NCBI GenBank assembly: GCA_016285455.1
Contig: JAEEQS010000002.1
Location: forward strand, 1-64,000
Source: Bacteroidales bacterium
GTDB taxonomy: Bacteria; Bacteroidota; Bacteroidia; Bacteroidales; UBA932
Length of the DNA stretch: 64,000 nucleotides
Reading direction: 5' to 3'
Shown: positions 1-64,000 of the stretch, in pieces
Layout: each line of letters begins with the position of its first letter
How positions within the stretch are numbered: the first letter of the stretch is position 1
Translations under genes and position numbers: made by a program
Notes under the pieces: generated by a model
Database searches by the model: none
The model's input: only the letters and a program-made list of their open reading frames with translations
What the model was told of the DNA's origin: nothing

Positions 1-347
1 TCAACAAGGTGCTTGACCAGTACAAGAACTGGGCGTTTGTCCTGGCTTTCACAAGCATTGGACTTGACACCAACTTCCGCCAGATTATCAAGAAGATGCA
101 GGGTGGAAAGGTTCTGTGGCTGTATGTCATCGGACAGTTATTCAACATTGCCCTCACTTTCTTTGCAGTATGGCTGCTTCTTAGCGGAAAGTTCTTCCCT
201 GTTCCTGAACTGGATCATTACAGCGGCAAGAAGGCAGAGCCTAAGGTTGTAGAAGCACCGGCTCCGGCAAACGCCGCAACACAAAACTCAGAGGCGCTTC
301 CTGCAGACACCATCTCCGCAGCAGAGGCTCTCAAGACTATAAAGTAA
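1..347 (+). CDS. YeiH/UPF0324-like membrane protein, 3' end only
   Basis: The reading frame is open from the window edge, so the gene is cut at its 5' end; the first visible codons encode NKVLDQYKNW. The segment keeps the last part of a polytopic membrane protein: a stretch around 'AFTSIGLDTNFRQI' followed by one clear membrane helix (about 20 hydrophobic residues around VLWLYVIGQLFNIALTF). The pattern of a 'GLDT.F' motif and a final helix fits the C-terminus of the YeiH family (putative sulfate exporter-like transporters). After the last helix comes a hydrophilic Ala/Pro/Glu-rich tail of about 50 residues, longer than I would expect for the family. Substrate cannot be deduced from this fragment. 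Confidence 0.6.
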   Translation, partial: NKVLDQYKNWAFVLAFTSIGLDTNFRQIIKKMQGGKVLWLYVIGQLFNIALTFFAVWLLLSGKFFPVPELDHYSGKKAEPKVVEAPAPANAATQNSEALPADTISAAEALKTIK

Positions 348-470
348 AGTGAAGTACAAACCTCAGATATTCTGCAAGTTACGCATTAACCCATAGGCCG
401 TTTAAGGTACAGACAAATATGTAATATGCTGATTAGCTGATGCGTATGCTCCACCACACACATTGTATTA

Positions 471-758
471 ATGGCATACCGTAAACATATCATAAAGGCA
501 GTGACCGTTGTTATGGCGGCCGCTGTCTTGTTTTGCGCGGTGTGGATAATGAAGAACCGTCTGGGGCTCAGCGATGAGCACGACTTTGGAGCGGGCGCCT
601 ACTATTATGCAGACATTCCTGATTTTGACAAGGTTCTCAAGACAGACGGCTATCAGACATCTATCCCAAAATGGATATACTTTGTGCTGTTCTTTGCCTG
701 GGGCTGGCTTATGTGGAGGCTATGGTGCTGGATTGATTCACGAAAGACGAAAGAATAG
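471..758 (+). CDS. Small two-helix membrane protein, unknown function
   Basis: A 95-residue protein with two predicted membrane segments, one near residues 10-27 and one near 67-86, joined by an acidic, Tyr/Asp-containing loop. The C-terminus is basic (RKTKE). No family is recognised. It follows the YeiH-like gene by about 120 bp and is closed by a strong intrinsic terminator, so it is probably the last gene of that transcript. Confidence 0.6.
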   Translation: MAYRKHIIKAVTVVMAAAVLFCAVWIMKNRLGLSDEHDFGAGAYYYADIPDFDKVLKTDGYQTSIPKWIYFVLFFAWGWLMWRLWCWIDSRKTKE

Positions 759-776
759 ATTGCATTGAACATTTAG

Positions 777-816
777 ACGGCAAGAAATGTATAGAGCATT
801 TTCTTGCCGTTTTTTG
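777..816 (+). terminator. Intrinsic terminator before trpS
   Basis: An 11-bp perfect stem (ACGGCAAGAAA at 777-787, TTTCTTGCCGT at 800-810) is followed at once by a T-run. It separates the small membrane protein gene from trpS. A TATATTTG box at 819-826, just after the T-run, is a plausible -7 element for trpS, although I see no good -33 partner. Confidence 0.85.
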
Positions 817-848
817 CTTATATTTGAAAGTTGTAGATATTTTGAATT

Positions 849-1964
849 ATGGGCAAGATTATACTTACGGGAGACCGCCCTACCGGCAGGCTCCACATCG
901 GACATTATGTAGGCTCTCTCAAGGGAAGAGTTGAACTCCAGAATGCAATGGATTACGAGAAGATGTTTGTGTTTATTGCAGATGCACAAGCTCTTACAGA
1001 TAACTTTGACAATCCCGAGAAAGTACGCCAGAACATTATAGAAGTAGCGCTAGACTATCTGAGCGTAGGACTGGACCCTAACAAGATCACGATTTTTGTG
1101 CAGAGCATGATTCCGGAACTTACGGAACTGGCTTTCTACTATATGAATCTGGTTACCGTGGCAAGGCTCCAGAGAAACCCTACCGTAAAGAGTGAAATAG
1201 CTATGAGAGGCTTTGGCTCTGAAGGAGAACAGGCAGTATTCGGCAGCGGGCTTCCTGTAGGATTCTTCACCTACCCTATTTCACAGGCAGCTGACATTAC
1301 GGCATTTAAGGCTACGACCGTACCTGCGGGAGAAGATCAGAAACCGATGATTGAGCAGACAGTGGAGATTGTCCGCAAGTTCAACAGCATCTACGGAGAA
1401 ACCCTGGTGGAGCCTGAGATCCTCCTTCCTTCAAACAACGCCTGCCACCGCCTTCCTGGAATAGACGGCAAGGCCAAGATGAGCAAGAGCCTGGGCAACT
1501 GCATCTATCTGAGCGAACCGGCTGACACTCTGGCAAAGAAGGTTATGAGCATGTATACAGATCCGCTCCATATCTCCATCAACGATCCGGGACATCTTGA
1601 AGGTAACACAGTATTTACCTATCTGGATGCTTTCTGCCGCCAAGAGCATTTTGGAAAATATCTGCCTGATTATCCTAACCTTGACGAGCTGAAGGCCCAC
1701 TATCAGAGAGGCGGACTCGGCGATGTGAAGATCAAGAAGTTCCTGGGCAAGATTCTGGAGGAAGAACTCCAGCCAATAAGGGAAAGGCGCCATGAGTTTG
1801 AGAAAGACATTCCTGAGATCTACAATATGCTCCGCAAAGGAAGCGACGAAGCCCGCCAGGTTGCGGCCCAGACTATGGATGATGTTCGCAGAGCAATGAA
1901 GATCAACTACTTTGAAGACAAAGAGCTCATAGCCGAACAAGCTAAAAGGTTCAGCGGACAATAA
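849..1964 (+). CDS. trpS: Tryptophan--tRNA ligase
   Basis: Class I aminoacyl-tRNA synthetase that charges tRNA-Trp. The N-terminus shows the family signature [13 protein letters not shown], with the HIGH motif at residues 16-19, and KMSKS lies at residues 210-214 within [11 protein letters not shown]; these two motifs bind and activate ATP. At 371 residues it is slightly longer than the usual bacterial enzyme of about 330, mainly in the C-terminal helical part. It starts 22 bp after a TATATTTG promoter-like box. Downstream, tlpA-like, queD and polA follow closely on the same strand. Confidence 0.95.
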
Positions 1965-1979
1965 AAAAAACTCAAGATT

Positions 1980-2492
1980 ATGAAAAAGATATTTACCCTT
2001 GCAGCGTTGTGCTTCCTGATGTTCTCCGCAACATCCGTTTTTGGTCAGACTAAGAACAAGCCTCAGGTGGGCGATATGTTCATAGATTTTACTGTCCAGC
2101 AGGATCCTGCGGATCCATACAGCAAAGTATCACTGAGCAACTATGTTGGCAGAGGAAAATGGGTTGTGGCAGATTTCTGGGCCAGTTGGTGCGGATGGTG
2201 CATCAAGGAAATCCCTACTCTAAAGAGAATCTTCAACGATTTGCCTAAAGACAAGGTTACCGTTCTCAGCATTGCAGTATGGGACAAACTCGATGATACC
2301 AAAGCTTCTGCCAGGCAAAACGGGGTTGTTTGGTCTCAGATAGTCAACGCCCAGGATATACCTTCAGACGCTTATGGCTTTGGAGGAATTCCATACATCG
2401 TGGTGTTTGATCCGCAGGGCAAGATTGCAGCTATCGGGCTCCGGGGAGACAGGCTGTATAATTTTGTAAAGACCTCTATAGAAGGTAATTAA
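1980..2492 (+). CDS. Secreted TlpA-like thioredoxin-fold protein
   Basis: A 170-residue protein with an N-terminal signal peptide (Lys-rich start, hydrophobic core to about residue 20, cut expected near FGQ). The AhpC/TSA-TlpA thioredoxin fold follows: WASWCGWC places the redox cysteines at C71 and C74 (CGWC), and GGIPYIVVFD carries the usual cis-proline. Such proteins reduce or isomerise disulfides outside the cytoplasmic membrane. It lies 16 bp after trpS and just upstream of queD; the neighbours do not point to a specific partner. Confidence 0.9.
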   Translation: MKKIFTLAALCFLMFSATSVFGQTKNKPQVGDMFIDFTVQQDPADPYSKVSLSNYVGRGKWVVADFWASWCGWCIKEIPTLKRIFNDLPKDKVTVLSIAVWDKLDDTKASARQNGVVWSQIVNAQDIPSDAYGFGGIPYIVVFDPQGKIAAIGLRGDRLYNFVKTSIEGN

Positions 2493-2510
2493 TAAAGGCT
2501 ATTAACTACA

Positions 2511-2954
2511 ATGAGCATAATTAGAATTACACGGGAATTCAGCTTTGAAGGGGCTCACGCCCTGAAAGGATATGACGGCAAGTGCAGCCATATCCACGGA
2601 CATAGCTATCGCTTGGCTGTTACCGTTACAGGAAAGCCTATCGCTGAGGACAATTCTCCCAAAAAAGGAATGGTGATTGACTTTACGGACCTGAAAAAGA
2701 TTGTTGGGGAGAATATCATAGACAAGTTCGACCACTCTCTTGTAATGAGCAAAGACGCTGAACTTGCAGATGAAATCCAGAAGGTTTACGGCAATGTAGT
2801 TGTGGTTGATTTCCAGCCTACAAGCGAAATGCTGGCTATTTATTTTGCCGATATTATTTCAAGACATCTTCCAGATGGAGTACAGCTTTACAGCATAATA
2901 CTCTGGGAAACGGAAAAGAGCTGCGCTGCCTGGTACGCTTCTGACAATGCATAA
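2511..2954 (+). CDS. queD: 6-carboxy-tetrahydropterin synthase (QueD/PTPS family)
   Basis: A 147-residue 6-pyruvoyl-tetrahydropterin synthase-fold enzyme. The zinc histidines H16 (in FEGAHAL), H29 and H31 (in CSHIHGHSY) and the catalytic cysteine C25 are all present. In bacteria this family usually makes 6-carboxy-5,6,7,8-tetrahydropterin, the first committed intermediate of queuosine, from dihydroneopterin triphosphate. Its stop overlaps the polA start (ATG at 2947), so the two are translationally coupled. Assignment to QueD rather than a folate-pathway PTPS-III is by family prevalence; no other que gene is visible here. Confidence 0.88.
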   Translation: MSIIRITREFSFEGAHALKGYDGKCSHIHGHSYRLAVTVTGKPIAEDNSPKKGMVIDFTDLKKIVGENIIDKFDHSLVMSKDAELADEIQKVYGNVVVVDFQPTSEMLAIYFADIISRHLPDGVQLYSIILWETEKSCAAWYASDNA

Positions 2955-5712
2955 AATATTTCTTATAGACGGACATGCGCAGATATTTAGGATGTACTAT
3001 GCATTCATGCGCCACCCATTGATAAACTCCAAAGGGATAGACACTTCCATCCTCTACGGGTTTACCAAGATGGTGCTGGAGCTAATTAACAAGGAACATC
3101 CTACACATCTTGCAGTGGCGTTTGACCTACACGCTGAAACTTTCCGCCACAAAGTCTACAAGGAATACAAGGCAAACCGCCAGGCCGCTCCGGAACTTGT
3201 TGTGGATGCGCTGGAACCGCTGAAGGAAATCCTCAAGACTCTCAACATTCCCGCAATTGGAATGGAAGGGTTTGAAGCTGATGATGTAATCGGCTCAATG
3301 GCAAAGCAATGGGCCGGTCCTTCCGCCCAGGTGTATATGGTTACTCCGGACAAGGACTACGGCCAGCTGATAGATGATAACATCTTCCAATACAAGTTCC
3401 CCAAAGGCTCCGCCACCGATGTGGAAATAGTGGACAAGGAGAAGATTTGCGCCTATTACGGCATAAAGGATCCGCGCTCTGTAATAGACATTCTGACAAT
3501 CTGGGGAGATGCCTCGGACAACATTCCTGGAGTTAAGGGAATCGGAGAAGTGGGAGCTAAAAAGCTGATAGGAACATACGGCAACATAGACAATCTTCTT
3601 CAGCATCTGGAGGAACTCCCTGCTAAGCAGCAGGAGAAAATCAGGGACGCTTCTACGCATCTGGACCTGAGCCGGTTCCTTGTAACAATCAAAACAGACT
3701 TAGACTTGCCGGTAACCCTGGAAGACCTTAAGGTTGAAGGCGCAGACAAGGCTGCTGTGGACAATGTTTTTGCCAAGTACGAGTTCACCTCTCTGAAGAA
3801 GATGATTGCGTCTTACGCAGCTGAAAGCAAGATTGCAGAAGGCATAGAAATCTCTGATTTTCCTTCAGAAGATATGCCGGCGGATGAGCCGGAGACGGTT
3901 GTGGAGAAGATTCAGATTCCTCAAGTCAGGTTTGCGGACTTTGCATCTGTGAGAGATGCTGCAAAGAAAGCCGGAGAAGTTTCCGTTTTGGTTTCCTCTT
4001 CCGGAAAAGTATTTCTTGCCGCGCTTGACAAAGGCTCAACCAAGGCTTCTCCTAAAGGCTTGGCCTGGAAGGGATTGCCAGATGCAGGAGTTTATTCTCT
4101 GATAGAAGACGCTTCCATAGCAAAGACAGGATGCAACCTCAAGGATTCTCTCAGGCAAATTGCCTCGGAAATGAATTCTGTCTCAGAAATTGAAAAGCTT
4201 GTAAATGGCTTTGCAAAATCTGAACTGAACGACATAGCGCTGCTTCACTATCTGATAGATCCGGAGGTCAGCCACTCGGCTTCCTTCATCATCAAGCAGC
4301 AGTTCGGGATAGAGGTTGAAAACCTGTCTGGGAGCAAAGAAGAGGAAGAGCAAATGGACCTTTTCTCTATCGCTGAGGAAGATGATCCTGCAAAAGATGA
4401 GGCGCTAGCAAAGGAGTGCGTTCTTTACATCTACCTGAAAGACAAGTTGAAAGAAGAGGTCTCCAGTATTTCTCCAGAAGGAGGGGATTTGTATCGGACA
4501 ATAGAGATGCCTCTGATTGGAACCCTGGCAAAGATGGAGTTCTCCGGTGTAAAGATTGATTCTTCCCAGCTGAAAGAATACAGCAAGACCCTGACAGAGC
4601 AGATGAACCAGATTGAGCTCAGGGCAAAGGAACTCGCTGGTGATTCTTCTATAAACCTTTCTTCTCCAAAGCAGGTTGGAGATCTGCTTTTCGGGAAACT
4701 CAAAATCTCTCAGGAAATCAAAAAGACGGCAAAGGGCAATTACCCTACCGATGAGAATACGTTAAGGAGCGTTGCTGTGGGGCATCCGATTGTGGAGGAT
4801 ATTCTTGAATACCGCAATTACAAGAAGCTTCTTTCCACTTACACTGAGGTTCTCCCTACACTTGCCAGCAGACTTGACGGAAAGATACATACCACTTTCA
4901 ATCAGGCTCTTACGGCAACAGGAAGGCTTTCTTCCAACAATCCTAACCTGCAGAACATCCCTATCCGCACGGAAAGGGGCAGGGAAATCCGCAAGGCTTT
5001 TATCCCTTCTTTTGAAGACGGCTATATCGTAAGCGCGGACTACTCCCAGATTGAGCTCAGGCTTATGGCCCATCTTAGCGGAGACGAGCATCTGGTGGCC
5101 GCTTTCAACAGCGGAGAGGACGTTCACAAGGCTACAGCCGCAAGGCTTTTCGGAGTGGAAACCGCAGAGGTTACAGATGATATGCGGCGCAAGGCCAAGA
5201 CCGTAAATTTCGGCATCATCTATGGCATATCCTCTTTCGGGCTTGCAGAAAGGATGGGCATAGGAGTGGGAGAAGCCAAGAACTTCATAGAGAACTACTT
5301 CAGAATGTATCCTGGCGTAAGCCTCTACATTGCCGATACTGTGGAAAAGGCCCGCAACAGAGGATTTGTGGAGACAATTTACGGCAGAAGGCGTTATCTG
5401 AAAGATATAAACTCCCGCAACGCAAACGTGAGAAAATTCAACGAGAGGAATGCTGTCAACGCCCCTTTGCAGGGCAGCGCGGCAGACATTATCAAGATTG
5501 CGATGGCCAGAGTTTCCCGCCGGATGGAGCAGGAAAAATTGAAGAGCAGGATGATTCTTCAAGTTCACGACGAGCTTGTATTTGACGCCTGCCAAGAAGA
5601 AAAAGACACCGTGATGCAGATTGCACGGGAGGAGATGGAGAGCGTCATTAAATTGAAAATCAAACTTATAGCAGAATGCGGATATGGCAAAAACTGGCTT
5701 GAAGCACATTGA
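2947..5712 (+). CDS. polA: DNA polymerase I, with degenerate proofreading domain
   Basis: A 921-residue Pol I with three regions: 5' nuclease (about 1-290; DGHAQIFR start, GFEADDVIGS and GDASDNIPGVKGIG metal and helix-hairpin motifs), a 3'-5' exonuclease-like region (about 325-510) and the polymerase (about 540-921). Polymerase motifs are intact: DYSQIELRL with D698 (motif A), RRKAKTVNFGIIYG (motif B) and QVHDELVFD with D875 (motif C). The middle domain lacks the FDTET-type Asp/Glu pair (the position reads VSVLVSS) and the final Tyr-x3-Asp, so proofreading is probably lost. It repairs DNA and removes Okazaki primers. It overlaps queD by 8 bp. Confidence 0.95.
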   Translation: MHKIFLIDGHAQIFRMYYAFMRHPLINSKGIDTSILYGFTKMVLELINKEHPTHLAVAFDLHAETFRHKVYKEYKANRQAAPELVVDALEPLKEILKTLNIPAIGMEGFEADDVIGSMAKQWAGPSAQVYMVTPDKDYGQLIDDNIFQYKFPKGSATDVEIVDKEKICAYYGIKDPRSVIDILTIWGDASDNIPGVKGIGEVGAKKLIGTYGNIDNLLQHLEELPAKQQEKIRDASTHLDLSRFLVTIKTDLDLPVTLEDLKVEGADKAAVDNVFAKYEFTSLKKMIASYAAESKIAEGIEISDFPSEDMPADEPETVVEKIQIPQVRFADFASVRDAAKKAGEVSVLVSSSGKVFLAALDKGSTKASPKGLAWKGLPDAGVYSLIEDASIAKTGCNLKDSLRQIASEMNSVSEIEKLVNGFAKSELNDIALLHYLIDPEVSHSASFIIKQQFGIEVENLSGSKEEEEQMDLFSIAEEDDPAKDEALAKECVLYIYLKDKLKEEVSSISPEGGDLYRTIEMPLIGTLAKMEFSGVKIDSSQLKEYSKTLTEQMNQIELRAKELAGDSSINLSSPKQVGDLLFGKLKISQEIKKTAKGNYPTDENTLRSVAVGHPIVEDILEYRNYKKLLSTYTEVLPTLASRLDGKIHTTFNQALTATGRLSSNNPNLQNIPIRTERGREIRKAFIPSFEDGYIVSADYSQIELRLMAHLSGDEHLVAAFNSGEDVHKATAARLFGVETAEVTDDMRRKAKTVNFGIIYGISSFGLAERMGIGVGEAKNFIENYFRMYPGVSLYIADTVEKARNRGFVETIYGRRRYLKDINSRNANVRKFNERNAVNAPLQGSAADIIKIAMARVSRRMEQEKLKSRMILQVHDELVFDACQEEKDTVMQIAREEMESVIKLKIKLIAECGYGKNWLEAH

Positions 5713-5728
5713 CAGCAAAGAGTACGTG

Positions 5729-6370
5729 ATGATGGACGTCAACCAAATCATCAACTACGCCAAAGAGGGTGAACAGCTGGCGTTTACCCTGCTATTCGAC
5801 AAGTACTACATCCCCCTGAAGAACTTCATTCAGAGAAACTTTGTTACGCTCAAGAAAGAGCTCAGCGAAGAGGTTGACGACATTTGCATGGATACCTTCA
5901 ACAAGGCGTTTATGAATATTGCCATCTACGATTCAAAATACAAGTTTTCCACCTGGCTGTACAGGATTGCCATCAACTGCCTGACGGATTTTCTAAGGCG
6001 CAGCCGCAATTCTCTCAGCGATGCCAGCACTTCTTCAGACAGCGGAGAAGTACGCAATGTTCTCTCTCCGGACACTCCGGAAGAGAACCTTATTGTCAGC
6101 CAGCAGATTGAAAAGACGATGAGGGCCATAGACCGCCTTCCTGACATCTACAAAGACGTGATGCTCCTCTACATAGAAGGTTACGCCCTGGATGATATTG
6201 CAGACGAGCTGGACATCACTCTCTCCAATACTAAAGTCAGGGTAAAGCGTGGCAAGGACCTTCTTGCAGAAGCTCTTAAAGACAGCCCTTTGGCCCAGAA
6301 ACGTACAAAGAAATCCGCCGAGGGAAAGAAAAAAGCCGCAACCAAAAAGACAGCAAAAAAGGCCAAATAA
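5729..6370 (+). CDS. ECF-type RNA polymerase sigma factor
   Basis: Sigma-70 family protein of about 213 residues, with region 2 (LLFDKYYIPLKNFIQ through FSTWLYRIAINCLTDFLRR, the -10 recognition and core-binding part) and region 4 (LPDIYKDVMLLYIEGYALDDIADELD plus helix-turn-helix). I place the start at the ATG pair 5729/5732, downstream of the polA stop; an upstream in-frame ATG at 5684 lies inside polA and is less likely. The C-terminus carries an unusual Lys/Ala-rich tail of about 25 residues. The stop overlaps the rsmG start. No anti-sigma factor gene is adjacent. Confidence 0.9.
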   Translation: MMDVNQIINYAKEGEQLAFTLLFDKYYIPLKNFIQRNFVTLKKELSEEVDDICMDTFNKAFMNIAIYDSKYKFSTWLYRIAINCLTDFLRRSRNSLSDASTSSDSGEVRNVLSPDTPEENLIVSQQIEKTMRAIDRLPDIYKDVMLLYIEGYALDDIADELDITLSNTKVRVKRGKDLLAEALKDSPLAQKRTKKSAEGKKKAATKKTAKKAK

Positions 6371-7008
6371 TGAACGCAGAAGTCATATACAAAGTTTTTC
6401 CTCAATTATCTCAAACCCAGAAGCGCCAGTTTGAGATGCTGGGCCCTTTGTATAAAGACTGGAACTCCAAGATCAACGTCATCAGCCGCAAAGATATGGA
6501 CTGCTTTTATACTCACCACGTTCTCCACAGCCTTGCGGTTGCTATGTTTATGAAAGAGTTCCTTCCTGATTTAAAAAAAGACATCAGCATAATGGATGTC
6601 GGCTGCGGAGGCGGTTTCCCTGGCATTCCTATGGCCATTCTTTATCCCGAGGCCAAGTTCCTGCTGGTGGATTCCATCGGCAAGAAAGTCAAGGTTGCCC
6701 AAGCTGTCGCCGATGAAATAGGCTTGGCCAACGTTACAACCCTCCACCAGAGGGCAGAAGACGTTGACATCAAAGCAGATCTCATCATTTCCAGAGCCGT
6801 AACCTCACTGGCCAACTTTATCCCGTGGGTAAAAGGCAAATACAAGGAAGGCATCATCTACCTCAAAGGCGGAAACCTAGATGAAGAAATCGATGAGGCC
6901 CAGAAAAAATGCAAGATCCGCCCATCCCAAATCTTCCAGAAAGACATATCGGACTGGTTCACCGATGACTATTTCTCTGAGAAAAAAATACTATACCTTA
7001 CACGTTAA
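6370..7008 (+). CDS. rsmG: 16S rRNA (guanine-527-N7) methyltransferase
   Basis: A 212-residue GidB/RsmG protein that methylates G527 in the 530 loop of 16S rRNA using S-adenosylmethionine. The SAM-binding motif MDVGCGGGFPGIPMAI is clear, preceded by the family's WNSKINVISRKD segment and followed by the ISRAVTSL motif. Length is normal. The ATG overlaps the sigma factor stop (TAATG). Its TAA shares the palindrome GTTAAC with the stop codon of the convergent small gene on the minus strand. Confidence 0.95.
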   Translation: MNAEVIYKVFPQLSQTQKRQFEMLGPLYKDWNSKINVISRKDMDCFYTHHVLHSLAVAMFMKEFLPDLKKDISIMDVGCGGGFPGIPMAILYPEAKFLLVDSIGKKVKVAQAVADEIGLANVTTLHQRAEDVDIKADLIISRAVTSLANFIPWVKGKYKEGIIYLKGGNLDEEIDEAQKKCKIRPSQIFQKDISDWFTDDYFSEKKILYLTR

Positions 7009-7202
7009 CCCTCAATTGAGGAAACAATGCTTTCTGAAATCTTGTTCAACCATTCAGGATGCCCGTAATAAAAACAAGCTTTATTAATAACATTCCAACA
7101 GCGGGCATTTCTGGGCACTATTATAGTTTTGTTATTTCTATGATTAATCCAAACTTTGAAATAACCAGCTGAAAAGGCTTTCTTAGCCAAACGACTCTTC
7201 AT
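7005..7202 (-). CDS. Small basic protein, unknown
   Basis: A possible 65-residue protein rich in Lys, Arg and aromatic residues (KVWINHRNNKTIIVPRN...). It sits downstream of, and on the same strand as, the Type III restriction genes, and its stop overlaps that of rsmG. Composition looks protein-like and there is no competing gene over most of its length, but no family is recognised. It could be a real accessory protein or a degraded fragment. Confidence 0.35.
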   Translation of the reverse strand: MKSRLAKKAFSAGYFKVWINHRNNKTIIVPRNARCWNVINKACFYYGHPEWLNKISESIVSSIEG

Positions 7203-7243
7203 ATACTCTTATAAAAACGAACAAATATATAAAAACCTCAGTA

Positions 7244-9592
7244 CTAGTCTATTTGATCGGGGAAAAATGATATCCAGCCAGACAAGTCTTTTGTGTTCTC
7301 TATTCGAGCAGGTGAAAATCGCCAAACGCCTTTATCTTCTATTATTATCCCTCCGCAAAGTTCTTTTTCTGAACTAGAATGAGTTTTAATATAATCCAAT
7401 AACGCATTGTGTTTAGCGGGCCCGTTCTTGTCGCTCCCCATAGATTTAGTGTCAAATAGGAAAATCTGACCATTTTTCAATCTGATAATGTAGTCCACGT
7501 AGAACAGAGCTTTTTCGCCTTCAACATTAGTATAGGGAACGGCATAATTCATTTTTCCGCTATCTCCGTTCTTGTACCACCAGTCTATGTATCGTTTGTT
7601 TTCTTCAAGAAAGACTTCAAATCTTTGTTCTGGTTTTGAGGCTTCTATTCTTCTGATAAATGGGAGGAGAGCGTGATTTACAACATTAGAAATAATTTCA
7701 TTATCATCTTGACTATAAACTCTATCTTCAGGCACTTCCCACATATATTTAATTGTATCTCTTTGAGATGCTTTTCTGAGAGTCAGCCTCCTTTTGTAAC
7801 CTTCAAGCGCTCTCTGAATTACATCTGTAAACTTTATCTGGTTCAGGTGATAAAGAATAACCTTGATACAATCATACTCTTCTACATCAAACAGTTCTTC
7901 AAGAGATTCAATCAACGCATTCTTGAGAACTCCAAGACTAGTGTATTTTTCCCACTGGCTCAATTGCTTGAGACAATAATCATCCAGAACATGATTAAGT
8001 TCAGACCGTGTTCTGGCAAACTTTGCGCGATTCTTGACATCTATGATTCCCAAGTCATTTGTTATTATGACATCTTTAGGAATATCTATCGTAATGTTCC
8101 TTACATCCAGTTTTATATATTTTGATGCATGAACACGGTTTTCCGTTGTCTTAGGGTCAAAAGAAACTTCTTGTTTTGCCAGCGCACTTTCATTTTCTAT
8201 TTCAAAAACTGAAAACATTGCCGGATGATACAGAAGCGTCCAGGCCTTGGCCATTTCCTCTTTTAAAATGCTCTTAAAGCCGACCCCCAGACGCATTCTA
8301 TCGGATCCTTTTCTTTCTGTATAAACAGATTGCAAAGAAATATTATTCAACCTAGGTCTTCTTTTGGCAGTCAGAGTTGAGATATAATTCATATCGTCAG
8401 CCACAATCTGTATCTTGTCTTTTGCCAAATCTGTATATACATAACCTTTATTCAGGACAGGCTCGGTATAGAATTTCTGCTGGGGCATTCTCATTATCCG
8501 TCCTACCGTCTGAGTCGTAAAAGTAAAGCTCTCTATTTTTCTGAAAATCAGAAGCACGGCAGCACGCGGACAATCCCATCCAAGAGCAATAGCTTGTTTA
8601 AAAAGCAGTACTTCTGTTGTATTGTCATACTCCTCAATACCCTCAAGATTTGTTTTTTCTCCAGACAGCCAGATAGCCAAACGATTATTTTCTGCACTGA
8701 TGCGACATTTGTCATCTAAATATGAAACAACTTCATCTCTGATCGTCTCATCCTCAATCGTTGTCTTCTCAGATGTGTCATTAGGCAACTGTATAAGAAG
8801 CAAAGGATTGATTTTGACTCCAAGTTTCTCATATGCCTCCGCTACTTCCTGCCTTTTTGCCAGAGCTTGTTCTACTAGCCACTGGTTAGAGGTCAGCCCT
8901 CGTGTTTCTGACACATCTATATTGGGATTAAGAACTATCTGCTCCTTAATCATTTCCTCCTTGATTACATCCTCTCTATAGACCTTAACTTTCTCATCCC
9001 CACTTGTAATTGGGGTGGCAGATATTCTGACTTCCAATTTAGGATTGATGTTTTTAAGTACAGCCTCAGACTTCCTGGCATTTCTGCTGCCGAACATATG
9101 CTCTTCATCAACAATCACTACTATCGGGATATTATTGTCCTCCTGGGTTCTACGGGCAATGTCATACAAAGAAGCCGATTGTTCCGTTTCTCTAATCATC
9201 AATGCGTTATCCTTATTGATACTTTCCCAGTTCACAAAAAGAATCTGGCCAGGATGAATATACCCTTCCACAGAATGATCCAGCTCATCATAAATAACCG
9301 GTTGAAGAACCCTGGATTCCGTGAAACGGCTTTTCATCTTGAAATAACTCTGCTCGTGCAGTTTGTTGGGTGCTATCCATATGAAAGCAACTTCATTAAC
9401 CACACCATCCATTTTCTGTGGAAGTTCTTCAACCAGACGAGAAAGCATCTCAGATGCCATTACAGTCTTTCCTGAACCGGTTGGTGCCTCAAACACCAAC
9501 TTCTTTCTTCCGCCTCTAGTGTTGAGAAGACGGATTGCCTTATCAACCAGTTCTCTAACTGCATTAACCTGATAATTAAGTTCTTTTAGCAT
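7244..9592 (-). CDS. res: Type III restriction enzyme, Res subunit
   Basis: A 782-residue DEAD-type helicase/translocase with nuclease. Walker A APTGSGKT is at residues 36-43 and the motif II variant DEEH at 162-165. SATPITSG (motif III) and a motif VI-like QTVGRIMRMP follow. A C-terminal PD-(D/E)xK nuclease is suggested by D700 (VDYIIRLKNG) and DTK at 714-716. In the Res2Mod2 type complex it uses ATP to communicate between head-to-head sites and cuts 25-27 bp downstream. It starts 3 bp after the mod stop, so the two are one operon. Length is somewhat below the common Res size (about 900-1000) but all motifs are present. Confidence 0.92.
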   Translation of the reverse strand: MLKELNYQVNAVRELVDKAIRLLNTRGGRKKLVFEAPTGSGKTVMASEMLSRLVEELPQKMDGVVNEVAFIWIAPNKLHEQSYFKMKSRFTESRVLQPVIYDELDHSVEGYIHPGQILFVNWESINKDNALMIRETEQSASLYDIARRTQEDNNIPIVVIVDEEHMFGSRNARKSEAVLKNINPKLEVRISATPITSGDEKVKVYREDVIKEEMIKEQIVLNPNIDVSETRGLTSNQWLVEQALAKRQEVAEAYEKLGVKINPLLLIQLPNDTSEKTTIEDETIRDEVVSYLDDKCRISAENNRLAIWLSGEKTNLEGIEEYDNTTEVLLFKQAIALGWDCPRAAVLLIFRKIESFTFTTQTVGRIMRMPQQKFYTEPVLNKGYVYTDLAKDKIQIVADDMNYISTLTAKRRPRLNNISLQSVYTERKGSDRMRLGVGFKSILKEEMAKAWTLLYHPAMFSVFEIENESALAKQEVSFDPKTTENRVHASKYIKLDVRNITIDIPKDVIITNDLGIIDVKNRAKFARTRSELNHVLDDYCLKQLSQWEKYTSLGVLKNALIESLEELFDVEEYDCIKVILYHLNQIKFTDVIQRALEGYKRRLTLRKASQRDTIKYMWEVPEDRVYSQDDNEIISNVVNHALLPFIRRIEASKPEQRFEVFLEENKRYIDWWYKNGDSGKMNYAVPYTNVEGEKALFYVDYIIRLKNGQIFLFDTKSMGSDKNGPAKHNALLDYIKTHSSSEKELCGGIIIEDKGVWRFSPARIENTKDLSGWISFFPDQID

Positions 9593-9595
9593 CTC

Positions 9596-11479
9596 TTACG
9601 CCTCCTTATCATTTTCATTTAACAAATCATTCAAATCATTCTCATTACGTTTCTTCGGCAATACCTTGAGATACGCATTGTAAATTGCCGACGGGAGAGC
9701 ACACAATTCTACCCTATCAAGCACATCAACAAACTCATCCTCAAAGGCATAATTCCCTGGGGAGAAAACATATACCATCATTCTTCCAGAATACTCCATT
9801 TTCGATATCTCCTCAGCGATAGCCGGTATTGCCTCTTCCTTGAAAACCACAAGCATCCTCTTTTCCCCATTATCAAAATACCGTACGACTTTCTTGTTAA
9901 GTTTCTTCCCCAAAAGACTGTCAACTTCAGCATAAAGGTCATTCTTGATGCAAAGTAATTCTATTGATGCTTCCATCAAAGCCCTCATATTTCTAGAAGT
10001 TTGCTCTCTATCAACAAATTTTGTCTTGAAATACCTGAGATTATTATTCTTAAGTCCCTCTATTACCTCCCCTTTTGGAGTTTTATAACCCCTAATAACT
10101 TTCTTGTTGCGAACATAAGTCACATTCTCGCAAATCCCATTCTCATTGTTTGTTACAAGTATGCATTTGCGATGCCCTCCATCCTCTGCATTTAACTGCA
10201 TCGTTGCATGGAGAGTGGTTCCCGAACCAGCAAAAAAATCAAGAATAGTGGAATCCTTTCCGCCTCCTATTTTCAATAAATCAATAATGAGATCTATCGG
10301 TTTGGGATTGCTGAATAGGTTTGCGAGCGATAACGTTTTCAACTGCGATGTTCCGTTACCACTGCTGTATTGAGCTTTGTATAGAATACTTTTAGGTTTT
10401 TTTGTAGGAAGGTCTCCTAACTCAGGACGCTGCTTCTTATATAATGAGTAATTGTTAATTGACCCTGTTACTATTATTTCTTGACAACTAGTCTTTACTG
10501 TTCGATATCCCCATCGCCATGATGTCGGTACTCCATCAATACTTGGTAATAAAACAGAGTACCCCTTTGACGAATATTTATTTACCAACTGTGAAACATA
10601 TTCATCGTCGAATGTGACAGATGAAGGATTAAAAATCATATGATACTCTTCTTCAGTAATCGTTGAAACTTCTAAAGTGTGATTGTTAATCATAATTGGG
10701 AAATAGCAATAAGGTCTTCTCTCCCTCGGAGCATCTATGCCAGTGCGTTTTAAAGTTGCTCCTTTTTTGTAATAACCCACCTCATCCTCTAACCAATCTT
10801 CAAGACCTTCTTCATCTATATCAAGTTGACCTATCGAACAAAAAGCGGTAGACTTTGCATATACTACTGTATATTCATGAGTTCCAGCAAAACCAAATTG
10901 ATCTTGATTACCCTTAAGATTCATCACTGTTGGCAAGACACCAATACAATTTGATTCACCAAAGATTGCATCACATAATAGTTTGAGGTTAGATATTTCG
11001 TTATCATCTATAGAGATAAATATCAAGCCTTTATCTGACATAAGAGTTTTTGATATCTTAAGCCTTTTATCAAGAAAAGACAACCATTTAGAATGCCGGT
11101 ATGAATCTTCAGAATCAACATAGGAATCATTATAAACAAAATCTTTGTTGCCCGTGTTATACGGGGGATCTATGTAGATAACATCTATTTTGCCGGAATG
11201 AGTATAGGACAAAGCAACAAGAGCATCAAGATTGTCTCCTTCTATCAAAATGTGATTTGGGGCGGTTGGGTCATCGCACAGAATAGTACGTTCTTTTACC
11301 TCTTTGAGTACAGGAATTTCTATTCTAAGCCGTTCTTCGACATCCTCTGGTTTGTTTTCCCAGACCAATCCGTACTTTTTATGTGAACGAAGAAGATCTA
11401 TCAAGGAAGACTTCTCTTCAATTGAAAGAAGATCCAAGGACTGAATCTTTTGAATCAGTTCATTCTTGTTATATGCCAT
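9596..11479 (-). CDS. mod: Type III adenine-specific DNA methyltransferase, Mod subunit
   Basis: A 627-residue N6-adenine methyltransferase. The catalytic motif IV is IDPPYNTGN (DPPY at 104-107) and the SAM-binding motif I is FFAGSGTT (415-420). DPPY before FxGxG is the beta-class order typical of Type III Mod. The roughly 300 residues between them hold the target recognition region, which decides the methylated sequence. It works with the adjacent res gene. Its promoter appears to lie about 270 bp upstream, giving a long structured 5' leader. I saw no simple-sequence repeat in the coding region that would suggest phase variation. Confidence 0.93.
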   Translation of the reverse strand: MAYNKNELIQKIQSLDLLSIEEKSSLIDLLRSHKKYGLVWENKPEDVEERLRIEIPVLKEVKERTILCDDPTAPNHILIEGDNLDALVALSYTHSGKIDVIYIDPPYNTGNKDFVYNDSYVDSEDSYRHSKWLSFLDKRLKISKTLMSDKGLIFISIDDNEISNLKLLCDAIFGESNCIGVLPTVMNLKGNQDQFGFAGTHEYTVVYAKSTAFCSIGQLDIDEEGLEDWLEDEVGYYKKGATLKRTGIDAPRERRPYCYFPIMINNHTLEVSTITEEEYHMIFNPSSVTFDDEYVSQLVNKYSSKGYSVLLPSIDGVPTSWRWGYRTVKTSCQEIIVTGSINNYSLYKKQRPELGDLPTKKPKSILYKAQYSSGNGTSQLKTLSLANLFSNPKPIDLIIDLLKIGGGKDSTILDFFAGSGTTLHATMQLNAEDGGHRKCILVTNNENGICENVTYVRNKKVIRGYKTPKGEVIEGLKNNNLRYFKTKFVDREQTSRNMRALMEASIELLCIKNDLYAEVDSLLGKKLNKKVVRYFDNGEKRMLVVFKEEAIPAIAEEISKMEYSGRMMVYVFSPGNYAFEDEFVDVLDRVELCALPSAIYNAYLKVLPKKRNENDLNDLLNENDKEA

Positions 11480-11534
11480 GCATAGTGTGTCTGTGCGGGG
11501 CTATTTACTTGAGTGGTAGGCTTCCGCAGGGCAC

Positions 11535-11615
11535 AAAAAAAGGCGCAGACTCACAAGTTGTCTGGCCCGAGGCCCGCGACGGCCCACCAAAGTCCAACAA
11601 GTCAGCCTGCGCACA
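11535..11615 (-). ncRNA. Candidate structured leader/attenuator or small RNA upstream of mod
   Basis: On the minus strand a 6-bp outer stem (GCGCAG at 11607-11612 read leftward, CTGCGC at 11543-11548) encloses about 58 nt with inner pairing (CAGAC/GTCTG type) and is followed at once by seven T residues. This is the layout of an intrinsic terminator with a large structured loop. It sits inside the expected mod leader, so it could be an attenuator, a riboswitch-like element or the 3' end of a separate small RNA. No known Rfam class is recognised with confidence. Confidence 0.4.
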
Positions 11616-11746
11616 AGCACAGGCGTTTGTCTTATTTGAACTTTGATTATGAAATGTCGCGTATTTCGGGCCAATCAAATAAACAGCAAACGCTATTATA
11701 CAATAATATGTCCGTTAGGGTTAACTCTCACCTATCCCTAACATCA

Positions 11747-11775
11747 CAAATATAAGAAAAATTGTAGTTGTTCAA
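11747..11775 (-). promoter_or_regulatory. Promoter for the mod-res operon
   Basis: Read on the minus strand there is TATATTTG (11747-11754) with TTG 18 bp upstream (11773-11775), a good match to the Bacteroidetes housekeeping promoter. Transcription would start near 11740 and give a leader of about 260 nt before mod. The remaining bases of 11480-11883 hold no gene I can support. Confidence 0.6.
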
Positions 11776-11807
11776 TTTAGTAAACGTAAAAACTTTGGGG
11801 GCGGACA

Positions 11808-11822
11808 CGGTAAATTTTACCG
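11808..11822. promoter_or_regulatory. Palindrome upstream of the AlbA_2 gene
   Basis: CGGTAAATTTTACCG is a perfect 7-bp inverted repeat around one base, about 60 bp before the AlbA_2 start codon and next to the divergent mod promoter. It is a reasonable operator for autoregulation by the AlbA_2 protein, but this is inference. Confidence 0.4.
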
Positions 11823-11883
11823 TTTGGCATCCGTTGATGTAAGAATCCTTATACTATTGCAACTTGAATTATCAGGTTGAAAT

Positions 11884-12351
11884 ATGATTGATGAAAAGAA
11901 AGCATTAGAACTGATAGAACAAGGAGAGGGTATTCACAGTGAATTCAAGGAAAGGATACCATCAAAGGTTCGGGAGCTCAGTGAAGAGGTATGTGCATTT
12001 GCGAATACCGAAGGAGGATTCATTCTTATTGGAATCAACAACAAGAATGAAATAGTGCCAAATTTATTCATCGATAACACAAAGCGATCTGCTATCCAAG
12101 ATTCTTTGGATGCAATTCAACCACCAATTTCTTGCAAGTTATATCAGCTTTCTGTCAAGAATCACAGCATTTGGATAATAGAGGTTCCTGAGGGAGACAA
12201 CAAACCATATGTTGTTTCAGGTTCCATATTTGTCCGTCACGGAGCAAACACTCAAAAACTACGAAATCCAACCGATATACGTCAATTATTTGACGATGCT
12301 GGTGCACTTCATTATGTAAGGGCGGAATATAGAGATGTACAATTTGATTAA
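11884..12351 (+). pseudogene. AlbA_2 (Schlafen-type)/ATPase regulator, 5' half, split by prophage
   Basis: Encodes 155 residues that match the N-terminal part of AlbA_2 domain regulators: EGEGIHSEFKER, CAFANTEGGFILIGI and the YVRxGAxT-type end IFVRHGANTQKLRNP. Full-length relatives continue with a linker, a GHKL-like ATPase region and a winged helix, about 470-500 residues in all. Here the frame stops at TAA (12349) exactly where the Mu-like prophage begins. The missing C-terminal half (about 314 residues, same strand) reappears at about 48294-49243. The fragment may still be translated; the function of the full-length family is mostly transcriptional control or defence-related DNA/RNA binding. 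Confidence 0.85.
12346..12350 (+). repeat. Candidate target-site duplication, left copy (GATTA)
   Basis: GATTA occurs exactly where the AlbA_2 gene is interrupted, and again at 48289-48293 where its second half resumes. Mu-type transposition makes 5-bp duplications. Rejoining the flanks at GATTA leaves the frame one base off, and the sequence inside does not start with the TG expected of Mu ends, so the exact junction is uncertain. Confidence 0.45.
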
Positions 12352-12419
12352 ATGGGTTAAACTTAAATAATCATCGGTTTTCCAGTGAGTTGCCTTCATT
12401 CTTGCCGTGATTCTTTAGA

Positions 12420-12434
12420 AAATCCAAATGTGCA
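12420..12434 (+). repeat. Left sub-terminal inverted repeat of the prophage
   Basis: AAATCCAAATGTGCA matches the reverse complement of 48249-48263 (AAATCCAAATGTACA) at 14 of 15 positions. Its position near each end suggests a transposase-binding site, but on the right the copy is also part of a terminator hairpin. Confidence 0.45.
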
Positions 12435-12620
12435 AAAAGTTTAATTTGCTTTAATTGATCTTTAATTTTCCGGCTCCTAAATTTATCCCTGTTTAAATCC
12501 TGCTTTATTTTGGAGGCACACACCTTTATCCATTAGCAAATATAGCCATTTTAGCGGCATTTCAAGGCCTTTTCAGGCATATTTCACCACACTCAGGCAA
12601 TCCTCTCTCTAAGTTTAATT

Positions 12621-12665
12621 AGGGGCCAAAGGGGGTCAAATAGCACCTTTGGCCCCTGCTGCTTT
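12621..12665. terminator. Strong bidirectional-type hairpin left of the repressor
   Basis: A perfect 12-bp stem, AGGGGCCAAAGG (12621-12632) and CCTTTGGCCCCT (12646-12657), followed on the plus strand by GCTGCTTTTATTATATTT. It can end leftward repressor transcripts or block host read-through into the prophage. The surrounding 12351-12896 contains no gene I can support, only this hairpin, the sub-terminal repeat and a tandem repeat. Confidence 0.7.
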
Positions 12666-12694
12666 TATTATATTTCGCCACGCCAAAAATTGGA

Positions 12695-12730
12695 GATGGT
12701 GCGACAGATGGTGCGACAGATGGTGCGACA
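12695..12730 (+). repeat. Three perfect tandem copies of a 12-bp sequence
   Basis: GATGGTGCGACA is repeated three times without a mismatch at 12695-12706, 12707-12718 and 12719-12730, in non-coding DNA between the left end and the repressor gene. Possible transposase-enhancer or protein-binding array; read as codons it would give an Asp-Gly-Ala-Thr repeat, but there is no convincing gene around it. Confidence 0.8.
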
Positions 12731-12896
12731 TCTCATAGGACAAAAATGAGTGTTTTGCTACCCATTAAGGGTCAAAATAATGCTGAAAAATGGCTTTTTT
12801 GACGGATAAGCCCCCCATTAAAACCCACAAAGGAGCATAATAAGAGGCAATATATGAGTGATTTGCGGCTGTTTAGTGTTGAAAAAGTGCGGAGAA

Positions 12897-13526
12897 TCAA
12901 AACTTCTTGACCGCACAAAGAACTTTGAAGATGTGAGCGATCATTTCCTTCTTGATCTCCTGCGATTCATAATCGGGATTCGCCGGAACGAGTGTAAAAG
13001 TATCCTTAGAAGAGCCTTTTTTAACTCTTTTAATAGTTCTAAAACCGTTACAAGTCACTATTCCATATATATCATCAAAGTCAAGATAGTCTTGCCATGA
13101 AGGTACTTCTTTAATAAGAACCATATCCCCATTGCTGATTTCTGGTTCCATAGATTTGCCAGAAACATTACACCAAACTGCTCCTGGAATATTGAAAGGC
13201 TCAAAATCTATATAGTAATCGGGATTTGCGGTCTGGTTGTTATATACCAATTCAAAATTGGCCATAAAATCAACGTTATAATACGGAGAACCTAACTTTT
13301 TGAAGTTTTTGACAGGCATTTCACCTTTCAGCATCTCCCCTTTTCCAGTTATCAGCCAATTCAGATCCAGATCCTCAAAGTGTGAGCATATTTTCTCACA
13401 CAAATCAGCTCTGATATTCCCCTTCTTATCAAGAAAGCCATTGGACAAGCCTGTCGTCTTATAAAATCTGTAACGGCTTATCCCTTTACTATCAAGATAT
13501 TTCACTACTCTTTCCCTCGAAGTCAT
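12897..13526 (-). CDS. Phage repressor, HTH plus S24 peptidase (CI/LexA type)
   Basis: A 209-residue repressor. Residues 1-60 form a helix-turn-helix domain (GISRYRFYKTTGLSNGFLDK), and residues about 110-205 an S24 peptidase domain with the nucleophile S125 in VSGKSMEPEI and the general base K166 in FRTIKRV. Such repressors hold the lysogenic state and cleave themselves when RecA filaments form after DNA damage. It is divergent from the early operon and faces a 20-bp palindromic operator in the shared control region. A clear Ala-Gly cleavage site is not obvious. Confidence 0.9.
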   Translation of the reverse strand: MTSRERVVKYLDSKGISRYRFYKTTGLSNGFLDKKGNIRADLCEKICSHFEDLDLNWLITGKGEMLKGEMPVKNFKKLGSPYYNVDFMANFELVYNNQTANPDYYIDFEPFNIPGAVWCNVSGKSMEPEISNGDMVLIKEVPSWQDYLDFDDIYGIVTCNGFRTIKRVKKGSSKDTFTLVPANPDYESQEIKKEMIAHIFKVLCAVKKF

Positions 13527-13558
13527 ACTTTCTCCTCCTCAAAAAATCACACAAAATA

Positions 13559-13588
13559 TTTGTATGAGAAAAAAATCTATTATATTTG
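13559..13588 (+). promoter_or_regulatory. Early lytic promoter of the prophage
   Basis: TTTG (13559-13562), an 18-bp spacer and TATATTTG (13581-13588) form a good Bacteroidetes promoter reading into the early genes. On the other strand TATATTTG at 13617-13624 points leftward to the repressor, with a poor -33. The two promoters face each other, so their transcripts would overlap by about 15 nt across the operator. Confidence 0.65.
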
Positions 13589-13592
13589 CATT

Positions 13593-13612
13593 CGTTAAGC
13601 ATTTGCATAACG
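13593..13612. promoter_or_regulatory. Candidate repressor operator
   Basis: CGTTAAGCATTTGCATAACG is a 20-bp palindrome with one mismatched pair (arms CGTTA.GCA / TGC.TAACG). It lies between the -7 boxes of the facing early and repressor promoters, over both expected start sites, which is where an S24 repressor dimer should bind. Confidence 0.6.
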
Positions 13613-13636
13613 GCTACAAATATAACAATTATTCTA

Positions 13637-13804
13637 ATGAAACAGATACTCACTAAGCAAGGAGAAGTCAAGGCTATAGCACGATTTATCGGCTGTAACA
13701 GAAATACTGTTACAAGCGCTTTGCAAGGAAAATACAACACAGATCTTGCCCAGCGTATTAGAAAAGTGGCTATCAAAAGAGGTGGAGTTGAGACCGAGAA
13801 GTAA
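13637..13804 (+). CDS. Small HTH protein, first early gene (Ner/Cro-like role possible)
   Basis: I choose the ATG at 13637, giving 55 residues; the longer frame from 13586 would run through the operator. The sequence EVKAIARFIGCNRNTVTSALQGK is a compact helix-turn-helix. As the first gene after the early promoter it holds the position of Mu ner, so a role in shutting off the repressor or early promoter is likely but inferred. Its TAA overlaps the transposase ATG (TAATG). Confidence 0.7.
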   Translation: MKQILTKQGEVKAIARFIGCNRNTVTSALQGKYNTDLAQRIRKVAIKRGGVETEK

Positions 13805-15837
13805 TGATACGATACAACAACATATTGTGTGTTAGTTATAACGAGATAGTTCCTTCTATCTACTCCTTTGATGCTTTCAGAAAGGCTATTGAGCGTGGTA
13901 AGATCAATCGTGTCCGTCGAGCCAGCTTTGAGTCACCGGCTTTGATTGAGGTGGCTTCGCTTCCGGAGAAGATCCTGAGCAAACTTCGTGAAAAGTATGG
14001 AGAGAACTTCGACAAAGCAGCTGAGACGGACAGCCTGGAGGGTTTCTATAAACTTTCTCAGGAAGCCCTGGAGTTCTACAGGAACTGGAAGACTACAGAA
14101 GATCTGCGCCTGAGTGACAAACTCATTGAAGAATATACCGTCAATGCGAGTGTACTCATTGCGTTGCGCAAATACTATAATTACCGCTTTACATACATCA
14201 AGAGCCGTGGAGGCAGCACAAGTGGACTCTGGAAGAACGTCTCTGCCATTGTTAGTTGTTTAAGAAATAAAGTTCAACATTCTCTTCCGGAGAATCCAAG
14301 GAGGTTGAAGCAGAAGTTAGAAGAGTTTGAGACGAAAGGTTATGCGGCTCTTGTAAGCGGTAAGATCAGCAACAGCAACAAGGCTCTTCTCACCGAGAGA
14401 GCCAAGGAATGGCTTCTGAGCCGCTGGACAGACCAGGTGAACAAGGTTGCGTCTATAGAGCAGCTCTATGACGAATACCTGACCAAAGCCATGACGATGA
14501 ACGGATGGAAGCTCATCTCCTCTCCGAAGACCATATACAACTTCATCTATGATGAGAAGATTGTGGCAGACTGGTGGGCTTACAGATATGGAGAGCTCAA
14601 GAGCAAGGAGAAGTTCAGCTACCAGCACAAGACCAAGCTCCCTGGCATGAGAGACAGCCTCTGGTACAGCGACGGAACCAAGCTCAACTACTATTATCAG
14701 TATCTGGACAAGGCTGGCAAGCGTCAGGTTGGAACCCTTCAGGTATATGAGGTTATGGACGCTTACTCTGAGGTGCTGCTGGGATTCTGCATCAGCGACA
14801 AAGAAGACTTCAAAGCGCAGTACCAGGCATACAAGATGGCCCTCCAGACCTCCGGCTACAAGCCATATCAGATTACATTCGACAACCAGGGCGGCCACAA
14901 GAAGCTTGAAAGCAGTGATTTTCTCAACAAACTGGCCCATCTGGCCATTCACACGCAGCCTTACAACGGTAAATCCAAGACCATAGAGAGCGCTTTCAAC
15001 CGCTTCCAGAGCCAGTATCTGAAGAAAGACTGGTACTTCACGGGGCAGAACATCACAGCCAGGAAAGCGGAAAGCAAGGCCAATATGGAATATATACTGG
15101 CCAACAAGGAAAATCTTCCGACCAAAGACGAAATAATCAAGAGATATACAGAACGCAGGACCGAGTGGAACAACGCCATGACCTCTACCGGAAAGACCAG
15201 GATGGAAAACTACCTCTCCAGTTCCAACCCTCAGACAGTCAAGCTGAGCATAATGGATATGGTAGAGCTGTTTGCCGTCACCAGGTTGAGGGAAGTCACC
15301 TGCACTGCCGCCGGAATCAGCTTCAGGGAGCAGAACATCCGCTATGACTATATGGTTGTGGACGGTGAAGGGATGCCGGATCTGGACTGGCTGGAGAGAA
15401 ACATTGGCAAGAGCTTCGTCGTGAAGTTCGATCCGGACGATATGGAGCAGGTGTTCCTGTATGACCACGCCAGTGACGGATCTCTCCGTCTGGCCGCTAT
15501 AGCCAAGACCAAGACCGTGATCCACCGAGGCAAGCAGGAGCAGGATGAGTGGGAGGCTGCGTTCATCAAGAAGGTTGAGCTTGCCAACAAGGCCAAGAGG
15601 ATTGAGAGGAAGGAGAGGATGGAGGCTCTGCAGAAAGAGTTCGGCACCTCCAACGAAGATTATGGTATGGTCTCCCCTGCACTTGCAGGCATTGAAAGCA
15701 ACAGGACGGCCAAGAAAAAAGGTGCTGCCAAGGCCAAGGAGCTTGTGCCTGTCAGCATCGGCGCAGTCTCCAAGGCAGAAAGCAATGCCGTGGAGGATGA
15801 AGACTTTGACCCTCTGGAGGTGATAGCCAAGATGTAA
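13804..15837 (+). CDS. MuA-type DDE transposase
   Basis: A 677-residue transposase that pairs the prophage ends and carries out strand transfer for integration and replicative transposition. The rve-type catalytic core shows D290 (LWYSDGTKL), D360 (TFDNQGGHK) and E395 (TIESAFNRF). An N-terminal DNA-binding region of about 250 residues and a C-terminal basic, coiled domain (KRIERKERMEAL), the likely MuB-contact part, flank it. It overlaps the HTH gene by one base and is followed by muB after 30 bp. Length is close to Mu MuA (663). Confidence 0.93.
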   Translation: MIRYNNILCVSYNEIVPSIYSFDAFRKAIERGKINRVRRASFESPALIEVASLPEKILSKLREKYGENFDKAAETDSLEGFYKLSQEALEFYRNWKTTEDLRLSDKLIEEYTVNASVLIALRKYYNYRFTYIKSRGGSTSGLWKNVSAIVSCLRNKVQHSLPENPRRLKQKLEEFETKGYAALVSGKISNSNKALLTERAKEWLLSRWTDQVNKVASIEQLYDEYLTKAMTMNGWKLISSPKTIYNFIYDEKIVADWWAYRYGELKSKEKFSYQHKTKLPGMRDSLWYSDGTKLNYYYQYLDKAGKRQVGTLQVYEVMDAYSEVLLGFCISDKEDFKAQYQAYKMALQTSGYKPYQITFDNQGGHKKLESSDFLNKLAHLAIHTQPYNGKSKTIESAFNRFQSQYLKKDWYFTGQNITARKAESKANMEYILANKENLPTKDEIIKRYTERRTEWNNAMTSTGKTRMENYLSSSNPQTVKLSIMDMVELFAVTRLREVTCTAAGISFREQNIRYDYMVVDGEGMPDLDWLERNIGKSFVVKFDPDDMEQVFLYDHASDGSLRLAAIAKTKTVIHRGKQEQDEWEAAFIKKVELANKAKRIERKERMEALQKEFGTSNEDYGMVSPALAGIESNRTAKKKGAAKAKELVPVSIGAVSKAESNAVEDEDFDPLEVIAKM

Positions 15838-15867
15838 ACAAATGACTCATTATAAATCCGACTTATT

Positions 15868-16749
15868 ATGAACCAGACAGAAAAGCAGAACGTGGTAGGA
15901 GCTCTCTCGGAGTTCTGTGCCAAGATGGGCAGCCAAAACAAGGCTGCCGTAGCCCTGGGAGTGTCTTCTGCCCTCGTAAGCAGGATGCTCAAAGGGGACT
16001 GGAACCTTATCAAGGATGAGATGTGGAGGAAAGTGGCCTCCGGATGCGGTTACTCTTCCGCCACCTGGAACATCGTTGAGACCAGGGATCTTCAGACGCT
16101 GCATTACCTCTATGAAGATGCCCAGAACAACGGAACGGCCATGGCCATCACAGGCAAGGCCGGAACCGGCAAGACTCTGGCCGGAAAACAGTATTGCAGG
16201 GGCAATAAAACAGCGTTTATCCTCTGCTGCAACGAATACTGGAACAAGAAGATGTTCCTGCAGGAGCTGCTGGCTGTCATGGGAAGTGACTGGAGCGGTT
16301 ATACGACAGCAGACATGATGTATGCCATCGTAAAGAAGATCAAGAGCATTGACCATCCTCTGCTTATCCTGGATGAAGCTGATAAGCTGAACGACAACCT
16401 GCTCTACTTCTTCATCACGATTTACAACTCACTTGAAGATCACCTGGGTACTCTGCGCTGCGGCCTCATCCTTCAGGCCACCTCGTTCCTGGAGAAGAGG
16501 ATCAACCGAGGTGTGAAGCTCAACAAGAAAGGCTACAACGAAATCTACAGCCGTATCTGCCGGAGGTTCATACCTCTGAACGGGGTCTCCAACAGAGACA
16601 TAACTATGGTATGCCAGGCCAACGGCCTAGAAGACACGGATGATATCAGGGATGTGATTGAAGACAGCGAAGGAGACCTCAGGAGAGTAAGGCGCAGAAT
16701 CCATTCCCTGAAGATAAAGCATGAGCAGCAGCTGAAGGAGGCGGTATGA
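15868..16749 (+). CDS. MuB-type AAA+ transposition ATPase
   Basis: A 293-residue target-selection ATPase. An N-terminal HTH (AAVALGVSSALVSRML, about residues 30-45) precedes the AAA domain: Walker A GKAGTGKT (96-103) and Walker B LLILDEADKL. In Mu, MuB polymerises on target DNA, delivers it to MuA and gives target immunity. It overlaps the next ATPase gene by 4 bp (ATGA). All ATPase motifs look intact. Confidence 0.9.
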   Translation: MNQTEKQNVVGALSEFCAKMGSQNKAAVALGVSSALVSRMLKGDWNLIKDEMWRKVASGCGYSSATWNIVETRDLQTLHYLYEDAQNNGTAMAITGKAGTGKTLAGKQYCRGNKTAFILCCNEYWNKKMFLQELLAVMGSDWSGYTTADMMYAIVKKIKSIDHPLLILDEADKLNDNLLYFFITIYNSLEDHLGTLRCGLILQATSFLEKRINRGVKLNKKGYNEIYSRICRRFIPLNGVSNRDITMVCQANGLEDTDDIRDVIEDSEGDLRRVRRRIHSLKIKHEQQLKEAV

Positions 16750-17378
16750 ACAAGGCGTTGAGCATATACCAGGTGCTTTCTTCCAGAAACGACACCCTTT
16801 CCTTTGACGGTATCTGGAAAGATGCTATCGGCAATCCGGCAGCTTGCGGCAGCTGGATTATCTGGGGTCAGAGTTTCAACGGAAAAACCGCTTTCGCCAT
16901 GCAGCTGGCCAAGTACCTGTGCCGGTTCGGCAAGGTGCTTTACAACAGTATGGAGGAAGGCATAGGACGCAGTATCCAGGTTGCCATAGAGAGGACAGAC
17001 ATGTCTTCTGTGGCAAGGAGGTTCAACCTTCTGGACTGCGAGGACATAGAAGACCTTGTCCAGAGGCTCTCCGCCAAGAAGCATCCCAAGATCGTGATTA
17101 TGGACAGCATCCAGTACAGCGGAATCAACTATGCTCAATACAAAGAAATCAAGCGGAAGTTCAACGATATCCTCTGGATCTGGATCAGCCAGGCGGAAGG
17201 CAGGCTTCCTGAAGGCCGTCTGGCCAACCGTGTCAGGTATGACGCTATGGTCAAGATCCGAGTGGAAGGCTACAGGGCATACGTCAACAGCCGTTTCAAG
17301 GCTGATTATCAAGGACAGAACTACATCACAGTCTGGGATGAGGGTGCCAGAAGATATTGGGGTGAAAATGAACAATAG
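16746..17378 (+). CDS. RecA/DnaB-like P-loop ATPase of the early region
   Basis: A 210-residue protein with Walker A GQSFNGKT (41-48) and a hydrophobic Walker B strand KIVIMDSIQYS, in the order found in RadA/DnaB-type ATPases. A WIWISQAEG strand follows, like the QxR/sensor region. The role is unknown; in this phage it could load replication machinery or remodel transposition complexes. It is translationally coupled to muB (overlap) and to the next gene (11-bp overlap). Confidence 0.75.
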   Translation: MNKALSIYQVLSSRNDTLSFDGIWKDAIGNPAACGSWIIWGQSFNGKTAFAMQLAKYLCRFGKVLYNSMEEGIGRSIQVAIERTDMSSVARRFNLLDCEDIEDLVQRLSAKKHPKIVIMDSIQYSGINYAQYKEIKRKFNDILWIWISQAEGRLPEGRLANRVRYDAMVKIRVEGYRAYVNSRFKADYQGQNYITVWDEGARRYWGENEQ

Positions 17379-17931
17379 TATGGAAAAGAGCAGAACAAGC
17401 GGCAAATCAGCCTTCGGAGCGTTCTACCGGTACCTCCAGGGGCTTGAGAACTACAGCAAGGATTATGCTGACGACCTCAAGTGCAGCATTATCTCCGAGT
17501 TCAGCGGTGGAAGGACCACTTCTCTGAAGACCATCTACGAAGATTATCCTCAGGAATACTTCCGGATGATGGAGTGGCTCAAGGGCCAGCAGACGAGAGC
17601 GGCCTACACCAACGAGGGAGAGACCTGGAGAAGACGTGTCATAGCCGCCATCTGCAGCTACCTGGACGCAACAGGAAGACGTTTTGACTCCAAGGGCAAG
17701 AAGATCTCCTATGCCATCACCATGGCGTGCAGGAGTGCCAACTGCAAGAGCTTCAACAAGATTTCCGTAACGGCTTTGCGCAGGGTGTACAACACTTTCG
17801 GCTTCCTGAAGAAAGACGAGGCAGCCCTGGACAGCAAGGGCTATATGGACGCAACTGCAAAGGAATGGAACCAGGCTGTTCAAAGGGCCTTGGAATCCAA
17901 CAACATAAAAACTGAATCAATCAACAATTAA
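17368..17931 (+). CDS. Conserved phage early protein, unknown
   Basis: I place the start at ATG 17368, which overlaps the ATPase gene by 11 bp, giving 187 residues; an upstream in-frame ATG lies deep in that gene. The protein is mainly helical and basic, with a cysteine pair near AITMACRSANCKSF and an aromatic end segment NTFGFLKKDEAAL. No catalytic motif is visible. Its place between ATPase and DUF3164 suggests a replication accessory role. Confidence 0.65.
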   Translation: MNNSMEKSRTSGKSAFGAFYRYLQGLENYSKDYADDLKCSIISEFSGGRTTSLKTIYEDYPQEYFRMMEWLKGQQTRAAYTNEGETWRRRVIAAICSYLDATGRRFDSKGKKISYAITMACRSANCKSFNKISVTALRRVYNTFGFLKKDEAALDSKGYMDATAKEWNQAVQRALESNNIKTESINN

Positions 17932-17943
17932 AATACTGATACA

Positions 17944-18201
17944 ATGGCAAGCATTATCGTTATCACCGACACCAGCAAGCTATCTCCTGCTGCTCAGATC
18001 GGGATCAAGGAAATTGAAGTAAGGTCTTTCAAGGCCATCCTCAAGCGCAGAGAGCTCATCATCGAGAAGCGCAACAAGGAGAGCGCAGAACTGTCTCAGG
18101 CAACCCAGAAACTCATTGAATCCACCAACCAGATCCGCAGAGAACTGATGGTTGCGGAGGCTGAACTTAGACAACTCAAGAACGGAATCACAAAGAACTA
18201 G
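17944..18201 (+). CDS. Small coiled-coil early protein
   Basis: An 85-residue protein whose residues 25-80 form an almost continuous charged helix (RRELIIEKRNKESAEL... VAEAELRQL), a likely coiled coil. No family is recognised. It ends 4 bp before the DUF3164 start. Confidence 0.65.
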   Translation: MASIIVITDTSKLSPAAQIGIKEIEVRSFKAILKRRELIIEKRNKESAELSQATQKLIESTNQIRRELMVAEAELRQLKNGITKN

Positions 18202-18205
18202 GAAT

Positions 18206-18880
18206 ATGGAAAATCAGACGAAATCTGTTGTAATGACAGCAGAAGAGCAGGCCGAATTTGCAGCTTTCAAGGCCGAAAAAGAGAAGAAAGCTGCGGAACA
18301 GAAAGCCCAGGAGCAGCGTCAGACCTACCGCCAGATGGTGGATGATGAGATTGCTGCGGCCATTCCGGAACTCAAGGGGCTCAGCGACGACATCAAGGTG
18401 GCCAAGGACTCCGTGCTGGAGAACTTCAAGGCCATCCTGGCAATCAAAGGCGAGATGTTCAACCAGCGCCACGGCAAGGACATGAACTTCTACTCCCACA
18501 CGTTCACCAACTCCGAGGGAACCAAGAAGATCACCATCGGCCAGTATATGAACGACAATTACCTGGACACCGCAGAGAACGGAATCCAGATGATTACGGA
18601 GTATATCCAGTCTCTGGCCACTGATGCCAAGAGCCAGGCTTTGGTGGGTATGGTAATGAAGCTTCTGGCAAAGGATGCTAAGGGTACACTCAAGGCGCAG
18701 CGCATCATCCAGCTCCGCAAAATCGCCGATGAGACCGGAGACGAGAAGTTCATCCAGGGAGTGAAGATCATCGAGGAGGCTTACTGTCCGATACCGTCCA
18801 AGACCTTTGTCAGAGCCTGGGAGAAGGACGAAAAGACCAACGCCTGGAAGCCGATACCTCTAGGAATGACTGAGTCATGA
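18206..18880 (+). CDS. DUF3164 protein
   Basis: A 224-residue DUF3164 protein, a family found almost only in Mu-like phages and of unknown function. The start is ATG 18206 (MENQTKSVV); an in-frame ATG at 18152 lies in the preceding gene. Features are a charged helical N-terminus (FAAFKAEKEKKAAEQKAQ) and the family core with FNQRHGKDMNFYSHTFTNSE and an RIIQLRKIADETGDE helix. It overlaps the next gene by 4 bp (ATGA). Confidence 0.88.
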   Translation: MENQTKSVVMTAEEQAEFAAFKAEKEKKAAEQKAQEQRQTYRQMVDDEIAAAIPELKGLSDDIKVAKDSVLENFKAILAIKGEMFNQRHGKDMNFYSHTFTNSEGTKKITIGQYMNDNYLDTAENGIQMITEYIQSLATDAKSQALVGMVMKLLAKDAKGTLKAQRIIQLRKIADETGDEKFIQGVKIIEEAYCPIPSKTFVRAWEKDEKTNAWKPIPLGMTES

Positions 18881-19083
18881 CATCCTATCCGGTGACGCTT
18901 GTCCTGAGGAGGACTATGAGTCGGGGGAAGTTCGGGGAACTTATATGTGAATCCCCGTCCGGAGAGAAAGATCTGGACATTCACTACCTCCACAACATCT
19001 TCCCCTCACTCTTTGGGGGCGTTGATGAGAAGACCAGAGAATTTGAGATAACCTTTAACGTAAAAGAACTGAAGCACAAATAA
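18877..19083 (+). CDS. Small early protein, unknown
   Basis: A 68-residue protein that starts at the ATGA overlap with DUF3164. Predicted mostly beta (TSYPVTLVLRRTMSRG, EFEITFNVKEL). Not recognised. Confidence 0.6.
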   Translation: MTSYPVTLVLRRTMSRGKFGELICESPSGEKDLDIHYLHNIFPSLFGGVDEKTREFEITFNVKELKHK

Positions 19084-19159
19084 GAAACCGGCCTCATCCC
19101 GAAGGAATCAGCCGGATAAATCAAGAAGCAAGGCAAATATATGAATTTTCGGGATAAAA

Positions 19160-19399
19160 ATGGCAAAGAAAAGACGGGGATTGAGCTACAAGAAGAAGGT
19201 GGCAGACATCAACAGGATATATGATGCCCACGCCAAGGACGGTCTCTCCAACAGGGAGATATGGCGCAGATACATCTATCCTGTCTATGCCATCAGCGAA
19301 AGAACCCTCTACAACATCCTGGGAGCTTCCATGGAGCCTCAGAACATTATCCCGGATGACCAGCTGACCTTATTTGACTTTACTGAACAAAAGAACTGA
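19160..19399 (+). CDS. Small HTH-like protein
   Basis: A 79-residue basic protein with a likely helix-turn-helix around DGLSNREIWRRYIYP and SERTLYNILGAS. The pattern resembles middle-region regulators of Mu-like phages such as Mor/C only in position; sequence similarity is not evident to me. Its TGA overlaps the next start. Confidence 0.65.
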   Translation: MAKKRRGLSYKKKVADINRIYDAHAKDGLSNREIWRRYIYPVYAISERTLYNILGASMEPQNIIPDDQLTLFDFTEQKN

Positions 19400-19965
19400 T
19401 GGACGAACGCAACATAATAAAGAAGATACTCGCAGACATCAGGGTGGAAGCAGCCTCGGAGTTTGACAGGAACTTTGAGAGACAGGCTTTCTTCTCTGAA
19501 GCCTGGCAGAGACGCAAGAGTCCGTCCAGATCCCAGAGAGGGACACTCATCAGCTCAGGGGCACTAAGGCGCAGCATTACCAGCAAGAGCGACGATACCA
19601 GCATTACTTTCTTTACCTCCCTACCATACGCAGCCATCCATAATGAGGGCGGAGAAATAAAGGTGACGGCCCGGATGAAAGCCTTCTTCTGGCATAAATA
19701 CTATGAGGCAACAGGAGGGTTCAAGAGGAAGAAGGACGGATCGCTGAGCAAAAGCAAAGCCCAGGTGCAGCTCTCCACGGAAGCCGAGTTCTGGAAGCAC
19801 CTCGCCCTGATGAAGGAGGGAAAGACAATCCGGATTCCAAGGAGACGTTTCCTGGGAACTTCTCCGGAACTGGAGCAGATGGTAAAGCGCATCATAGAAC
19901 ACAATCTGGAACTCTATTCCAGGACAATCATAGACAACCTAAAAAGAACATTTAAACACTGTTAA
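19399..19965 (+). CDS. Phage virion morphogenesis protein (Mu gpG-like, tail completion)
   Basis: A 188-residue protein of the Phage_tail_S/virion morphogenesis family. The diagnostic region is LPYAAIHNEGGEI (about 75-87), followed by basic segments and FLGTSPELEQMVKRII near the end, as in Mu gpG homologues. These act in tail completion or head-tail joining. It is unusual to find it in the early block, away from the other head genes, and near the methyltransferase gene. Confidence 0.8.
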   Translation: MDERNIIKKILADIRVEAASEFDRNFERQAFFSEAWQRRKSPSRSQRGTLISSGALRRSITSKSDDTSITFFTSLPYAAIHNEGGEIKVTARMKAFFWHKYYEATGGFKRKKDGSLSKSKAQVQLSTEAEFWKHLALMKEGKTIRIPRRRFLGTSPELEQMVKRIIEHNLELYSRTIIDNLKRTFKHC

Positions 19966-19977
19966 AGCACTTGAACA

Positions 19978-20190
19978 ATGAACAAATCAGACAAAACGGC
20001 ATTGCTTCTATTTGTACTTCTACTTGGAGTAGCTTTGGGAGTGGTAATCTACGGCCTTGAAAGAGTTATGAAATACAAGTCCAGAAACAAGCAGGCAGTA
20101 CCGGCAGAACAGACCGATACAGTGCAGCCAATCATCCTATATGAGGATATCTGGGATAAGGCTATGCCATTAAAAGAGGAGGATCTATGA
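19978..20190 (+). CDS. Small single-pass membrane protein
   Basis: 70 residues: one membrane helix at about 8-26 (ALLLFVLLLGVALGVVIYGL), a basic stretch and an acidic C-terminal tail. It overlaps the next small membrane protein gene by 4 bp. Confidence 0.6.
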   Translation: MNKSDKTALLLFVLLLGVALGVVIYGLERVMKYKSRNKQAVPAEQTDTVQPIILYEDIWDKAMPLKEEDL

Positions 20191-20366
20191 TGTTAGCAGC
20201 CTTCATATTCGCCACAATTCTCTGCATTGCCTTCGCTTTTGTGTACCACTTTGCCTATATCAAGGGATACAAAGAGGGTTATGAAGACGGTTATCACGAT
20301 GGATACCATGAAGGATATGAGGATGCTCTAAATGATTTAGAAAAGACAATCAAACAAAAAAACTGA
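20187..20366 (+). CDS. Small membrane protein with GY repeat
   Basis: 59 residues. A membrane helix fills residues 2-22; the rest is a Gly-Tyr repeat (KGYKEGYEDGYHDGYHEGY, four-residue period) ending in a charged helix. Start ATG 20187 overlaps the previous stop. Function unknown; the repeat is a recurrent small-protein pattern, possibly for self-association. Confidence 0.6.
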   Translation: MMLAAFIFATILCIAFAFVYHFAYIKGYKEGYEDGYHDGYHEGYEDALNDLEKTIKQKN

Positions 20367-20374
20367 CAACGATA

Positions 20375-20530
20375 ATGACAATTCAGGAGTATAAAGACAA
20401 GTTTCAAGAGCTTGCCGAGCAATTGGAGAAAGAACATGGTGGATACAAGAGCATATCCATTGGCAAAGAGTCTTTCATACCTGTAGGAGGGTTTGAAAGT
20501 ACATATACGGAAGTTACAATACAGTTTTAG
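20375..20530 (+). CDS. Very small phage protein
   Basis: 51 residues starting MTIQEYKDKFQELAEQLEKE, a helix, followed by a short beta region. It fits tightly between neighbours (8 bp and 2 bp gaps), which supports it being translated. No function can be assigned. Confidence 0.5.
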   Translation: MTIQEYKDKFQELAEQLEKEHGGYKSISIGKESFIPVGGFESTYTEVTIQF

Positions 20531-20532
20531 TC

Positions 20533-20985
20533 ATGAGAAAAGAACTATACCAAGACCTGATCGCAGCCCTCAAGCTCATCAAAGATGAGAACGATCAGCC
20601 GAAAATCAAGCACATTGACCTCTGGAATCAGAATGTGGCCTTTATCTCTGAGGATGAATCCTGGCCAATGCCGGCAGTGTTCATCGAGTTTGGGCAGATA
20701 GACTGGAAACCACTCAACGGCCCTCAGAAGTCCTGGACAGGCACCGGCACTGTCATGCTGCACATTGTCACAGAGTGGCAAGGCTCTGCCGCTGATGGCA
20801 GCTCTGAGATGGACGGCAACCTGGAATGCTGGAGCCTAGCAGAAGAGATCCAGCAGAAGGTTGAAGGTGGTTGTGGAAACTCCTACCGGAATATTTCCCT
20901 GCAGCAGACCCTCACCAACCATAACCACGAAGACATCGTAGAAAACATTGAAATCTACAAGGTAAACCTTCAGAGAACATTATAA
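20533..20985 (+). CDS. Phage protein, possible tail terminator-like
   Basis: A 150-residue protein with the layout of small tail-terminator/minor tail proteins: N-terminal helix (RKELYQDLIAALKLI), a central beta region with PAVFIEFGQIDW and a final strand ENIEIYKVNLQRTL. Placement near the gpG-like protein agrees with a connector role. This is a structural guess, not a family match. Confidence 0.5.
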   Translation: MRKELYQDLIAALKLIKDENDQPKIKHIDLWNQNVAFISEDESWPMPAVFIEFGQIDWKPLNGPQKSWTGTGTVMLHIVTEWQGSAADGSSEMDGNLECWSLAEEIQQKVEGGCGNSYRNISLQQTLTNHNHEDIVENIEIYKVNLQRTL

Positions 20986-20988
20986 GCC

Positions 20989-22575
20989 ATGGAAACGGGC
21001 GATATCAAGCTTCTTTACATTGACTTGTTTTGTGGGGCAGGTGGCACTACTACAGGCGTTGAGCGTGCCCGTGTGATGGGGACCAAGGTCGCAAAGGTCA
21101 TTGCCTGCGTCAATCACGATCCGCACGCAATTGAATCGCACTTGGCAAACCATCCTGGAGTCGTCCACTTCACAGAGGACATCCGGACGCTGGAACTGTC
21201 GGGGCTGGTGGAAATCGCTGCAAAGCAGAGGCAAGAGAACCCAGGTGCCAGGCTTGTACTCTGGGCCAGTCTGGAGTGCACCAATTTCAGCAAGGCAAAG
21301 GGCGGCATGCCCAGAGACGCTGACAGCCGGACGCTGGCAGAGCATCTATTCCGGTATATTGAGGCTTTGAAGCCGGATTACATTCAGATTGAGAATGTGA
21401 GGGAGTTTATGTCCTGGGGAGAGCTGGACACAAACGGCAAGCCTGTGAGCAAGGATAAGGGCAGACTCTATCTCCGATGGGTTAACAAGGTAAGGCGGTA
21501 CGGGTTCAACTTTGACTGGCGCATTCTCAATGCTGCAGATTACGGTGCATACACCTCACGGGAACGGTACTATGGCCTTTTCGCCAAGAAAGGGATGGAG
21601 ATAGCCTTTCCTGAACCGACTCACCAGCGCAACCCTCTGCCAAGCCTATTCGGCACCTTGAAGCCATGGAAACCTGTAAGGGAGGTACTTGACCTTGACG
21701 ATATAGGAAAATCCATCTTCCGTCAAAAGAAGCTGGCAGAAAAGACACTTGAACGCATTTATGCCGGACTGATAAAGTTTGTGGCCGGAGGCAAAGATTC
21801 TTTCCTGGTAAAGTACAATTCAATGAATCAGCGAGGCAAGTATGTTCCACCGTCTCTAGATGAGCCCTGCCCTGTTGTAGCTACGCAGAACAGGCTTGCA
21901 CTTGCAAGGGTTCAGTGGCTGTCAAAGCAGTATTCCGGTTCCCCAAACGATAAGAACATTTCCATTGATGGCCCAGCCAGCACCATTACTTGCATAGACC
22001 ATCACGCCTTCATTACCACTTACTATGGAAACGGACAGGCCGTGTCTTTGGAAGATCCAGCACCGACCATCCCCACTAGGGACAAAATTGCTCTCAATAC
22101 GATTCAGTTTCTGGATCAGCAGTATGGTGCAGGAAAGCCCTCGTCCATTGAAAGGCCAGCTGGGACCGTCACAACCACACCGAAACTCAACCTGGTTTCT
22201 GTCCAAAGAGACAATTTCCTATTGAATCCTCAGTTTGGTTCAGAGGGTTCCTCCATTGACCGACCTTGTTTTACGCTCATTGCGAGGATGGACAAAAAGC
22301 CTCCATATATTGTGACGGCAGAGTACGGGGCATCCATAGCGGTGTACGAGGATGACAGTCCAATGGAAGTCCAGATTAAGGAGTTCATGGCTATGTATGG
22401 AATTTGTGACATCTACATGCGGATGCTTAACGAGAAGGAATTGCTGAGAATCCAGGGATTCGGTGACAACTACAAGCTGGTGGGCACAACTGCAGAGAGA
22501 AAGAAGTACATAGGCAATGCCGTAGAGACACACCAGGCAGCAGCTCTCTGCCAAAGCCTGGCAATGGCAATGTAA
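20989..22575 (+). CDS. C5 cytosine DNA methyltransferase with repeated target-recognition region
   Basis: 528 residues. Motif I is YIDLFCGAGGTTTGVERA, motif IV is WASLECTNFSKAKGG with catalytic C97 in place of the usual PCQ context, motif VI is IENV (134-137), and the C-terminus has LRIQGFGDNYKL and YIGNAVETH. Between motif VIII and IX there are five copies of a short module S[IL][DE]xPxxT[IVL] (LDEPCPVV, IDGPASTI, LEDPAPTI, IERPAGTV, IDRPCFTL) spaced about 30-40 residues. It probably protects phage DNA from host restriction. No partner restriction gene is present. Confidence 0.88.
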   Translation: METGDIKLLYIDLFCGAGGTTTGVERARVMGTKVAKVIACVNHDPHAIESHLANHPGVVHFTEDIRTLELSGLVEIAAKQRQENPGARLVLWASLECTNFSKAKGGMPRDADSRTLAEHLFRYIEALKPDYIQIENVREFMSWGELDTNGKPVSKDKGRLYLRWVNKVRRYGFNFDWRILNAADYGAYTSRERYYGLFAKKGMEIAFPEPTHQRNPLPSLFGTLKPWKPVREVLDLDDIGKSIFRQKKLAEKTLERIYAGLIKFVAGGKDSFLVKYNSMNQRGKYVPPSLDEPCPVVATQNRLALARVQWLSKQYSGSPNDKNISIDGPASTITCIDHHAFITTYYGNGQAVSLEDPAPTIPTRDKIALNTIQFLDQQYGAGKPSSIERPAGTVTTTPKLNLVSVQRDNFLLNPQFGSEGSSIDRPCFTLIARMDKKPPYIVTAEYGASIAVYEDDSPMEVQIKEFMAMYGICDIYMRMLNEKELLRIQGFGDNYKLVGTTAERKKYIGNAVETHQAAALCQSLAMAM

Positions 22576-22627
22576 GATAATTTAAACATAAGGACAGCAA
22601 GTAGTATTAAATAGTGATGTCAATGCC

Positions 22628-22669
22628 GCCGCCAGCCTCAAATCCGAAGCTGGCGGTCTCTTTTTATTG
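22628..22669 (+). terminator. Terminator after the methyltransferase gene
   Basis: Stem CCGCCAGC (22629-22636) and GCTGGCGG (22649-22656), then TCTCTTTTTATT. It closes the early operon before the AT-rich cargo. The rest of 22576-22874 holds a promoter and no gene. Confidence 0.85.
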
Positions 22670-22803
22670 CCATTCGGATATCAGAATAAAAACTCTTCTA
22701 GCTGTCAGATTTCAGAATACTTGCATTATTTTTGCAAGGAAATTGTTAAAATCAAGAGCTCGCAAAATGTAATTATTCTGGACTCTGACATTAATTTGTT
22801 TTA

Positions 22804-22830
22804 TTGAAAAGAAAATTATTTATATATTTG
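22804..22830 (+). promoter_or_regulatory. Promoter of the chaperone-toxin cargo
   Basis: TTG (22804-22806), 16 bp, TATATTTG (22823-22830), about 45 bp before the first cargo gene. The spacer is short for the consensus. Since it lies after a terminator, the cargo can be expressed from the lysogen independently of phage early transcription. Confidence 0.55.
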
Positions 22831-22874
22831 CACCACTTTAAAGATGCTTAGATAACAAATAACGATTATTCATT

Positions 22875-23072
22875 ATGGGATATTTTGCAAATAGACTGAA
22901 AAAGCGTCTTGAAAAAATGACCGACGAGCAACTGGAGAAGAAATTTCTTGAGATGGAAGAGTCTTCGAATATTGGCCCTACACTTGATGAATATCTTGTC
23001 GGTTACACTTTGTGTTTTCTTAACAAGAATGTTGAATCCAGATACTCATCTGGATTTTTTTGTTTTATTTAA
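22875..23072 (+). CDS. Candidate antitoxin of a toxin-antitoxin-chaperone module
   Basis: 65 residues: a charged helical N-terminal part (KKRLEKMTDEQLEKKFLEME) and a hydrophobic C-terminal tail ending YSSGFFCFI. In toxin-antitoxin-chaperone systems the antitoxin carries a C-terminal hydrophobic segment bound by a SecB-like chaperone, and the next gene is SecB-like. The last codons overlap a terminator hairpin with T-run, so the Phe-rich tail may partly reflect that element. The antitoxin role is inferred from position and this tail, not from a recognised family. Confidence 0.5.
   Translation: MGYFANRLKKRLEKMTDEQLEKKFLEMEESSNIGPTLDEYLVGYTLCFLNKNVESRYSSGFFCFI
23035..23063 (+). terminator. Intrinsic terminator overlapping the antitoxin 3' end
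   Basis: AATCCAGAT (23035-23043) and ATCTGGATT (23048-23056) form a perfect 9-bp stem with a 4-nt loop, followed by a T-run. It lies inside the last codons of the first cargo gene, so part of transcription should stop before the chaperone and toxin genes, favouring antitoxin excess. Confidence 0.75.
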
Positions 23073-23075
23073 ATT

Positions 23076-23498
23076 ATGGAAAAAGCTGTTTTTCAACTTG
23101 GAGGTTTCCTCTTTGAGGAGATTTCTCTTAAATTAGGTCATATTAAGAGAGAAGATATTCTCAAACTAAACTTCATTCCGAGCGGAGTGCTGCATACAAA
23201 AGAAGGTATATTTGATTTGACCTTTGAGTTCTCTGCTGCAATAGAAAAGAAATCAAATTCAAAACCTGTAGTTTATGTAAAGAGCTCCTCAAGATTTATC
23301 TTTAATGGCTCCATTACAAAGGACAAATTACCAGACTATTTCTATGCAAATAGTATTGCGATAGTTTTTCCTTATGTCAGAGCCTTTGTGAGCACTCTTA
23401 CACTTCAGGCAGGAATGATTCCACCGATTATTCTCCCAACTCTCAATTTATCATCTTTACAGCAAGAATTGGAGTCAAATGTTAAAGTAGAGGACTAG
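23076..23498 (+). CDS. SecB-like chaperone
   Basis: 140 residues with the SecB pattern: N-terminal strands (FDLTFEFSAAIEKK), FPYVRAFVSTLTLQAG (compare LFPYARE.IS.L...GGF in SecB) and PPIILPTLNLSSLQQEL (compare PPL.L.P.NF..LY). SecB holds clients unfolded; SecB-like proteins next to toxin-antitoxin pairs (TA-chaperone systems, for example Rv1957 and CmdC) instead protect the antitoxin. It starts 3 bp after the small gene and its stop overlaps the toxin GTG start (TAGTG), so the three are one operon. Confidence 0.82.
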   Translation: MEKAVFQLGGFLFEEISLKLGHIKREDILKLNFIPSGVLHTKEGIFDLTFEFSAAIEKKSNSKPVVYVKSSSRFIFNGSITKDKLPDYFYANSIAIVFPYVRAFVSTLTLQAGMIPPIILPTLNLSSLQQELESNVKVED

Positions 23499-24058
23499 TG
23501 AATAGAATTCTTTATCAGACATTAGAAGACAGACATAATATTGACTTTGTCCGAAAGTATGGTCCTTTTAAATGTTCTAGGAGAAGTGCATTTCTTGGGG
23601 ACGGTTATTATTTTTGGGATACCAATATTAATCATGCACATTCTTGGGGTAAGTCAAGTTATAATGGATCCTATATTATAGGGAAAATAGAAGTGCCATA
23701 TGACACTTCAAAGGTCTTTGATTTAACTGATCCTTATTACCTCCAGGATCTTAAAGATGCAGAAGAAAGGTTGAGAGAAGCATACAAATTTAAGAAACGA
23801 ATATGTGTAAGATTTATTATTGATTGGCTTAAAGAAGACCGTATTTTTTTGAAACGTTTTGTCGCAATACGAGCAAGTGATGCTAAGATTCAAATGAATA
23901 GCAACAATAAATTGTTTTTCTATGATGGGAGATCAGAATATTTGAATATGAGTCCAAGAGTTCAGATTTGCTATTTCTCAAATGACTCATTTAAATCTCT
24001 GCCTTTTACTATAGTTTATCCAGATAAGTATCTTGATTCGACACAGTTTGCTGTATAG
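23498..24058 (+). CDS. ADP-ribosyltransferase-like toxin candidate
   Basis: 186 residues, GTG start overlapping the chaperone stop. The N-terminal LYQTLEDRHNIDFV and the central LGDGYYFWDTNINHAHSWG resemble the YHGT...GxGFY.T...A..W pattern of DUF3990/ADP-ribosyltransferase-like proteins. C-terminal half is alpha/beta with conserved-looking aromatic residues. With the SecB-like gene upstream, the operon matches the CmdTAC idea (ART toxin, antitoxin, SecB chaperone) in which the toxin modifies mRNA when phage infection titrates the chaperone. Assignment to the ART fold is by motif impression and needs a profile search. Confidence 0.6.
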   Translation: MNRILYQTLEDRHNIDFVRKYGPFKCSRRSAFLGDGYYFWDTNINHAHSWGKSSYNGSYIIGKIEVPYDTSKVFDLTDPYYLQDLKDAEERLREAYKFKKRICVRFIIDWLKEDRIFLKRFVAIRASDAKIQMNSNNKLFFYDGRSEYLNMSPRVQICYFSNDSFKSLPFTIVYPDKYLDSTQFAV

Positions 24059-24063
24059 TTTTT

Positions 24064-24153
24064 TCATACAAGGTCGGAGATAATCCGGCCTTTGTGTTTG
24101 GGGACGAAGACAATGCCGTCAAGAGCGAAATCAGGGATCGTGTAGTTCTTCGC
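24064..24153 (-). pseudogene. Displaced fragment of a MuF-type nuclease C-terminal domain
   Basis: A 29-codon open stretch on the minus strand, without a start codon, encodes a protein-like segment including YTIPDFALDGIVFVPKHKG and a stop at 24064. It resembles the active-site region of the toxin domain of MuF (NPEYTIDGIVADRKG): P-D/E, aromatic, x, aliphatic, D-G-I-V. It lies about 200 bp downstream of the MuF stop on the same strand, where an old 3' tip would be left after domain exchange. Short, so the similarity could be chance. Confidence 0.4.
24070..24097 (+). terminator. Hairpin after the toxin gene
   Basis: AAGGTCGGA (24070-24078) pairs with TCCGGCCTT (24084-24092), nine pairs with one G-T, followed by TTGTGTTTG. 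A fair terminator for the cargo operon, although the T-run is interrupted. Confidence 0.55.
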
Positions 24154-24241
24154 TTAGGGCTAAACTAAACCGGACAGAAACTGCTGATTTATCCACCAAC
24201 TCCTTCAATCTGACTTTTGGCAAACTATCTGTTTCATGGAT

Positions 24242-24272
24242 TTTGCAAAATCAAAAGAATTGCATATATTTG
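24242..24272 (+). promoter_or_regulatory. Consensus promoter for a putative small RNA
   Basis: TTTG (24242-24245), exactly 19 bp, TATATTTG (24265-24272): a perfect Bacteroidetes housekeeping promoter with no gene behind it, only a compact RNA-like segment ending in a terminator. Confidence 0.75.
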
Positions 24273-24278
24273 TAACGA

Positions 24279-24352
24279 GTTTCGGCCCGGGTAGCGCGGT
24301 ATATCCAAGCTTGGGCACTCATTTAAGGGGTGTTCGCATCCCTTATTTTTTT
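24279..24352 (+). ncRNA. Putative 74-nt prophage small RNA
   Basis: Starts 6-7 nt after the promoter -7 box. It can form a 7-pair stem (GCCCGGG with CTTGGGC, two G-U) around a GC-rich loop GTAGCGCGG, a short single-stranded ACTCATTT, and an 8-pair terminator AAGGGGTG-TTCG-CATCCCTT (24325-24344) with the stable UUCG tetraloop and seven T. It ends at the MuF stop codon, so the hairpin also separates convergent transcripts. There is no start codon followed by a useful frame. Confidence 0.6.
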
Positions 24353-25766
24353 ACCCCAGGAGGCCCTCCAGCCACTCAAGGGAATCATCTTTACCCCCAT
24401 GAGCATAGTCATCCTTCGTTATCAGAATGGCTTTACCGCGATGAACAATGTAGCATCTCTCCATTCTGCCGGTAATAAAGTCATCCTTGCGCCCGTATAG
24501 TTTCCGGGCAAGTTTCCTGGTCGGCAGCGGCTTTTCCCCCATGTGTTGGTCCAAATCGAAGATGACAGCCTTACAACCTTGCCCAAGACTGCTGCGGAAC
24601 CCCGTTGTTATACCTTTATACCCCTCAATGCCCTTACGGTCAGCAACAATCCCGTCAATAGTATATTCCGGGTTCTTGCGTCCATCCTTATAGTGTCTAC
24701 GAATTTCCATTGAGCTATTAGGGAAAGCCGTAAGGAGTTTTCTGGCTGTCTGAATGTTTTGCTCTAAATCTTTCAAGTCAGCCCTTGAACTTATCAAAAG
24801 CCTTTTTCCTAGCTCAATATCAGCATAAAAAGCATTTTCATCGGCACATATTCTAATTAAGCCACATTCTTGGCAAAGCGGATTGTCAGGGTCTCCGGCA
24901 AAAAGCTTCAGGTTGGCTTTGGTGCAGCCTTTGCACTTGCTGATGGTGTATGGGTTATAGTCCGGGAAGGTCTTCTGCTGCTTGCCCGGATTGAAGTTGA
25001 ACATTCCCTTCTTGTCGTTGGCAAGAGCTTTTGCGCCACGTTGCATGGCTTCGTTGTGAGGAGTGGGTTCGTGCATATACCGGAGGACCTGGACTACCGT
25101 GCAGCGGCAGTTCCAGCCGTTTGGAGGATAGTAGGAATCCCAGAAGGAGTCTGATGCTGGAAGAGTGACATCATGCAGGGCTGCGTGTTCCGGCCTTACT
25201 GCTCCATCATTGGCCGTGCGGTACTGGAGATAGTATTCATCCTCATCCTTGGAGAACTGCTCCCATCTGGCAGCCATATCAGCCGATGCGGAAACAAAGT
25301 TGTACTCTGCCCTGAGATACCTTTCGTTGTAGGTCTGGTCTATCTTTTTAACGTCGTTTAAAAACTGGTTAAACGGCTTTTTCTTGCCGTCTTCATCCAG
25401 GAGAGAATAAAATGCTTCTCCGACTTCATGGAAAGTCTTAAAACCGCTGAAAATGTAGTCTGAACGCTGGAGGTTTGCCCTCATCTCATCGGACATTTCC
25501 TCCTGGGCAAAGGTGGAGTCCAGGATATCGGAATGAGTTTCTATGAAGCTCTCTACTTCCGGCTCACGAAGTATGTCTATCCGGAGAGCTGCACCTTTCT
25601 CCCTGAAGAGTGCAGACATCATCTTCTCGAACTTCTTGTGGAGTTTCTTCTGGAGTTCTGACGGGACTTCCGCCTGCTTGGCCAAAGTCAGGCCTTGAGC
25701 GTTCCATTTGGACAGGATCTGCTCATATCTCAGGTGCAGCCCCTCATAGTCGGAGGGGCTCAGTCG
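24351..25766 (-). CDS. MuF head protein with C-terminal nuclease-like toxin domain
   Basis: Head morphogenesis protein reached from the portal gene by a -1 frameshift; frame given from the slip site (471 codons). The only usual-type start is TTG at 25685; between slip site and TTG the frame is open and protein-like (RLSPSDYEGLHLRYEQILSK). Numbering from the TTG: MuF core with YRTANDGAVRPEHAAL and PPNGWNCRC (about 155-195), a zinc-ribbon-like CxxC pair (251/254, 271/274), then a C-terminal domain (about 285-440) with NPEYTIDGIVADRKG, where PE (339-340) and DRK (349-351) fit a PD-(D/E)xK or CdiA tRNase-like site. MuF-linked toxins of temperate phages are known. No immunity gene follows. Confidence 0.82.
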   Translation of the reverse strand, partial: RLSPSDYEGLHLRYEQILSKWNAQGLTLAKQAEVPSELQKKLHKKFEKMMSALFREKGAALRIDILREPEVESFIETHSDILDSTFAQEEMSDEMRANLQRSDYIFSGFKTFHEVGEAFYSLLDEDGKKKPFNQFLNDVKKIDQTYNERYLRAEYNFVSASADMAARWEQFSKDEDEYYLQYRTANDGAVRPEHAALHDVTLPASDSFWDSYYPPNGWNCRCTVVQVLRYMHEPTPHNEAMQRGAKALANDKKGMFNFNPGKQQKTFPDYNPYTISKCKGCTKANLKLFAGDPDNPLCQECGLIRICADENAFYADIELGKRLLISSRADLKDLEQNIQTARKLLTAFPNSSMEIRRHYKDGRKNPEYTIDGIVADRKGIEGYKGITTGFRSSLGQGCKAVIFDLDQHMGEKPLPTRKLARKLYGRKDDFITGRMERCYIVHRGKAILITKDDYAHGGKDDSLEWLEGLLG

Positions 25767-25772
25767 AAAAAA
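25738..25772 (-). other. Programmed -1 frameshift signal joining portal and MuF
   Basis: On the coding strand: heptamer T TTT TTC (25772-25766) in the portal frame (CGT TTT TTC GAC TGA), 5-nt spacer GACTG, then a perfect 8-bp stem AGCCCCTC / GAGGGGCT (25760-25753 and 25745-25738) with a 7-nt loop. This is the textbook X XXY YYZ plus spacer plus hairpin. A -1 slip avoids the portal TGA and enters MuF in frame, giving a portal-MuF fusion of about 888 residues. Confidence 0.8.
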
Positions 25773-27016
25773 CGGTTTGGAGTCTTCTTGCTTCCAGTCA
25801 AGCCAGGGAGTCCGTTGTTTCTTCTCTCTCCGGCAGGGATTCCGTATTTGTCCTGGAAGTAAGATCCGTCCACCTCATAGTTATTGAGCACCATCTGCTC
25901 AATGGCCACCTGCTGCTCCGGAGTATAGTCCACCGGATCATCCCAGTTGAATGTAAGATCCTTCACAGGGAAGCCGTGTCTGACCATCTTTGGCAGCAGC
26001 TGGTTGTTGACTACATCCCTGACCATATCACAGTAAGCCTCAATGAGGTTCTTGAAGACCTTCATGTGTGTTTGGCTCTGGCTCAGGGAGCTGCCGTCTT
26101 CTATGGTCATAGTCTGCTTCAGGACCAGTTTGGAGAGCTCGGAGTTGCAGCGGTCTATCCTTTTGTCATAGACATTGAAGGCATCGCCTTTAGAACTTTC
26201 CACGAGTTCTATGTCTGTGGTGTCATCAAATACTCCCCAGGCTTTGGCTCCCATATTCTCCATCATAGAGGCCACTTTCTTCCTCTCGTTTTCATCCCTG
26301 GCCGTAGTCTTAGCAATCCTGACAGGGATGCCGAACATCTCAGCGAAGGTATCCCAGAAAGCTCCGGCATATTTCTTTGGGATGGTATGCAGTGCTGCTT
26401 TCTTGTATAGGCCAAGATCATCTTTCTTTCCGGCTTCAATAAGCCAGTCCACATACGGTGCGCTGCGGTAGTCTATTCCGGACTGCCACCCCTCTCCCAG
26501 TGTCTTTACGATGCGGCCATATTCCGGAATGACATGCTTTCTGGGAATGAGTTTCACTCCGTCAAAGTTGATGTTGCCGTTCTCATCGGTGATGACATTG
26601 CCGAGCTCAACGAGCGAATGACCCCAGTAGATGGATTCCAGGATATAGTCGAGAAGATCCTTGAACCACTCAGTGTTGAAATAGACTTCTGCATCCTTGA
26701 CAGTATCGCCTTTAGGGTTGGTGAGCTTAAAGCTGCGGCATTTGACAAAGCCGTTCACCTGTCCTATAGCACCTGTAAGATGGGCATCAAGGTCCACATC
26801 ATTGTATATGTCATAAAGCTGCAGCCTCTGCGGATTCTCCACATTCACGGCCAGCTGGCAAGCATATCTCCAGTGGGAGATGTCATGCTCTGTAAGCATA
26901 TCCGTGTATCGCTGAAGATCCACTACAACCTTCTTGAGTCTCTTGCGGTCTGAAGCCTTAGAGAGGTCAAACGTGCCGTGTTTTTCGCTTTTGAGTATGT
27001 TCTTTTTCTTTTCCAT
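25760..27016 (-). CDS. Portal protein (DUF935, Mu gp29-like)
   Basis: 418 residues. DUF935 portal proteins form the dodecameric ring at one head vertex through which DNA enters and leaves. The core includes WRYACQLAVNVENPQ, a GHSLVELG segment, PRKHVIPEYGR, and a C-terminal LKQTMTIEDGSSLSQSQTH plus stem and crown helices. Its last codons hold a slippery heptamer and the hairpin that would extend a fraction of chains into MuF. In Mu the two are separate genes (29 and 30). Confidence 0.9.
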   Translation of the reverse strand: MEKKKNILKSEKHGTFDLSKASDRKRLKKVVVDLQRYTDMLTEHDISHWRYACQLAVNVENPQRLQLYDIYNDVDLDAHLTGAIGQVNGFVKCRSFKLTNPKGDTVKDAEVYFNTEWFKDLLDYILESIYWGHSLVELGNVITDENGNINFDGVKLIPRKHVIPEYGRIVKTLGEGWQSGIDYRSAPYVDWLIEAGKKDDLGLYKKAALHTIPKKYAGAFWDTFAEMFGIPVRIAKTTARDENERKKVASMMENMGAKAWGVFDDTTDIELVESSKGDAFNVYDKRIDRCNSELSKLVLKQTMTIEDGSSLSQSQTHMKVFKNLIEAYCDMVRDVVNNQLLPKMVRHGFPVKDLTFNWDDPVDYTPEQQVAIEQMVLNNYEVDGSYFQDKYGIPAGERRNNGLPGLTGSKKTPNRFFD

Positions 27017-27049
27017 ATGTTTGTTTTCTAGGGATCGATCCTTTCCGGA

Positions 27050-27469
27050 TTACCATATGTTCTTCAGGCGTTTTGCGCTGCCCCAATGGAGCTTCTGTCC
27101 TATCTGCTGTCCATCTTCGTCTTCAGCCAACGGAAGATCCGGAGTAACTGTGCCGGCCTGGACTTTCTCCAGCCATTTGATAGCCTGGTCATAGCGTTCC
27201 TTCCTGGTTTCGGCACCCATCCTGGCAGAGTTGGAGGACACCATATGGTACAGGGCAATGTCGCAGGTATACATTACTATCTGCTTGTTGCGGTTTTCTC
27301 CTTCAGCCGCAAAGATGGCCGCACAGTCAAACTTTGGCCTGAGGTATCCGGATATCTCTTCTATGGCTTCAGCTTCTGCATTCTGCCGGTTGGTCGTATC
27401 TGTCTGGCTCACCACTCTCAGGGCAGCTTCACCGATAACAACCTTATAATCTTCTTCAGTGATGAACAT
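27050..27469 (-). CDS. DUF1320 protein (Mu gp36-like)
   Basis: 139 residues from ATG 27469 (MFITEEDYKVVIGE); a longer frame upstream is unlikely. DUF1320 proteins are head-tail connector or adaptor proteins of Mu-like phages. Features: N-terminal helices, the AEAIEEISGYLRPKFD segment typical of the family, and CDIALYHMVSSN. It lies between portal and small head genes. Confidence 0.82.
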   Translation of the reverse strand: MFITEEDYKVVIGEAALRVVSQTDTTNRQNAEAEAIEEISGYLRPKFDCAAIFAAEGENRNKQIVMYTCDIALYHMVSSNSARMGAETRKERYDQAIKWLEKVQAGTVTPDLPLAEDEDGQQIGQKLHWGSAKRLKNIW

Positions 27470-27480
27470 ATACTTACGTT

Positions 27481-27720
27481 TTATTTGTCGTTCTCTTTTT
27501 CTGCTTCCTCCATCTTTGCTCCAAGGGCAACCAAGCAAAGAGCCATAACAGCCTCGCTGTCTTTTAGAGCAGATGACGGCACCTCAACCCCTGGGCTGTT
27601 TTTGATTTCGGAAACTATCCTCTCAAGCATTTCTTTTTCTGGTGCCTTGGCCTGCATTTTGAGAATTGCTGCTGTTCCCTCCATGACATCATTATCCAAT
27701 TCAATAATCAATCTTGCCAT
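27481..27720 (-). CDS. Small acidic phage protein
   Basis: 79 residues, helical, with alternating acidic and basic patches (MEEAEKENDK at the end). Located in the head-gene block with 5-11 bp gaps to neighbours. Not recognised. Confidence 0.55.
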   Translation of the reverse strand: MARLIIELDNDVMEGTAAILKMQAKAPEKEMLERIVSEIKNSPGVEVPSSALKDSEAVMALCLVALGAKMEEAEKENDK

Positions 27721-27725
27721 AGTTG

Positions 27726-27962
27726 TCAGTCTGTTATGAATAGAGCTATCTTTTCTATGTCTTCTACGGTGGTGCCTTTCTTGAACCTCTTCCTCCGGAT
27801 AAGTTCTTTAATTGTTTTCTTTGGAATCACTATAGGCTTTCCTCCGAAGTAGAGAACATAGTATCTTACGTTAAATGTCTTTGCCAGGGCTTTTGCCTGT
27901 CTTACGGCTCTTTTGTACCTGACGGCAAATATCAGGTGCCTTATTTTCTTGAACAGTTTCAT
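27726..27962 (-). CDS. Small very basic phage protein
   Basis: 78 residues from ATG 27962, Lys/Arg-rich (KLFKKIRHLIFAVRYKRAVR). The C-terminal half (FGGKPIVIPKKTIKELIRR) is alpha/beta. Ends the frame immediately after the terminase gene. Function unknown; high charge suggests nucleic-acid contact. Confidence 0.55.
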   Translation of the reverse strand: MKLFKKIRHLIFAVRYKRAVRQAKALAKTFNVRYYVLYFGGKPIVIPKKTIKELIRRKRFKKGTTVEDIEKIALFITD

Positions 27963-27963
27963 A

Positions 27964-29523
27964 TTACCATCTGTTTTTAGGTGACGGCCTCTTGCCGAAT
28001 ATCGGCGTGAAGCTTGTATGTCTTGTGAATTTCTGTAGTATGAATATTGCCCCTTCATCAGCATCCGGTGCATCATCGTGTGCGTTGCTGCCTCTCTCCA
28101 GAGCAAGCGTCTGCTCTATTCCGGTCTGCATGTCGGTGGTGTTTCTCAGGTCTTCGTTGTAGAACACAAAGCCTCTCTCCCAGAGCGGAGAAACAGCCTC
28201 TATCCTGGCTATCTTTTCCGGCTTCTTTCTTTTGTCCGGCATCAGCGGCAGCTGGTAGCCTCGTATCTCTCCTTCCCTGGTGAACTCATCCAGGATGGTG
28301 TCCTGCATGAAGTTGGCCTCCATATAGAACAGTACAGCAACATTCTCTGGAAGGCTTTCATAGAAGTTATACAGCCAGCGCACCATTCCGGAGACAGTGT
28401 CCTGTCTTACATAGCAGTCTATCAGGTGCAGCTCATTTCCCGTCTTTCCCCAAACACGGGAAGCCTTGTAGTCGTTTGTCTTGGAAGCTTTGAACGAAGG
28501 GTCTGTATAGCAGACTATCTGGTCATATTTGTGGAGAGGAAGGATCTTCTTGTACTTGATCCAGGTATGCTTGAAGATGGTGCCTTCTGTAATAGGGTTA
28601 TTCATCATCTCCTTGTTCCAGGCAGCGTATCCCACAAAGTCTGCGTACTGTTGGGCCTCCTCCTTGGTCCATTTCTCTTTCCAGGTCGGATTGCCGTCTG
28701 CATCCACTGCCTTGATCTCTGAGACCAGGACTCCTTTCTTGGCTGCTATGTTTGCAAGAACGGACTTCTTTGCAATGAGGTTGCCCACCATGATGAAGCG
28801 GCCACGTCCTACGTCCAGAGCTCCGAAGAGGGCTTCTACAACCCACTCTGTCATCTTCCGGACACGGTCTTCATTCCGGCAGAGCTCGTCATCGTCCAAG
28901 TCATCTATGACTATGTAGTCCGGACGGTCTTCACGGTTTCGGAGTCCACGGGGGCTCTGCCCTCTGCCGCAAGCCAGGAAGTGGATTCCGCTCTGGGTGG
29001 TGAACTCTCCCTCTTCCCAGTTGCCCAGGTTCTTCTGTTCACCGAAATCGGCAATCAGTCTCTGGTTGAACTCCAGTTCTGCCTGGATATCGCCGAGAAG
29101 CCTCTTGGCGGCATCCTCGCTTTTGCCCACGATGACCATGAACTTGATCAGCGGCAGAGCCTGGAACATCAGCCACAGCGGCGTGAAGATGTCGCAGTGT
29201 GTGCTTTTGGCATGGCCTCTTGGCCATTTGAATACGGCTTTGAGATTTGGGTTTTCCTTTATCTGCTTGGCTGCAGCATTGTGGAACGGGGCGTTGTGGA
29301 TAATCCGGACAGGCTTTCCGGTGGTCTTGTCTCTGAGCGTGAGGTAATGTGGAAAGTAGTACTCGCAGAAGGCGGCATAGTCTTTCCTCAGACGTGCAAT
29401 GCGCAAGTCTTTCTCCGATGGAGTCTCATGTGCCAGCGATGCCGTCTCCGTAAGGGTCTGCACCTGCTTGCAATGCTCCTTCCATTCAAGATACCGCAGC
29501 TTTATGTCTGAGGGTGATGCCAT
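27964..29523 (-). CDS. Terminase large subunit (Mu gp28-like)
   Basis: 519-residue DNA-packaging motor. The ATPase shows a Walker A variant KWPRGHAKST (99-108) and Walker B YIVIDDLDDDE (203-213). The RNase H-like nuclease has D341 in CYTDPSF and the final acidic cluster HDDAPDADEGA near residue 490. The enzyme drives DNA into the prohead through the portal and cuts it at headful. It overlaps nothing but sits 12 bp after the small subunit. Confidence 0.92.
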   Translation of the reverse strand: MASPSDIKLRYLEWKEHCKQVQTLTETASLAHETPSEKDLRIARLRKDYAAFCEYYFPHYLTLRDKTTGKPVRIIHNAPFHNAAAKQIKENPNLKAVFKWPRGHAKSTHCDIFTPLWLMFQALPLIKFMVIVGKSEDAAKRLLGDIQAELEFNQRLIADFGEQKNLGNWEEGEFTTQSGIHFLACGRGQSPRGLRNREDRPDYIVIDDLDDDELCRNEDRVRKMTEWVVEALFGALDVGRGRFIMVGNLIAKKSVLANIAAKKGVLVSEIKAVDADGNPTWKEKWTKEEAQQYADFVGYAAWNKEMMNNPITEGTIFKHTWIKYKKILPLHKYDQIVCYTDPSFKASKTNDYKASRVWGKTGNELHLIDCYVRQDTVSGMVRWLYNFYESLPENVAVLFYMEANFMQDTILDEFTREGEIRGYQLPLMPDKRKKPEKIARIEAVSPLWERGFVFYNEDLRNTTDMQTGIEQTLALERGSNAHDDAPDADEGAIFILQKFTRHTSFTPIFGKRPSPKNRW

Positions 29524-29535
29524 TGTCAGTGATGT

Positions 29536-30009
29536 TTAGCGTCCAAGCCTTTCTCCCATCTTCTCCACCACGAACATGTCCTGATACTTGTTGATGGCCT
29601 TCCTGAGTTCCGGTGTCAGATGCGGGTCTGTCTGCGCTCTGAACTCCAGCCATTTGTTGAATGCCATAAATACCTCTATGACATCCACGATATTGGCTTT
29701 CTTGTCCAGTTTCTCTATGACTGAGGAGAGTTTGGAGAGTTTGTCTCCCAGGCTGGCCATAAGTGCAGGATCCTTGGATGCGTTCACCTGCTCGATGAGG
29801 TTGTCTATCGTGAGCAGCAGCTTGTTTACCAGTTCCGGCCTGGTGATGTTCTTGGCAGCCCTGGACTCTTTCCATCCCTCGGTGTTGCACCAACGGGAGA
29901 TGGTAACCTTGGAGATGCCTGTTTTCTGCGCTATCTCCTGCTGTTCCATACCGGAGAGATATAATGTCTTGGCCAGAGATTTCTTGTTTTCGATATCAGC
30001 TTTCTTCAT
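29536..30009 (-). CDS. Terminase small subunit-like HTH protein
   Basis: 157 residues. An N-terminal helix-turn-helix (MEQQEIAQKTGISKVTISRW, residues 21-40) followed by long helices for oligomerisation, as in small terminase subunits of Mu-like phages (gp27 position). It recognises phage DNA for packaging. First gene of the leftward block, divergent from the protease gene across a 145-bp control region. Confidence 0.8.
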   Translation of the reverse strand: MKKADIENKKSLAKTLYLSGMEQQEIAQKTGISKVTISRWCNTEGWKESRAAKNITRPELVNKLLLTIDNLIEQVNASKDPALMASLGDKLSKLSSVIEKLDKKANIVDVIEVFMAFNKWLEFRAQTDPHLTPELRKAINKYQDMFVVEKMGERLGR

Positions 30010-30061
30010 ACGGTTTGATTTTGCAGCGAATTTGTCTGAAAATCAGATGTCAGGCAAAAAA

Positions 30062-30121
30062 GTGTGCAACCATTGCACACTTGTATGCAACCGTTGCACA
30101 CTTTTTTTGACGGTTGCACGC
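30062..30121. promoter_or_regulatory. Tandem palindromes in the divergent late control region
   Basis: GTGTGCAACCATTGCACAC (30062-30080, an 8-bp inverted repeat) and GTATGCAACCGTTGCACAC (30083-30101) are a 21-bp direct repeat with two mismatches, so the sites lie on the same face of the helix two turns apart. A related half-site CGGTTGCACG lies at 30111-30120. The array sits between the divergent terminase and protease operons; a late activator or repressor site is likely. Confidence 0.65.
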
Positions 30122-30154
30122 CTAAGACTAAACTTGCTCAAAAATCAAACGGAC

Positions 30155-31075
30155 ATGAATGAAATAAGAGCAAGGCTTAGCAACGACAGCCTAAACAGTT
30201 ACGGAACCAGAATCCTTACGGAAGGACTGGACATAGAGCAGTACCAGAGAAATCCGGTGCTGCTGTATATGCACCAGAGAGGCTTCGTGGTCGGCCAGGT
30301 AAAAGATATAAAGAAGGAGAAAGACGGAGTTTATGGAACCCTTGTCTTTGACGAAGCCACTGACCTGAGCAAGCAGCTGAAGAAGCAGTATGAGGAGGGC
30401 AGCATGAGGATGGTGTCTGTGGGCATTGATATCCTTGAACTCAGCGATGATCCTAAAATGCTTGTGCTGGGCCAGACCTCTCCTACGGTGACCAAGAGCA
30501 AGCTCTACGAAGTCTCCTGCGTAGATATTGGAGCCAACGATGATGCGTTGAGGCTTTCCAGGGACGGCAATCATCTTACCCTGGGGAAAGACAGCAAGAA
30601 CCCTTTACCATTATTAACCAATAAAACCAAAGAAAAAAGTATGGAACAAAAGAAATTAGCCCTGTTGTTAGGGCTGCCGGAAGATGCTTCGGAGAAGCAG
30701 ATCCTGGCAAAGATCCAGAGCCTGCTTTCTCTTGCCGAGGAACTCAATACCTTGAAGAAAGAGAAAGAGGAACTGACATTGTCAGCCATCACTTCTTCTG
30801 TAGAAGATGCGGTTAAGGACCGCAGACTCTCTGCAGACAGAAAGGGCCAGTTCATTGAACTCGGCAAGAAGATCGGCGTGGCAGAACTGAAGAAAGTGCT
30901 TCAGGCTATGAACCCTGCAGTAAAACCAAGCCAGATGCTCGGTGGAGTGTCTGACGGAGCATGGAAGAAGCTCAGCGATGTTCCGGCTGACCAGCTGGAA
31001 GCTATGAAAGAGAACGACCCTGCACAGTACTGCAGACTCTTCAAGGCCGAGTACGGATTCGAATGTGAAATCTAA
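30155..31075 (+). CDS. Prohead protease with nested scaffold (Mu gpI/gpZ-like)
   Basis: 306 residues from ATG 30155. The N-terminal half is an HK97-type serine protease with H40 (LLYMHQRG) and S88 (RMVSVGID) and the usual YEVSCVDIGAND end. The C-terminal half is a helical scaffold. An in-frame ATG at 30641 (MEQKKLALLLGL, residue 163), preceded by an A-rich stretch, could start a separate scaffold protein, as gpZ within gpI in Mu. The protease trims scaffold and capsid during maturation. The frame extends further upstream but that part covers the control region. Confidence 0.85.
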   Translation: MNEIRARLSNDSLNSYGTRILTEGLDIEQYQRNPVLLYMHQRGFVVGQVKDIKKEKDGVYGTLVFDEATDLSKQLKKQYEEGSMRMVSVGIDILELSDDPKMLVLGQTSPTVTKSKLYEVSCVDIGANDDALRLSRDGNHLTLGKDSKNPLPLLTNKTKEKSMEQKKLALLLGLPEDASEKQILAKIQSLLSLAEELNTLKKEKEELTLSAITSSVEDAVKDRRLSADRKGQFIELGKKIGVAELKKVLQAMNPAVKPSQMLGGVSDGAWKKLSDVPADQLEAMKENDPAQYCRLFKAEYGFECEI

Positions 31076-31087
31076 AAAACAACCGCT

Positions 31088-32428
31088 ATGAAAAAGTTTA
31101 TTGTTATCGCTATGGCTCTGATGCTCAACTGCGTTTCAGGAGCCTTTCTGGGTGCCACAGTAGGCCTTGAGCCGATTGTAGGTGCCGTCGGGATGAACAT
31201 TGTGGCAGTAGCCGCCGGCTTTATGCCTGCAGAGTATTCTATCCTGCGTGCAGGAGTGTATCGTGAAATCTGGACCGGAGAGATGGTCAAGAAACTCCGT
31301 GGGGGGCTTGCAGCCACCTGGCTGGACGGAATTCCAGATATGTCTTCTCTTGTGGATAATGACGTTATCCATCTTGTTGATGTGGGAGTTGATCCTGATG
31401 TACTGGTGAACAACACCACTTATCCTATTCCGGAGCAGGCTCTTAACGATGCCGACATTCCTGTTGGACTGGACAAGTTCCAGACCAAGGTTACTCCTAT
31501 TACAGATGATGAGCTTCACGCAATTAGCTACGATAAGATGGCCAGGGTACTGGAAAGCCATGGTAATGCCATCAACGACAGCAAGTTTGCCAAGGCAGCC
31601 CATTCTATCTGCGCTGCAGCAAATACTGCTGCAACCCCTGTGCTCAGCACTAGCGGTGCTGTAATCGCCGAGACCGGCAGAAAGAGGATGACCCGTCAGG
31701 ATCTCATCGATCTGAAAGCCGCTCTGGATAAGCTCAGAGTTCCTGCAGAGGGAAGAAGGCTCGTTCTCTGCCCTGATCACGTCAATGACATGCTTGGATG
31801 GAGTGAGGCTTTCGAGCATCAGTATTCTCTTGACAATGCCAACGGCAAGATTGCAAGACTCTACGGATTCGACATCTACGAGTTTGCGGCCAACCCACTC
31901 TACACCACCGCAGGTGCCAAGAAGGCTTATGGCTCTACTGCTTCAACCGGTGAGTTCCAGTGCTCGTTTGCATTCTATACCAACCGCATCTTCAAGGCTA
32001 CCGGTTCCACCAAGATGTACCACCGTCTTGCAGAGACTGATCCTGAGAAGCAGCGCAGCACCATCAACTTCCGCCATTACTTCATCGCAATGCCGAAGAA
32101 GGCAGATGCCGGTGCCGTGCTTATGAGCGGATACAATGCAGGTGGCCAGCCTACTATTACCGGCGATGATTCTCTGGAGGTAGCAGCAACTTCAGGTAGC
32201 AATACCAGGACTTATGCCACTAGCAACGGAGCTGCAGTAACAGCAGAAAGCAATGCTGATTGGCTGACCGTTTCCGCTTCAGGCAATAAGGTAACCTTCA
32301 CCAGAACCGCTTATGCTTACAGCGCAGAAGATCCAGAAACCCGTTCTGCAACTGTAACAATTGGTATATCCGGAACCAACGTCACTAAGAGTGTGACCGT
32401 AACCCAGGCAATGGCCAGCCAGAGCTAA
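31088..32428 (+). CDS. Major capsid protein (Mu gpT-like) with C-terminal BACON-like domain
   Basis: 446 residues. The middle (about 50-350) is a Mu-type major head subunit: MSSLVDNDVIHLVDVGVDP, a CPDHVNDMLGW strand and MYHRLAETDPEKQRSTINFR. The N-terminus is very hydrophobic (MKKFIVIAMALMLNCVSG), like a signal sequence, which is odd for a capsid and may be removed by the protease. Residues about 355-446 read as a BACON domain: a short EVAATSG strand, ADWLTVSASGNKVTFT, R-S-A-T-V-T-I and the closing VTVTQA. Such a domain on the outside of the head could bind mucus or glycans. Confidence 0.85.
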   Translation: MKKFIVIAMALMLNCVSGAFLGATVGLEPIVGAVGMNIVAVAAGFMPAEYSILRAGVYREIWTGEMVKKLRGGLAATWLDGIPDMSSLVDNDVIHLVDVGVDPDVLVNNTTYPIPEQALNDADIPVGLDKFQTKVTPITDDELHAISYDKMARVLESHGNAINDSKFAKAAHSICAAANTAATPVLSTSGAVIAETGRKRMTRQDLIDLKAALDKLRVPAEGRRLVLCPDHVNDMLGWSEAFEHQYSLDNANGKIARLYGFDIYEFAANPLYTTAGAKKAYGSTASTGEFQCSFAFYTNRIFKATGSTKMYHRLAETDPEKQRSTINFRHYFIAMPKKADAGAVLMSGYNAGGQPTITGDDSLEVAATSGSNTRTYATSNGAAVTAESNADWLTVSASGNKVTFTRTAYAYSAEDPETRSATVTIGISGTNVTKSVTVTQAMASQS

Positions 32429-32430
32429 CC

Positions 32431-32601
32431 ATGAAACTGAAGGTTATCATACGATTCAGAGACAAGGACCATCGGTCCACGATCTATGAGCCTGGACAGG
32501 TGGTCTCCTTCAGAGATCAGGCACGCTGTGCGGATCTTATAGCCAAAGGTCTGGCCGAAGAAGTAAAAACGACTCCGAAGAAAACCAAGAAAACTAAGTA
32601 G
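32431..32601 (+). CDS. Small basic head protein
   Basis: 56 residues (MKLKVIIRFRDKDHRSTIYE...), a beta-rich N-terminus with PGQVVSF and a Lys-rich tail TPKKTKKTK. This layout is common for small proteins after the capsid gene in Bacteroidales phages; function unknown. 2 bp from both neighbours. Confidence 0.6.
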   Translation: MKLKVIIRFRDKDHRSTIYEPGQVVSFRDQARCADLIAKGLAEEVKTTPKKTKKTK

Positions 32602-32603
32602 AT

Positions 32604-33083
32604 ATGCGCAAACAACTTCAATATCTTGTCATTCATTGTACGGCCACCAAAGAAGGCCGTGAAGTCAGATCGGATGAGATCCGTGCCTGGCATACCCTGC
32701 CTGTATCTAAAGGCGGACGTGGCTGGCATCAGGTAGGTTATACGGATATGATTCACTTGGATGGCAAGGTGGAGAGGCTGGTAGACAACAACGAGGATGC
32801 CTGGGTAGATCCGTGGGAGATCACCAACGGTGCCAAGGGATACAACAGCGTCAGCCGTCACGTGGTGTATGTAGGAGGGCTTGCGTCGGATGCAAAAACT
32901 TCAAAGGACACCCGTACGGCTGCTCAGCTGGAAGCTATGGAAACTTATGTGAAGGACTTCCACAAAAGGCATCCGGATGTCAAGATTATTGGACACAATC
33001 AGGTGTCAGCCAAAGACTGCCCTTGCTTTGATGTCCAGAAATGGCTAAAAACAATAGGAATCAACCAGGATGGAAACATTTGA
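32604..33083 (+). CDS. N-acetylmuramoyl-L-alanine amidase (endolysin)
   Basis: 159 residues, Amidase_2 fold. Zinc ligands are suggested by H11 in LVIHCTAT, a second histidine in GHNQVSAKDCPCFDV and the final cysteine of the same motif. It cuts the lactyl-amide bond of peptidoglycan at lysis. No signal peptide, so export needs the holin. It overlaps the next membrane/coiled-coil gene by 14 bp. Confidence 0.9.
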   Translation: MRKQLQYLVIHCTATKEGREVRSDEIRAWHTLPVSKGGRGWHQVGYTDMIHLDGKVERLVDNNEDAWVDPWEITNGAKGYNSVSRHVVYVGGLASDAKTSKDTRTAAQLEAMETYVKDFHKRHPDVKIIGHNQVSAKDCPCFDVQKWLKTIGINQDGNI

Positions 33084-33408
33084 CATCATAAAGTGGGTGG
33101 CGGAGATTCTCTTGCCGGTTCTTACGGGACTGGCCGGATTCTTTGCCGGAAAGCGGAAGAGAGACAATGACTTCCTTTCTGACCTGCAGCGTTCCATAAA
33201 CGCCCTTTCCGAAGACAATGCAAAGCTCATAAGGAAGACGATTGACCTCAACCAGGAGGTCATAGCCCTCCGGAAAGAGAATGCCGAGTTGAAGGAGGAG
33301 GTGGAAGCTCTCCGAAAGGAGAACGCTGCCCTCAGAGATGAGATCGGTGAACTCAAATCCCAGCTCGACGGTGTCAAGACCATCACCAGAATCAGGAAAG
33401 ATGCTTAG
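33070..33408 (+). CDS. Membrane coiled-coil protein, holin or spanin partner candidate
   Basis: 112 residues: an N-terminal membrane helix (about 8-28, VAEILLPVLTGLAGFFAG) followed by about 75 residues of heptad coiled coil (NQEVIALRKENAELKEEVEA). Located between endolysin and a spanin-like lipoprotein, so it belongs to the lysis cassette. One membrane helix plus periplasmic coiled coil fits an inner-membrane spanin or a single-pass holin. Confidence 0.65.
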   Translation: METFDIIKWVAEILLPVLTGLAGFFAGKRKRDNDFLSDLQRSINALSEDNAKLIRKTIDLNQEVIALRKENAELKEEVEALRKENAALRDEIGELKSQLDGVKTITRIRKDA

Positions 33409-34006
33409 AAAAACCTCCCTTTTGTTGATAACTGCAGCTCTTCTGAGCAGCTGCGCTCCGCAGAGGCTGTCGGCAAGACAGTCTCTGAAGGAGAGCAGCC
33501 ATAGCCAGTATGATACGATGGAGGAGGTCAGGCAGTCAATAAGCTCCATCAGGAAGCAGCTCTTGGATATCAGTTCCAAGTTGAATATCTCGGACACCTC
33601 AACACTCATCATTGAGACAGAGAGGGTCACGGAGGTCTTCGACACAGCCAAGGTCCAAGGTCAACAGCCGCAGATCCTGACCAGGACTCTTGAGAAGAGC
33701 TCTGCCAGGAAAAGATATGGAGTGACCACGTCATCTGAAACCCAAATGGAGGTTTCCTCTATGTCCTCGGACACTGCCTCAAACAGGCAGAACACTAGAG
33801 TTCAAAGCCTTGAGCAATCTGACATACAGGCTAAAACTTCTATTTCCCAGAAAAAGGGTCTGAAATGGTATCAGAAAGGCCTTATCTGGGTGGGGGCAGG
33901 AGCTTTGGTCCTTATAGCCGGACGATTGGCATCCATCTATTTCAAGCCGTATTTAAGCGGCCTTTCAACACTGTTTAGAAACCTTTTAAACAAGATAAAA
34001 TTATGA
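33401..34006 (+). CDS. Lipoprotein with C-terminal membrane helix (u-spanin candidate)
   Basis: 201 residues from ATG 33401, overlapping the previous gene. Lipobox LLSSCAP puts a lipidated Cys at about residue 18. A long coiled and low-complexity region follows, and a membrane helix lies near 161-180 (GLIWVGAGALVLIAGRLAS). A lipoprotein anchored in the outer membrane with a C-terminal inner-membrane helix is the layout of u-spanins (T1 gp11), which fuse inner and outer membrane at lysis. Confidence 0.7.
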   Translation: MLRKTSLLLITAALLSSCAPQRLSARQSLKESSHSQYDTMEEVRQSISSIRKQLLDISSKLNISDTSTLIIETERVTEVFDTAKVQGQQPQILTRTLEKSSARKRYGVTTSSETQMEVSSMSSDTASNRQNTRVQSLEQSDIQAKTSISQKKGLKWYQKGLIWVGAGALVLIAGRLASIYFKPYLSGLSTLFRNLLNKIKL

Positions 34007-34464
34007 CGAACTATGTAAATGGTAGCGACCTGCTTGTTTCCATAGCAGGCAAGGCTGCAGGACACTGCACCACCCATACCACTACCTTCAATACTGAGAC
34101 CAAGGATGTGGCTGTGAAGCCAGCTGCCTCTGTACAGGCTTCAGCGGCATCTCTGTTCAAGAGCAAGAGGGTTACAGGCCTGAGTGTTCAGATCAAGGCA
34201 GACGGTCTCTGCTTCTACAATGAAGCAGAAAGCGGATTCAAGGCTGCTCTCGGCCAGTGGAAACAGGGCCAGAGCGTGGCTGTAAAGTGTTTCGAGAGAG
34301 AGAACGATTCTGATCCTTATCTTACTGGAAACTTCATCATCTCATCTTTGGAGAACACTGCTGCAGCAGGTGAGGATGCAACCTATTCTGTCACTCTGGA
34401 CAACGATGGTGCTGTAGAGATTGATACTACCAAGATAGATCTTCTAGCAACTGTTTCTGGATAA
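34003..34464 (+). CDS. Major tail tube protein
   Basis: 153 residues, beta-rich, of the long-tailed phage tube type (MTNYVNGSDLLVSIAGKAAG start, a Thr/Ala-rich middle and TYSVTLDNDGAVEID end). It precedes the two tail-assembly chaperone frames and the tape measure, the usual order for a tube protein. The ATG overlaps the lipoprotein stop by 4 bp. Confidence 0.75.
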   Translation: MTNYVNGSDLLVSIAGKAAGHCTTHTTTFNTETKDVAVKPAASVQASAASLFKSKRVTGLSVQIKADGLCFYNEAESGFKAALGQWKQGQSVAVKCFERENDSDPYLTGNFIISSLENTAAAGEDATYSVTLDNDGAVEIDTTKIDLLATVSG

Positions 34465-34466
34465 AC

Positions 34467-34775
34467 ATGGGCGCAAAGATCAAGATCAAGGGCAAGGAAT
34501 ACCCCTGTAGGCAAACTATGGGGGCACTCCTCCGCTATAAGAGGGAGACTGGCCAGGATATAAGCAAGCTGGAGTCTTCCGATACAAGCGGCATGGTAAT
34601 CTTCCTTTGGTGCTGCGTGGTAAGTGCATCCAAAGCCGATGGCGTAGAGTTCAATATGACTCTGGAGGAGTTTGCTGACTCGTGTGAAGTGGAGACGCTC
34701 AATAACTTCACTGACCAGATGGCCAAGGAGGCATCAGGCAAAAAAAAAGTGAAGGCGAATCAGTTACAGAAGTAG
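34467..34775 (+). CDS. Tail assembly chaperone (G-type)
   Basis: 102 residues, alpha/beta (KIKIKGKEYPCRQTMGALLR), the G-type tail assembly chaperone by position between tube and tape measure. The 3' part contains GGC followed by nine A and GTG; a -1 slip there gives the longer GT protein. Confidence 0.8.
   Translation: MGAKIKIKGKEYPCRQTMGALLRYKRETGQDISKLESSDTSGMVIFLWCCVVSASKADGVEFNMTLEEFADSCEVETLNNFTDQMAKEASGKKKVKANQLQK
34740..34748 (+). other. -1 frameshift site for the G/GT tail chaperones
   Basis: Nine A residues, read AAA AAA AAA GTG, contain the heptamer A AAA AAA. The -1 frame is open from here through 35074 with no stop, and the downstream frame has only a TTG start at 34784. This is the lambda G-GT arrangement. 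Confidence 0.85.
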
Positions 34776-35074
34776 AGACTCTTTTGGGAATAGCATTGGG
34801 GTGTGTAGGGATGAGTCTTCAGGACTTTGAACGATGCACCCCTTTGGAGTTCTCAAGAATAGTAGAGTTCTACCAGAAGAGGGAGGAAGACCGGATGCAG
34901 CTCAGCTGGGAGCAGACACGCTTTCTGGCCGTTACTAACCTCTCCCCATTCAGCAAGAAGGCCCTCAAGCCTACTGATGTCATAGAGTTCCCATGGGACA
35001 AGAGACCAGAGGTGCGGAAAGGTTCTAGCAGTTACGAAAGAATGAAGGAAATAGAAAAGAGACAGAGCAGGTAA
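34748..35074 (+). CDS. T extension of the GT tail chaperone, made by frameshift
   Basis: About 108 residues in the -1 frame, starting KSEGESVTEVETLLGIALG after the slip and ending with a basic YERMKEIEKRQSR. GT would have about 202 residues. In lambda-like tails G and GT coat the tape measure and recruit tube protein. A separate start at TTG 34784 is the alternative but is less likely. Confidence 0.78.
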   Translation, partial: SEGESVTEVETLLGIALGCVGMSLQDFERCTPLEFSRIVEFYQKREEDRMQLSWEQTRFLAVTNLSPFSKKALKPTDVIEFPWDKRPEVRKGSSSYERMKEIEKRQSR

Positions 35075-35075
35075 G

Positions 35076-35306
35076 CTAGTCAATTCTGTTGAACCGAGGG
35101 AAAGACTTTACCCAGTCTTCTGATTCTTGCCTGTGATTTTTAGGATGCAATCCTGGATTAACGGAGAATTCGTGAATCTCAGCATATAGAACGAAAGCTC
35201 CAATTAACAGTATTACAAGGCACAATACAAAAACGATAGGAGAAATATCCCAAAGCATATTGACTAGGTCAATAAGAGAATTGAAGAAAGAAAAAATGGT
35301 TGTCAT
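35076..35306 (-). CDS. Antisense small membrane protein in the tail operon (moron candidate)
   Basis: 76 residues from ATG 35306 on the minus strand: a membrane helix of about 24 residues (ISPIVFVLCLVILLIGAFVL) and a hydrophilic tail with His, Asn and Arg. It is inserted between the tail chaperone and the tape measure, opposite to all flanking late genes, and has its own consensus promoter. It is therefore probably expressed from the lysogen, for example for superinfection exclusion; function is inferred. Confidence 0.65.
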   Translation of the reverse strand: MTTIFSFFNSLIDLVNMLWDISPIVFVLCLVILLIGAFVLYAEIHEFSVNPGLHPKNHRQESEDWVKSFPRFNRID

Positions 35307-35322
35307 AGCTCTATCGTTTATG

Positions 35323-35352
35323 CAAATATAACAAATTTTATACCAATGGCAA
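35323..35352 (-). promoter_or_regulatory. Promoter of the antisense membrane protein gene
   Basis: Minus strand TTG (35350-35352), exactly 19 bp, TATATTTG (35323-35330). It overlaps the first codons of the tape measure gene (ATG 35346), so transcription here opposes late transcription. Confidence 0.75.
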
Positions 35353-38300
35353 GCGGAACAGTAGCAATAAAATTCAGGCTGGACGGAGCGGATCAATTTC
35401 ATGTCCTCGAACTAGATGCTAAAAGTGCGGGGGACGCTCTGAAAAACATTCAAGACAATGCTCGAAGTTTAAACTCTGAACTAGTCAATTTTGCATCCAT
35501 CTCCCAAATAGCAGAGGGAGCCTCCTCCGTGGTACAACAGTTGACAGGAGTCTTCCAGGGCTTGACTTCCGCTTATGCCAATCAGCACGTGGCCGAGACA
35601 AAGCTTGCTCAGGCTATGCGCAATACGATGGATGCCTCTAATGAAGAGATAGAATCCATCAAGCAGCTCTGTTCAGAACAGCAGAAACTGGGTGTCATTG
35701 GCGATGAGGTGCAGCTGGCCGCCTCACAAGAGCTGGCAACATATCTTACGATGTCTGACAATCTGAAGACATTGATTCCGGTTATGAATGACATGGTGGC
35801 ACAGCAATACGGGCTAGGTGCCAGCGCAGAGAGCGCAACCCAGATAGCCTCCATGTTAGGCAAGGTCATGAACGGTCAGACTGAAGCTCTTTCGAGATAT
35901 GGATACAAGTTCGATGATGTCCAGAAGCATATTCTCCAGTATGGAGATGAAAGTGAAAGAGCTGCCGTTCTGGCGCAGGTGGTAACAGAAGCTGTGGGTG
36001 GGATGAACGCAGAACTGGCAAAGACTCCTGCCGGAAGGATGCAGCAACTTGGCAATGCAATCGGAGACTTAAAAGAAAAACTAGGCAAAGCCATCCAGAA
36101 TCTTATGCCGGCAATGACTCTGCTTTCAAATGTGACGAATATTATAGCAGGGTGGAATAGGCTTAAGGTGGCCATGGATGCTCTGGCTAAATCTACGCTG
36201 GTAGTAAAGATACAGTCTATGGGACTTGCCGTTGCCTCAAGGGTACAAGCTATGGCTCAGAATCTGGCAACAACATCTACCTGGGCGGCTGTCTTCGGAA
36301 CCAGGGCGTTGACCGCAGCCGTCGCTGCTCTTTGGGCTGCGTTGACAATGGGTATCTCTCTCATAATAACTGGTATTATATCTCTCTTCCACAGTTTTTC
36401 TGACAGCGCAGAAGATGCGGCGGGGGCAATAGGAGAAGTTGACGAAGCGCAACAAGCATACAACAATGCTGCCGGTACTGCTCGAGGGGAGATGGCTAAA
36501 GAGATCGTTGAACTAGAAAAGCTTATCAAGCAACATGGCGATGAAACGAAGAAGATTCGAGAACTGAATGCTGCATACGGAGAGTCTTTCGGCTATCATA
36601 ATACTGCTAAAGAGTGGTATGATATTCTTATAAGCAAGAGTAAGGAGTACTGCCGACAATTAGCCTATGAGGCAAAAGCAAAAGCATATCAAGACAAGCT
36701 GGGGCAGCAAATGGTCGAAGTTGATGAGGCGCAAGCTAAGGTCGATGCAATGATAAAAGCGAATGGTGGAGTAGAGCCTGCAAAAGAAACGAAAAGTACT
36801 AGTTATACTCCAGGAGCAATGGGAGGGGCATCATCTTATAAATATACACATTCAACGGAATATGGTAACGCAGTTCAAGATTTGGAGAGAAAAAAGAAGG
36901 CCGCAGACGAAACTGAGGCTAAAATGAAAGAGGCCATATCTGCTGCGTCAGATGCTCAAAAAGCAGTTGAGGGCGGCAATGCCGAAACAGACTGGAGAAA
37001 AATGTCTTATGCTCAATTGGGCGATGAAATAAAAAAGACGAAAGAATCCATCGCCAATAACTCTGGAACGGAAGAAGGAAAAGCAGAAGCAAAGAGGTTG
37101 ACAACAGAGCTTAAACAAATGGAATCCCGTTATAAAAAGCTCGGAAAGGAAAACGGTCTTAGCAATGACACTTCAGGAGGTACTACAAAGCACAAATATG
37201 GCGGCGATAGACTTATCGCAGAGGCAAAAAGCTATAATGAGCTAAGCAATAACGTCAAGTATTATGAGAAAGAGATAGAGAAAGCCGATGCGTCCGATAA
37301 AGAGCAACTTGCCAACCTGGCAAGGGGTTATGCAGAGGCAAAGAAGAAGGTTGATGACTTCAACAAGTCCAAAGAGAAGATAATGCTGGAAGCTCAGAAA
37401 CCGGAAGAGATCCAGTCTGTCGGCGACATTCAGTCTCTGGAGCAAGTAAACAAAGCTATTGAATACCAGCAGAAGCTCCGGAATTCGGCCACGGCAGAAG
37501 AGTTAAAGGGAATAGATGCAGAAATCAAGAGATTGAATGATCTTAAGACGGCTTTTGAAGACAGTACGCATGTAGAGCTGAAGACTGAGGAGATAAAGAC
37601 ATACAGGCAGCTTGAGGAGGAGATTTCTTTCTATAGCAGACAATTAAAGACTGCTTCAGAAGCAGACCGAAAGAAGATTCAGGCGCATATCGTCGATCTT
37701 GAAGATCTTAAGAAGAAATGGGATGATGTTCTGGAAGAAATGAGCAAGCCTGGTGACATCTCGACTCTCAAGACCATAGAGGACCTTGATGAAGCGATAT
37801 CCTGGTATGGCAATCATCAGAAGAAAGTATCCGGACAAGAATATCTTGACATCCAGAAAATCATCAATGCTCTGCAGCAGAAGAAGGATCTGATGGAGGC
37901 TCCTGCCAAAAATGAGGCTAAGATTGCCGAAATGCAGGTTGAGACGAGTCAGTTGAATGGGCTGGAGGGCAAATCGCTGAAGATGAAGCTGGAGCTGATT
38001 GGCTTGGATGGTGTGGCACAGAAGATCAGGGAGATTCAGCAGATGATAAATGACCCTTCTGCTACGGAGGACCAGAAGAAAGCCCTGAAAGAGCTTAGAG
38101 CCCAGTATGTAAGCTATTACAAGGACTTGCTCAAGACAGACAAGGGGATGATCCAGGCTTGGGGCACCATTAGAGGATTGGGCAACAGCATTGAGGGTAT
38201 GACAGAAGCCATCAAAGGACATGGAAATGCCTGGAAGAAAATCACCGGTATTATTGATGGTGCGATAGGCATATATCACAGTCTGGAGTCCATCATTGAG

Positions 38301-38798
38301 ATAGTCAAGATGTTGACGGGAGTGACAAAAGCTATGACCGTTGCAAAAGAGATGGAGGGAAACCAAGACTTGATAACAGGTGCTCAGTCTCTTGTTGGTG
38401 CTGGCCAGGAAGTGGCTGCGTCAGAGTCAGTGGCTGAAGCAAAAGGCGTGGAAACAACAGCTAATGTTGCGGCCTCTGCATCTGCACTCATGTCGGCACA
38501 CTCCGGAATCCCATTTGTCGGTTGGGCTATAGGTGCTGCATTAGTTGCAGCTATGCTTGGGCTGATGCTCAGCTTGCCGAAGTTTGCAGATGGAGGTATA
38601 GCCTACGGCCCTACCTTGGGATTATTCGGTGAGTATTCCGGAGCCTCTCATAATCCGGAGGTTGTTGCGCCATTGGACAAACTCAAAGGAATGCTGAATG
38701 AGCCTGCCGGATTTGGCGGAAAGGTCACTTTCCGCATCGAAGGCAGAAACCTTGTTGGAGTCCTGGGCAAAGAATCACATTACCGCAGCAGAACATAG
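35346..38798 (+). CDS. Tail tape measure protein
   Basis: 1150 residues. An N-terminal region with FVLELDAKSAG-like start and long helices, a hydrophobic zone (about 315-345, AAVAALWAALTMGISLIITG), a long coiled coil (about 370-900, many Lys/Glu heptads) and a second hydrophobic zone (about 1050-1080, IPFVGWAIGAALVAAMLGLM) ending in GGIAYGPTLGLFGEYSGA. Length sets tail length; the hydrophobic parts are ejected to open the host membrane. The central coiled region is visibly more AT-rich than its flanks. Confidence 0.9.
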   Translation: MASGTVAIKFRLDGADQFHVLELDAKSAGDALKNIQDNARSLNSELVNFASISQIAEGASSVVQQLTGVFQGLTSAYANQHVAETKLAQAMRNTMDASNEEIESIKQLCSEQQKLGVIGDEVQLAASQELATYLTMSDNLKTLIPVMNDMVAQQYGLGASAESATQIASMLGKVMNGQTEALSRYGYKFDDVQKHILQYGDESERAAVLAQVVTEAVGGMNAELAKTPAGRMQQLGNAIGDLKEKLGKAIQNLMPAMTLLSNVTNIIAGWNRLKVAMDALAKSTLVVKIQSMGLAVASRVQAMAQNLATTSTWAAVFGTRALTAAVAALWAALTMGISLIITGIISLFHSFSDSAEDAAGAIGEVDEAQQAYNNAAGTARGEMAKEIVELEKLIKQHGDETKKIRELNAAYGESFGYHNTAKEWYDILISKSKEYCRQLAYEAKAKAYQDKLGQQMVEVDEAQAKVDAMIKANGGVEPAKETKSTSYTPGAMGGASSYKYTHSTEYGNAVQDLERKKKAADETEAKMKEAISAASDAQKAVEGGNAETDWRKMSYAQLGDEIKKTKESIANNSGTEEGKAEAKRLTTELKQMESRYKKLGKENGLSNDTSGGTTKHKYGGDRLIAEAKSYNELSNNVKYYEKEIEKADASDKEQLANLARGYAEAKKKVDDFNKSKEKIMLEAQKPEEIQSVGDIQSLEQVNKAIEYQQKLRNSATAEELKGIDAEIKRLNDLKTAFEDSTHVELKTEEIKTYRQLEEEISFYSRQLKTASEADRKKIQAHIVDLEDLKKKWDDVLEEMSKPGDISTLKTIEDLDEAISWYGNHQKKVSGQEYLDIQKIINALQQKKDLMEAPAKNEAKIAEMQVETSQLNGLEGKSLKMKLELIGLDGVAQKIREIQQMINDPSATEDQKKALKELRAQYVSYYKDLLKTDKGMIQAWGTIRGLGNSIEGMTEAIKGHGNAWKKITGIIDGAIGIYHSLESIIEIVKMLTGVTKAMTVAKEMEGNQDLITGAQSLVGAGQEVAASESVAEAKGVETTANVAASASALMSAHSGIPFVGWAIGAALVAAMLGLMLSLPKFADGGIAYGPTLGLFGEYSGASHNPEVVAPLDKLKGMLNEPAGFGGKVTFRIEGRNLVGVLGKESHYRSRT

Positions 38799-38799
38799 T

Positions 38800-40929
38800 A
38801 TGAAATATCTGAGGTATTATTCTGAGTTCTACGACACCACACAGGTGCTCTGGAGGGTGGAGATCCTCCAGGAAGCAGCTGCTGCCTTCACCCCTGAGGA
38901 GATAACCCTTCAGGGGGAGAGTCCGCTTGTCATTGACTGGCATTCCATTGAGAAGACAGATACGGCTATGGGTTCTGCGGCAACTCTTGTCCTCAACAGC
39001 GACAGAGACCGTCAGTTCATAGATATGTACCAAATAGAGGTTGGTGCAGTAAGGCTGGACGTCTATCGCAACGGGGCACTGTACTGGAGCGGGACCCTTG
39101 ACACCGAGCTATACGAAGAGCCATACTCATACGAGAAGAACTACGATGTAGAACTGACTTTCTCTGACTTTGCCGTTCTGGAACGCAAAGACTGTTCTCT
39201 TGCAGGCTTCATGACCATAAGACAGGTGCTTGATGCCTGCCTTGAGGCAACAGGCATTCAGTATGGTGAACTGGTTCAGCATATATCCACCAGCAGAACC
39301 GGAGTAATACCAGAGAACCTTCTTGCCAATGAAAAGATCATCTGCGACAACTTCTATGATGAAGATGGAGAGCCATTGAGCCTGATGGAAGTGCTGGAGG
39401 GAGTTCTGAAACCATACGACCTGCATATACGGCAGAAAGCCGGAAAGATATATCTATGGGACTGGAACGCTCTCTGCGATGTGGCCTCAGAGGAAGTCGT
39501 GTGGGATAGTGACGACGCAACCCTTGGAGTTGATTCGGTGTACAACAAAATCAAGATTAATTTCTCCCCTTACCAGGTAACAGACCTTATTGCCTCAAAG
39601 ATAAAAGAGAAGTCTTATGTGCCGAGCTCTCCGGACTTTCACGTTAATTATGATTATGACGGATCGGACAGTCTGCCAGGCTTTGACATCAACTTTGGCT
39701 CAGTGGCTACCGGTCTGGAGCTGAAAAACAGCAACGCCAAGTTTTACCATGTCATCCCCAAAGCGTCGGGAGATGAGTCGTATGGCATAGCCTGGACGAT
39801 AGACATTGGACATATGGGTTCAAGTTATCACAACGGCTCCTGGCTGGACGGATATGAACGAAAACTCAATGCGCCAACAGCTAACATCTCTGCAGGAGCT
39901 CTCTTTGCCTGTCCGGAAAAGCCATGGATAACATACAGGGGAGGAGCCTTGACCAAAAACAAGCTGAAGCTGACTGTTGACCTTCTCTTTGATCCGAGAT
40001 ACAATCCTTTTGAACAGGCATCCGAGTTCAACGAGGAAAAGAAGATGGACTCTCAGATTCTCAGAGCAAACTTTGCATACATCCCAATAAAACTTACTCT
40101 AAGAGATGCTGAAGGGAATGCTCTGTATCATTATTACAATAAGGGTATAAAAGACTCCTCAAGCAGAAGTGATAACGGAACTTGGGTTGCCGGTGAAGCG
40201 AATTGGGGCGATGCCTGGCTTTGCTGGTATGATGAGCAGGATAGGAAGAAGCAGACAGGTCTCAATGGATATTCAACCAACAAACGGTGTATAGGAGTCA
40301 CAACAAGAGAACTCCCAAAATCGTTTACTCACAATAACGAGGGCCAAAGAATTGATTTCCCTCAAGCTGACGGATGGCTGGAGCTGGTCTTTGGGACAGG
40401 CGTGGTCATCTATGACAATAACCGTGAAGTCAAATCTGTAAACTACGATAATTGCCATTGGGTATTATACAAAGACCCAAAAATTGAACTTATAGATCAG
40501 TATGGTGAGAGCATTGATAAAGAGGATATCGAGATTAAAGCTTGGCTAAACCGCTCTGCCAAAGAAGAACTCTCCATAGATACCATTATCGGCACAACCA
40601 AAAAGAATATCACGATGGCCAAGGGGTTTATTATGGACAATACCTCTGGGGCCATAATGGAAGAATACACAAGAAACAACCATTCCGGAACGTTGGAGCA
40701 GCTTCTGATAGGCACAATGTATTCTCACTATGCTTCCAGGCACACGAAACTGTCCGGAACGGTTCTGGCCACAACAGGCTTCAATACTTACACTGACAGA
40801 GCCACTCTTGACCTGTTTGCCCTCATGGCTGAAAGGCAGGATGTGATGCAGGGATGTTCCGAGATAGAACTGTGCCAGATATCAAAGGATGTCTATGATG
40901 CCATAGAATATGATGATGAGGAGGATTAG
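38800..40929 (+). CDS. Tail hub/baseplate protein
   Basis: 709 residues from ATG 38800, next after the tape measure, in the position of the distal tail/hub proteins. N-terminal beta region (WRVEILQEAAAAFTPEEITLQ) fits a distal-tail-like domain, followed by a hub-like middle (LEVLKPYDLHIRQKAGKIYLWDW style segment) and a long C-terminal beta part. Likely contacts the fibre encoded next. Assigned from order and general pattern. Confidence 0.65.
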   Translation: MKYLRYYSEFYDTTQVLWRVEILQEAAAAFTPEEITLQGESPLVIDWHSIEKTDTAMGSAATLVLNSDRDRQFIDMYQIEVGAVRLDVYRNGALYWSGTLDTELYEEPYSYEKNYDVELTFSDFAVLERKDCSLAGFMTIRQVLDACLEATGIQYGELVQHISTSRTGVIPENLLANEKIICDNFYDEDGEPLSLMEVLEGVLKPYDLHIRQKAGKIYLWDWNALCDVASEEVVWDSDDATLGVDSVYNKIKINFSPYQVTDLIASKIKEKSYVPSSPDFHVNYDYDGSDSLPGFDINFGSVATGLELKNSNAKFYHVIPKASGDESYGIAWTIDIGHMGSSYHNGSWLDGYERKLNAPTANISAGALFACPEKPWITYRGGALTKNKLKLTVDLLFDPRYNPFEQASEFNEEKKMDSQILRANFAYIPIKLTLRDAEGNALYHYYNKGIKDSSSRSDNGTWVAGEANWGDAWLCWYDEQDRKKQTGLNGYSTNKRCIGVTTRELPKSFTHNNEGQRIDFPQADGWLELVFGTGVVIYDNNREVKSVNYDNCHWVLYKDPKIELIDQYGESIDKEDIEIKAWLNRSAKEELSIDTIIGTTKKNITMAKGFIMDNTSGAIMEEYTRNNHSGTLEQLLIGTMYSHYASRHTKLSGTVLATTGFNTYTDRATLDLFALMAERQDVMQGCSEIELCQISKDVYDAIEYDDEED

Positions 40930-40931
40930 TT

Positions 40932-43900
40932 ATGGGAAGTTATAATTATCAGGTGATGGGTTGGCCAGCTCAGCCGAGATCCAAGAAAAGAAGAGAAGCC
41001 AACATAGCCGCTGGCGGCGGTTCTATCTCCTCTGGAGGAGGCGGTGGTGCTGATGTGGATCTTTCCGGATATATCCGCATCGCTGACCTTATCAAAACCA
41101 CCTCAGACGCTTCGGTATCAGAATTCCTTGATACCAATGCCATGTCTTCCCTGATGGTCAAGACTCTCTTGGATCAGAAGGCAAACACCATACATGATCA
41201 CAACTCACAGCTCATCAGACCGGCTGTGTTGGTGGTGCCACAGATAGATCCTTCGGATGCCGGATTCAGCCTGGCTTCCGGAGAAGTCGCTGAGTTCATT
41301 TCTCATGATGGCTCTTTTGCTGAACCGTCCGGATCTGTCACTCCGGCAGATCTGAAAGACCTGACCTTGAAAATCAACGGGGTTACTCAGACTACCTACA
41401 ACCCAGCTTCTGCAGCTCAGTTCAATGTGGATCTGACCAACTATGCTTTGAAGTCATGGGTGGAAGCCAAGAACTATCTGCAAGGCATCACAAAGGCTAT
41501 GGTGGAGAATGTCCTGACAGGAAACATCACTAGCCATACCCACAGCCAGTATCTTACTTCACATCAGAGCTTGTCCGGATATGCTACGGTGGCTTGGGTG
41601 CAGCAGCAAGGGTATCTTACTTCACACCAAAGCCTGAGTAATTACTACACAAAGGCTCAGGCAGATGCCAAGTTCCTGACAGAACACCAGAGCCTGGCTG
41701 ATTATGCTCTGAAGACTGAAATTCCGACCTCAATGGCCTGGTCTGCCATCACCGGCAAGCCAACAAAGCTGTCTCAGTTCACCAATGACATCATCTCCTC
41801 CTGGGCGTTATCTGCAACAAAACCGAGCTATTCCTGGACCGAGATTAATTCAAGACCTACGACACTGTCAGCCTTCGCTGATGATGCAACCCATAGGCTT
41901 GTCTCAGATGAGCAAATTACCGGTTGGAACAGAGCTTATGGTGAACTGATAATGGGAACCCAGACAGCAGCAACCGGATCCTGGACTGGAGTCAGCCGAT
42001 TGGCCACAGCTTCTGATATGACATCCGGATATAGGTTTTCTTACTGGCTCCCTTATGCAGGCAGCGGAAACGCCTCCCTCACATTGACCTTTGCTGATGG
42101 GACCACCAAGACTATCAACCTTTATATTAGAGGTACAAGTCGTCTTACAACCCATTATCCGGCTGGCACCAAGATAGATTTCGTGTACTTTGAGAACATC
42201 TCAATAGCAGGCTCTACTACCTTATACACAGGAGCATGGCCTGATGCATATTATGACAGCACCGTATATGATAGGTTATATTCAACGTATGAACGTACTT
42301 ATATACACAGTACAGCTACCCCTTTGTACCGATATAAGTTATGTGGGTACAGTGCAGAGGGAAAAATTGTACCGCTGACTGTCACCAACCAGACCAGCGG
42401 AACAATTGTGGATAAAACACCGACAACAGTTCCGATCAACCCGAAGAAGGGTATCGTGTACTATAATACAACGACCAACATTACGGCAACAACAACAGCT
42501 ATAGCATCTTTATATAATGAATGTCCTCTATCAACAGGACAATACACATTTAACACGAATGTTCCTGCATATGCCGATATTTTTCTTAAAGGAAGCTATG
42601 ATGAGAATAGTGGTCTATTCACCCTTGATACCTCCACTCATACATCATGGTATGTATTTGCATTGAAAACAGATGGCCAAGACTATAATTCAGTCTTTAC
42701 AGATGGTTCTTATTACATTTACATTGGTCCAAGTTATAGTTCTGCTAACTATGTCCAGCTTAAAAATGACAACCCTCTGTATTTATTCAAGAATGGCAAG
42801 CTGATACCATTGGAACTCACGGCCTTGACTACTTCATGGTCAGATGTCGTAGGAAGACCTACCAAGTTATCAGATTTCAGCAACGACCTCATCTCTTCTT
42901 GGGCCCTTGGGGCTACCAAGCCGTCTTATTCTTGGAGTGAGATAGGCTCCCGTCCAACAACACTTTCCGGTTACGGCATAACTGATGCAAAGATTCAGAA
43001 CGGAACTATCACCCTGGGCGAAAACACCATCACTCCTCTTACAAGTTTCACCGAGACAGATCCGACTGTGCCAGCGTGGGCTAAGGCCGCAAACAAACCA
43101 AGTTATAGCTGGTCGGAGATAACATCTAAACCAGCTAGCCTGTCTGGCTATGGAATAACAGACGGCTATTCTTCTCTGACAACCTCCGGTTCCGGCAATG
43201 CGATTACAGCAGTCTCCGGCTCCGGCCATAGCCTCACCTTCACGAAAGGTAATACTTTCGTTGATTTGGCCAATGAGCAGACAATCTCTGGCCGGAAGCA
43301 TATTTCTTATCTCGATGTGACTGGAGCTTTGGCGATACCTCAGGTGGAGCCAACTGCAGAATCCGGCAAGGTATTCGAGTATATAGACCACTCAGGAAGC
43401 TTCGGAGAATCTTCGGGCTCTGTCACTCCTGCAGATCTGAAAGACTTGACTTTGAAAATCAACGGAGTTACACAGGTTACCTACAACCCAGCTTCTGCAG
43501 CCCAGTTCAATGTGGATCTGACCAACTATGCGTTGAAGTCCTGGGTGGAAGCCAAGAACTATCTGCAAGGCATCACCAAGACAATGGTGGAGAATGTCCT
43601 GACAGGAAACATCACTAGCCATACACACAGCCAGTACCTTACCTCTCATCAGAGTTTAGCCGGATATGCTACGGAGGTTTGGGTGCAGCAGCAAGGGTAT
43701 CTTACTTCACACCAAAGCCTGAGTAACTATTACACGAAGGCTCAGGCAGATGCCAAGTTCCTGACAGAACACCAGAGCCTGGCTGATTATGCCCTGAAGA
43801 GCGAGATTCCGACCTCAATGGCTTGGTCTGCCATTACCGGCAGGCCCACAAAGCTATCTCAGTTCACAAATGACATCATCTCCTCCTGGGCTTTAGCTGC

Positions 43901-45902
43901 GACAAAACCGAGCTATTCCTGGACCGAGATTACATCAAGGCCTACGGCCCTCTCCGCTTTTACCGAAGATGCTACACATAGGCTTGTCTCTGATGAGCAG
44001 ATTTCCGGCTGGAACAGAGCTTATGGCGAACTAATAATGGGTACCCAGACGGCAGCAACCGGATCCTGGACAGGAGTCAGTCACCTAGCCACATCTTCAG
44101 ACATGACATCTGGATACAGGTTTTCTTACTGGCTTCCTTATGCAGGAAGCGGAAACGCAACCCTCACCTTAACTTTTGCGGACAATACAACCAAGACAAT
44201 CAATCTGTATGTGAGAGGAACTAGCCGTTTGACAACACATTTTCCAGCCGGCACAAAGATTGACTTTGTTTATCTGGAGAGTGTCTCCATTGCTGGCTCT
44301 ACAACGAAATACACAGGTGCATGGCCAGAAGCATATTATGATACAACCTATTCTGCAGGAACAAAGGCTCTCTTCGATGCAGGAGCAAACACGTCTAACA
44401 GGGTATGGTCAGCCAGTGTTCTGGCATCTGCAGTAGCAGCTAAGGAGCACAGCCACCTTTGGGCTGACATTACCGACTGCCCATCTAAGCTTTCAGACTT
44501 CACCAATGACCTCATTTCCTCCTGGGCTCTGGCCGCTACAAAGCCATCTTATTCCTGGACAGAAATTACATCCAGACCTACGACTCTGGCTTCCTTCTCT
44601 GGAGATTCAACACATAGATTGGTTACAGATACCCAGATATCGAATTGGAGCTCAGCTTATGGATGGGGCAATCACGCTGATGCCGGTTATTTGACCTCAT
44701 TCACGGAGTCAGATCCAACCGTACCGGCATGGGCGAAGACAACAACCAAACCGTCATACACGTTGGATGAAGTTACCGATGGCAGTACAAGAAAGCTTAG
44801 CAACTATGTTCCAACGACCCGTACCATCAACAGCAAGGCCCTCTCCGGCAATATCACGCTGACTCTGGACGACATAGCCAATGGAACGAACAGGAGCCTT
44901 GCGAACTACTTGCCGCTTTCCGGAGGAACGCTGACCGGCAATCTGATATTTAACACATCGTCCGCCAAAGGTCTCTATTCAAATAACGGTACGCTGAATC
45001 AGAGAGTATTGCTGATGTCAAGCAACGGAGACCTCTCAATCGGCGATGGATTACCGGCCAACAGCAAGTCTCTGTATCTGTATGGCTACCAGACCTATTT
45101 ATGCTTTGGCACTTCAAAGAACTACTCCATGACCTTATGGTCAGACGGCACTATCCGCTCTTCCACAGGCACCAACCTGCTTTCCATAGGATACCGCAGC
45201 GGCAATACTATCTATCCGTTCAAAAATGTGTATAGCACCATAAATGTATCTACCAAATGTGCCGGCACAATGGGAGGAACTATGCTTTATGGTGTGGCTC
45301 GTTTCGCCATCCAGAACACCAAGAAGGCGAGAACTTTCGCCATCAAGATTCCGTCCAGTATGGGGCCTTATGTGACATTCAAGATTGTGCTCTACAGTCC
45401 GTATAATCTATCTCCTAGCAGTACGATTACTGTAAGTGCAGGAGCCTTTAACCTGACAGCAGGTGCATTTTGTGCCCTCTATCCTTCCTGTTCCATTGAA
45501 GGATCCTTTGCCGGGAGGGTGGCGTTTGCCAGAGATGGCAACACAAGTTCAGCAAACATGTATATCCTGCTGGGAAGCTGCAATGATACCAATGCACTTT
45601 ATCAAGGTGGCATGATAGCCATAGACTCTATTATACATGCGGATAGCATAACCAATGCTGACACTATCATGAATTTCGGCTATGAGTTGCTAGACCTTGA
45701 CAGTGAAAGCATGTTTACCAAGATCACAGAGTGTGTCAATGCCGATGCTCATTTCAAGTCAGTGACCGTAGAAGATCATGTCACTGCACCAAAGATAGAT
45801 TGCACCAGCATGATGCTGGTACCTACAATAGAGCCGTCTTCCGTGCCGGCAGGTAAAGTCGCTGAGTATATTGATTTAACCGGTGGGTCATTTGCAAATT
45901 AA
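40932..45902 (+). CDS. Large tail fibre with internal duplication
   Basis: 1656 residues. Starts with a Gly/Ser-rich hinge (GGGSISSGGGGG), then two long copies of the same fibre segment, each holding SGSVTPADLKDLTLKINGV, YLTSHQSL repeats and NDIISSWAL/ TKPSYSW repeats. Between the copies lies a unique, AT-rich insert (about 42260-43330), and the distal end (from about 44900) is unique and ends in a region like a receptor-binding tip with GGTLTGNL. It decides host recognition. Starts 2 bp after the hub gene. Confidence 0.85.
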   Translation: MGSYNYQVMGWPAQPRSKKRREANIAAGGGSISSGGGGGADVDLSGYIRIADLIKTTSDASVSEFLDTNAMSSLMVKTLLDQKANTIHDHNSQLIRPAVLVVPQIDPSDAGFSLASGEVAEFISHDGSFAEPSGSVTPADLKDLTLKINGVTQTTYNPASAAQFNVDLTNYALKSWVEAKNYLQGITKAMVENVLTGNITSHTHSQYLTSHQSLSGYATVAWVQQQGYLTSHQSLSNYYTKAQADAKFLTEHQSLADYALKTEIPTSMAWSAITGKPTKLSQFTNDIISSWALSATKPSYSWTEINSRPTTLSAFADDATHRLVSDEQITGWNRAYGELIMGTQTAATGSWTGVSRLATASDMTSGYRFSYWLPYAGSGNASLTLTFADGTTKTINLYIRGTSRLTTHYPAGTKIDFVYFENISIAGSTTLYTGAWPDAYYDSTVYDRLYSTYERTYIHSTATPLYRYKLCGYSAEGKIVPLTVTNQTSGTIVDKTPTTVPINPKKGIVYYNTTTNITATTTAIASLYNECPLSTGQYTFNTNVPAYADIFLKGSYDENSGLFTLDTSTHTSWYVFALKTDGQDYNSVFTDGSYYIYIGPSYSSANYVQLKNDNPLYLFKNGKLIPLELTALTTSWSDVVGRPTKLSDFSNDLISSWALGATKPSYSWSEIGSRPTTLSGYGITDAKIQNGTITLGENTITPLTSFTETDPTVPAWAKAANKPSYSWSEITSKPASLSGYGITDGYSSLTTSGSGNAITAVSGSGHSLTFTKGNTFVDLANEQTISGRKHISYLDVTGALAIPQVEPTAESGKVFEYIDHSGSFGESSGSVTPADLKDLTLKINGVTQVTYNPASAAQFNVDLTNYALKSWVEAKNYLQGITKTMVENVLTGNITSHTHSQYLTSHQSLAGYATEVWVQQQGYLTSHQSLSNYYTKAQADAKFLTEHQSLADYALKSEIPTSMAWSAITGRPTKLSQFTNDIISSWALAATKPSYSWTEITSRPTALSAFTEDATHRLVSDEQISGWNRAYGELIMGTQTAATGSWTGVSHLATSSDMTSGYRFSYWLPYAGSGNATLTLTFADNTTKTINLYVRGTSRLTTHFPAGTKIDFVYLESVSIAGSTTKYTGAWPEAYYDTTYSAGTKALFDAGANTSNRVWSASVLASAVAAKEHSHLWADITDCPSKLSDFTNDLISSWALAATKPSYSWTEITSRPTTLASFSGDSTHRLVTDTQISNWSSAYGWGNHADAGYLTSFTESDPTVPAWAKTTTKPSYTLDEVTDGSTRKLSNYVPTTRTINSKALSGNITLTLDDIANGTNRSLANYLPLSGGTLTGNLIFNTSSAKGLYSNNGTLNQRVLLMSSNGDLSIGDGLPANSKSLYLYGYQTYLCFGTSKNYSMTLWSDGTIRSSTGTNLLSIGYRSGNTIYPFKNVYSTINVSTKCAGTMGGTMLYGVARFAIQNTKKARTFAIKIPSSMGPYVTFKIVLYSPYNLSPSSTITVSAGAFNLTAGAFCALYPSCSIEGSFAGRVAFARDGNTSSANMYILLGSCNDTNALYQGGMIAIDSIIHADSITNADTIMNFGYELLDLDSESMFTKITECVNADAHFKSVTVEDHVTAPKIDCTSMMLVPTIEPSSVPAGKVAEYIDLTGGSFAN
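41334..42260 (+). repeat. Fibre segment duplication, copy A
   Basis: About 930 bp, matching 43419-44345 codon by codon at a constant offset of 2085 bp (695 codons), with no length change. The protein sequence is nearly identical apart from scattered substitutions, so the copies come from a recent internal duplication. Confidence 0.8.
43419..44345 (+). repeat. Fibre segment duplication, copy B
   Basis: Second copy of the segment at 41334-42260. The following sequence differs completely, so the duplication joins the same stalk to two different next domains. Confidence 0.8.
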
Positions 45903-45908
45903 CAGATT

Positions 45909-47378
45909 ATGGGAGCAACAGCAGACAGATACAGCAGAATGGTCAAGATGCTCAAGCTGAGCGATGGCACCAAAGGAGTCTTACACAAGTTCGCACTCCA
46001 GCTGGCGGCTTATCTTCAAGGTTACAATACCTCCGGACTCACAGAGGCCCAGAAATCCGGAATTGTAGCCGACAGGTTCTATCTTGACGACCTGATTACC
46101 AACACCGACGGAGACGGCAATGCCGTATTTGTCGGACGTGTAATAAAAGATTCCGACAACTATAACCATCATGGCACTGGGCGCATAGGCAAGAAATGGC
46201 AGAAGGATGACTCGGGAAGGCTCTTCAACCTGCTCAATGATGCTGGTCTGAATACCAAGCCTCACGCAGAGTTCTCTGGTAACATAATAGCCGCATACAC
46301 AAACTACATCAAGATTCTATGCAACCTAGATTCCGCTTATTATGTAGCCACAGACAAATTTACCATAGACATATATACTGTAGCCAACGATGTTGAGACC
46401 TGGATTCATAGTGTAGATCTCGCTGTCAGCGACGCTACTGACCGCAGATATCTTCCGGCACAGTCTCACCTCTCCCAGTTCGTTGCCAAGATAAGAGACC
46501 TGGGCGGTGTGTCTGCAGGAACAGCTATCAGGTTAAAGATATCTGCGACCAACTCTGAAGGAACATACATCAATCCCACGCATAAGGAGGCCACTCTGCT
46601 GGCGGCCATGTCTTTCATCCAGGTCTATTACTTCCAGACGCAACCGGACTTTGTGAACACAGACCCGACGACAGGAACGCCTTATGTCATGCTCATATCC
46701 AGAAATATGTACGCTCAGGGTAGTTCTCAGGGAGTCGGTTCCGGCGGAGTGTTGCACAGGCTCTTCGTGGATACTGGGGCAGGAGACCCTATGGCCGGTG
46801 CAATAGCCAATTCAGAAAGGTTGCAGGGTGCAGCATTGATGTCTGGAGAGACAGTGGAAGACGCTTATGACAAGGCCCTCTCTGACCTTCCTGCTGGATT
46901 CTACTATGGAGTGCCGTACAAGGATTTCGAGGGGGCAGATGGATTCGCCTATGTACAGGTGGTGGATAGCAATCACCTGAAATGGTATGCCAACCGTTAT
47001 GCTCCTGTAGTGCCTTCTGCATACTCTGTAATCATCAGCTTCTCCGGCACCTACGACACAACACTACAGAAATACTATGTGGATGTCTTTGCGCAGATCA
47101 GCGGCACGATACCTAATGGTGGAGTGCTTGTTACTACCATTGTCTGCACTGGCATCAGCCGACAGAACGAACCTGTCGGGATACAATTCGGAGGATCAAT
47201 CTCAGCAAGAATCACTGGCTCTTCACCTGTGAAGCTCAACAGCGAATCCATTGAATGCGAAGACGGTGCTTTCTTCCAGAGCTATGGCACTTACGGAAGC
47301 CCCGTTTCTACTACAGACAACTATGTAACAGAAGGAAACATTCATGTTAACTCTACAACAATACCGCACGCCAATTAA
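45909..47378 (+). CDS. Tail-tip/fibre-associated protein
   Basis: 489 residues beginning MGATADRYSRMVKMLKLSDG. N-terminal helical adaptor (about 1-60), then beta-rich regions, ending with repeated Gly/Ser/Thr strands. Comes 6 bp after the fibre gene and before two small proteins; a tip or fibre-attachment protein is likely. No enzyme motif seen. Confidence 0.55.
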   Translation: MGATADRYSRMVKMLKLSDGTKGVLHKFALQLAAYLQGYNTSGLTEAQKSGIVADRFYLDDLITNTDGDGNAVFVGRVIKDSDNYNHHGTGRIGKKWQKDDSGRLFNLLNDAGLNTKPHAEFSGNIIAAYTNYIKILCNLDSAYYVATDKFTIDIYTVANDVETWIHSVDLAVSDATDRRYLPAQSHLSQFVAKIRDLGGVSAGTAIRLKISATNSEGTYINPTHKEATLLAAMSFIQVYYFQTQPDFVNTDPTTGTPYVMLISRNMYAQGSSQGVGSGGVLHRLFVDTGAGDPMAGAIANSERLQGAALMSGETVEDAYDKALSDLPAGFYYGVPYKDFEGADGFAYVQVVDSNHLKWYANRYAPVVPSAYSVIISFSGTYDTTLQKYYVDVFAQISGTIPNGGVLVTTIVCTGISRQNEPVGIQFGGSISARITGSSPVKLNSESIECEDGAFFQSYGTYGSPVSTTDNYVTEGNIHVNSTTIPHAN

Positions 47379-47400
47379 TTAACCCAAAATATTTACAATT

Positions 47401-47724
47401 ATGCTTAAAATCAATTCAAAAGAAACTAGAGTCAACGCCTCTTATGAAGGCGAAGTGCTCAAGACCAACAACTTCTCAGCTACGCTTAACTCAGAAGGCA
47501 AGGTAACAGAACTCAACACCGCTCAGGTGAACCTGAAAGAGACCGATGAGAACGTTGGAAACATTTCCATGTCCGTTGACTATTCCGGAAGAAAGTCCAG
47601 GACAATAAACATCGATCCAGCTAAGGACAGTTATTCAGTCCAGGCTTATGCTCTCATAGATGAGATTGTAGCAGCTATCGAGGCTGAGATTGCAGGAAAC
47701 GGTGTAACACTTGAGGAGGCTTAG
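47401..47724 (+). CDS. Small late protein, unknown
   Basis: 107 residues, beta-rich first half (VNASYEGEVLKTNNFSATL) and a helix at the end (YALIDEIVAAIEAEIAG). Not recognised; in the tail-end gene group. Confidence 0.55.
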   Translation: MLKINSKETRVNASYEGEVLKTNNFSATLNSEGKVTELNTAQVNLKETDENVGNISMSVDYSGRKSRTINIDPAKDSYSVQAYALIDEIVAAIEAEIAGNGVTLEEA

Positions 47725-47727
47725 TCT

Positions 47728-48201
47728 ATGAAGCGCATAGATGCAGTTACCATGTACAATGTCTTGGTTCAGCTCCAGGACAAGAACAAGATCAAAGATT
47801 CCAAGATCCGAGTAGCTCTCATCCAAAACCTTCTTGCAACCAAGAAAATTGCAGAGGAGAATGAAGAGTATATGAAGAATCTCAGGGAACAGTACAAGAC
47901 AGAAGAGTCAGAGAAGATTTCCAAGATCATCGCTGAGACCATACAGAAGCACTCTACTGCAACAACGGCAGAGGATAAGGCAATTCTCAAGGCCAAGATT
48001 GACATAGAGCAGCAGAGGCTTGACGAATACTTCGCTCCATTCCAGGAGGAGTGGCAGAAGATTGTTAGGGAGCATGAGCAGGAAGAAATCTCTGTGAAGT
48101 TGGCCAAGGTCTCAATATCTGCCTTGGATGCGGCAACAGCCGATATGGCTATGCCAATGGCATCTTTCGTTGCCCTGGAGCCTATGTTCAAGACTGAATA
48201 A
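47728..48201 (+). CDS. Coiled-coil late protein, unknown
   Basis: 157 residues, almost entirely helical with long Lys/Glu runs (KKIAEENEEYMKNLREQYK). Last gene of the prophage, 3 bp after the previous one, and followed at once by the right-end hairpin. No family recognised. Confidence 0.55.
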   Translation: MKRIDAVTMYNVLVQLQDKNKIKDSKIRVALIQNLLATKKIAEENEEYMKNLREQYKTEESEKISKIIAETIQKHSTATTAEDKAILKAKIDIEQQRLDEYFAPFQEEWQKIVREHEQEEISVKLAKVSISALDAATADMAMPMASFVALEPMFKTE

Positions 48202-48243
48202 AGAGTATTTCAACACCGTTGAAACGGTAGTAGTATTAAGAAA

Positions 48244-48286
48244 AAAAGTGTACATTTGGATTTACAAATGTGCACTTTTCGTTTTT
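48244..48286 (+). terminator. Right-end hairpin (terminator; overlaps the end repeat)
   Basis: AAAAGTGTACATTTG (48244-48258) pairs with CAAATGTGCACTTTT (48265-48279), 15 pairs with one G-T, 6-nt loop, followed by CGTTTTT. It ends the late transcript at the prophage edge. Its left arm also contains the inverted copy of the left sub-terminal repeat. Confidence 0.8.
48249..48263 (-). repeat. Right sub-terminal inverted repeat of the prophage
   Basis: Read on the minus strand AAATCCAAATGTACA, differing at one position from 12420-12434. About 25 bp inside the presumed right junction, compared with about 70 bp on the left. Confidence 0.45.
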
Positions 48287-48288
48287 CC

Positions 48289-48293
48289 GATTA
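48289..48293 (+). repeat. Candidate target-site duplication, right copy (GATTA)
   Basis: Second GATTA, at the point where the AlbA_2 coding sequence resumes. See the left copy for the frame caveat. A short TATATAT run follows directly and could have changed length since insertion. Confidence 0.45.
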
Positions 48294-49243
48294 TATATGA
48301 TGAAGCTTTTAACAGATGGTTTCATTTTGAGGATGTTTCCGAAGTGGCTATTCGAGAATTCAAGGAACAGGCACGAATAACATCAATGGCGCCAGATTCA
48401 GAATTTATTAAAAACCTTGATCTACTTGGTCCTAGAGGCGAGATTACTAATGTGGTTCCTATGTTCTTCTCCGAAGAATGCGGCAAGAAAATTCCTCAGG
48501 CTATCATTCACTGCGTTCTTTTCAAAGGAAAGACAAAAGTACACATAATCGATTCTAAGGTCATTGGAGGACACATTCTCAAACAATACAACGAAGCAAC
48601 AACGTGGCTAAAGCAGAAATTAGCCGTTGAGTTCATTATGGATGGCTTCAATCCACGCATCGAAAAATGGGAGATTCCGCTTAATGCAATAAAAGAAGCT
48701 CTTACAAATGCTATATGTCATCGAGATTATTACGACACAGCTTCTACCATTATGGTCGAACTTTATGATGACAGGCTAGAGATATCAAATCCAGGAGGCT
48801 TGCTCCCGATTGTTGCCAAAAACTTTGGCCATATGAGCAAATCTCGCAATCCAAAAATCTTTGAACTATTTACACGAATGGATTTAGTTGAAAAGGTAGG
48901 TTCTGGTATCCCAAGAATGGAAAAATTGATGACAGAAGCAGGGCTCCCTGCCCCAGAATACAAGACAGAAGGATTTTTTACGACAATTCTTTACAAAAAA
49001 CGAATAGCAACAAGAAAAACTACCAAGAAAACTACCAAGAAAACTACCAAGAAAACTACCAAGAAAACTTATGAGAAAATAATAGATTTAATTAAGGATA
49101 AACCTGGGCTAAATGTTGCAAGTATTGCAAAACAATGCGGCATAACTTACGACGGAGCTTATTATCATATCAAGAAACTGAAAAAAGAAGGTATTATCAT
49201 GCGCAAAGGTCCTGATAAAGGCGGAGAATGGATTGTCCTTTAG
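48294..49243 (+). pseudogene. AlbA_2/ATPase regulator, 3' half, split by prophage
   Basis: About 314 residues in frame with the protein-like sequence starting YDEAFNRWFHFEDVS. It matches the rest of AlbA_2 regulators: linker with FKGKTKVHIIDSKVIGG, GHKL/HATPase_c_4-like region EIPLNAIKEALTNAICHRDYY and DRLEISNPGGL, then GSGIPRMEKLM and a final winged helix (VASIAKQCGITYDGAYYHIKKL). A frame open upstream to 48128 runs through the phage end and does not belong to the host gene. A Lys-Thr-Thr-Lys repeat links ATPase and winged helix. Confidence 0.85.
49016..49063 (+). repeat. Four tandem 12-bp repeats in the AlbA_2 3' half
   Basis: AAAACTACCAAG is repeated four times without a mismatch, coding a KTTK linker. 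The unit is a multiple of three, so slippage changes linker length, not frame. Confidence 0.85.
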
Positions 49244-49260
49244 TGGTGTTTCAAGATTTT

Positions 49261-49291
49261 TTTGGTCTTTGGAAAATAAATCTTATATTTG
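49261..49291 (+). promoter_or_regulatory. Promoter of rpmH
   Basis: TTTG (49261-49264), exactly 19 bp, TATATTTG (49284-49291), 46 bp before the rpmH start. Confidence 0.8.
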
Positions 49292-49337
49292 CAGCCCAAT
49301 TGACGAAAAGAATAGGAAATAATAAAGATTTAAAGAT

Positions 49338-49490
49338 ATGAAACGTACATTCCAGCCTTCCATCCGCAAGAGACGCAACAAGCACGGATTCAGAGAGAGA
49401 ATGAGCACTCCTAACGGCAGAAGAGTTCTCGCTGCACGCCGTCGCAGAGGAAGAAAAAAACTGACAGTTTCATCTGAGGACAGATTCTAA
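49338..49490 (+). CDS. rpmH: 50S ribosomal protein L34
   Basis: 50 residues, [20 protein letters not shown], followed by [22 protein letters not shown], the diagnostic L34 sequence of a small basic protein in the 50S subunit. It has its own promoter and terminator, so it is a single-gene unit here. The C-terminal extension TVSSEDRF is short. Confidence 0.97.
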
Positions 49491-49516
49491 TCTGGCGTCA
49501 GAGATGAGATTTGCGC

Positions 49517-49545
49517 GGCTGGCCTTTAGGCCGGCCGATTTTATT
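49517..49545 (+). terminator. Terminator after rpmH
   Basis: GGCTGGCC (49517-49524) and GGCCGGCC (49529-49536) form 8 pairs (one G-T) around TTTA, followed by GATTTTATTTT. Confidence 0.8.
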
Positions 49546-49585
49546 TTCTCTGGGTCTATTTCAGTTTTTTGTATATTTGTGTGTT

Positions 49586-50536
49586 ATGGCAAACAAGAAA
49601 ACTCAGGAAAAAACATCCAAGTACTGGTGGGTTAAACATCTGGTGCTTGCTGTGATAGCCGCGCTGGCTACTGTATTGATTCTGTTCTGGATGCTGAAGG
49701 GAATTACCCGTCACGGAAAAACTCTGGAAGTTCCGGATCTTACCAATATGACTCTTTCAGAAGCCAGAAAGGTGGCAAAGAAGAATCATATCAGGCTCAA
49801 GATCACCGATTCTGTCTATATTCCTCAGCTCCACGCAGGACAGGTGCTCAAGCAGACCCCAAGCGCAGGATCAAGGGTGAAGAAGAATCGCAACATTCTG
49901 ATAACCATAAACTCTCTGGTTCCGATGATGGTCAAGGCACCGGATGTTGTCGGTTATTCTCTGAGGCAGGCTGAGAGCAATCTGCATGCGGCCAACCTGA
50001 GGATAGGAAGGCTCAACTATGTACCGGATATTGCCACTAACAGCGTTATGGGGCAGAGCTACAAGGGACGTGACCTTGCCGCAGGAACGGAAATACCAGC
50101 CCAAAGCGAAATAGACCTCACGCTTGGCCTGAGTGCTTCAGACTGCTGGACAAAGGTTCCTAACCTTCTTACGCTGCCTTACCACAGAGTAAAAAGCGAA
50201 CTTACCTACTGCTCCTTGAATCTGGACAAGATAATGTTTGACGCAACGGTCCAAACCTATGCAGACACTCTTAATTCCATAGTTTACAAGCAGGAACCGG
50301 GCCCTACAATCGGAAATTCCGTAAGGATGGGAACGGGAGTTGTCCTGTATCTTACCCTCAACAAGGATCTTGCTGAACTTAACAAGCAGAACACCAAGGC
50401 AAAAGACCAGGTTCGGGATACAACGTCACTGGCCTTGCCTAAAGACACTCAGCTTGAAGAAGTGCAGCCTGAACCGGCGGAAACCCCTGAAGAGGCCCAG
50501 CCTATTGACACAAATACAGACGAGCCTGAACTTTAA
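49586..50536 (+). CDS. Membrane-anchored PASTA-domain protein
   Basis: 316 residues from ATG 49586 (MANKKTQEK); a TATATTTG box lies just upstream at 49572-49579. A membrane helix covers about residues 17-38, and three PASTA repeats follow (VPDLTNMTLSEARKVAKK, APDVVGYSLRQAESNL, VPNLLTLPYHRVKSEL), then a Pro/Glu-rich tail. PASTA domains bind peptidoglycan in other phyla; in Bacteroidetes such stand-alone proteins are common near rluD and of unclear role. It ends 6 bp before rluD. Confidence 0.85.
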   Translation: MANKKTQEKTSKYWWVKHLVLAVIAALATVLILFWMLKGITRHGKTLEVPDLTNMTLSEARKVAKKNHIRLKITDSVYIPQLHAGQVLKQTPSAGSRVKKNRNILITINSLVPMMVKAPDVVGYSLRQAESNLHAANLRIGRLNYVPDIATNSVMGQSYKGRDLAAGTEIPAQSEIDLTLGLSASDCWTKVPNLLTLPYHRVKSELTYCSLNLDKIMFDATVQTYADTLNSIVYKQEPGPTIGNSVRMGTGVVLYLTLNKDLAELNKQNTKAKDQVRDTTSLALPKDTQLEEVQPEPAETPEEAQPIDTNTDEPEL

Positions 50537-50542
50537 CCATTT

Positions 50543-51628
50543 ATGGGCTCTTCCAAGAAGAATAATACAGTCAAGTCCCTTGCAGACAAGCTTAGCGCTT
50601 TGCCTTTGCAGGAACCCGATTATTCAGATGACGAGAACGTTGAGGAACTCTTTGAGCACTACAAGTTCATAGTTGACAAGGGCCAGTCTATGATGAGGCT
50701 GGACAAGTACATTACCTCCAGGATGTTCGAGACATCGCGGAGCCGTGTCCAGATGGCAGTTGAGGCCGGCTACGTTAGGGTGAACGGAGTAATCGGCAAG
50801 TCTAATTACAAGATAAAGCCGTTAGACGAGATTTCACTGGTATTCCCATACGAGAAAAGAGTCAGGGATATTGGGCCTGAGAACATTCCTATAGACATTG
50901 TTTATGAAGATGATGACGTGCTGGTTATCAACAAAGAAGCTGGTATGGTGGTGCATCCGGGGCACGGGCATTTCTCCGGCACTCTTGTAAATGCCGTGGC
51001 CTATCATCTTGGAGGAAAGAACGGTATTCTGGTTCACAGGATAGACAAAGACACTTCCGGAATCCTTGTAATAGCCAAGAATGAAGAGGCCCAGATGAAA
51101 TTGGCCAAACAGTTCTTTGACCATACCACAAAAAGAAAATACGTAGCCATTGTATGGGGTAACGTTGAGCAGGACGAGGGAACTATAGAAGGCAACATAA
51201 CCCGCGATGAGTCAGACAGGATGAGGTTTACCGTAACCAAGGATCCTAACAAGGGAAAGAGAGCCGTAACGCATTACAGGGTTCTGGAAAGGTTTGGCTA
51301 TGTAACTGTGGTAGAATGTATTCTGGAAACAGGACGAACTCACCAGATAAGGGTGCATATGAAATATCTTGGCCATCCTTTGTTCAACGATGAGCGTTAC
51401 GGCGGAAACAAGATTCTGCAGGGAACAATCTTTACCAAATACAAGCAGTTTATCGAGAATTGCTTCAAGATTCTGCCAAGGCAGGGACTCCACGCAAAGA
51501 CTCTGGGATTCGTGCATCCGACAACGGGAAAGCAAATGGATTTTGATTCCCCTATTCCTTCTGATATGCAAGCTCTTATAGAGAAAATGAGAGCCTATGT
51601 CAAATCCCGAAACGATATAGAAGAGTAA
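50543..51628 (+). CDS. rluD: RluD-family 23S rRNA pseudouridine synthase
   Basis: 361 residues. An S4 RNA-binding domain (about 52-105, SRVQMAVEAGYVRVNG) precedes the pseudouridine synthase domain with the catalytic motif HRIDKDTSGILVIAK (D168) and GRTHQIRVHMKYLGHPL. RluD modifies helix 69 of 23S rRNA. The exact target could be that of another RluA-family member. The 3' end overlaps the convergent outer-membrane gene by 29 bp. Confidence 0.9.
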   Translation: MGSSKKNNTVKSLADKLSALPLQEPDYSDDENVEELFEHYKFIVDKGQSMMRLDKYITSRMFETSRSRVQMAVEAGYVRVNGVIGKSNYKIKPLDEISLVFPYEKRVRDIGPENIPIDIVYEDDDVLVINKEAGMVVHPGHGHFSGTLVNAVAYHLGGKNGILVHRIDKDTSGILVIAKNEEAQMKLAKQFFDHTTKRKYVAIVWGNVEQDEGTIEGNITRDESDRMRFTVTKDPNKGKRAVTHYRVLERFGYVTVVECILETGRTHQIRVHMKYLGHPLFNDERYGGNKILQGTIFTKYKQFIENCFKILPRQGLHAKTLGFVHPTTGKQMDFDSPIPSDMQALIEKMRAYVKSRNDIEE

Positions 51629-54299
51629 ACATCAGGTAACGGCCGAGAGTGTTGTTGCGTGTATCCTGATAATAATTTTCAGCGTTTGTCCTGGAAATTG
51701 CCTTGTTGGATTTCAGGATGTCATAAACCTTTACCCGGGCGGTCATTTTTTTTCTGAAGAAAGTCTTTGAAACAGAGGCGTTCCAGATGGTCTGGGATTT
51801 GCCGTAACCCTCTGAATACCCGATAAAAAAACGGTAGTTAAGGTCTGACGAAATATTCCAGGTCTTGTCTATTGTCCAGTTTACTGAAGCCGAAGCTCGG
51901 TTGGTCCACAGTGAAAGATTCTCCAGCGCCTTTGACGAATACCAGGTTCTCCTGTAAGAAAGTGCCAAAGATGCTGTAGCTTCAAAATCATCTAAGCGAT
52001 AGCTAAGCCTGTTGCTCAGACCAAGATTCATATTAGTTGTCTGGTTTTCCTCAAACTGGTCTCCGTTCTTAAGGAAGCTGATTCCGTTACTTAGGGCGGA
52101 GCGGCTCCACAGGTTCCAGTATAGATCCGTCTCCGGAATACGGTAGTTGTACATCAGCCTGAGATCCAGGCTGTAAATACCCTTGTCTGAATTTATGTAC
52201 TGCCGCACCTGGACTCCGTCCGGAGTATATGTCTTTTTATTTATGATACTGTTGGTTGTATATTTTCCCCTGAAAGTTACGCTGAACCAGCGGTAGCGGT
52301 TGCGTTTTCCTGTGCGGTACTCGGTGTCAAGATTGTGGGTGAAGGAAGGGTTTAGCTTGTCGTTTCCCTCCTGGACCACAAGCGGATTGGAGTTATCTCT
52401 TATTGGAAGAAGCTGATTCAGAGAAGGCTGTGATGTGGTTCCCCGATAAGTTACCCTAAGATAACGGCTGCCGTCGAAACGGTGGATGAATCTTGCGGTC
52501 GGGGCAAAATTGCATACTGTGTATGACGTGTCTTTTCCTCTGCCGGTACTCGTGGTCTTTGACGGCTGGAGCGATGCCCCGAGCATAAAATTGTAGTGCT
52601 TTTCCTGCTTCCTGAAACTAATCTCGTAGCGTCTGGTGGTAAAGTCTCCCTTATAGTCTCTTGTCTGGTCTTCATCCGGAATATCGTATTTTCCGGTTGA
52701 AGGATCATAGTCAAATGTATTTCTTAGCGTGGTGGAATGGCTTTTGGCGCTGCGGTGGGCCAGCTGAAAGAAATAGTTTTTCCCAAGCGGCTCTGTATAA
52801 GTAATATATACCGCATAGCCGTCACTGGTGTTTTTGCGGTTGTAAAGCTGGTCCACTTCTTTGGTGCGGTTGATTTCTCCGTTGTTGAAATAAGATGTCA
52901 GAGACTGGTTGGTGCCGTCTGCAGTGTTGCGTGAGAAATTGTAGTTTAGGACAAGAGCCATAGTTCTGCCAGGCTTGCCGAGCCTCTGCCTCCAGACGAA
53001 TGTCACAGCCCCTTTTGATGAATTATTGTCGCCGATGGAAGAGCTGGTTCCTCTGTTGGTAGAATCTGAATTTCTGAGAGTTGAGAAAACTCGTCCCCTG
53101 GAGAAATCTCCGCTTCCAATCTGGAGAGACGGGCGGAGCGTGAAAGAAGTGTTTTCGCTCGGCGAATAAACAGTTTCGCTGTTGAACCTGTGCCCGCGAG
53201 TCTTGTTGCGGCTGGAATTCAGGGAATGGCTATACTGCGTAACGTCATCGCTGAGGCTGGAAACTCTGTCTACTGTCTGTTCAATTACCTGATCCGAGGT
53301 TGAATAGAGGTAGCTGTTCTGAGTCTTTATCTTCTTGTCTTTGCTTTCGTAGTTGTAGTTGGTGCCGGCCATGCGGCTGGCTGTCACGCCATTGCCGGTG
53401 GCGGTGTTGCCCACGAGGGAAGTGAGCATATCCATTGCCATATCCCTGAAACCCGCGTTGTTGGTGTTGTTGGCGTTGCCTATGAGGCTGAACTGTGAGG
53501 TATTGGTGAATCTTCCGGCAAGCAGGGCTCCCTCATAGCGCTTGTTGGAACCATAGCCGCCGCCGAGATTCCCGAACCAGTTGTCAAAAATGCCGTTTTT
53601 AAGGCTTAAATCCAGGACAGTTTCCTCTTCTCCGTCGTCTATTCCGGTAAAGCGGGCTTCATCGCTCTGGCGGTCAAGAAGCCTGATTTTCTCCACTATC
53701 TTGGCCGGTATGTTCTTGGAAGCCAGGGCGGGATCGTCCATAAAGAAAGTCTTGCCGTCTATCATTATCTTCTTGACTTCCTTGCCGTCTGCGTAAATCT
53801 TCCCGTCTTCTATCTCCACTCCCGGAAGTTTCTTTATGAGTTCCTCCAGCATATCCGCCTCTTCCACCTTGAAGGAAGAAGCGTTGAATTCTATGGTGTC
53901 CTGTTTGACCAGCATCTGGTTTCCGGTGGCGCTTACCGTTATGGATGACAGCTGATTGGCAGAAGAAAGAAGAACGGTACCCATATCGTTGGATCCCCTT
54001 TTTACATCAAATGTGGCCGTGAATGTCCTGTAGCCCACGTAATCTACCCTTGCTTCAGCCCTTCCAACCGGAACCTTTTTGATTATGGCCGTTCCGGCAG
54101 AATCAGTCATTGAGTGATGTTTGGGATTTTGCTCACCGATATACTTTACGCTGAAAAGAGCCGCTTCCACGGGAGCCTTGGTTGCACTGTCCAGAACAAT
54201 GACTTTAAGAGTGTTCTGGGCATAAAGAATCATCCCCCCACCATACAGCGTAAGTATGATGAGGGGGATGATTGCCTTTATCCCGATGGAAGCTTTCAT
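51600..54299 (-). CDS. Outer-membrane beta-barrel protein, paralogue 2
   Basis: About 900 residues from ATG 54299 (MKASIGIKAIIPL); upstream in-frame ATG codons lie in the preceding gene. Signal peptide to about residue 28, then CarboxypepD_reg-like Ig domain (VLDSATKAPVEAALF), a plug-like segment (LEELIKKLPGVEIEDGKIYAD, GIDDGEEETVLDLSL) and a large OMP barrel ending YLMFTLLYRFGI with the terminal aromatic. Likely outer-membrane channel or transporter related to TonB receptors, without a visible TonB box. Paralogue of the next gene. Confidence 0.85.
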   Translation of the reverse strand: MKASIGIKAIIPLIILTLYGGGMILYAQNTLKVIVLDSATKAPVEAALFSVKYIGEQNPKHHSMTDSAGTAIIKKVPVGRAEARVDYVGYRTFTATFDVKRGSNDMGTVLLSSANQLSSITVSATGNQMLVKQDTIEFNASSFKVEEADMLEELIKKLPGVEIEDGKIYADGKEVKKIMIDGKTFFMDDPALASKNIPAKIVEKIRLLDRQSDEARFTGIDDGEEETVLDLSLKNGIFDNWFGNLGGGYGSNKRYEGALLAGRFTNTSQFSLIGNANNTNNAGFRDMAMDMLTSLVGNTATGNGVTASRMAGTNYNYESKDKKIKTQNSYLYSTSDQVIEQTVDRVSSLSDDVTQYSHSLNSSRNKTRGHRFNSETVYSPSENTSFTLRPSLQIGSGDFSRGRVFSTLRNSDSTNRGTSSSIGDNNSSKGAVTFVWRQRLGKPGRTMALVLNYNFSRNTADGTNQSLTSYFNNGEINRTKEVDQLYNRKNTSDGYAVYITYTEPLGKNYFFQLAHRSAKSHSTTLRNTFDYDPSTGKYDIPDEDQTRDYKGDFTTRRYEISFRKQEKHYNFMLGASLQPSKTTSTGRGKDTSYTVCNFAPTARFIHRFDGSRYLRVTYRGTTSQPSLNQLLPIRDNSNPLVVQEGNDKLNPSFTHNLDTEYRTGKRNRYRWFSVTFRGKYTTNSIINKKTYTPDGVQVRQYINSDKGIYSLDLRLMYNYRIPETDLYWNLWSRSALSNGISFLKNGDQFEENQTTNMNLGLSNRLSYRLDDFEATASLALSYRRTWYSSKALENLSLWTNRASASVNWTIDKTWNISSDLNYRFFIGYSEGYGKSQTIWNASVSKTFFRKKMTARVKVYDILKSNKAISRTNAENYYQDTRNNTLGRYLMFTLLYRFGI

Positions 54300-54300
54300 A

Positions 54301-57126
54301 TTATCTTCTTCTTCCGCCGCCTGGAGGAGGGCCGCCCCATCCGCCAGGACCGCCACCGCGTCTTGCATCACGCATATTCACTCCGCCGAAGCTGCCGAAG
54401 CGGTAAGTAAGTGTGAACATCACATAGCGTCCAAGGGTGTTGTTGGTCACGTCCTCAAAGTAGTTCTCGGATGTTGTCCTGTAAGTGTTTCTTGACTTGT
54501 TGAGGATATCGTAAACCCTTACCTTGAAGGTGAAAGCGTTTCTGAAGAAGGTCTTGGAAACTTCTCCGTTCCAGATTGTTTGACTCTGGCCAAAGCCTGA
54601 AGAATAACCGTTGTAGAACCTGCGGGTAATGTCTGTGGTAACGTTAAAGGTCTTGAGGAATGTCCAGTTTACGCTGGCCGTCACCCTATTGGACCAGGTC
54701 TGGACATCGTCAAGGCTCTTGACGCTGTACCAGGCGTTGCGGAAGTTGGTTCCGCCGCCGAGCCTTGCCTCAAAGTTGTCTATCCTGTATGTCAGGTTGA
54801 GGTTAAGCATAACGTTCAAGTTCTTGGTCTCGTTTTCGGCAAAGTCCCCTGCCGTAGCTACATAGCTGATTCCGTTGCCAAAGCTGAACCTTGAGAAAAC
54901 GTTGATGGTAAAGTCGCTCTTTGCAATCTTTGAATTGTAGAAGATTCCGCCTGAGAAATTGTAGATACCCTTGTCTGCGTTTATGTACTTGCTGTGCTGT
55001 ACTCCGTCTGCATCATATCTCTTCTGATTTATGATGCTCTTAGATGTGAGTGATGTTTCAAAGTTGAACCCGAAGAAGCTGAAATTCTTGCGGTTATTGG
55101 TTCTGTATTCTCCTCCGATGCGGTGAGAGAATGAAGGATTCAGCTTGTCATTTCCTTCCTGAACATACAGCGGGTTGGAGTTATCAGGTATTGGAAGCAA
55201 CTGGTTCAGGCTCGGCTGGTTTGTCCTTCCCCAATAGTAGAGCCTGAGGAAACGGTCCTGGGAAATCCTGTAATCGAATCTTGCGCTAGGAGCGTAATTG
55301 GTCACCGAGTAAGATGTGTCACGGCCTCTTCCCACGCTGGTAGTCTTTGAAGGAGAAGCGCTAACGCCGAACATAAAGTTGTATTTTTCCTCCTGTTTCC
55401 TGAGGGCTAATTCAAACCTTTGATTCTGGAAATCACCCATATAGTTGCTGGAATACTCATCGTTGCGGATTGAATATGTGTCTGTAACAGGATCATAATC
55501 GTTGGTTTCCTTAGACGTATTGGAGTGGTTGAGACTGTAACGGTAAGAACCCTGGATGAAGTAGTTCTTTCCTAAAGGCTCCGTGTAAGTTCCGGCCAAT
55601 CCGAACTGGTTGGACCTTTGATTCTGATGATAGTTCTGGTTTATGTCATCCGTCCTGGCAATTGTGCCGCCAGTAAAGTAATTGGTCTCAGATATATTGA
55701 ATCCGTCTGAAGAATTATTGGAGAAAGCGTAGTTGACTCTCAGCGTGAGAGTTCTGCCTGGTTTCCAAAGCCTCTGCCTCCACATCAAACGTCCGCCAAC
55801 CTGAAGGGAATTGTTGTCTCCGAAAGAAGAGTTGAATCCGCGGTTGGTGGAATCTGCTCCCCTGAGAGTGTAAAAGTTGCTCCTCTGGTCAAAGTCTCCG
55901 TTGCCTACTCTCAGATAAGGACGGAAAATGAAGGAAGTTGCATCTGTAGGATTGTACTCAATCTCGCTGTCAAACCTGTGTCCGCGAGATACTGTATTCT
56001 GCTTGCCGTCTGACCAGTTATTCTGGTTCAAGGTCTCGGAAAGAATTGTAGTACGGTCTTTGGTTTCAAACACATCCTTGTCAGAAGTGGAATACAAGTA
56101 ACTGCTATTTATCTTGAGTTTTTTGTTCTGGGACTCGTAGTTGGCATTCATACCGCCCATCTTGGAAGCCGTAATTCCGTTTCCGGTCCAGGAGAATCCG
56201 CCGCCGCGACCCATTCCGCCGCCCTGGCCCATTCCGCCGCCAGACATCATCACGCTCATCATTGAGCCTGCCATATCGTTGAAACCACGGTTATTGGTGT
56301 TGTTGGCATTGCCTATGAAGCTCAGCTGCATCCTAGGAGTGAACCTTCCAACCATAAATGAGCCTTCATACCTTTTCTTAGTTCCATAGCCGCCACCCAC
56401 GTTGCCTATCCAGCCATCTGCCATTCCTCTCTTCAGGCTAAGGTCCAGAACGGTTTCCTCTTCTCCGTCGTCTATTCCAGTAAAGCGGGCCTCGTCTGAT
56501 TTGCGCTCAACTACCCTTACCTTGTCTATGATCTTGGCAGGAAGGTTCTTGGATGCCAGCTGAGGGTCATCCATGAAGAAGACCTTGCCGTCTATCATTA
56601 TCTTGGTGATTTCCTTGCCGTTCTGGGTAATCTTTCCGTCTGAATCTATCTCTACGCCAGGAAGTTTCTTCAGGAGTTCTTCCAGCATATCTGTCTCGTT
56701 GGTCTTGAATGAAGAAGCGTTATACTCTATGGTGTCTTTTTTGACCACAATCTGGTTTCCGGCAGCAATAACCACAATGCTGGAAAGGGTGTTCTGGCCG
56801 TTAAGGTATACCGTTCCAATATCGTTAGCACCCTTGTGGACGTCAAAAACCTGGGTATGCTGCCTGTAGCCTACGCACTCTATCAAAACATTTGCCCTTC
56901 CAACCGGAGGGTTGGGAATAACTGCAACTCCAGTGGAGTCTGTCAGGGCATAACGCTTTGCCTGAGCCTCGCCAATATACTTGATGCTCATTGTGGCGAA
57001 TTCTACCGGCGCTTTTGACGCGCTGTCCAGAACCGTGACTTTCAAAGAGTTCTGGGAATAACTCCTGTTGCCCGCCAGAATAACCAGCGCTGCAATCAGG
57101 GAAAAGTATAAAAATATCTTCTTCAT
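54301..57126 (-). CDS. Outer-membrane beta-barrel protein, paralogue 1
   Basis: About 941 residues from ATG 57126 (MKKIFLYFSL, signal peptide to SYSQ). Same domain order as its neighbour: VLDSASKAPVEFATM, LEELLKKLPGVEIDSDGKI, GIDDGEEETVLDLSL, barrel to YVMFTLTYRFG. It differs by a Gly/Met insert (GGGMGQGGGMGRGGG) and a C-terminal Gly/Pro/Arg tail after the barrel end, which should hang free outside the last strand. One base separates it from paralogue 2, so they are co-transcribed after a tandem duplication. Confidence 0.87.
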   Translation of the reverse strand: MKKIFLYFSLIAALVILAGNRSYSQNSLKVTVLDSASKAPVEFATMSIKYIGEAQAKRYALTDSTGVAVIPNPPVGRANVLIECVGYRQHTQVFDVHKGANDIGTVYLNGQNTLSSIVVIAAGNQIVVKKDTIEYNASSFKTNETDMLEELLKKLPGVEIDSDGKITQNGKEITKIMIDGKVFFMDDPQLASKNLPAKIIDKVRVVERKSDEARFTGIDDGEEETVLDLSLKRGMADGWIGNVGGGYGTKKRYEGSFMVGRFTPRMQLSFIGNANNTNNRGFNDMAGSMMSVMMSGGGMGQGGGMGRGGGFSWTGNGITASKMGGMNANYESQNKKLKINSSYLYSTSDKDVFETKDRTTILSETLNQNNWSDGKQNTVSRGHRFDSEIEYNPTDATSFIFRPYLRVGNGDFDQRSNFYTLRGADSTNRGFNSSFGDNNSLQVGGRLMWRQRLWKPGRTLTLRVNYAFSNNSSDGFNISETNYFTGGTIARTDDINQNYHQNQRSNQFGLAGTYTEPLGKNYFIQGSYRYSLNHSNTSKETNDYDPVTDTYSIRNDEYSSNYMGDFQNQRFELALRKQEEKYNFMFGVSASPSKTTSVGRGRDTSYSVTNYAPSARFDYRISQDRFLRLYYWGRTNQPSLNQLLPIPDNSNPLYVQEGNDKLNPSFSHRIGGEYRTNNRKNFSFFGFNFETSLTSKSIINQKRYDADGVQHSKYINADKGIYNFSGGIFYNSKIAKSDFTINVFSRFSFGNGISYVATAGDFAENETKNLNVMLNLNLTYRIDNFEARLGGGTNFRNAWYSVKSLDDVQTWSNRVTASVNWTFLKTFNVTTDITRRFYNGYSSGFGQSQTIWNGEVSKTFFRNAFTFKVRVYDILNKSRNTYRTTSENYFEDVTNNTLGRYVMFTLTYRFGSFGGVNMRDARRGGGPGGWGGPPPGGGRRR

Positions 57127-57175
57127 AAAAATCAATTAACAACGTTTTAGACGGAAAACAAAGGCAAAAGTAAAG

Positions 57176-57862
57176 TTACGATTTTTGGGAACTTTTGACA
57201 CTTTTTATTGTCCGTCCAGGATTTGACTTTATAAAGTCACTCCAGCTGGATTTGTGACCTGCGCTCTTTATGTTTTCGGCTCCAGCCTTGCCCACTCTGC
57301 GGCTCAGTGCGGAAGCTTTTTTGGAGGAGGAAGCGGAAAGTCGGGTGCGGATATCCTCCGTCTGGGCCTTTGATGTGATGGATCCGCTGCTCAGGAAATG
57401 GCAGAGGGCAATGGCCACCGCATCTGTGGCATCCAGATATTTTACATCACAGCTGAAACTGAGTATGCTCTGCACCATCGCTGAGACCTGTTCCTTTGAA
57501 GCGGAGCCTTTTCCGGTAACAGCCAGTTTGACGCTGGTAGGAGCATATTCATAAATAGGTATGTCTTTCAAAAGGGCTGCGGCAATGGCAGCTCCCTGGG
57601 CCCTTCCGAGCTTGAGCATAGTCTGCGGGTTCTTTCCGTAGAAAGGCGCTTCAATGGCCATTTCGTCCGGGCGGTATTTACGTATGAGCTTGGAGATTTC
57701 CGACAGAATCCTCTGAAGGACAAGAAAATGCGTTTCTTCCTTCTTGAGGTTTACTACTCCCAGCTCCTTCAGGCGGGCTTTGCGTCCAGTTACGGAAATG
57801 ACCCCGAAACCAAGGATTCTGGTCCCGGGGTCTATTCCCAATATAACTTTCTGGTCCGCCAT
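57176..57862 (-). CDS. ruvC: Holliday junction resolvase RuvC
   Basis: 228 residues. Catalytic acids: D11 (GIDPGT), E71 (MAIEAPFYGKNP), and D144/D147 (LDATDAVAIALCHF). Cuts Holliday junctions symmetrically together with RuvAB. About 65 C-terminal residues (from about 160) form a Ser/Lys-rich extension beyond the normal RuvC fold. Stop 50 bp from the start of barrel paralogue 1; start 9 bp after serS. Confidence 0.93.
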   Translation of the reverse strand: MADQKVILGIDPGTRILGFGVISVTGRKARLKELGVVNLKKEETHFLVLQRILSEISKLIRKYRPDEMAIEAPFYGKNPQTMLKLGRAQGAAIAAALLKDIPIYEYAPTSVKLAVTGKGSASKEQVSAMVQSILSFSCDVKYLDATDAVAIALCHFLSSGSITSKAQTEDIRTRLSASSSKKASALSRRVGKAGAENIKSAGHKSSWSDFIKSNPGRTIKSVKSSQKS

Positions 57863-57870
57863 CTGACTCC

Positions 57871-59145
57871 TTAATCTATATAGTCAAAGCCGGTATATGG
57901 TCTCAGGCAGTCAGGGACCCTGATTCTTCCGTCTTCTGTCTGGTTGTCCTCCAAAATAGATGCCAGTATTCTAGGCAGGGCAAGGGAGCTTCCGTTCAGG
58001 GTATGGGCAAGACGTATCTTGCCGTCATCGTCTTTGAAACGGAGACGCATACGGTTTGCCTGATAAGTCTCAAAGTTAGATACGGAGCTAACTTCCAGCC
58101 AGCGGCCCTGGGCTTGGCTGTAAACTTCAAAATCATAGGTAATGGCTGAGGTAAAGCTCATATCTCCACCGCAAAGGCGGAGAATCCTGTAAGGAAGTCC
58201 GAGTTCCTGAACCAGAGACTCTACGTGAGCTACCATTCCGTCCAGAGCCTTATAGGACTCTTCCGGAAGAGCAAGCTGAACGATTTCCACTTTGTCGAAC
58301 TGGTGCAGACGGTTAAGGCCCCTTACGTCTTTGCCGTAAGAGCCGGCCTCGCGCCTGAAGCACTGGGTGTAAGCGGTCATCTTGATCGGGAAGTTCTTCT
58401 TTGGAACTATGCAGTCTCTGTAGATGTTGGTAACAGGAACCTCAGCAGTAGGAATCATATAGAACTTGTCTAGACCTATATAATACATCTGCTCTCCTTT
58501 GTCAGGCAGCTGGCCAGTGGCAAAGGCTGAATCCTCGTTCACAACAAGCGGCGGCTGAACTTCAAGGTAGCCGGCCTTGGTGTTGCGGTCCAGGAAGTAG
58601 GCTATCAGAGCCCTCTGGATTTTGGCTCCTTTGCCAATGTAAACTGGGAAACCGGCTCCGGTGAGCTTGACTCCAAGGTCAAAGTCTATGATGCCCAGAT
58701 CTTTGGCCAGTTCCCAGTGAGGCTTTGCGTTTGGAGGAAGAACTGCTTTGTGGCCTCCTTCCTTTACTACGACGTTATCTTCAGCGCTCTTTCCTTCCGG
58801 AACAATGTCGCAAGGAAGATTAGGCAGGAGAACCAGTTTCTCTGTCTGCTCCTTCTGGAGGCTATCCAGCTTCTGCTGAAGCTCGGCTGAAGCGTTTTTA
58901 AGCTCAGCGACCTCTTTCTTTGCAGCCTCAGCCTCTTCTCTCTTTCCCTCTTTCATCAGCAGGCCGATGCTCTTGGCGGCCTGATTCTGGCGAGAGAGGT
59001 TACCATCCAGCTGAGTCTGGATGCTGCGCCTCTGGGAGTCTATGTCCAGAATCTCGGCTACTATCTGCTTTGCGTTAAAATTCTTTACGGCAAGCCTTTC
59101 TACAACGAAATCCGGCTGCTGGCGCAATAATTTAAGCTCTAACAT
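57871..59145 (-). CDS. serS: Serine--tRNA ligase
   Basis: 424 residues. An N-terminal two-helix coiled arm (about 30-110, RQNQAAKSIGLLMKEGKREE) binds the long variable arm of tRNA-Ser. The class II core has TAEVPVTNIYRD (motif 1/2 region), CFRREAGSYGKDVRGLNRLHQFDKVE (motif 2) and LPRILASILEDNQ (motif 3, with the usual Gly-x-Arg element reading ALPRIL). Normal length. First in the serS-ruvC pair. Confidence 0.95.
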   Translation of the reverse strand: MLELKLLRQQPDFVVERLAVKNFNAKQIVAEILDIDSQRRSIQTQLDGNLSRQNQAAKSIGLLMKEGKREEAEAAKKEVAELKNASAELQQKLDSLQKEQTEKLVLLPNLPCDIVPEGKSAEDNVVVKEGGHKAVLPPNAKPHWELAKDLGIIDFDLGVKLTGAGFPVYIGKGAKIQRALIAYFLDRNTKAGYLEVQPPLVVNEDSAFATGQLPDKGEQMYYIGLDKFYMIPTAEVPVTNIYRDCIVPKKNFPIKMTAYTQCFRREAGSYGKDVRGLNRLHQFDKVEIVQLALPEESYKALDGMVAHVESLVQELGLPYRILRLCGGDMSFTSAITYDFEVYSQAQGRWLEVSSVSNFETYQANRMRLRFKDDDGKIRLAHTLNGSSLALPRILASILEDNQTEDGRIRVPDCLRPYTGFDYID

Positions 59146-59180
59146 ATTTGTCTATACTTTATTTTTTGATTTCAAAACAA

Positions 59181-59209
59181 AAGGCGCCCTGTAAAGCAAA
59201 GGGCGCCTT
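59181..59209 (-). terminator. Terminator of the rplU-rpmA operon
   Basis: AAGGCGCCCT (59181-59190) and AGGGCGCCTT (59200-59209) form a perfect 10-bp stem. On the minus strand it is followed by TTGTTTTG. Lies 32 bp after the rpmA stop. Confidence 0.8.
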
Positions 59210-59240
59210 CTCAGATTTTCTCTATGCGGTAAACCCGGGA

Positions 59241-59510
59241 TTAGCTCTTTGCCTCTTCCTTAGGAACTACCGATACATAGGACTTGCCTTCTGACTTTAC
59301 CGTGAAGGTAACGATTCCATCCGTCAAAGCAAAAAGAGTATGGTCTTTGCCCATTCCCACGTTCTTGCCCGGATAGTGCTGTGTACCTCTCTGGCGTACC
59401 AGAATGTTGCCGGCCTTGCAAAGAGAACCGCCTGAAATCTTCAGGCCAAGTCTTTTGCTCTGTGATTCGCGGCCGTTCTTGGAACTACCTACACCTTTCT
59501 TGTGTGCCAT
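59241..59510 (-). CDS. rpmA: 50S ribosomal protein L27
   Basis: 89 residues, [20 protein letters not shown] followed by LGLKISGG and [24 protein letters not shown], diagnostic of L27, which reaches towards the peptidyl-transferase centre. The N-terminus has no cleavable leader as in Firmicutes. 12 bp after rplU. Confidence 0.97.
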
Positions 59511-59521
59511 AATCTTTTACT

Positions 59522-59830
59522 TTAAGCGATTGATTCAATTTCCAGTCTGGTAAGGTACTGACGGTGTCCGTTCTTCTTGTCGAATCCCTTGTGGGCGATC
59601 TTCTTGAATACGATAACCTTGTTACCTTTAAGGTGCTCAAGCACTTTGGCCTTTACGGCCGCACCCTCAACATACGGAGTTCCGACTGTTACTGCTCCGT
59701 CGTTGTCTGTCAGCAGGACCTTGTCAAAGGTTACGGTAGAGCCTACCTCGTCTGCAAGACGATGAACGTAGATCTTCTTTCCGGCCTCAACCTTAAACTG
59801 CTGACCTGCAATGTCTACAATTGCGTACAT
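59522..59830 (-). CDS. rplU: 50S ribosomal protein L21
   Basis: 102 residues from ATG 59830 ([18 protein letters not shown]), the normal L21 start; an upstream in-frame start at 59896 would give an unusual N-terminus and is rejected. Core features: [30 protein letters not shown] and [11 protein letters not shown]. Pairs with rpmA as in most bacteria. Confidence 0.96.
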
Positions 59831-59918
59831 AACTAAAACACATTTTGGTTTTGACAGCAAGCGGCCTGACTTGCAGGCTCTTATAAAAAGCTCCACTGCC
59901 TTCTTTCATTTGGGGAGG

Positions 59919-59950
59919 CAAAAGTAGTGTATTTGGCAGGAAAAAACAAA
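59919..59950 (-). promoter_or_regulatory. Promoter of rplU-rpmA
   Basis: Minus strand TTTG (59947-59950), 20 bp, TACTTTTG (59919-59926). On the plus strand TAAATTTG (59960-59967) just to the right is a plausible -7 box for the divergent P-loop gene. Confidence 0.6.
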
Positions 59951-59986
59951 ATTTTTGATTAAATTTGTGTCCCTATGCATTGAAAG

Positions 59987-61093
59987 ATGGAGTATCTGTC
60001 GCCATTCGAATATAATGATATCGTAACCGGCCAGCGGTTTGTAGGCAGGGAGAAGGAGGTTTCCAGGCTCCAGAAGCTGATTTCCTCCCGCAAGAACGCC
60101 TTGCTCTACGGCCCGCCAAAGATCGGCAAGAGATCCATCGTGCATAATGCCCTCAAGGGAATGGACCTTGAAAAAGAAGGAATTGCGGTCTGCAAGTTCG
60201 ACCTTTTCAACATCCGCCACATAGACAAATTGCTAAGGCGCCTGGCGCGCAGCGTCTCTCGTACCCTTTTTAACGAGGAAGAGCAGCAGAAGGCTTATTC
60301 CACCCTGCTGAAGAATATCCCGCTGGATCCAGCTTCTAAAGACGTCCTGACAGACAGGCAGATAAAGACTCTTCTGAAGTTTCCTCAATCGGCCGCCAGG
60401 CTGAAAGGAGTTCACCTGGTGGTCTATTTCCAGCAATTCCAGGATATCCTGCTGTTCGACAAGCCCATGAAGGTTCTCAATATGCTTGAAGGAGCTTTCG
60501 CTGAGGCAAAGGATGTGTCTTTCATAATTACCGGAGACAAGCGTAACGCTATGTATTCCATATTTGAAGAGATGCATTTCTTCCGCAATCTGGTAACCGA
60601 AATCCCTATAAAGCCAGTCAACAGGAAGGTGTTCGCCGATTTCATCTGCAAGTGCTTTGCAGACAATGGGAAAGTATGCTCGCAGAAAGACGCGCTTCTG
60701 ATGTTTGACACGCTGGAAGGAGACCCGTGGTACACACAGCATCTGGCCGAGATTTGCTATCTGCTTACAGACAAGGAGCTTACGCCGGAGATTTACCAGC
60801 GTAGCCTGAGATATCTGCTGAGCATGTACGACTACGAACTCCACAACACAATCTATGGATTGAGCACTCACCAGCTTCAGCTCATAAGGGCTATACTGGA
60901 CGGGGAGAGGCGTTTTTCCAAGACAGAAGTGCTTGAAAAATATGGGCTTAACTCTTCCGCCAACGTGAACAGGCTGAAGGAAGCCCTGATGAAGAAGGAA
61001 GTGGTGACTTTTGTCTCTAAGAACACTATTGAGTTCAACGATTCTCTGCTGAAGCTTTGGTTTAAGAATTATTTCTTCAACGACAACAACTGA
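59987..61093 (+). CDS. P-loop ATPase-like protein with degenerate motifs
   Basis: 368 residues in the layout of archaeal-type/STAND-like ATPases: N-terminal FVGREKEVSRLQKLI, then P-loop-like YGPPKIGKRS, a VHLVVYFQQFQDI strand, and a C-terminal winged-helix-like part (EVLEKYGLNSSANVNRLKEAL). The P-loop has Arg where Ser/Thr binds Mg-ATP, and the Walker B strand has no Asp/Glu, so it may be catalytically inactive. It is 2 bp upstream of the sirtuin gene, hence co-expressed. Confidence 0.7.
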   Translation: MEYLSPFEYNDIVTGQRFVGREKEVSRLQKLISSRKNALLYGPPKIGKRSIVHNALKGMDLEKEGIAVCKFDLFNIRHIDKLLRRLARSVSRTLFNEEEQQKAYSTLLKNIPLDPASKDVLTDRQIKTLLKFPQSAARLKGVHLVVYFQQFQDILLFDKPMKVLNMLEGAFAEAKDVSFIITGDKRNAMYSIFEEMHFFRNLVTEIPIKPVNRKVFADFICKCFADNGKVCSQKDALLMFDTLEGDPWYTQHLAEICYLLTDKELTPEIYQRSLRYLLSMYDYELHNTIYGLSTHQLQLIRAILDGERRFSKTEVLEKYGLNSSANVNRLKEALMKKEVVTFVSKNTIEFNDSLLKLWFKNYFFNDNN

Positions 61094-61095
61094 TT

Positions 61096-61788
61096 ATGAA
61101 AAAGATAGCGGTACTTACTGGAGCTGGAATAAGCGCTGAAAGCGGAATAAGCACTTTCAGAGATAGCAACGGACTATGGGAGAACTACCCTGTAGAGCAG
61201 GTTGCAACCTCGGACAGCTGGTATGTCTATGGGCGCAAGGCTCTTATGCTTGATTTCTATAATCAGAGAAGGAGAAGTTTGAAAGGCTGCGAGCCCAACC
61301 TTGCCCATAAAATTGTCGCAGAGCTGGAAAAGGATTTTGAAGTTACCGTAGCCACCCAGAATATAGACGACCTCCACGAAAGGGCTGGTTCATCAAATAT
61401 AATCCACCTTCACGGAGAGCTGACCAAGGCAAGAGGCGAATTTGATGACTATTACAGTGCCTACCCTATTGGCTATGACGATATTGAAATCGGTGACCTT
61501 ACACCAAAAGGGCAGCAGGTCCGCCCTCACATAGTCTGGTTCGGAGAGGCCGTGCCTGAACTAGAAAAGGCCGAAAAGGCCGTGCGGCAGGCAGACATTA
61601 TGATAGTAATAGGCACAAGTCTTGCAGTTTATCCTGCTGCGGGGCTGATTTACTATACCAGGCCAGGCACAGAGATTTACCTGATAGACCCAAAGGACGT
61701 CTCCTCTAGCGTGGGATTCACCCACATAAAGGAGAAGGCCACTGTGGGCATGCAGAAAATGAAAGAGATACTAATGGCAAAGAAATAA
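61096..61788 (+). CDS. cobB: Sirtuin-type NAD-dependent protein deacylase
   Basis: 230 residues. NAD-binding motifs GAGISAESGISTFRD and TQNIDDLHERAGS, catalytic H in IHLHGEL, and VIGTSLAVYPAAGL. It lacks the zinc cysteines of classical sirtuins; the zinc region is replaced by an acidic Tyr-rich segment, as seen in some bacterial class U-type enzymes. Removes acyl groups from lysines, using NAD. The symbol follows the usual bacterial name. Confidence 0.88.
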   Translation: MKKIAVLTGAGISAESGISTFRDSNGLWENYPVEQVATSDSWYVYGRKALMLDFYNQRRRSLKGCEPNLAHKIVAELEKDFEVTVATQNIDDLHERAGSSNIIHLHGELTKARGEFDDYYSAYPIGYDDIEIGDLTPKGQQVRPHIVWFGEAVPELEKAEKAVRQADIMIVIGTSLAVYPAAGLIYYTRPGTEIYLIDPKDVSSSVGFTHIKEKATVGMQKMKEILMAKK

Positions 61789-61815
61789 CAAAATAATTAT
61801 ACAACACACACACTT

Positions 61816-64000
61816 ATGAGACTTAAAGCATTACTTCTGACGATCATCTCTGGCGCCTTGCTGGCTGCCGGATGTGCACAGGAAGACCATCAGGACATGC
61901 CGTTCATAGATTTGGATGGCCTGTCTCAGGATGCGGTTCTGGTTTTTGAGGCCGGAGCGTCTTCTAAGACTTTTACTCTTTCTGCCAACAGGCTTTGGCA
62001 CATAGACTACGACCAGGAGTGGATTAACGTATTTCCTTCATACGGTCTGGCCACTACAGAGCCGCAGGAAATCACTGTTACCGTACTGAACAACGACTCC
62101 TTTGACAGGACTGCCCAGTTCAAGGTTTCCATCGACTATGACTACAGGACCATAACCGTCAAGCAGAAAGGAGAATGGGGAGATCCTGAAGACCTGATTA
62201 TCTACAAGAACAACTTTGACAAGGAAGCCGCAACCCAGACTTACGGCACCGGCAACAGCTGGCCTTACACAGACCAGAGCGATTGCTGGAAGAACGAAGA
62301 AGGTTCTGGTATTGAGAACATTGCCTACACCACTAATGGCCTTAGTATCAGGAACAACAGCAACTCCAACGGAAACTATTCAGACTACTCTGGTTCCGGA
62401 GTCAACAATATGTTCTTTGGTTCCAAGGGAGCTTTCAAGATTGCCAACATAGACATTACCGGCAAGGGAGTAAACTATTCGCTGAGCTTTGGTTCTGAAA
62501 AATATATGGCTCAGGGATCATCTGTATTCAATCCTGCAGAGTTCCACGTATGGGTAGGTTCTGACCCAGACCATATGGTTGAGGTTGAATACGCTTTCCC
62601 TAACGGATTTAAAGACGGAAGATGGGATCTGGCCTCAACAGTGTTCACGATTCCGGAAGGAACCACAACCCTCTGCGTATATTATAAGGTAGACGTAGCC
62701 AGCGCATATCGTCTCGATGACGTTAACCTGAGCGTCTCCACCACCGCTGGAACTCCTCTCGACTTTGAGAACGGAGTAAATCCAGACGGAGGCTCAGTGG
62801 GCGGAACCGTGGTTTACTTCAACAACTTTGATAAGGAAAAGGCTACTCAGACCTACGGAAGCGGAACTAGCTGGCCATTTACAGACCAGAGCGACTGCTG
62901 GATCAATCACGAGGGAGAAGGCGCTGCCAACGTAACATATTACAACAAAGGAATAACTGTAAGAGCTAACAGCGCATCTGACGGTTCTTATTCAGACTAT
63001 GCCGGTTCTGGAGTCAACAACCTGTTCTTCGGAAGCGACGGAATGTTCAAGATAAAGGATATTGCAACCATTGCTGAACAGGCAAATTACAAGATTACCT
63101 TCGGAAGCGAAAAGTATGTCAACCAGGGAGACAGCAACTTCAACCCTCAGGAATTCCACGTTTACGTTGGAAAAGACACTATCAAGTGGGTTGAACTTAC
63201 ATATACATTCCCTAACGGCCTGAAGAGCGGCAGATGGGACGAGGCTTCAACCACCATCACCGTACCTCAGGGAACAGACAAACTGTTCTTCCGCATACAG
63301 GCAGACGTAGCCAGCGCTTACCGTCTGGATGACTTCAAGGTAGTGGTATCAGAAGAAGCTGGAACAAGCATAGACTTCGAGCGCGGCGTTGTCCTGGATG
63401 ACGACCCTACTCCTCCAGGTCCTACCACAGAATACAAGTACAAGAAAGTTCAAAGGGTAACCAGCGGAAAGGCTTATCTGATAGTAACTACAGACGGAAC
63501 CGTTGCCGCAGGCCCTGTTCCATCTAACAAGACATACGGATATCTGCCTAAGGTTGCAGTAACCGCCTCAAACGATGAAATTACCTTGAGTTCTGATGAG
63601 AACGAGTTCACATTCACGGAGGTTCAGCTTCCTGGAAGCACTTCAGACAATCCTGTATATACTATCAAGCAGAAAGACGGAAGATACCTCTATATGAAGG
63701 GTACTTACACCAGCTGCAATGTGGACGCCAACCCTACTGAAGGCCAGTACTGGACTGTTAAGGCTGATGCAACAGCTTCTGGATTGCTGATTGCAAACTA
63801 CTCCAACAACAAGTGGATGCAGTACAGCACAACTCACTCATCTTGGGGAGTTTATGACTCTGCTCAGGACGGAGCCCTAAGGCCTGAGCTTTACGAAAGG
63901 GTAGACGGCGGCACAACTCCGAGCGGTGACGATGACCCTACAGGCGGAGACGATAATCCTGGAGGTGACGACTCTGGCAATTCCTACAGCTGGACCATTG
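61816..64000 (+). CDS. Surface lipoprotein with BACON domain and two repeated domains, 3' end missing
   Basis: Open from ATG 61816 to the window edge, at least 728 residues. Lipobox LLAAGCAQ puts the lipidated Cys at about residue 20. A BACON-like domain follows (LWHIDYDQEWINVFPS ... RTITVKQKG). Then come two similar domains of about 185 residues, each starting NNFDKE.ATQTYG and SDCW and containing the FGS[ED]KY and FHV segments, and finally a beta-trefoil-like or jelly-roll region (YLYMKGTYTSCNVD) and an Asp/Gly-rich linker. Likely a surface glycan-binding or protease-type protein; the catalytic part, if any, is beyond the window. Confidence 0.7.
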   Translation, partial: MRLKALLLTIISGALLAAGCAQEDHQDMPFIDLDGLSQDAVLVFEAGASSKTFTLSANRLWHIDYDQEWINVFPSYGLATTEPQEITVTVLNNDSFDRTAQFKVSIDYDYRTITVKQKGEWGDPEDLIIYKNNFDKEAATQTYGTGNSWPYTDQSDCWKNEEGSGIENIAYTTNGLSIRNNSNSNGNYSDYSGSGVNNMFFGSKGAFKIANIDITGKGVNYSLSFGSEKYMAQGSSVFNPAEFHVWVGSDPDHMVEVEYAFPNGFKDGRWDLASTVFTIPEGTTTLCVYYKVDVASAYRLDDVNLSVSTTAGTPLDFENGVNPDGGSVGGTVVYFNNFDKEKATQTYGSGTSWPFTDQSDCWINHEGEGAANVTYYNKGITVRANSASDGSYSDYAGSGVNNLFFGSDGMFKIKDIATIAEQANYKITFGSEKYVNQGDSNFNPQEFHVYVGKDTIKWVELTYTFPNGLKSGRWDEASTTITVPQGTDKLFFRIQADVASAYRLDDFKVVVSEEAGTSIDFERGVVLDDDPTPPGPTTEYKYKKVQRVTSGKAYLIVTTDGTVAAGPVPSNKTYGYLPKVAVTASNDEITLSSDENEFTFTEVQLPGSTSDNPVYTIKQKDGRYLYMKGTYTSCNVDANPTEGQYWTVKADATASGLLIANYSNNKWMQYSTTHSSWGVYDSAQDGALRPELYERVDGGTTPSGDDDPTGGDDNPGGDDSGNSYSWTI

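What the first reader, a model, noticed from the sequence alone, without database searches (positions are those of the whole stretch)
25738..25772. Portal gene ends in a classical -1 frameshift signal that would make a portal-MuF fusion
Seen: on the minus strand the portal gene ends CGT TTT TTC GAC TGA. The heptamer T TTT TTC is in the right frame for a tandem -1 slip, is followed by a 5-nt spacer (GACTG) and then a perfect 8-bp stem AGCCCCTC/GAGGGGCT with a 7-nt loop. The -1 frame is exactly the MuF frame and is open through to the MuF stop at 24351. MuF has no ATG or GTG in the open region before residue 1 of its recognised core, only TTG at 25685. Inference: a fraction of portal chains is extended by MuF, fixing the MuF copy number per portal ring. 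Known: Mu portal and MuF are separate genes in Mu; some other phages have fused portal-MuF proteins; -1 frameshifting in phages is well known mainly for tail chaperones.
Basis: partly seen in the sequence, partly recalled or inferred. Interest (0 to 1): 0.9.

Follow-up and report, generated by a model that had tools for sequence, protein, structure and literature searches.

The report
Frameshift switch linking portal and MuF
In Mu-like phages of Bacteroidota, the gene for the ring through which DNA enters and leaves the virus head carries a conserved ribosome-slip signal that should make two forms of the ring protein, with and without a second head protein attached, which could set how many copies of that second protein each virus gets.

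Summary
Comparison makes programmed -1 ribosomal frameshifting by far the best explanation. (1) 58 of 58 informative IMG/VR relatives keep the heptamer; 55 score a significant hairpin and the other three keep matching arms around a long loop insertion; the stem covaries (34 double changes, shuffles 10.0±2.4). (2) In a wider set 43 of 45 split loci have an in-frame A/T heptamer; 3.6% of comparable portal-body windows do. (3) A conserved MuF segment lies upstream of the window's first possible MuF start, a TTG. (4) Unexpectedly, relatives with portal and MuF in one open frame keep heptamer and hairpin in frame at the junction (47 of 48; in another set 11 of 12 keep the heptamer). There a -1 slip would release portal alone, as in dnaX. 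Both layouts predict a mixture of portal and portal-MuF chains. Ten searches of an open-access library found no report of this. Product, ratio and function are untested; SPP1's MuF protein is present in 1-2 copies per capsid, which would suit a low frameshift rate.

The parts
25760..27016 (-). portal gene (zero-frame product 418 aa), Mu gp29 / DUF935 type
   Evidence: PF06074 245.8 bits; phrog_113 portal protein
25766..25772 (-). slippery heptamer T_TTT_TTC, in frame for a tandem -1 slip
   Evidence: kept in 58 of 58 informative IMG/VR relatives
25761..25765 (-). 5-nt spacer
   Evidence: 5 nt in 51 of the 55 significant hairpins of the IMG/VR set
25738..25760 (-). hairpin, 8 bp with 7-nt loop, the presumed stimulator
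   Evidence: covariation
25760..25762 (-). portal stop codon TGA, between slip site and loop
24351..25766 (-). MuF read in the -1 frame after the slip (471 aa plus stop)
   Evidence: PF04233 and TIGR01641
25707..25757 (-). conserved predicted helix of the MuF extension (residues 4-20 after the slip), upstream of the window's TTG
   Evidence: AlphaFold2 model, pLDDT in the high 60s there; G9, L10, Y14 invariant in 41 sequences
25683..25685 (-). only possible independent start before the first ATG: TTG, residue 28, in the low-confidence stretch 21-28 of the model
25620..25622 (-). first ATG of the MuF frame, residue 49, inside predicted core helix 36-54
25095..25364 (-). Phage_Mu_F domain (residues 135-224)
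24501..24677 (-). C-terminal stretch resembling CdiA_C, below the Pfam cut-off

Best explanation
A programmed -1 ribosomal frameshift at the end of the portal gene. Most ribosomes read TTT TTC GAC TGA and release the 418-aa portal. Some, slowed by the hairpin 5 nt downstream, slip back one base on T_TTT_TTC and go on into MuF, giving an 888-aa portal-MuF protein with a possible C-terminal effector domain. The portal ring then contains a few MuF-bearing subunits, so MuF is placed inside the head, at the portal, in a small set number and without its own start codon. Shown by comparison: the signal, its selection, coding of the extension, and its persistence in the mirrored layout. Inferred: that slipping occurs, the ratio, incorporation into mixed rings, and the function of MuF and its C-terminal domain.
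For: Anatomy exact. Set A: 43 of 45 nonredundant split loci (<90% portal identity) have an in-frame A/T heptamer, against 3.6% of background windows; 34 of 43 have a hairpin at p<=0.05 against positions of their own locus. Set B: 58 of 58 IMG/VR loci with T_TTT_TTC, 57 at the same place, 55 with hairpin, the other 3 with arms kept around a long loop insertion. Stem covariation: 34 double-change cells, shuffles 10.0 +/- 2.4, 0 of 500; slid controls at most 7. 45 of 57 loci show one of four matched codon pairs in the stem (S-E, S-L, T-V, A-A). First ATG at least 30 nt past the portal stop in 58 of 58, median 128. MuF extension conserved upstream of the starts and predicted helical. One-frame relatives keep the signal: 47 of 48, and 11 of 12 with 0.77 expected.
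Against: No protein, ribosome-profiling or reporter evidence. 9 of 43 set-A loci have no significant simple hairpin; L030 and L069 have no heptamer. A TTG remains possible as an independent start in the window, and 15 of 58 set-B loci have some start codon within 30 nt of the portal stop. Some distant members have long A runs, often without a hairpin, where slippage during transcription could do the same job (L100, L103, L117-L120). Pooled codon statistics rest on non-independent and distant pairs; only the closest pairs are informative.
Confidence: 0.93

Rival explanations
1. MuF is a separate protein started at TTG 25685 (or ATG 25622) by ordinary initiation or termination-reinitiation; the heptamer merely reflects a conserved Phe-Phe-Asp portal tail.
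For: A TTG exists in the window; hankyphage p00 is annotated with an ATG-started MuF overlapping the portal stop; distant lineages have separate MuF genes with an ATG close to the portal stop.
Against: Starts are not conserved in place or kind. Conserved residues and a predicted helix lie upstream of the window's TTG. The base before TTT TTC is T while the residue is Pro, Ser, Arg, Gly, Asp, Asn or Ala, although T-ending Pro codons made only 0.14-0.20 of Pro codons in the three Pro loci. Other relatives use A_AAT_TTT instead, so the protein motif is not what is kept. Stem covariation is unexplained.
Confidence: 0.04
2. Slippage by RNA polymerase on the homopolymer run makes a mixed mRNA population with the same two products.
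For: T6 run here; runs of 9 or 10 A in f136 loci and Peternella_1, most of them without a significant hairpin.
Against: Six T is short for transcriptional slippage (recalled). A_AAT_TTT members have no long run. The hairpin lies 4-6 nt after the heptamer in 31 of 34 significant set-A loci, the spacing of ribosomal signals (recalled). The codon phase of the heptamer is kept.
Confidence: 0.03
3. The frameshift is real but its point is not the stoichiometry of a mixed portal ring: for example only a way to anchor MuF, or the fusion is cleaved soon after synthesis.
For: No ratio or ring composition was measured. One-frame relatives would make the fusion as the default product.
Against: One-frame relatives keep the slip signal and a -1 stop within 6-36 codons in 47 of 47 loci with the heptamer, which suggests that portal alone is needed too.
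Confidence: 0.3

Closest known systems
Tail-assembly chaperone frameshift (lambda G/GT; SPP1 17.5/17.5*)
   Same: -1 slip in an upstream ORF makes a minor C-terminally extended form; the putative SPP1 17.5 site is the same UUUUUUC heptamer (PMC6316719, passages).
   Different: Different genes (portal and MuF); the extended form is expected in the head rather than to act as a tail chaperone; a form with inverted polarity exists.
dnaX (tau/gamma) frameshift of E. coli (recalled)
   Same: Zero frame gives the long protein and a -1 slip with an early stop the short one, as predicted for one-frame portal-MuF relatives.
   Different: Phage portal, not DNA polymerase; in the window's own lineage the polarity is the opposite.
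SPP1 gp6-gp7 (portal and MuF protein)
   Same: MuF protein bound to the portal and brought into the procapsid in few copies, 1-2 per capsid (PMC5576092, passages; PMC6316719, passages).
   Different: SPP1 gp7 is a separate gene product held by a protein-protein interaction; here the link would be covalent and dosed by frameshifting.
Portal-MuF single-gene fusions of Microbacterium phages (EA3, EA5, EA8, EB)
   Same: Portal and MuF in one gene (PMC7302621, passages).
   Different: No frameshift at this junction in the passages seen; whether they hold a slip site was not tested here.
MuF polymorphic toxins
   Same: MuF with variable C-terminal effector domains (PMC5576092, PMC5512222, PMC11699363, passages); here CdiA_C, LPD3, Gln_amidase, PBECR2 among relatives.
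   Different: No frame linkage to the portal in the passages seen; the window's own domain call is below the cut-off.

Membership tests
Programmed -1 ribosomal frameshift site | X_XXY_YYZ heptamer in the zero-frame phase | tested here: met
Programmed -1 ribosomal frameshift site | downstream RNA structure at short spacing, with compensatory changes | tested here: met
   9 of 43 set-A loci without a significant simple hairpin
Programmed -1 ribosomal frameshift site | -1 frame open and under protein selection right after the slip | tested here: met
   window against L006 pS 0.57, pN 0.19 over 44 codons
Programmed -1 ribosomal frameshift site | transframe protein observed | not testable with these tools
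   needs mass spectrometry or reporters
Tail-assembly chaperone frameshift (G/GT type) | gene pair just upstream of the tape measure gene | tested here: not met
   the genes are portal and MuF, following terminase genes and a Mu gp36-like gene
dnaX-type inverted frameshift | in-frame heptamer and hairpin with a -1 stop soon after, giving a short form | tested here: met
   for one-frame relatives, not for the window:
dnaX-type inverted frameshift | upstream Shine-Dalgarno-like stimulator (recalled) | not tested
   -
Portal_Mu (PF06074) | score above curated cut-off | tested here: met
   245.8 bits, cut-off 23.9
MuF / SPP1 gp7 family | score above curated cut-off | tested here: met
   PF04233 60.4 bits, cut-off 29.6; TIGR01641 47.6, cut-off 39.65
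MuF polymorphic toxin | recognised C-terminal toxin domain | tested here: inconclusive
   CdiA_C 18.6 and 16.9 bits, cut-off 26.6; no PDB fold match at E<=0.001

The most novel reading that the evidence does not exclude
The portal-MuF junction of Bacteroidota Mu-like phages is a deeply conserved recoding switch whose constant output is a mixed portal ring: a few subunits carry a covalently tethered MuF, often with an effector domain, and the rest do not. What evolution keeps is the mixture, not the frame: lineages repeatedly changed between 'slip makes the fusion' and 'slip makes portal alone' while keeping heptamer and hairpin. A second lineage (f136) acquired a slip at the same junction independently. 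The mixed ring would break the portal's twelve-fold symmetry at a programmed frequency.
Probability: 0.6. Interest if true: 0.92.

Novelty: new variant of a known kind. Interest (0 to 1): 0.87.

Why it matters
How phages set the copy number of minor head proteins at the portal is, as far as I know, largely unexplained. Here the dose would be written in the mRNA, and it is directly testable by one reporter assay or one mass-spectrometry run. It would add the portal, the vertex of DNA entry and exit, to the phage structures built by frameshifting, explain why MuF in these phages lacks an ordinary start codon, and show a recoding signal kept through reversals of its polarity. As many MuF proteins here end in nuclease-like domains, it also suggests dosed, covalent loading of an effector at the portal.

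Tried and rejected
Rejected: chance. Intrinsic terminator: on the sense strand the T run lies before the hairpin, and on the other strand the run after the hairpin is A. Assembly error as source of the split: 58 of 58 informative contigs have it. Assembly error as source of the one-frame layout: it recurs in 48 distinct loci, and a Porphyromonas phage record annotates it as one CDS.

Led nowhere: the fold search of the MuF model against the PDB gave no match at E<=0.001. A paper search on Peternella_1 proteomics gave only irrelevant listings; its ISME J paper, fetched by DOI and seen as passages, has no 'mass spectrometry' in the main text. Pooled dN/dS is not relied on: its 258 pairs include duplicates of the window and very distant pairs.

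Choices that bear on counts: in set A the heptamer picks for L031 and L047 were changed by hand to an upstream candidate followed by a hairpin, which favours the hairpin count for these two. From the 60 set-B representatives L156 (portal frame broken) and L167 (contig end; it has heptamer and hairpin) were dropped. Three set-B loci (L130, L134, L136) are the same contigs as L002-L004 of set A, and some set-C loci may be the same phages as one-frame loci of set A. The 33 separate-gene controls were picked by me among loci not classed as frameshift or one-frame, and in some of these MuF is uncertain. Seven of the 62 set-A representatives were left out of the tree because junction or frame was not clear (L014, L030, L050, L054, L056, L060, L069), and the added loci were hand-labelled.

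Print: searches of the open-access library only; most subscription papers are not held and no bioRxiv preprints. Papers were seen as listings or passages, none whole. dnaX, lambda GT details, the length needed for transcriptional slippage and the portal's twelve subunits are recalled.

Full report
CHECK OF THE OBSERVATION. On the minus strand the portal gene (25760-27016) ends CGT TTT TTC GAC TGA. T_TTT_TTC occupies 25772-25766, the spacer is GACTG, and the stem AGCCCCTC/GAGGGGCT (25760-25753 with 25745-25738) has a 7-nt loop. The -1 frame is open from 25874 to 24351. The zero-frame product is a Mu-type portal (PF06074, 245.8 bits), the -1 product a MuF protein (PF04233, 60.4 bits; TIGR01641, 47.6 bits). 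The MuF frame has no GTG; its first ATG lies 140 nt and its only earlier TTG 77 nt after the first base of the portal stop. Slipping gives 417 + 471 = 888 aa. A 76-nt fold has z -2.36. The element is Mu-like: MuA-type transposase (phrog_310, E 1.2e-74), a DNA transposition protein (phrog_296), prohead protease, major head protein. The nearest portal in a named record is in MAG RUG11482, an uncultured Bacteroidia bacterium, 99.8% identical.

SET A, WIDE. A search of 393 genomes of the same order found matches in 51 at E<=1e-20. With the loci, phage records and further regions this gave 71 entries, the window and copies of it included: MuF frame -1 in 54, one frame with the portal in 10, +1 in 3, other or not covered in 4. 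At <90% portal identity 62 remain: 45, 10, 3 and 4. Of the 45, 43 have an in-frame A/T heptamer in the overlap: TTTTTTC 25, AAATTTT 8, TTTTTTT 5, others 5; in 29 of 45 it lies 7 or 10 nt before the portal stop. Windows of the same length in the portal bodies hold one in 3.6%. The exceptions are L030 and L069. The +1 cases are two Flavobacterium phages with an ATG 7 nt past the portal stop (L040, L041) and L054, which has the T6C run out of phase with its open frame. 34 of 43 have a hairpin beyond the 5% tail of random positions of their own locus, with spacers of 3-7 nt, 4-6 nt in 31; 9 do not. Hankyphage p00, annotated with separate portal and MuF genes, also has T_TTT_TTC 46 nt before the portal stop, followed by GCCCCG/CGGGGC (p 0.022).

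SET B, A SECOND TEST. A profile of close portals (A1) was used to scan IMG/VR; of 437 relatives the best 80 were kept. 78 reach the portal stop, 60 are <95% identical, 58 are informative. All 58 have T_TTT_TTC in frame, 57 at the same place, and MuF open in the -1 frame; 55 have a hairpin at p<=0.05, 51 of these with a 5-nt spacer. The three misses (L147, L165, L180) hold a loop insertion of roughly 75 nt, yet each 3' arm matches its own 5' arm: CTC/GAG, CAC/GTG, CAG/CTG. On the alignment of the window with the 57 loci (A2, 47 distinct rows) 93.1% of cells pair, and 34 cells change on both sides against 10.0 +/- 2.4 in shuffles (0 of 500); slid partners give at most 7. The two other counts are weaker: pairs with a double change 3 (34 of 500 shuffles as high), further pair types 9 (193 of 500). 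Codons in the two arms go together in 45 of 57 loci: TCC/TCT with GAG 18, AGT/AGC with CTG 12, ACC/ACT with GTG 11, GCC/GCT with GCG 4. The codon before TTT TTC ends in T while its residue varies: P 34, S 12, R 4, G 3, D 2, N 2, A 1. The first ATG is at least 30 nt past the stop in 58 of 58 (median 128); 15 of 58 have some start codon within 30 nt, 13 of them 17 nt past it.

THE MUF EXTENSION IS PROTEIN. Residues just after the slip are conserved across set A: R-L/I-S-P near the start, then an LY motif; in 41 of 43 the first ATG is 21 or more codons after the slip. G9, L10 and Y14 are invariant in 41 sequences. AlphaFold2 (mean pLDDT 80.4) gives a helix at 4-20 (pLDDT in the high 60s), a low-confidence stretch 21-28 where the window's TTG (residue 28) lies, and the core from 36. 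The closest pairs show relatively fewer non-synonymous than synonymous changes before the first ATG: window-L006 pS 0.57, pN 0.19 over 44 codons; L032-L047 0.45 and 0.11 over 16. PHROG 23416 begins at residue 53 of this product, as if public MuF models began near the internal ATG (inference).

THE MIRRORED LAYOUT. Relatives with portal and MuF in one frame first looked like plain fusions. They are not free of the signal. Of 12 (10 of set A plus L096 and L105), 11 have an A/T heptamer in frame within 12 codons of the junction, 0.77 expected; the exception is L057. 7 of 12 have a hairpin at p<=0.05 after it. In L035, L065 and L096 the heptamer AAATTTT is followed by AA, so the slip leads straight to a stop codon. 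A third set was drawn from IMG/VR with portals of this clade (A6, the best 80 of 83 loci): 59 representatives at <95%, of which 48 are one-frame, 8 have the window's layout and 3 are other. 47 of 48 one-frame loci have T_TTT_TTC in frame at the junction, all 47 with a hairpin at p<=0.05, spacer 5-6 nt in 45; the residue before it varies (D, R, N, S, G, Y, H, P) while its codon ends in T. The -1 frame ends after 6-36 codons, median 26 (background 86% at or below 36; probability for all 47, 0.001). L289 is the exception. All 8 window-type loci of this set have heptamer and hairpin; of the 3 others L282 has both, L266 and L287 have no heptamer. Thus one layout makes the fusion by slipping and the other makes portal alone by slipping, and both predict a mixture.

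DISTRIBUTION. A Portal_Mu search over 395 genomes of the phylum found matches in 43. In a portal tree of 86 rows (short search) one supported group of 65 holds 51 window-type, 12 one-frame and 2 separate rows. One-frame rows need at least 9 changes, so the polarity changed repeatedly; the direction cannot be read from counts. Six rows (family f136, runs of A) fall in a group otherwise of 15 separate rows, which suggests a second origin. Only one of these six (L099) has a significant hairpin, and their A runs could slip in transcription. Cultured phages with a candidate signal: Elizabethkingia phage TCUEAP3 (T_TTT_TTC, 6-nt spacer, GCTCCTCA/TGAGGAGC; MuF annotated from 275 nt after the portal stop), Winogradskyella phage Peternella_1 (A runs, no hairpin; MuF annotated from 98 nt after), Flavobacterium phage fF4 (A run, hairpin p 0.09; MuF annotated from a GTG 8 nt after). 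Of 33 portals that I chose as separate-gene controls, Proteobacterial and Faecalibacterium phages among them, 2 (L111, L040) have an A/T heptamer in the last 50 codons.

MECHANISM. SPP1 gp7, the best-studied MuF protein, binds the portal and is present in 1-2 copies per capsid (PMC5576092, passages); SPP1 without gp7 assembles, but only about 25% of its virions are infectious (PMC6316719, passages). A -1 rate of some 10% on a twelve-subunit ring would give about that number (inference; ring size recalled). MuF C-termini include CdiA_C (14 of 39), LPD3 (5 of 39) and Gln_amidase (1 of 39) in the window-type alignment A3, and PBECR2 (8 of 10) in the one-frame alignment A4, at E<=0.01; PBECR domains are predicted RNases thought to be delivered by the phage (PMC5512222, passages). 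For the window the domain call is below the cut-off. If an effector is to enter the host, a covalent tether to the portal would need cleavage, or it would act from the capsid; this is open.

NOVELTY. Frameshifting in phage structural genes is known, chiefly in tail chaperones, and the heptamer itself is ordinary (the putative SPP1 17.5 site). Portal-MuF single genes are known in Microbacterium phages. Ten searches of an open-access library (listed under Tried and rejected) gave no report of frameshifting at the portal-MuF junction in the listings and passages that I saw. I rate it a new variant of a known kind: a new site, an unusually strict conservation, and a reversible polarity.

Noticed in passing
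L147, L165, L180 (set B): Loop insertions of roughly 75 nt within the frameshift hairpin leave both arms matched to each other, a natural test of the stem.
   Followed up: yes
window 22875-24058, + strand: Small genes beside the MuF 3' end on the opposite strand: a SecB-like protein (23076-23498, PF02556 25.5 bits, cut-off 26) followed by a 186-aa protein without Pfam match overlapping it by one base; might be a toxin-antitoxin-chaperone type pair or an immunity function (the functional idea is a guess).
   Followed up: partly
window 31088-32428: The major head protein carries a C-terminal BACON domain (PF13004), as the record of hankyphage p00 notes for its major capsid protein.
   Followed up: no
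window 24351-27016 and public families: phrog_35074 (890 positions) spans portal and MuF in one profile, and phrog_23416 starts at residue 53 of the -1 product: public MuF models for these phages look fused or truncated.
   Followed up: partly
L100, L101: Peternella_1 and TCUEAP3 records annotate MuF from 98 and 275 nt after the portal stop although the -1 frame is open back to the slip site.
   Followed up: yes
L054: Portal frame is one base off the T6C run and MuF appears in +1; probably an indel in the assembly or a decayed prophage.
   Followed up: no
window 20989-22575, + strand: C-5 cytosine DNA methylase gene near the head genes (PF00145, 95.9 bits).
   Followed up: no
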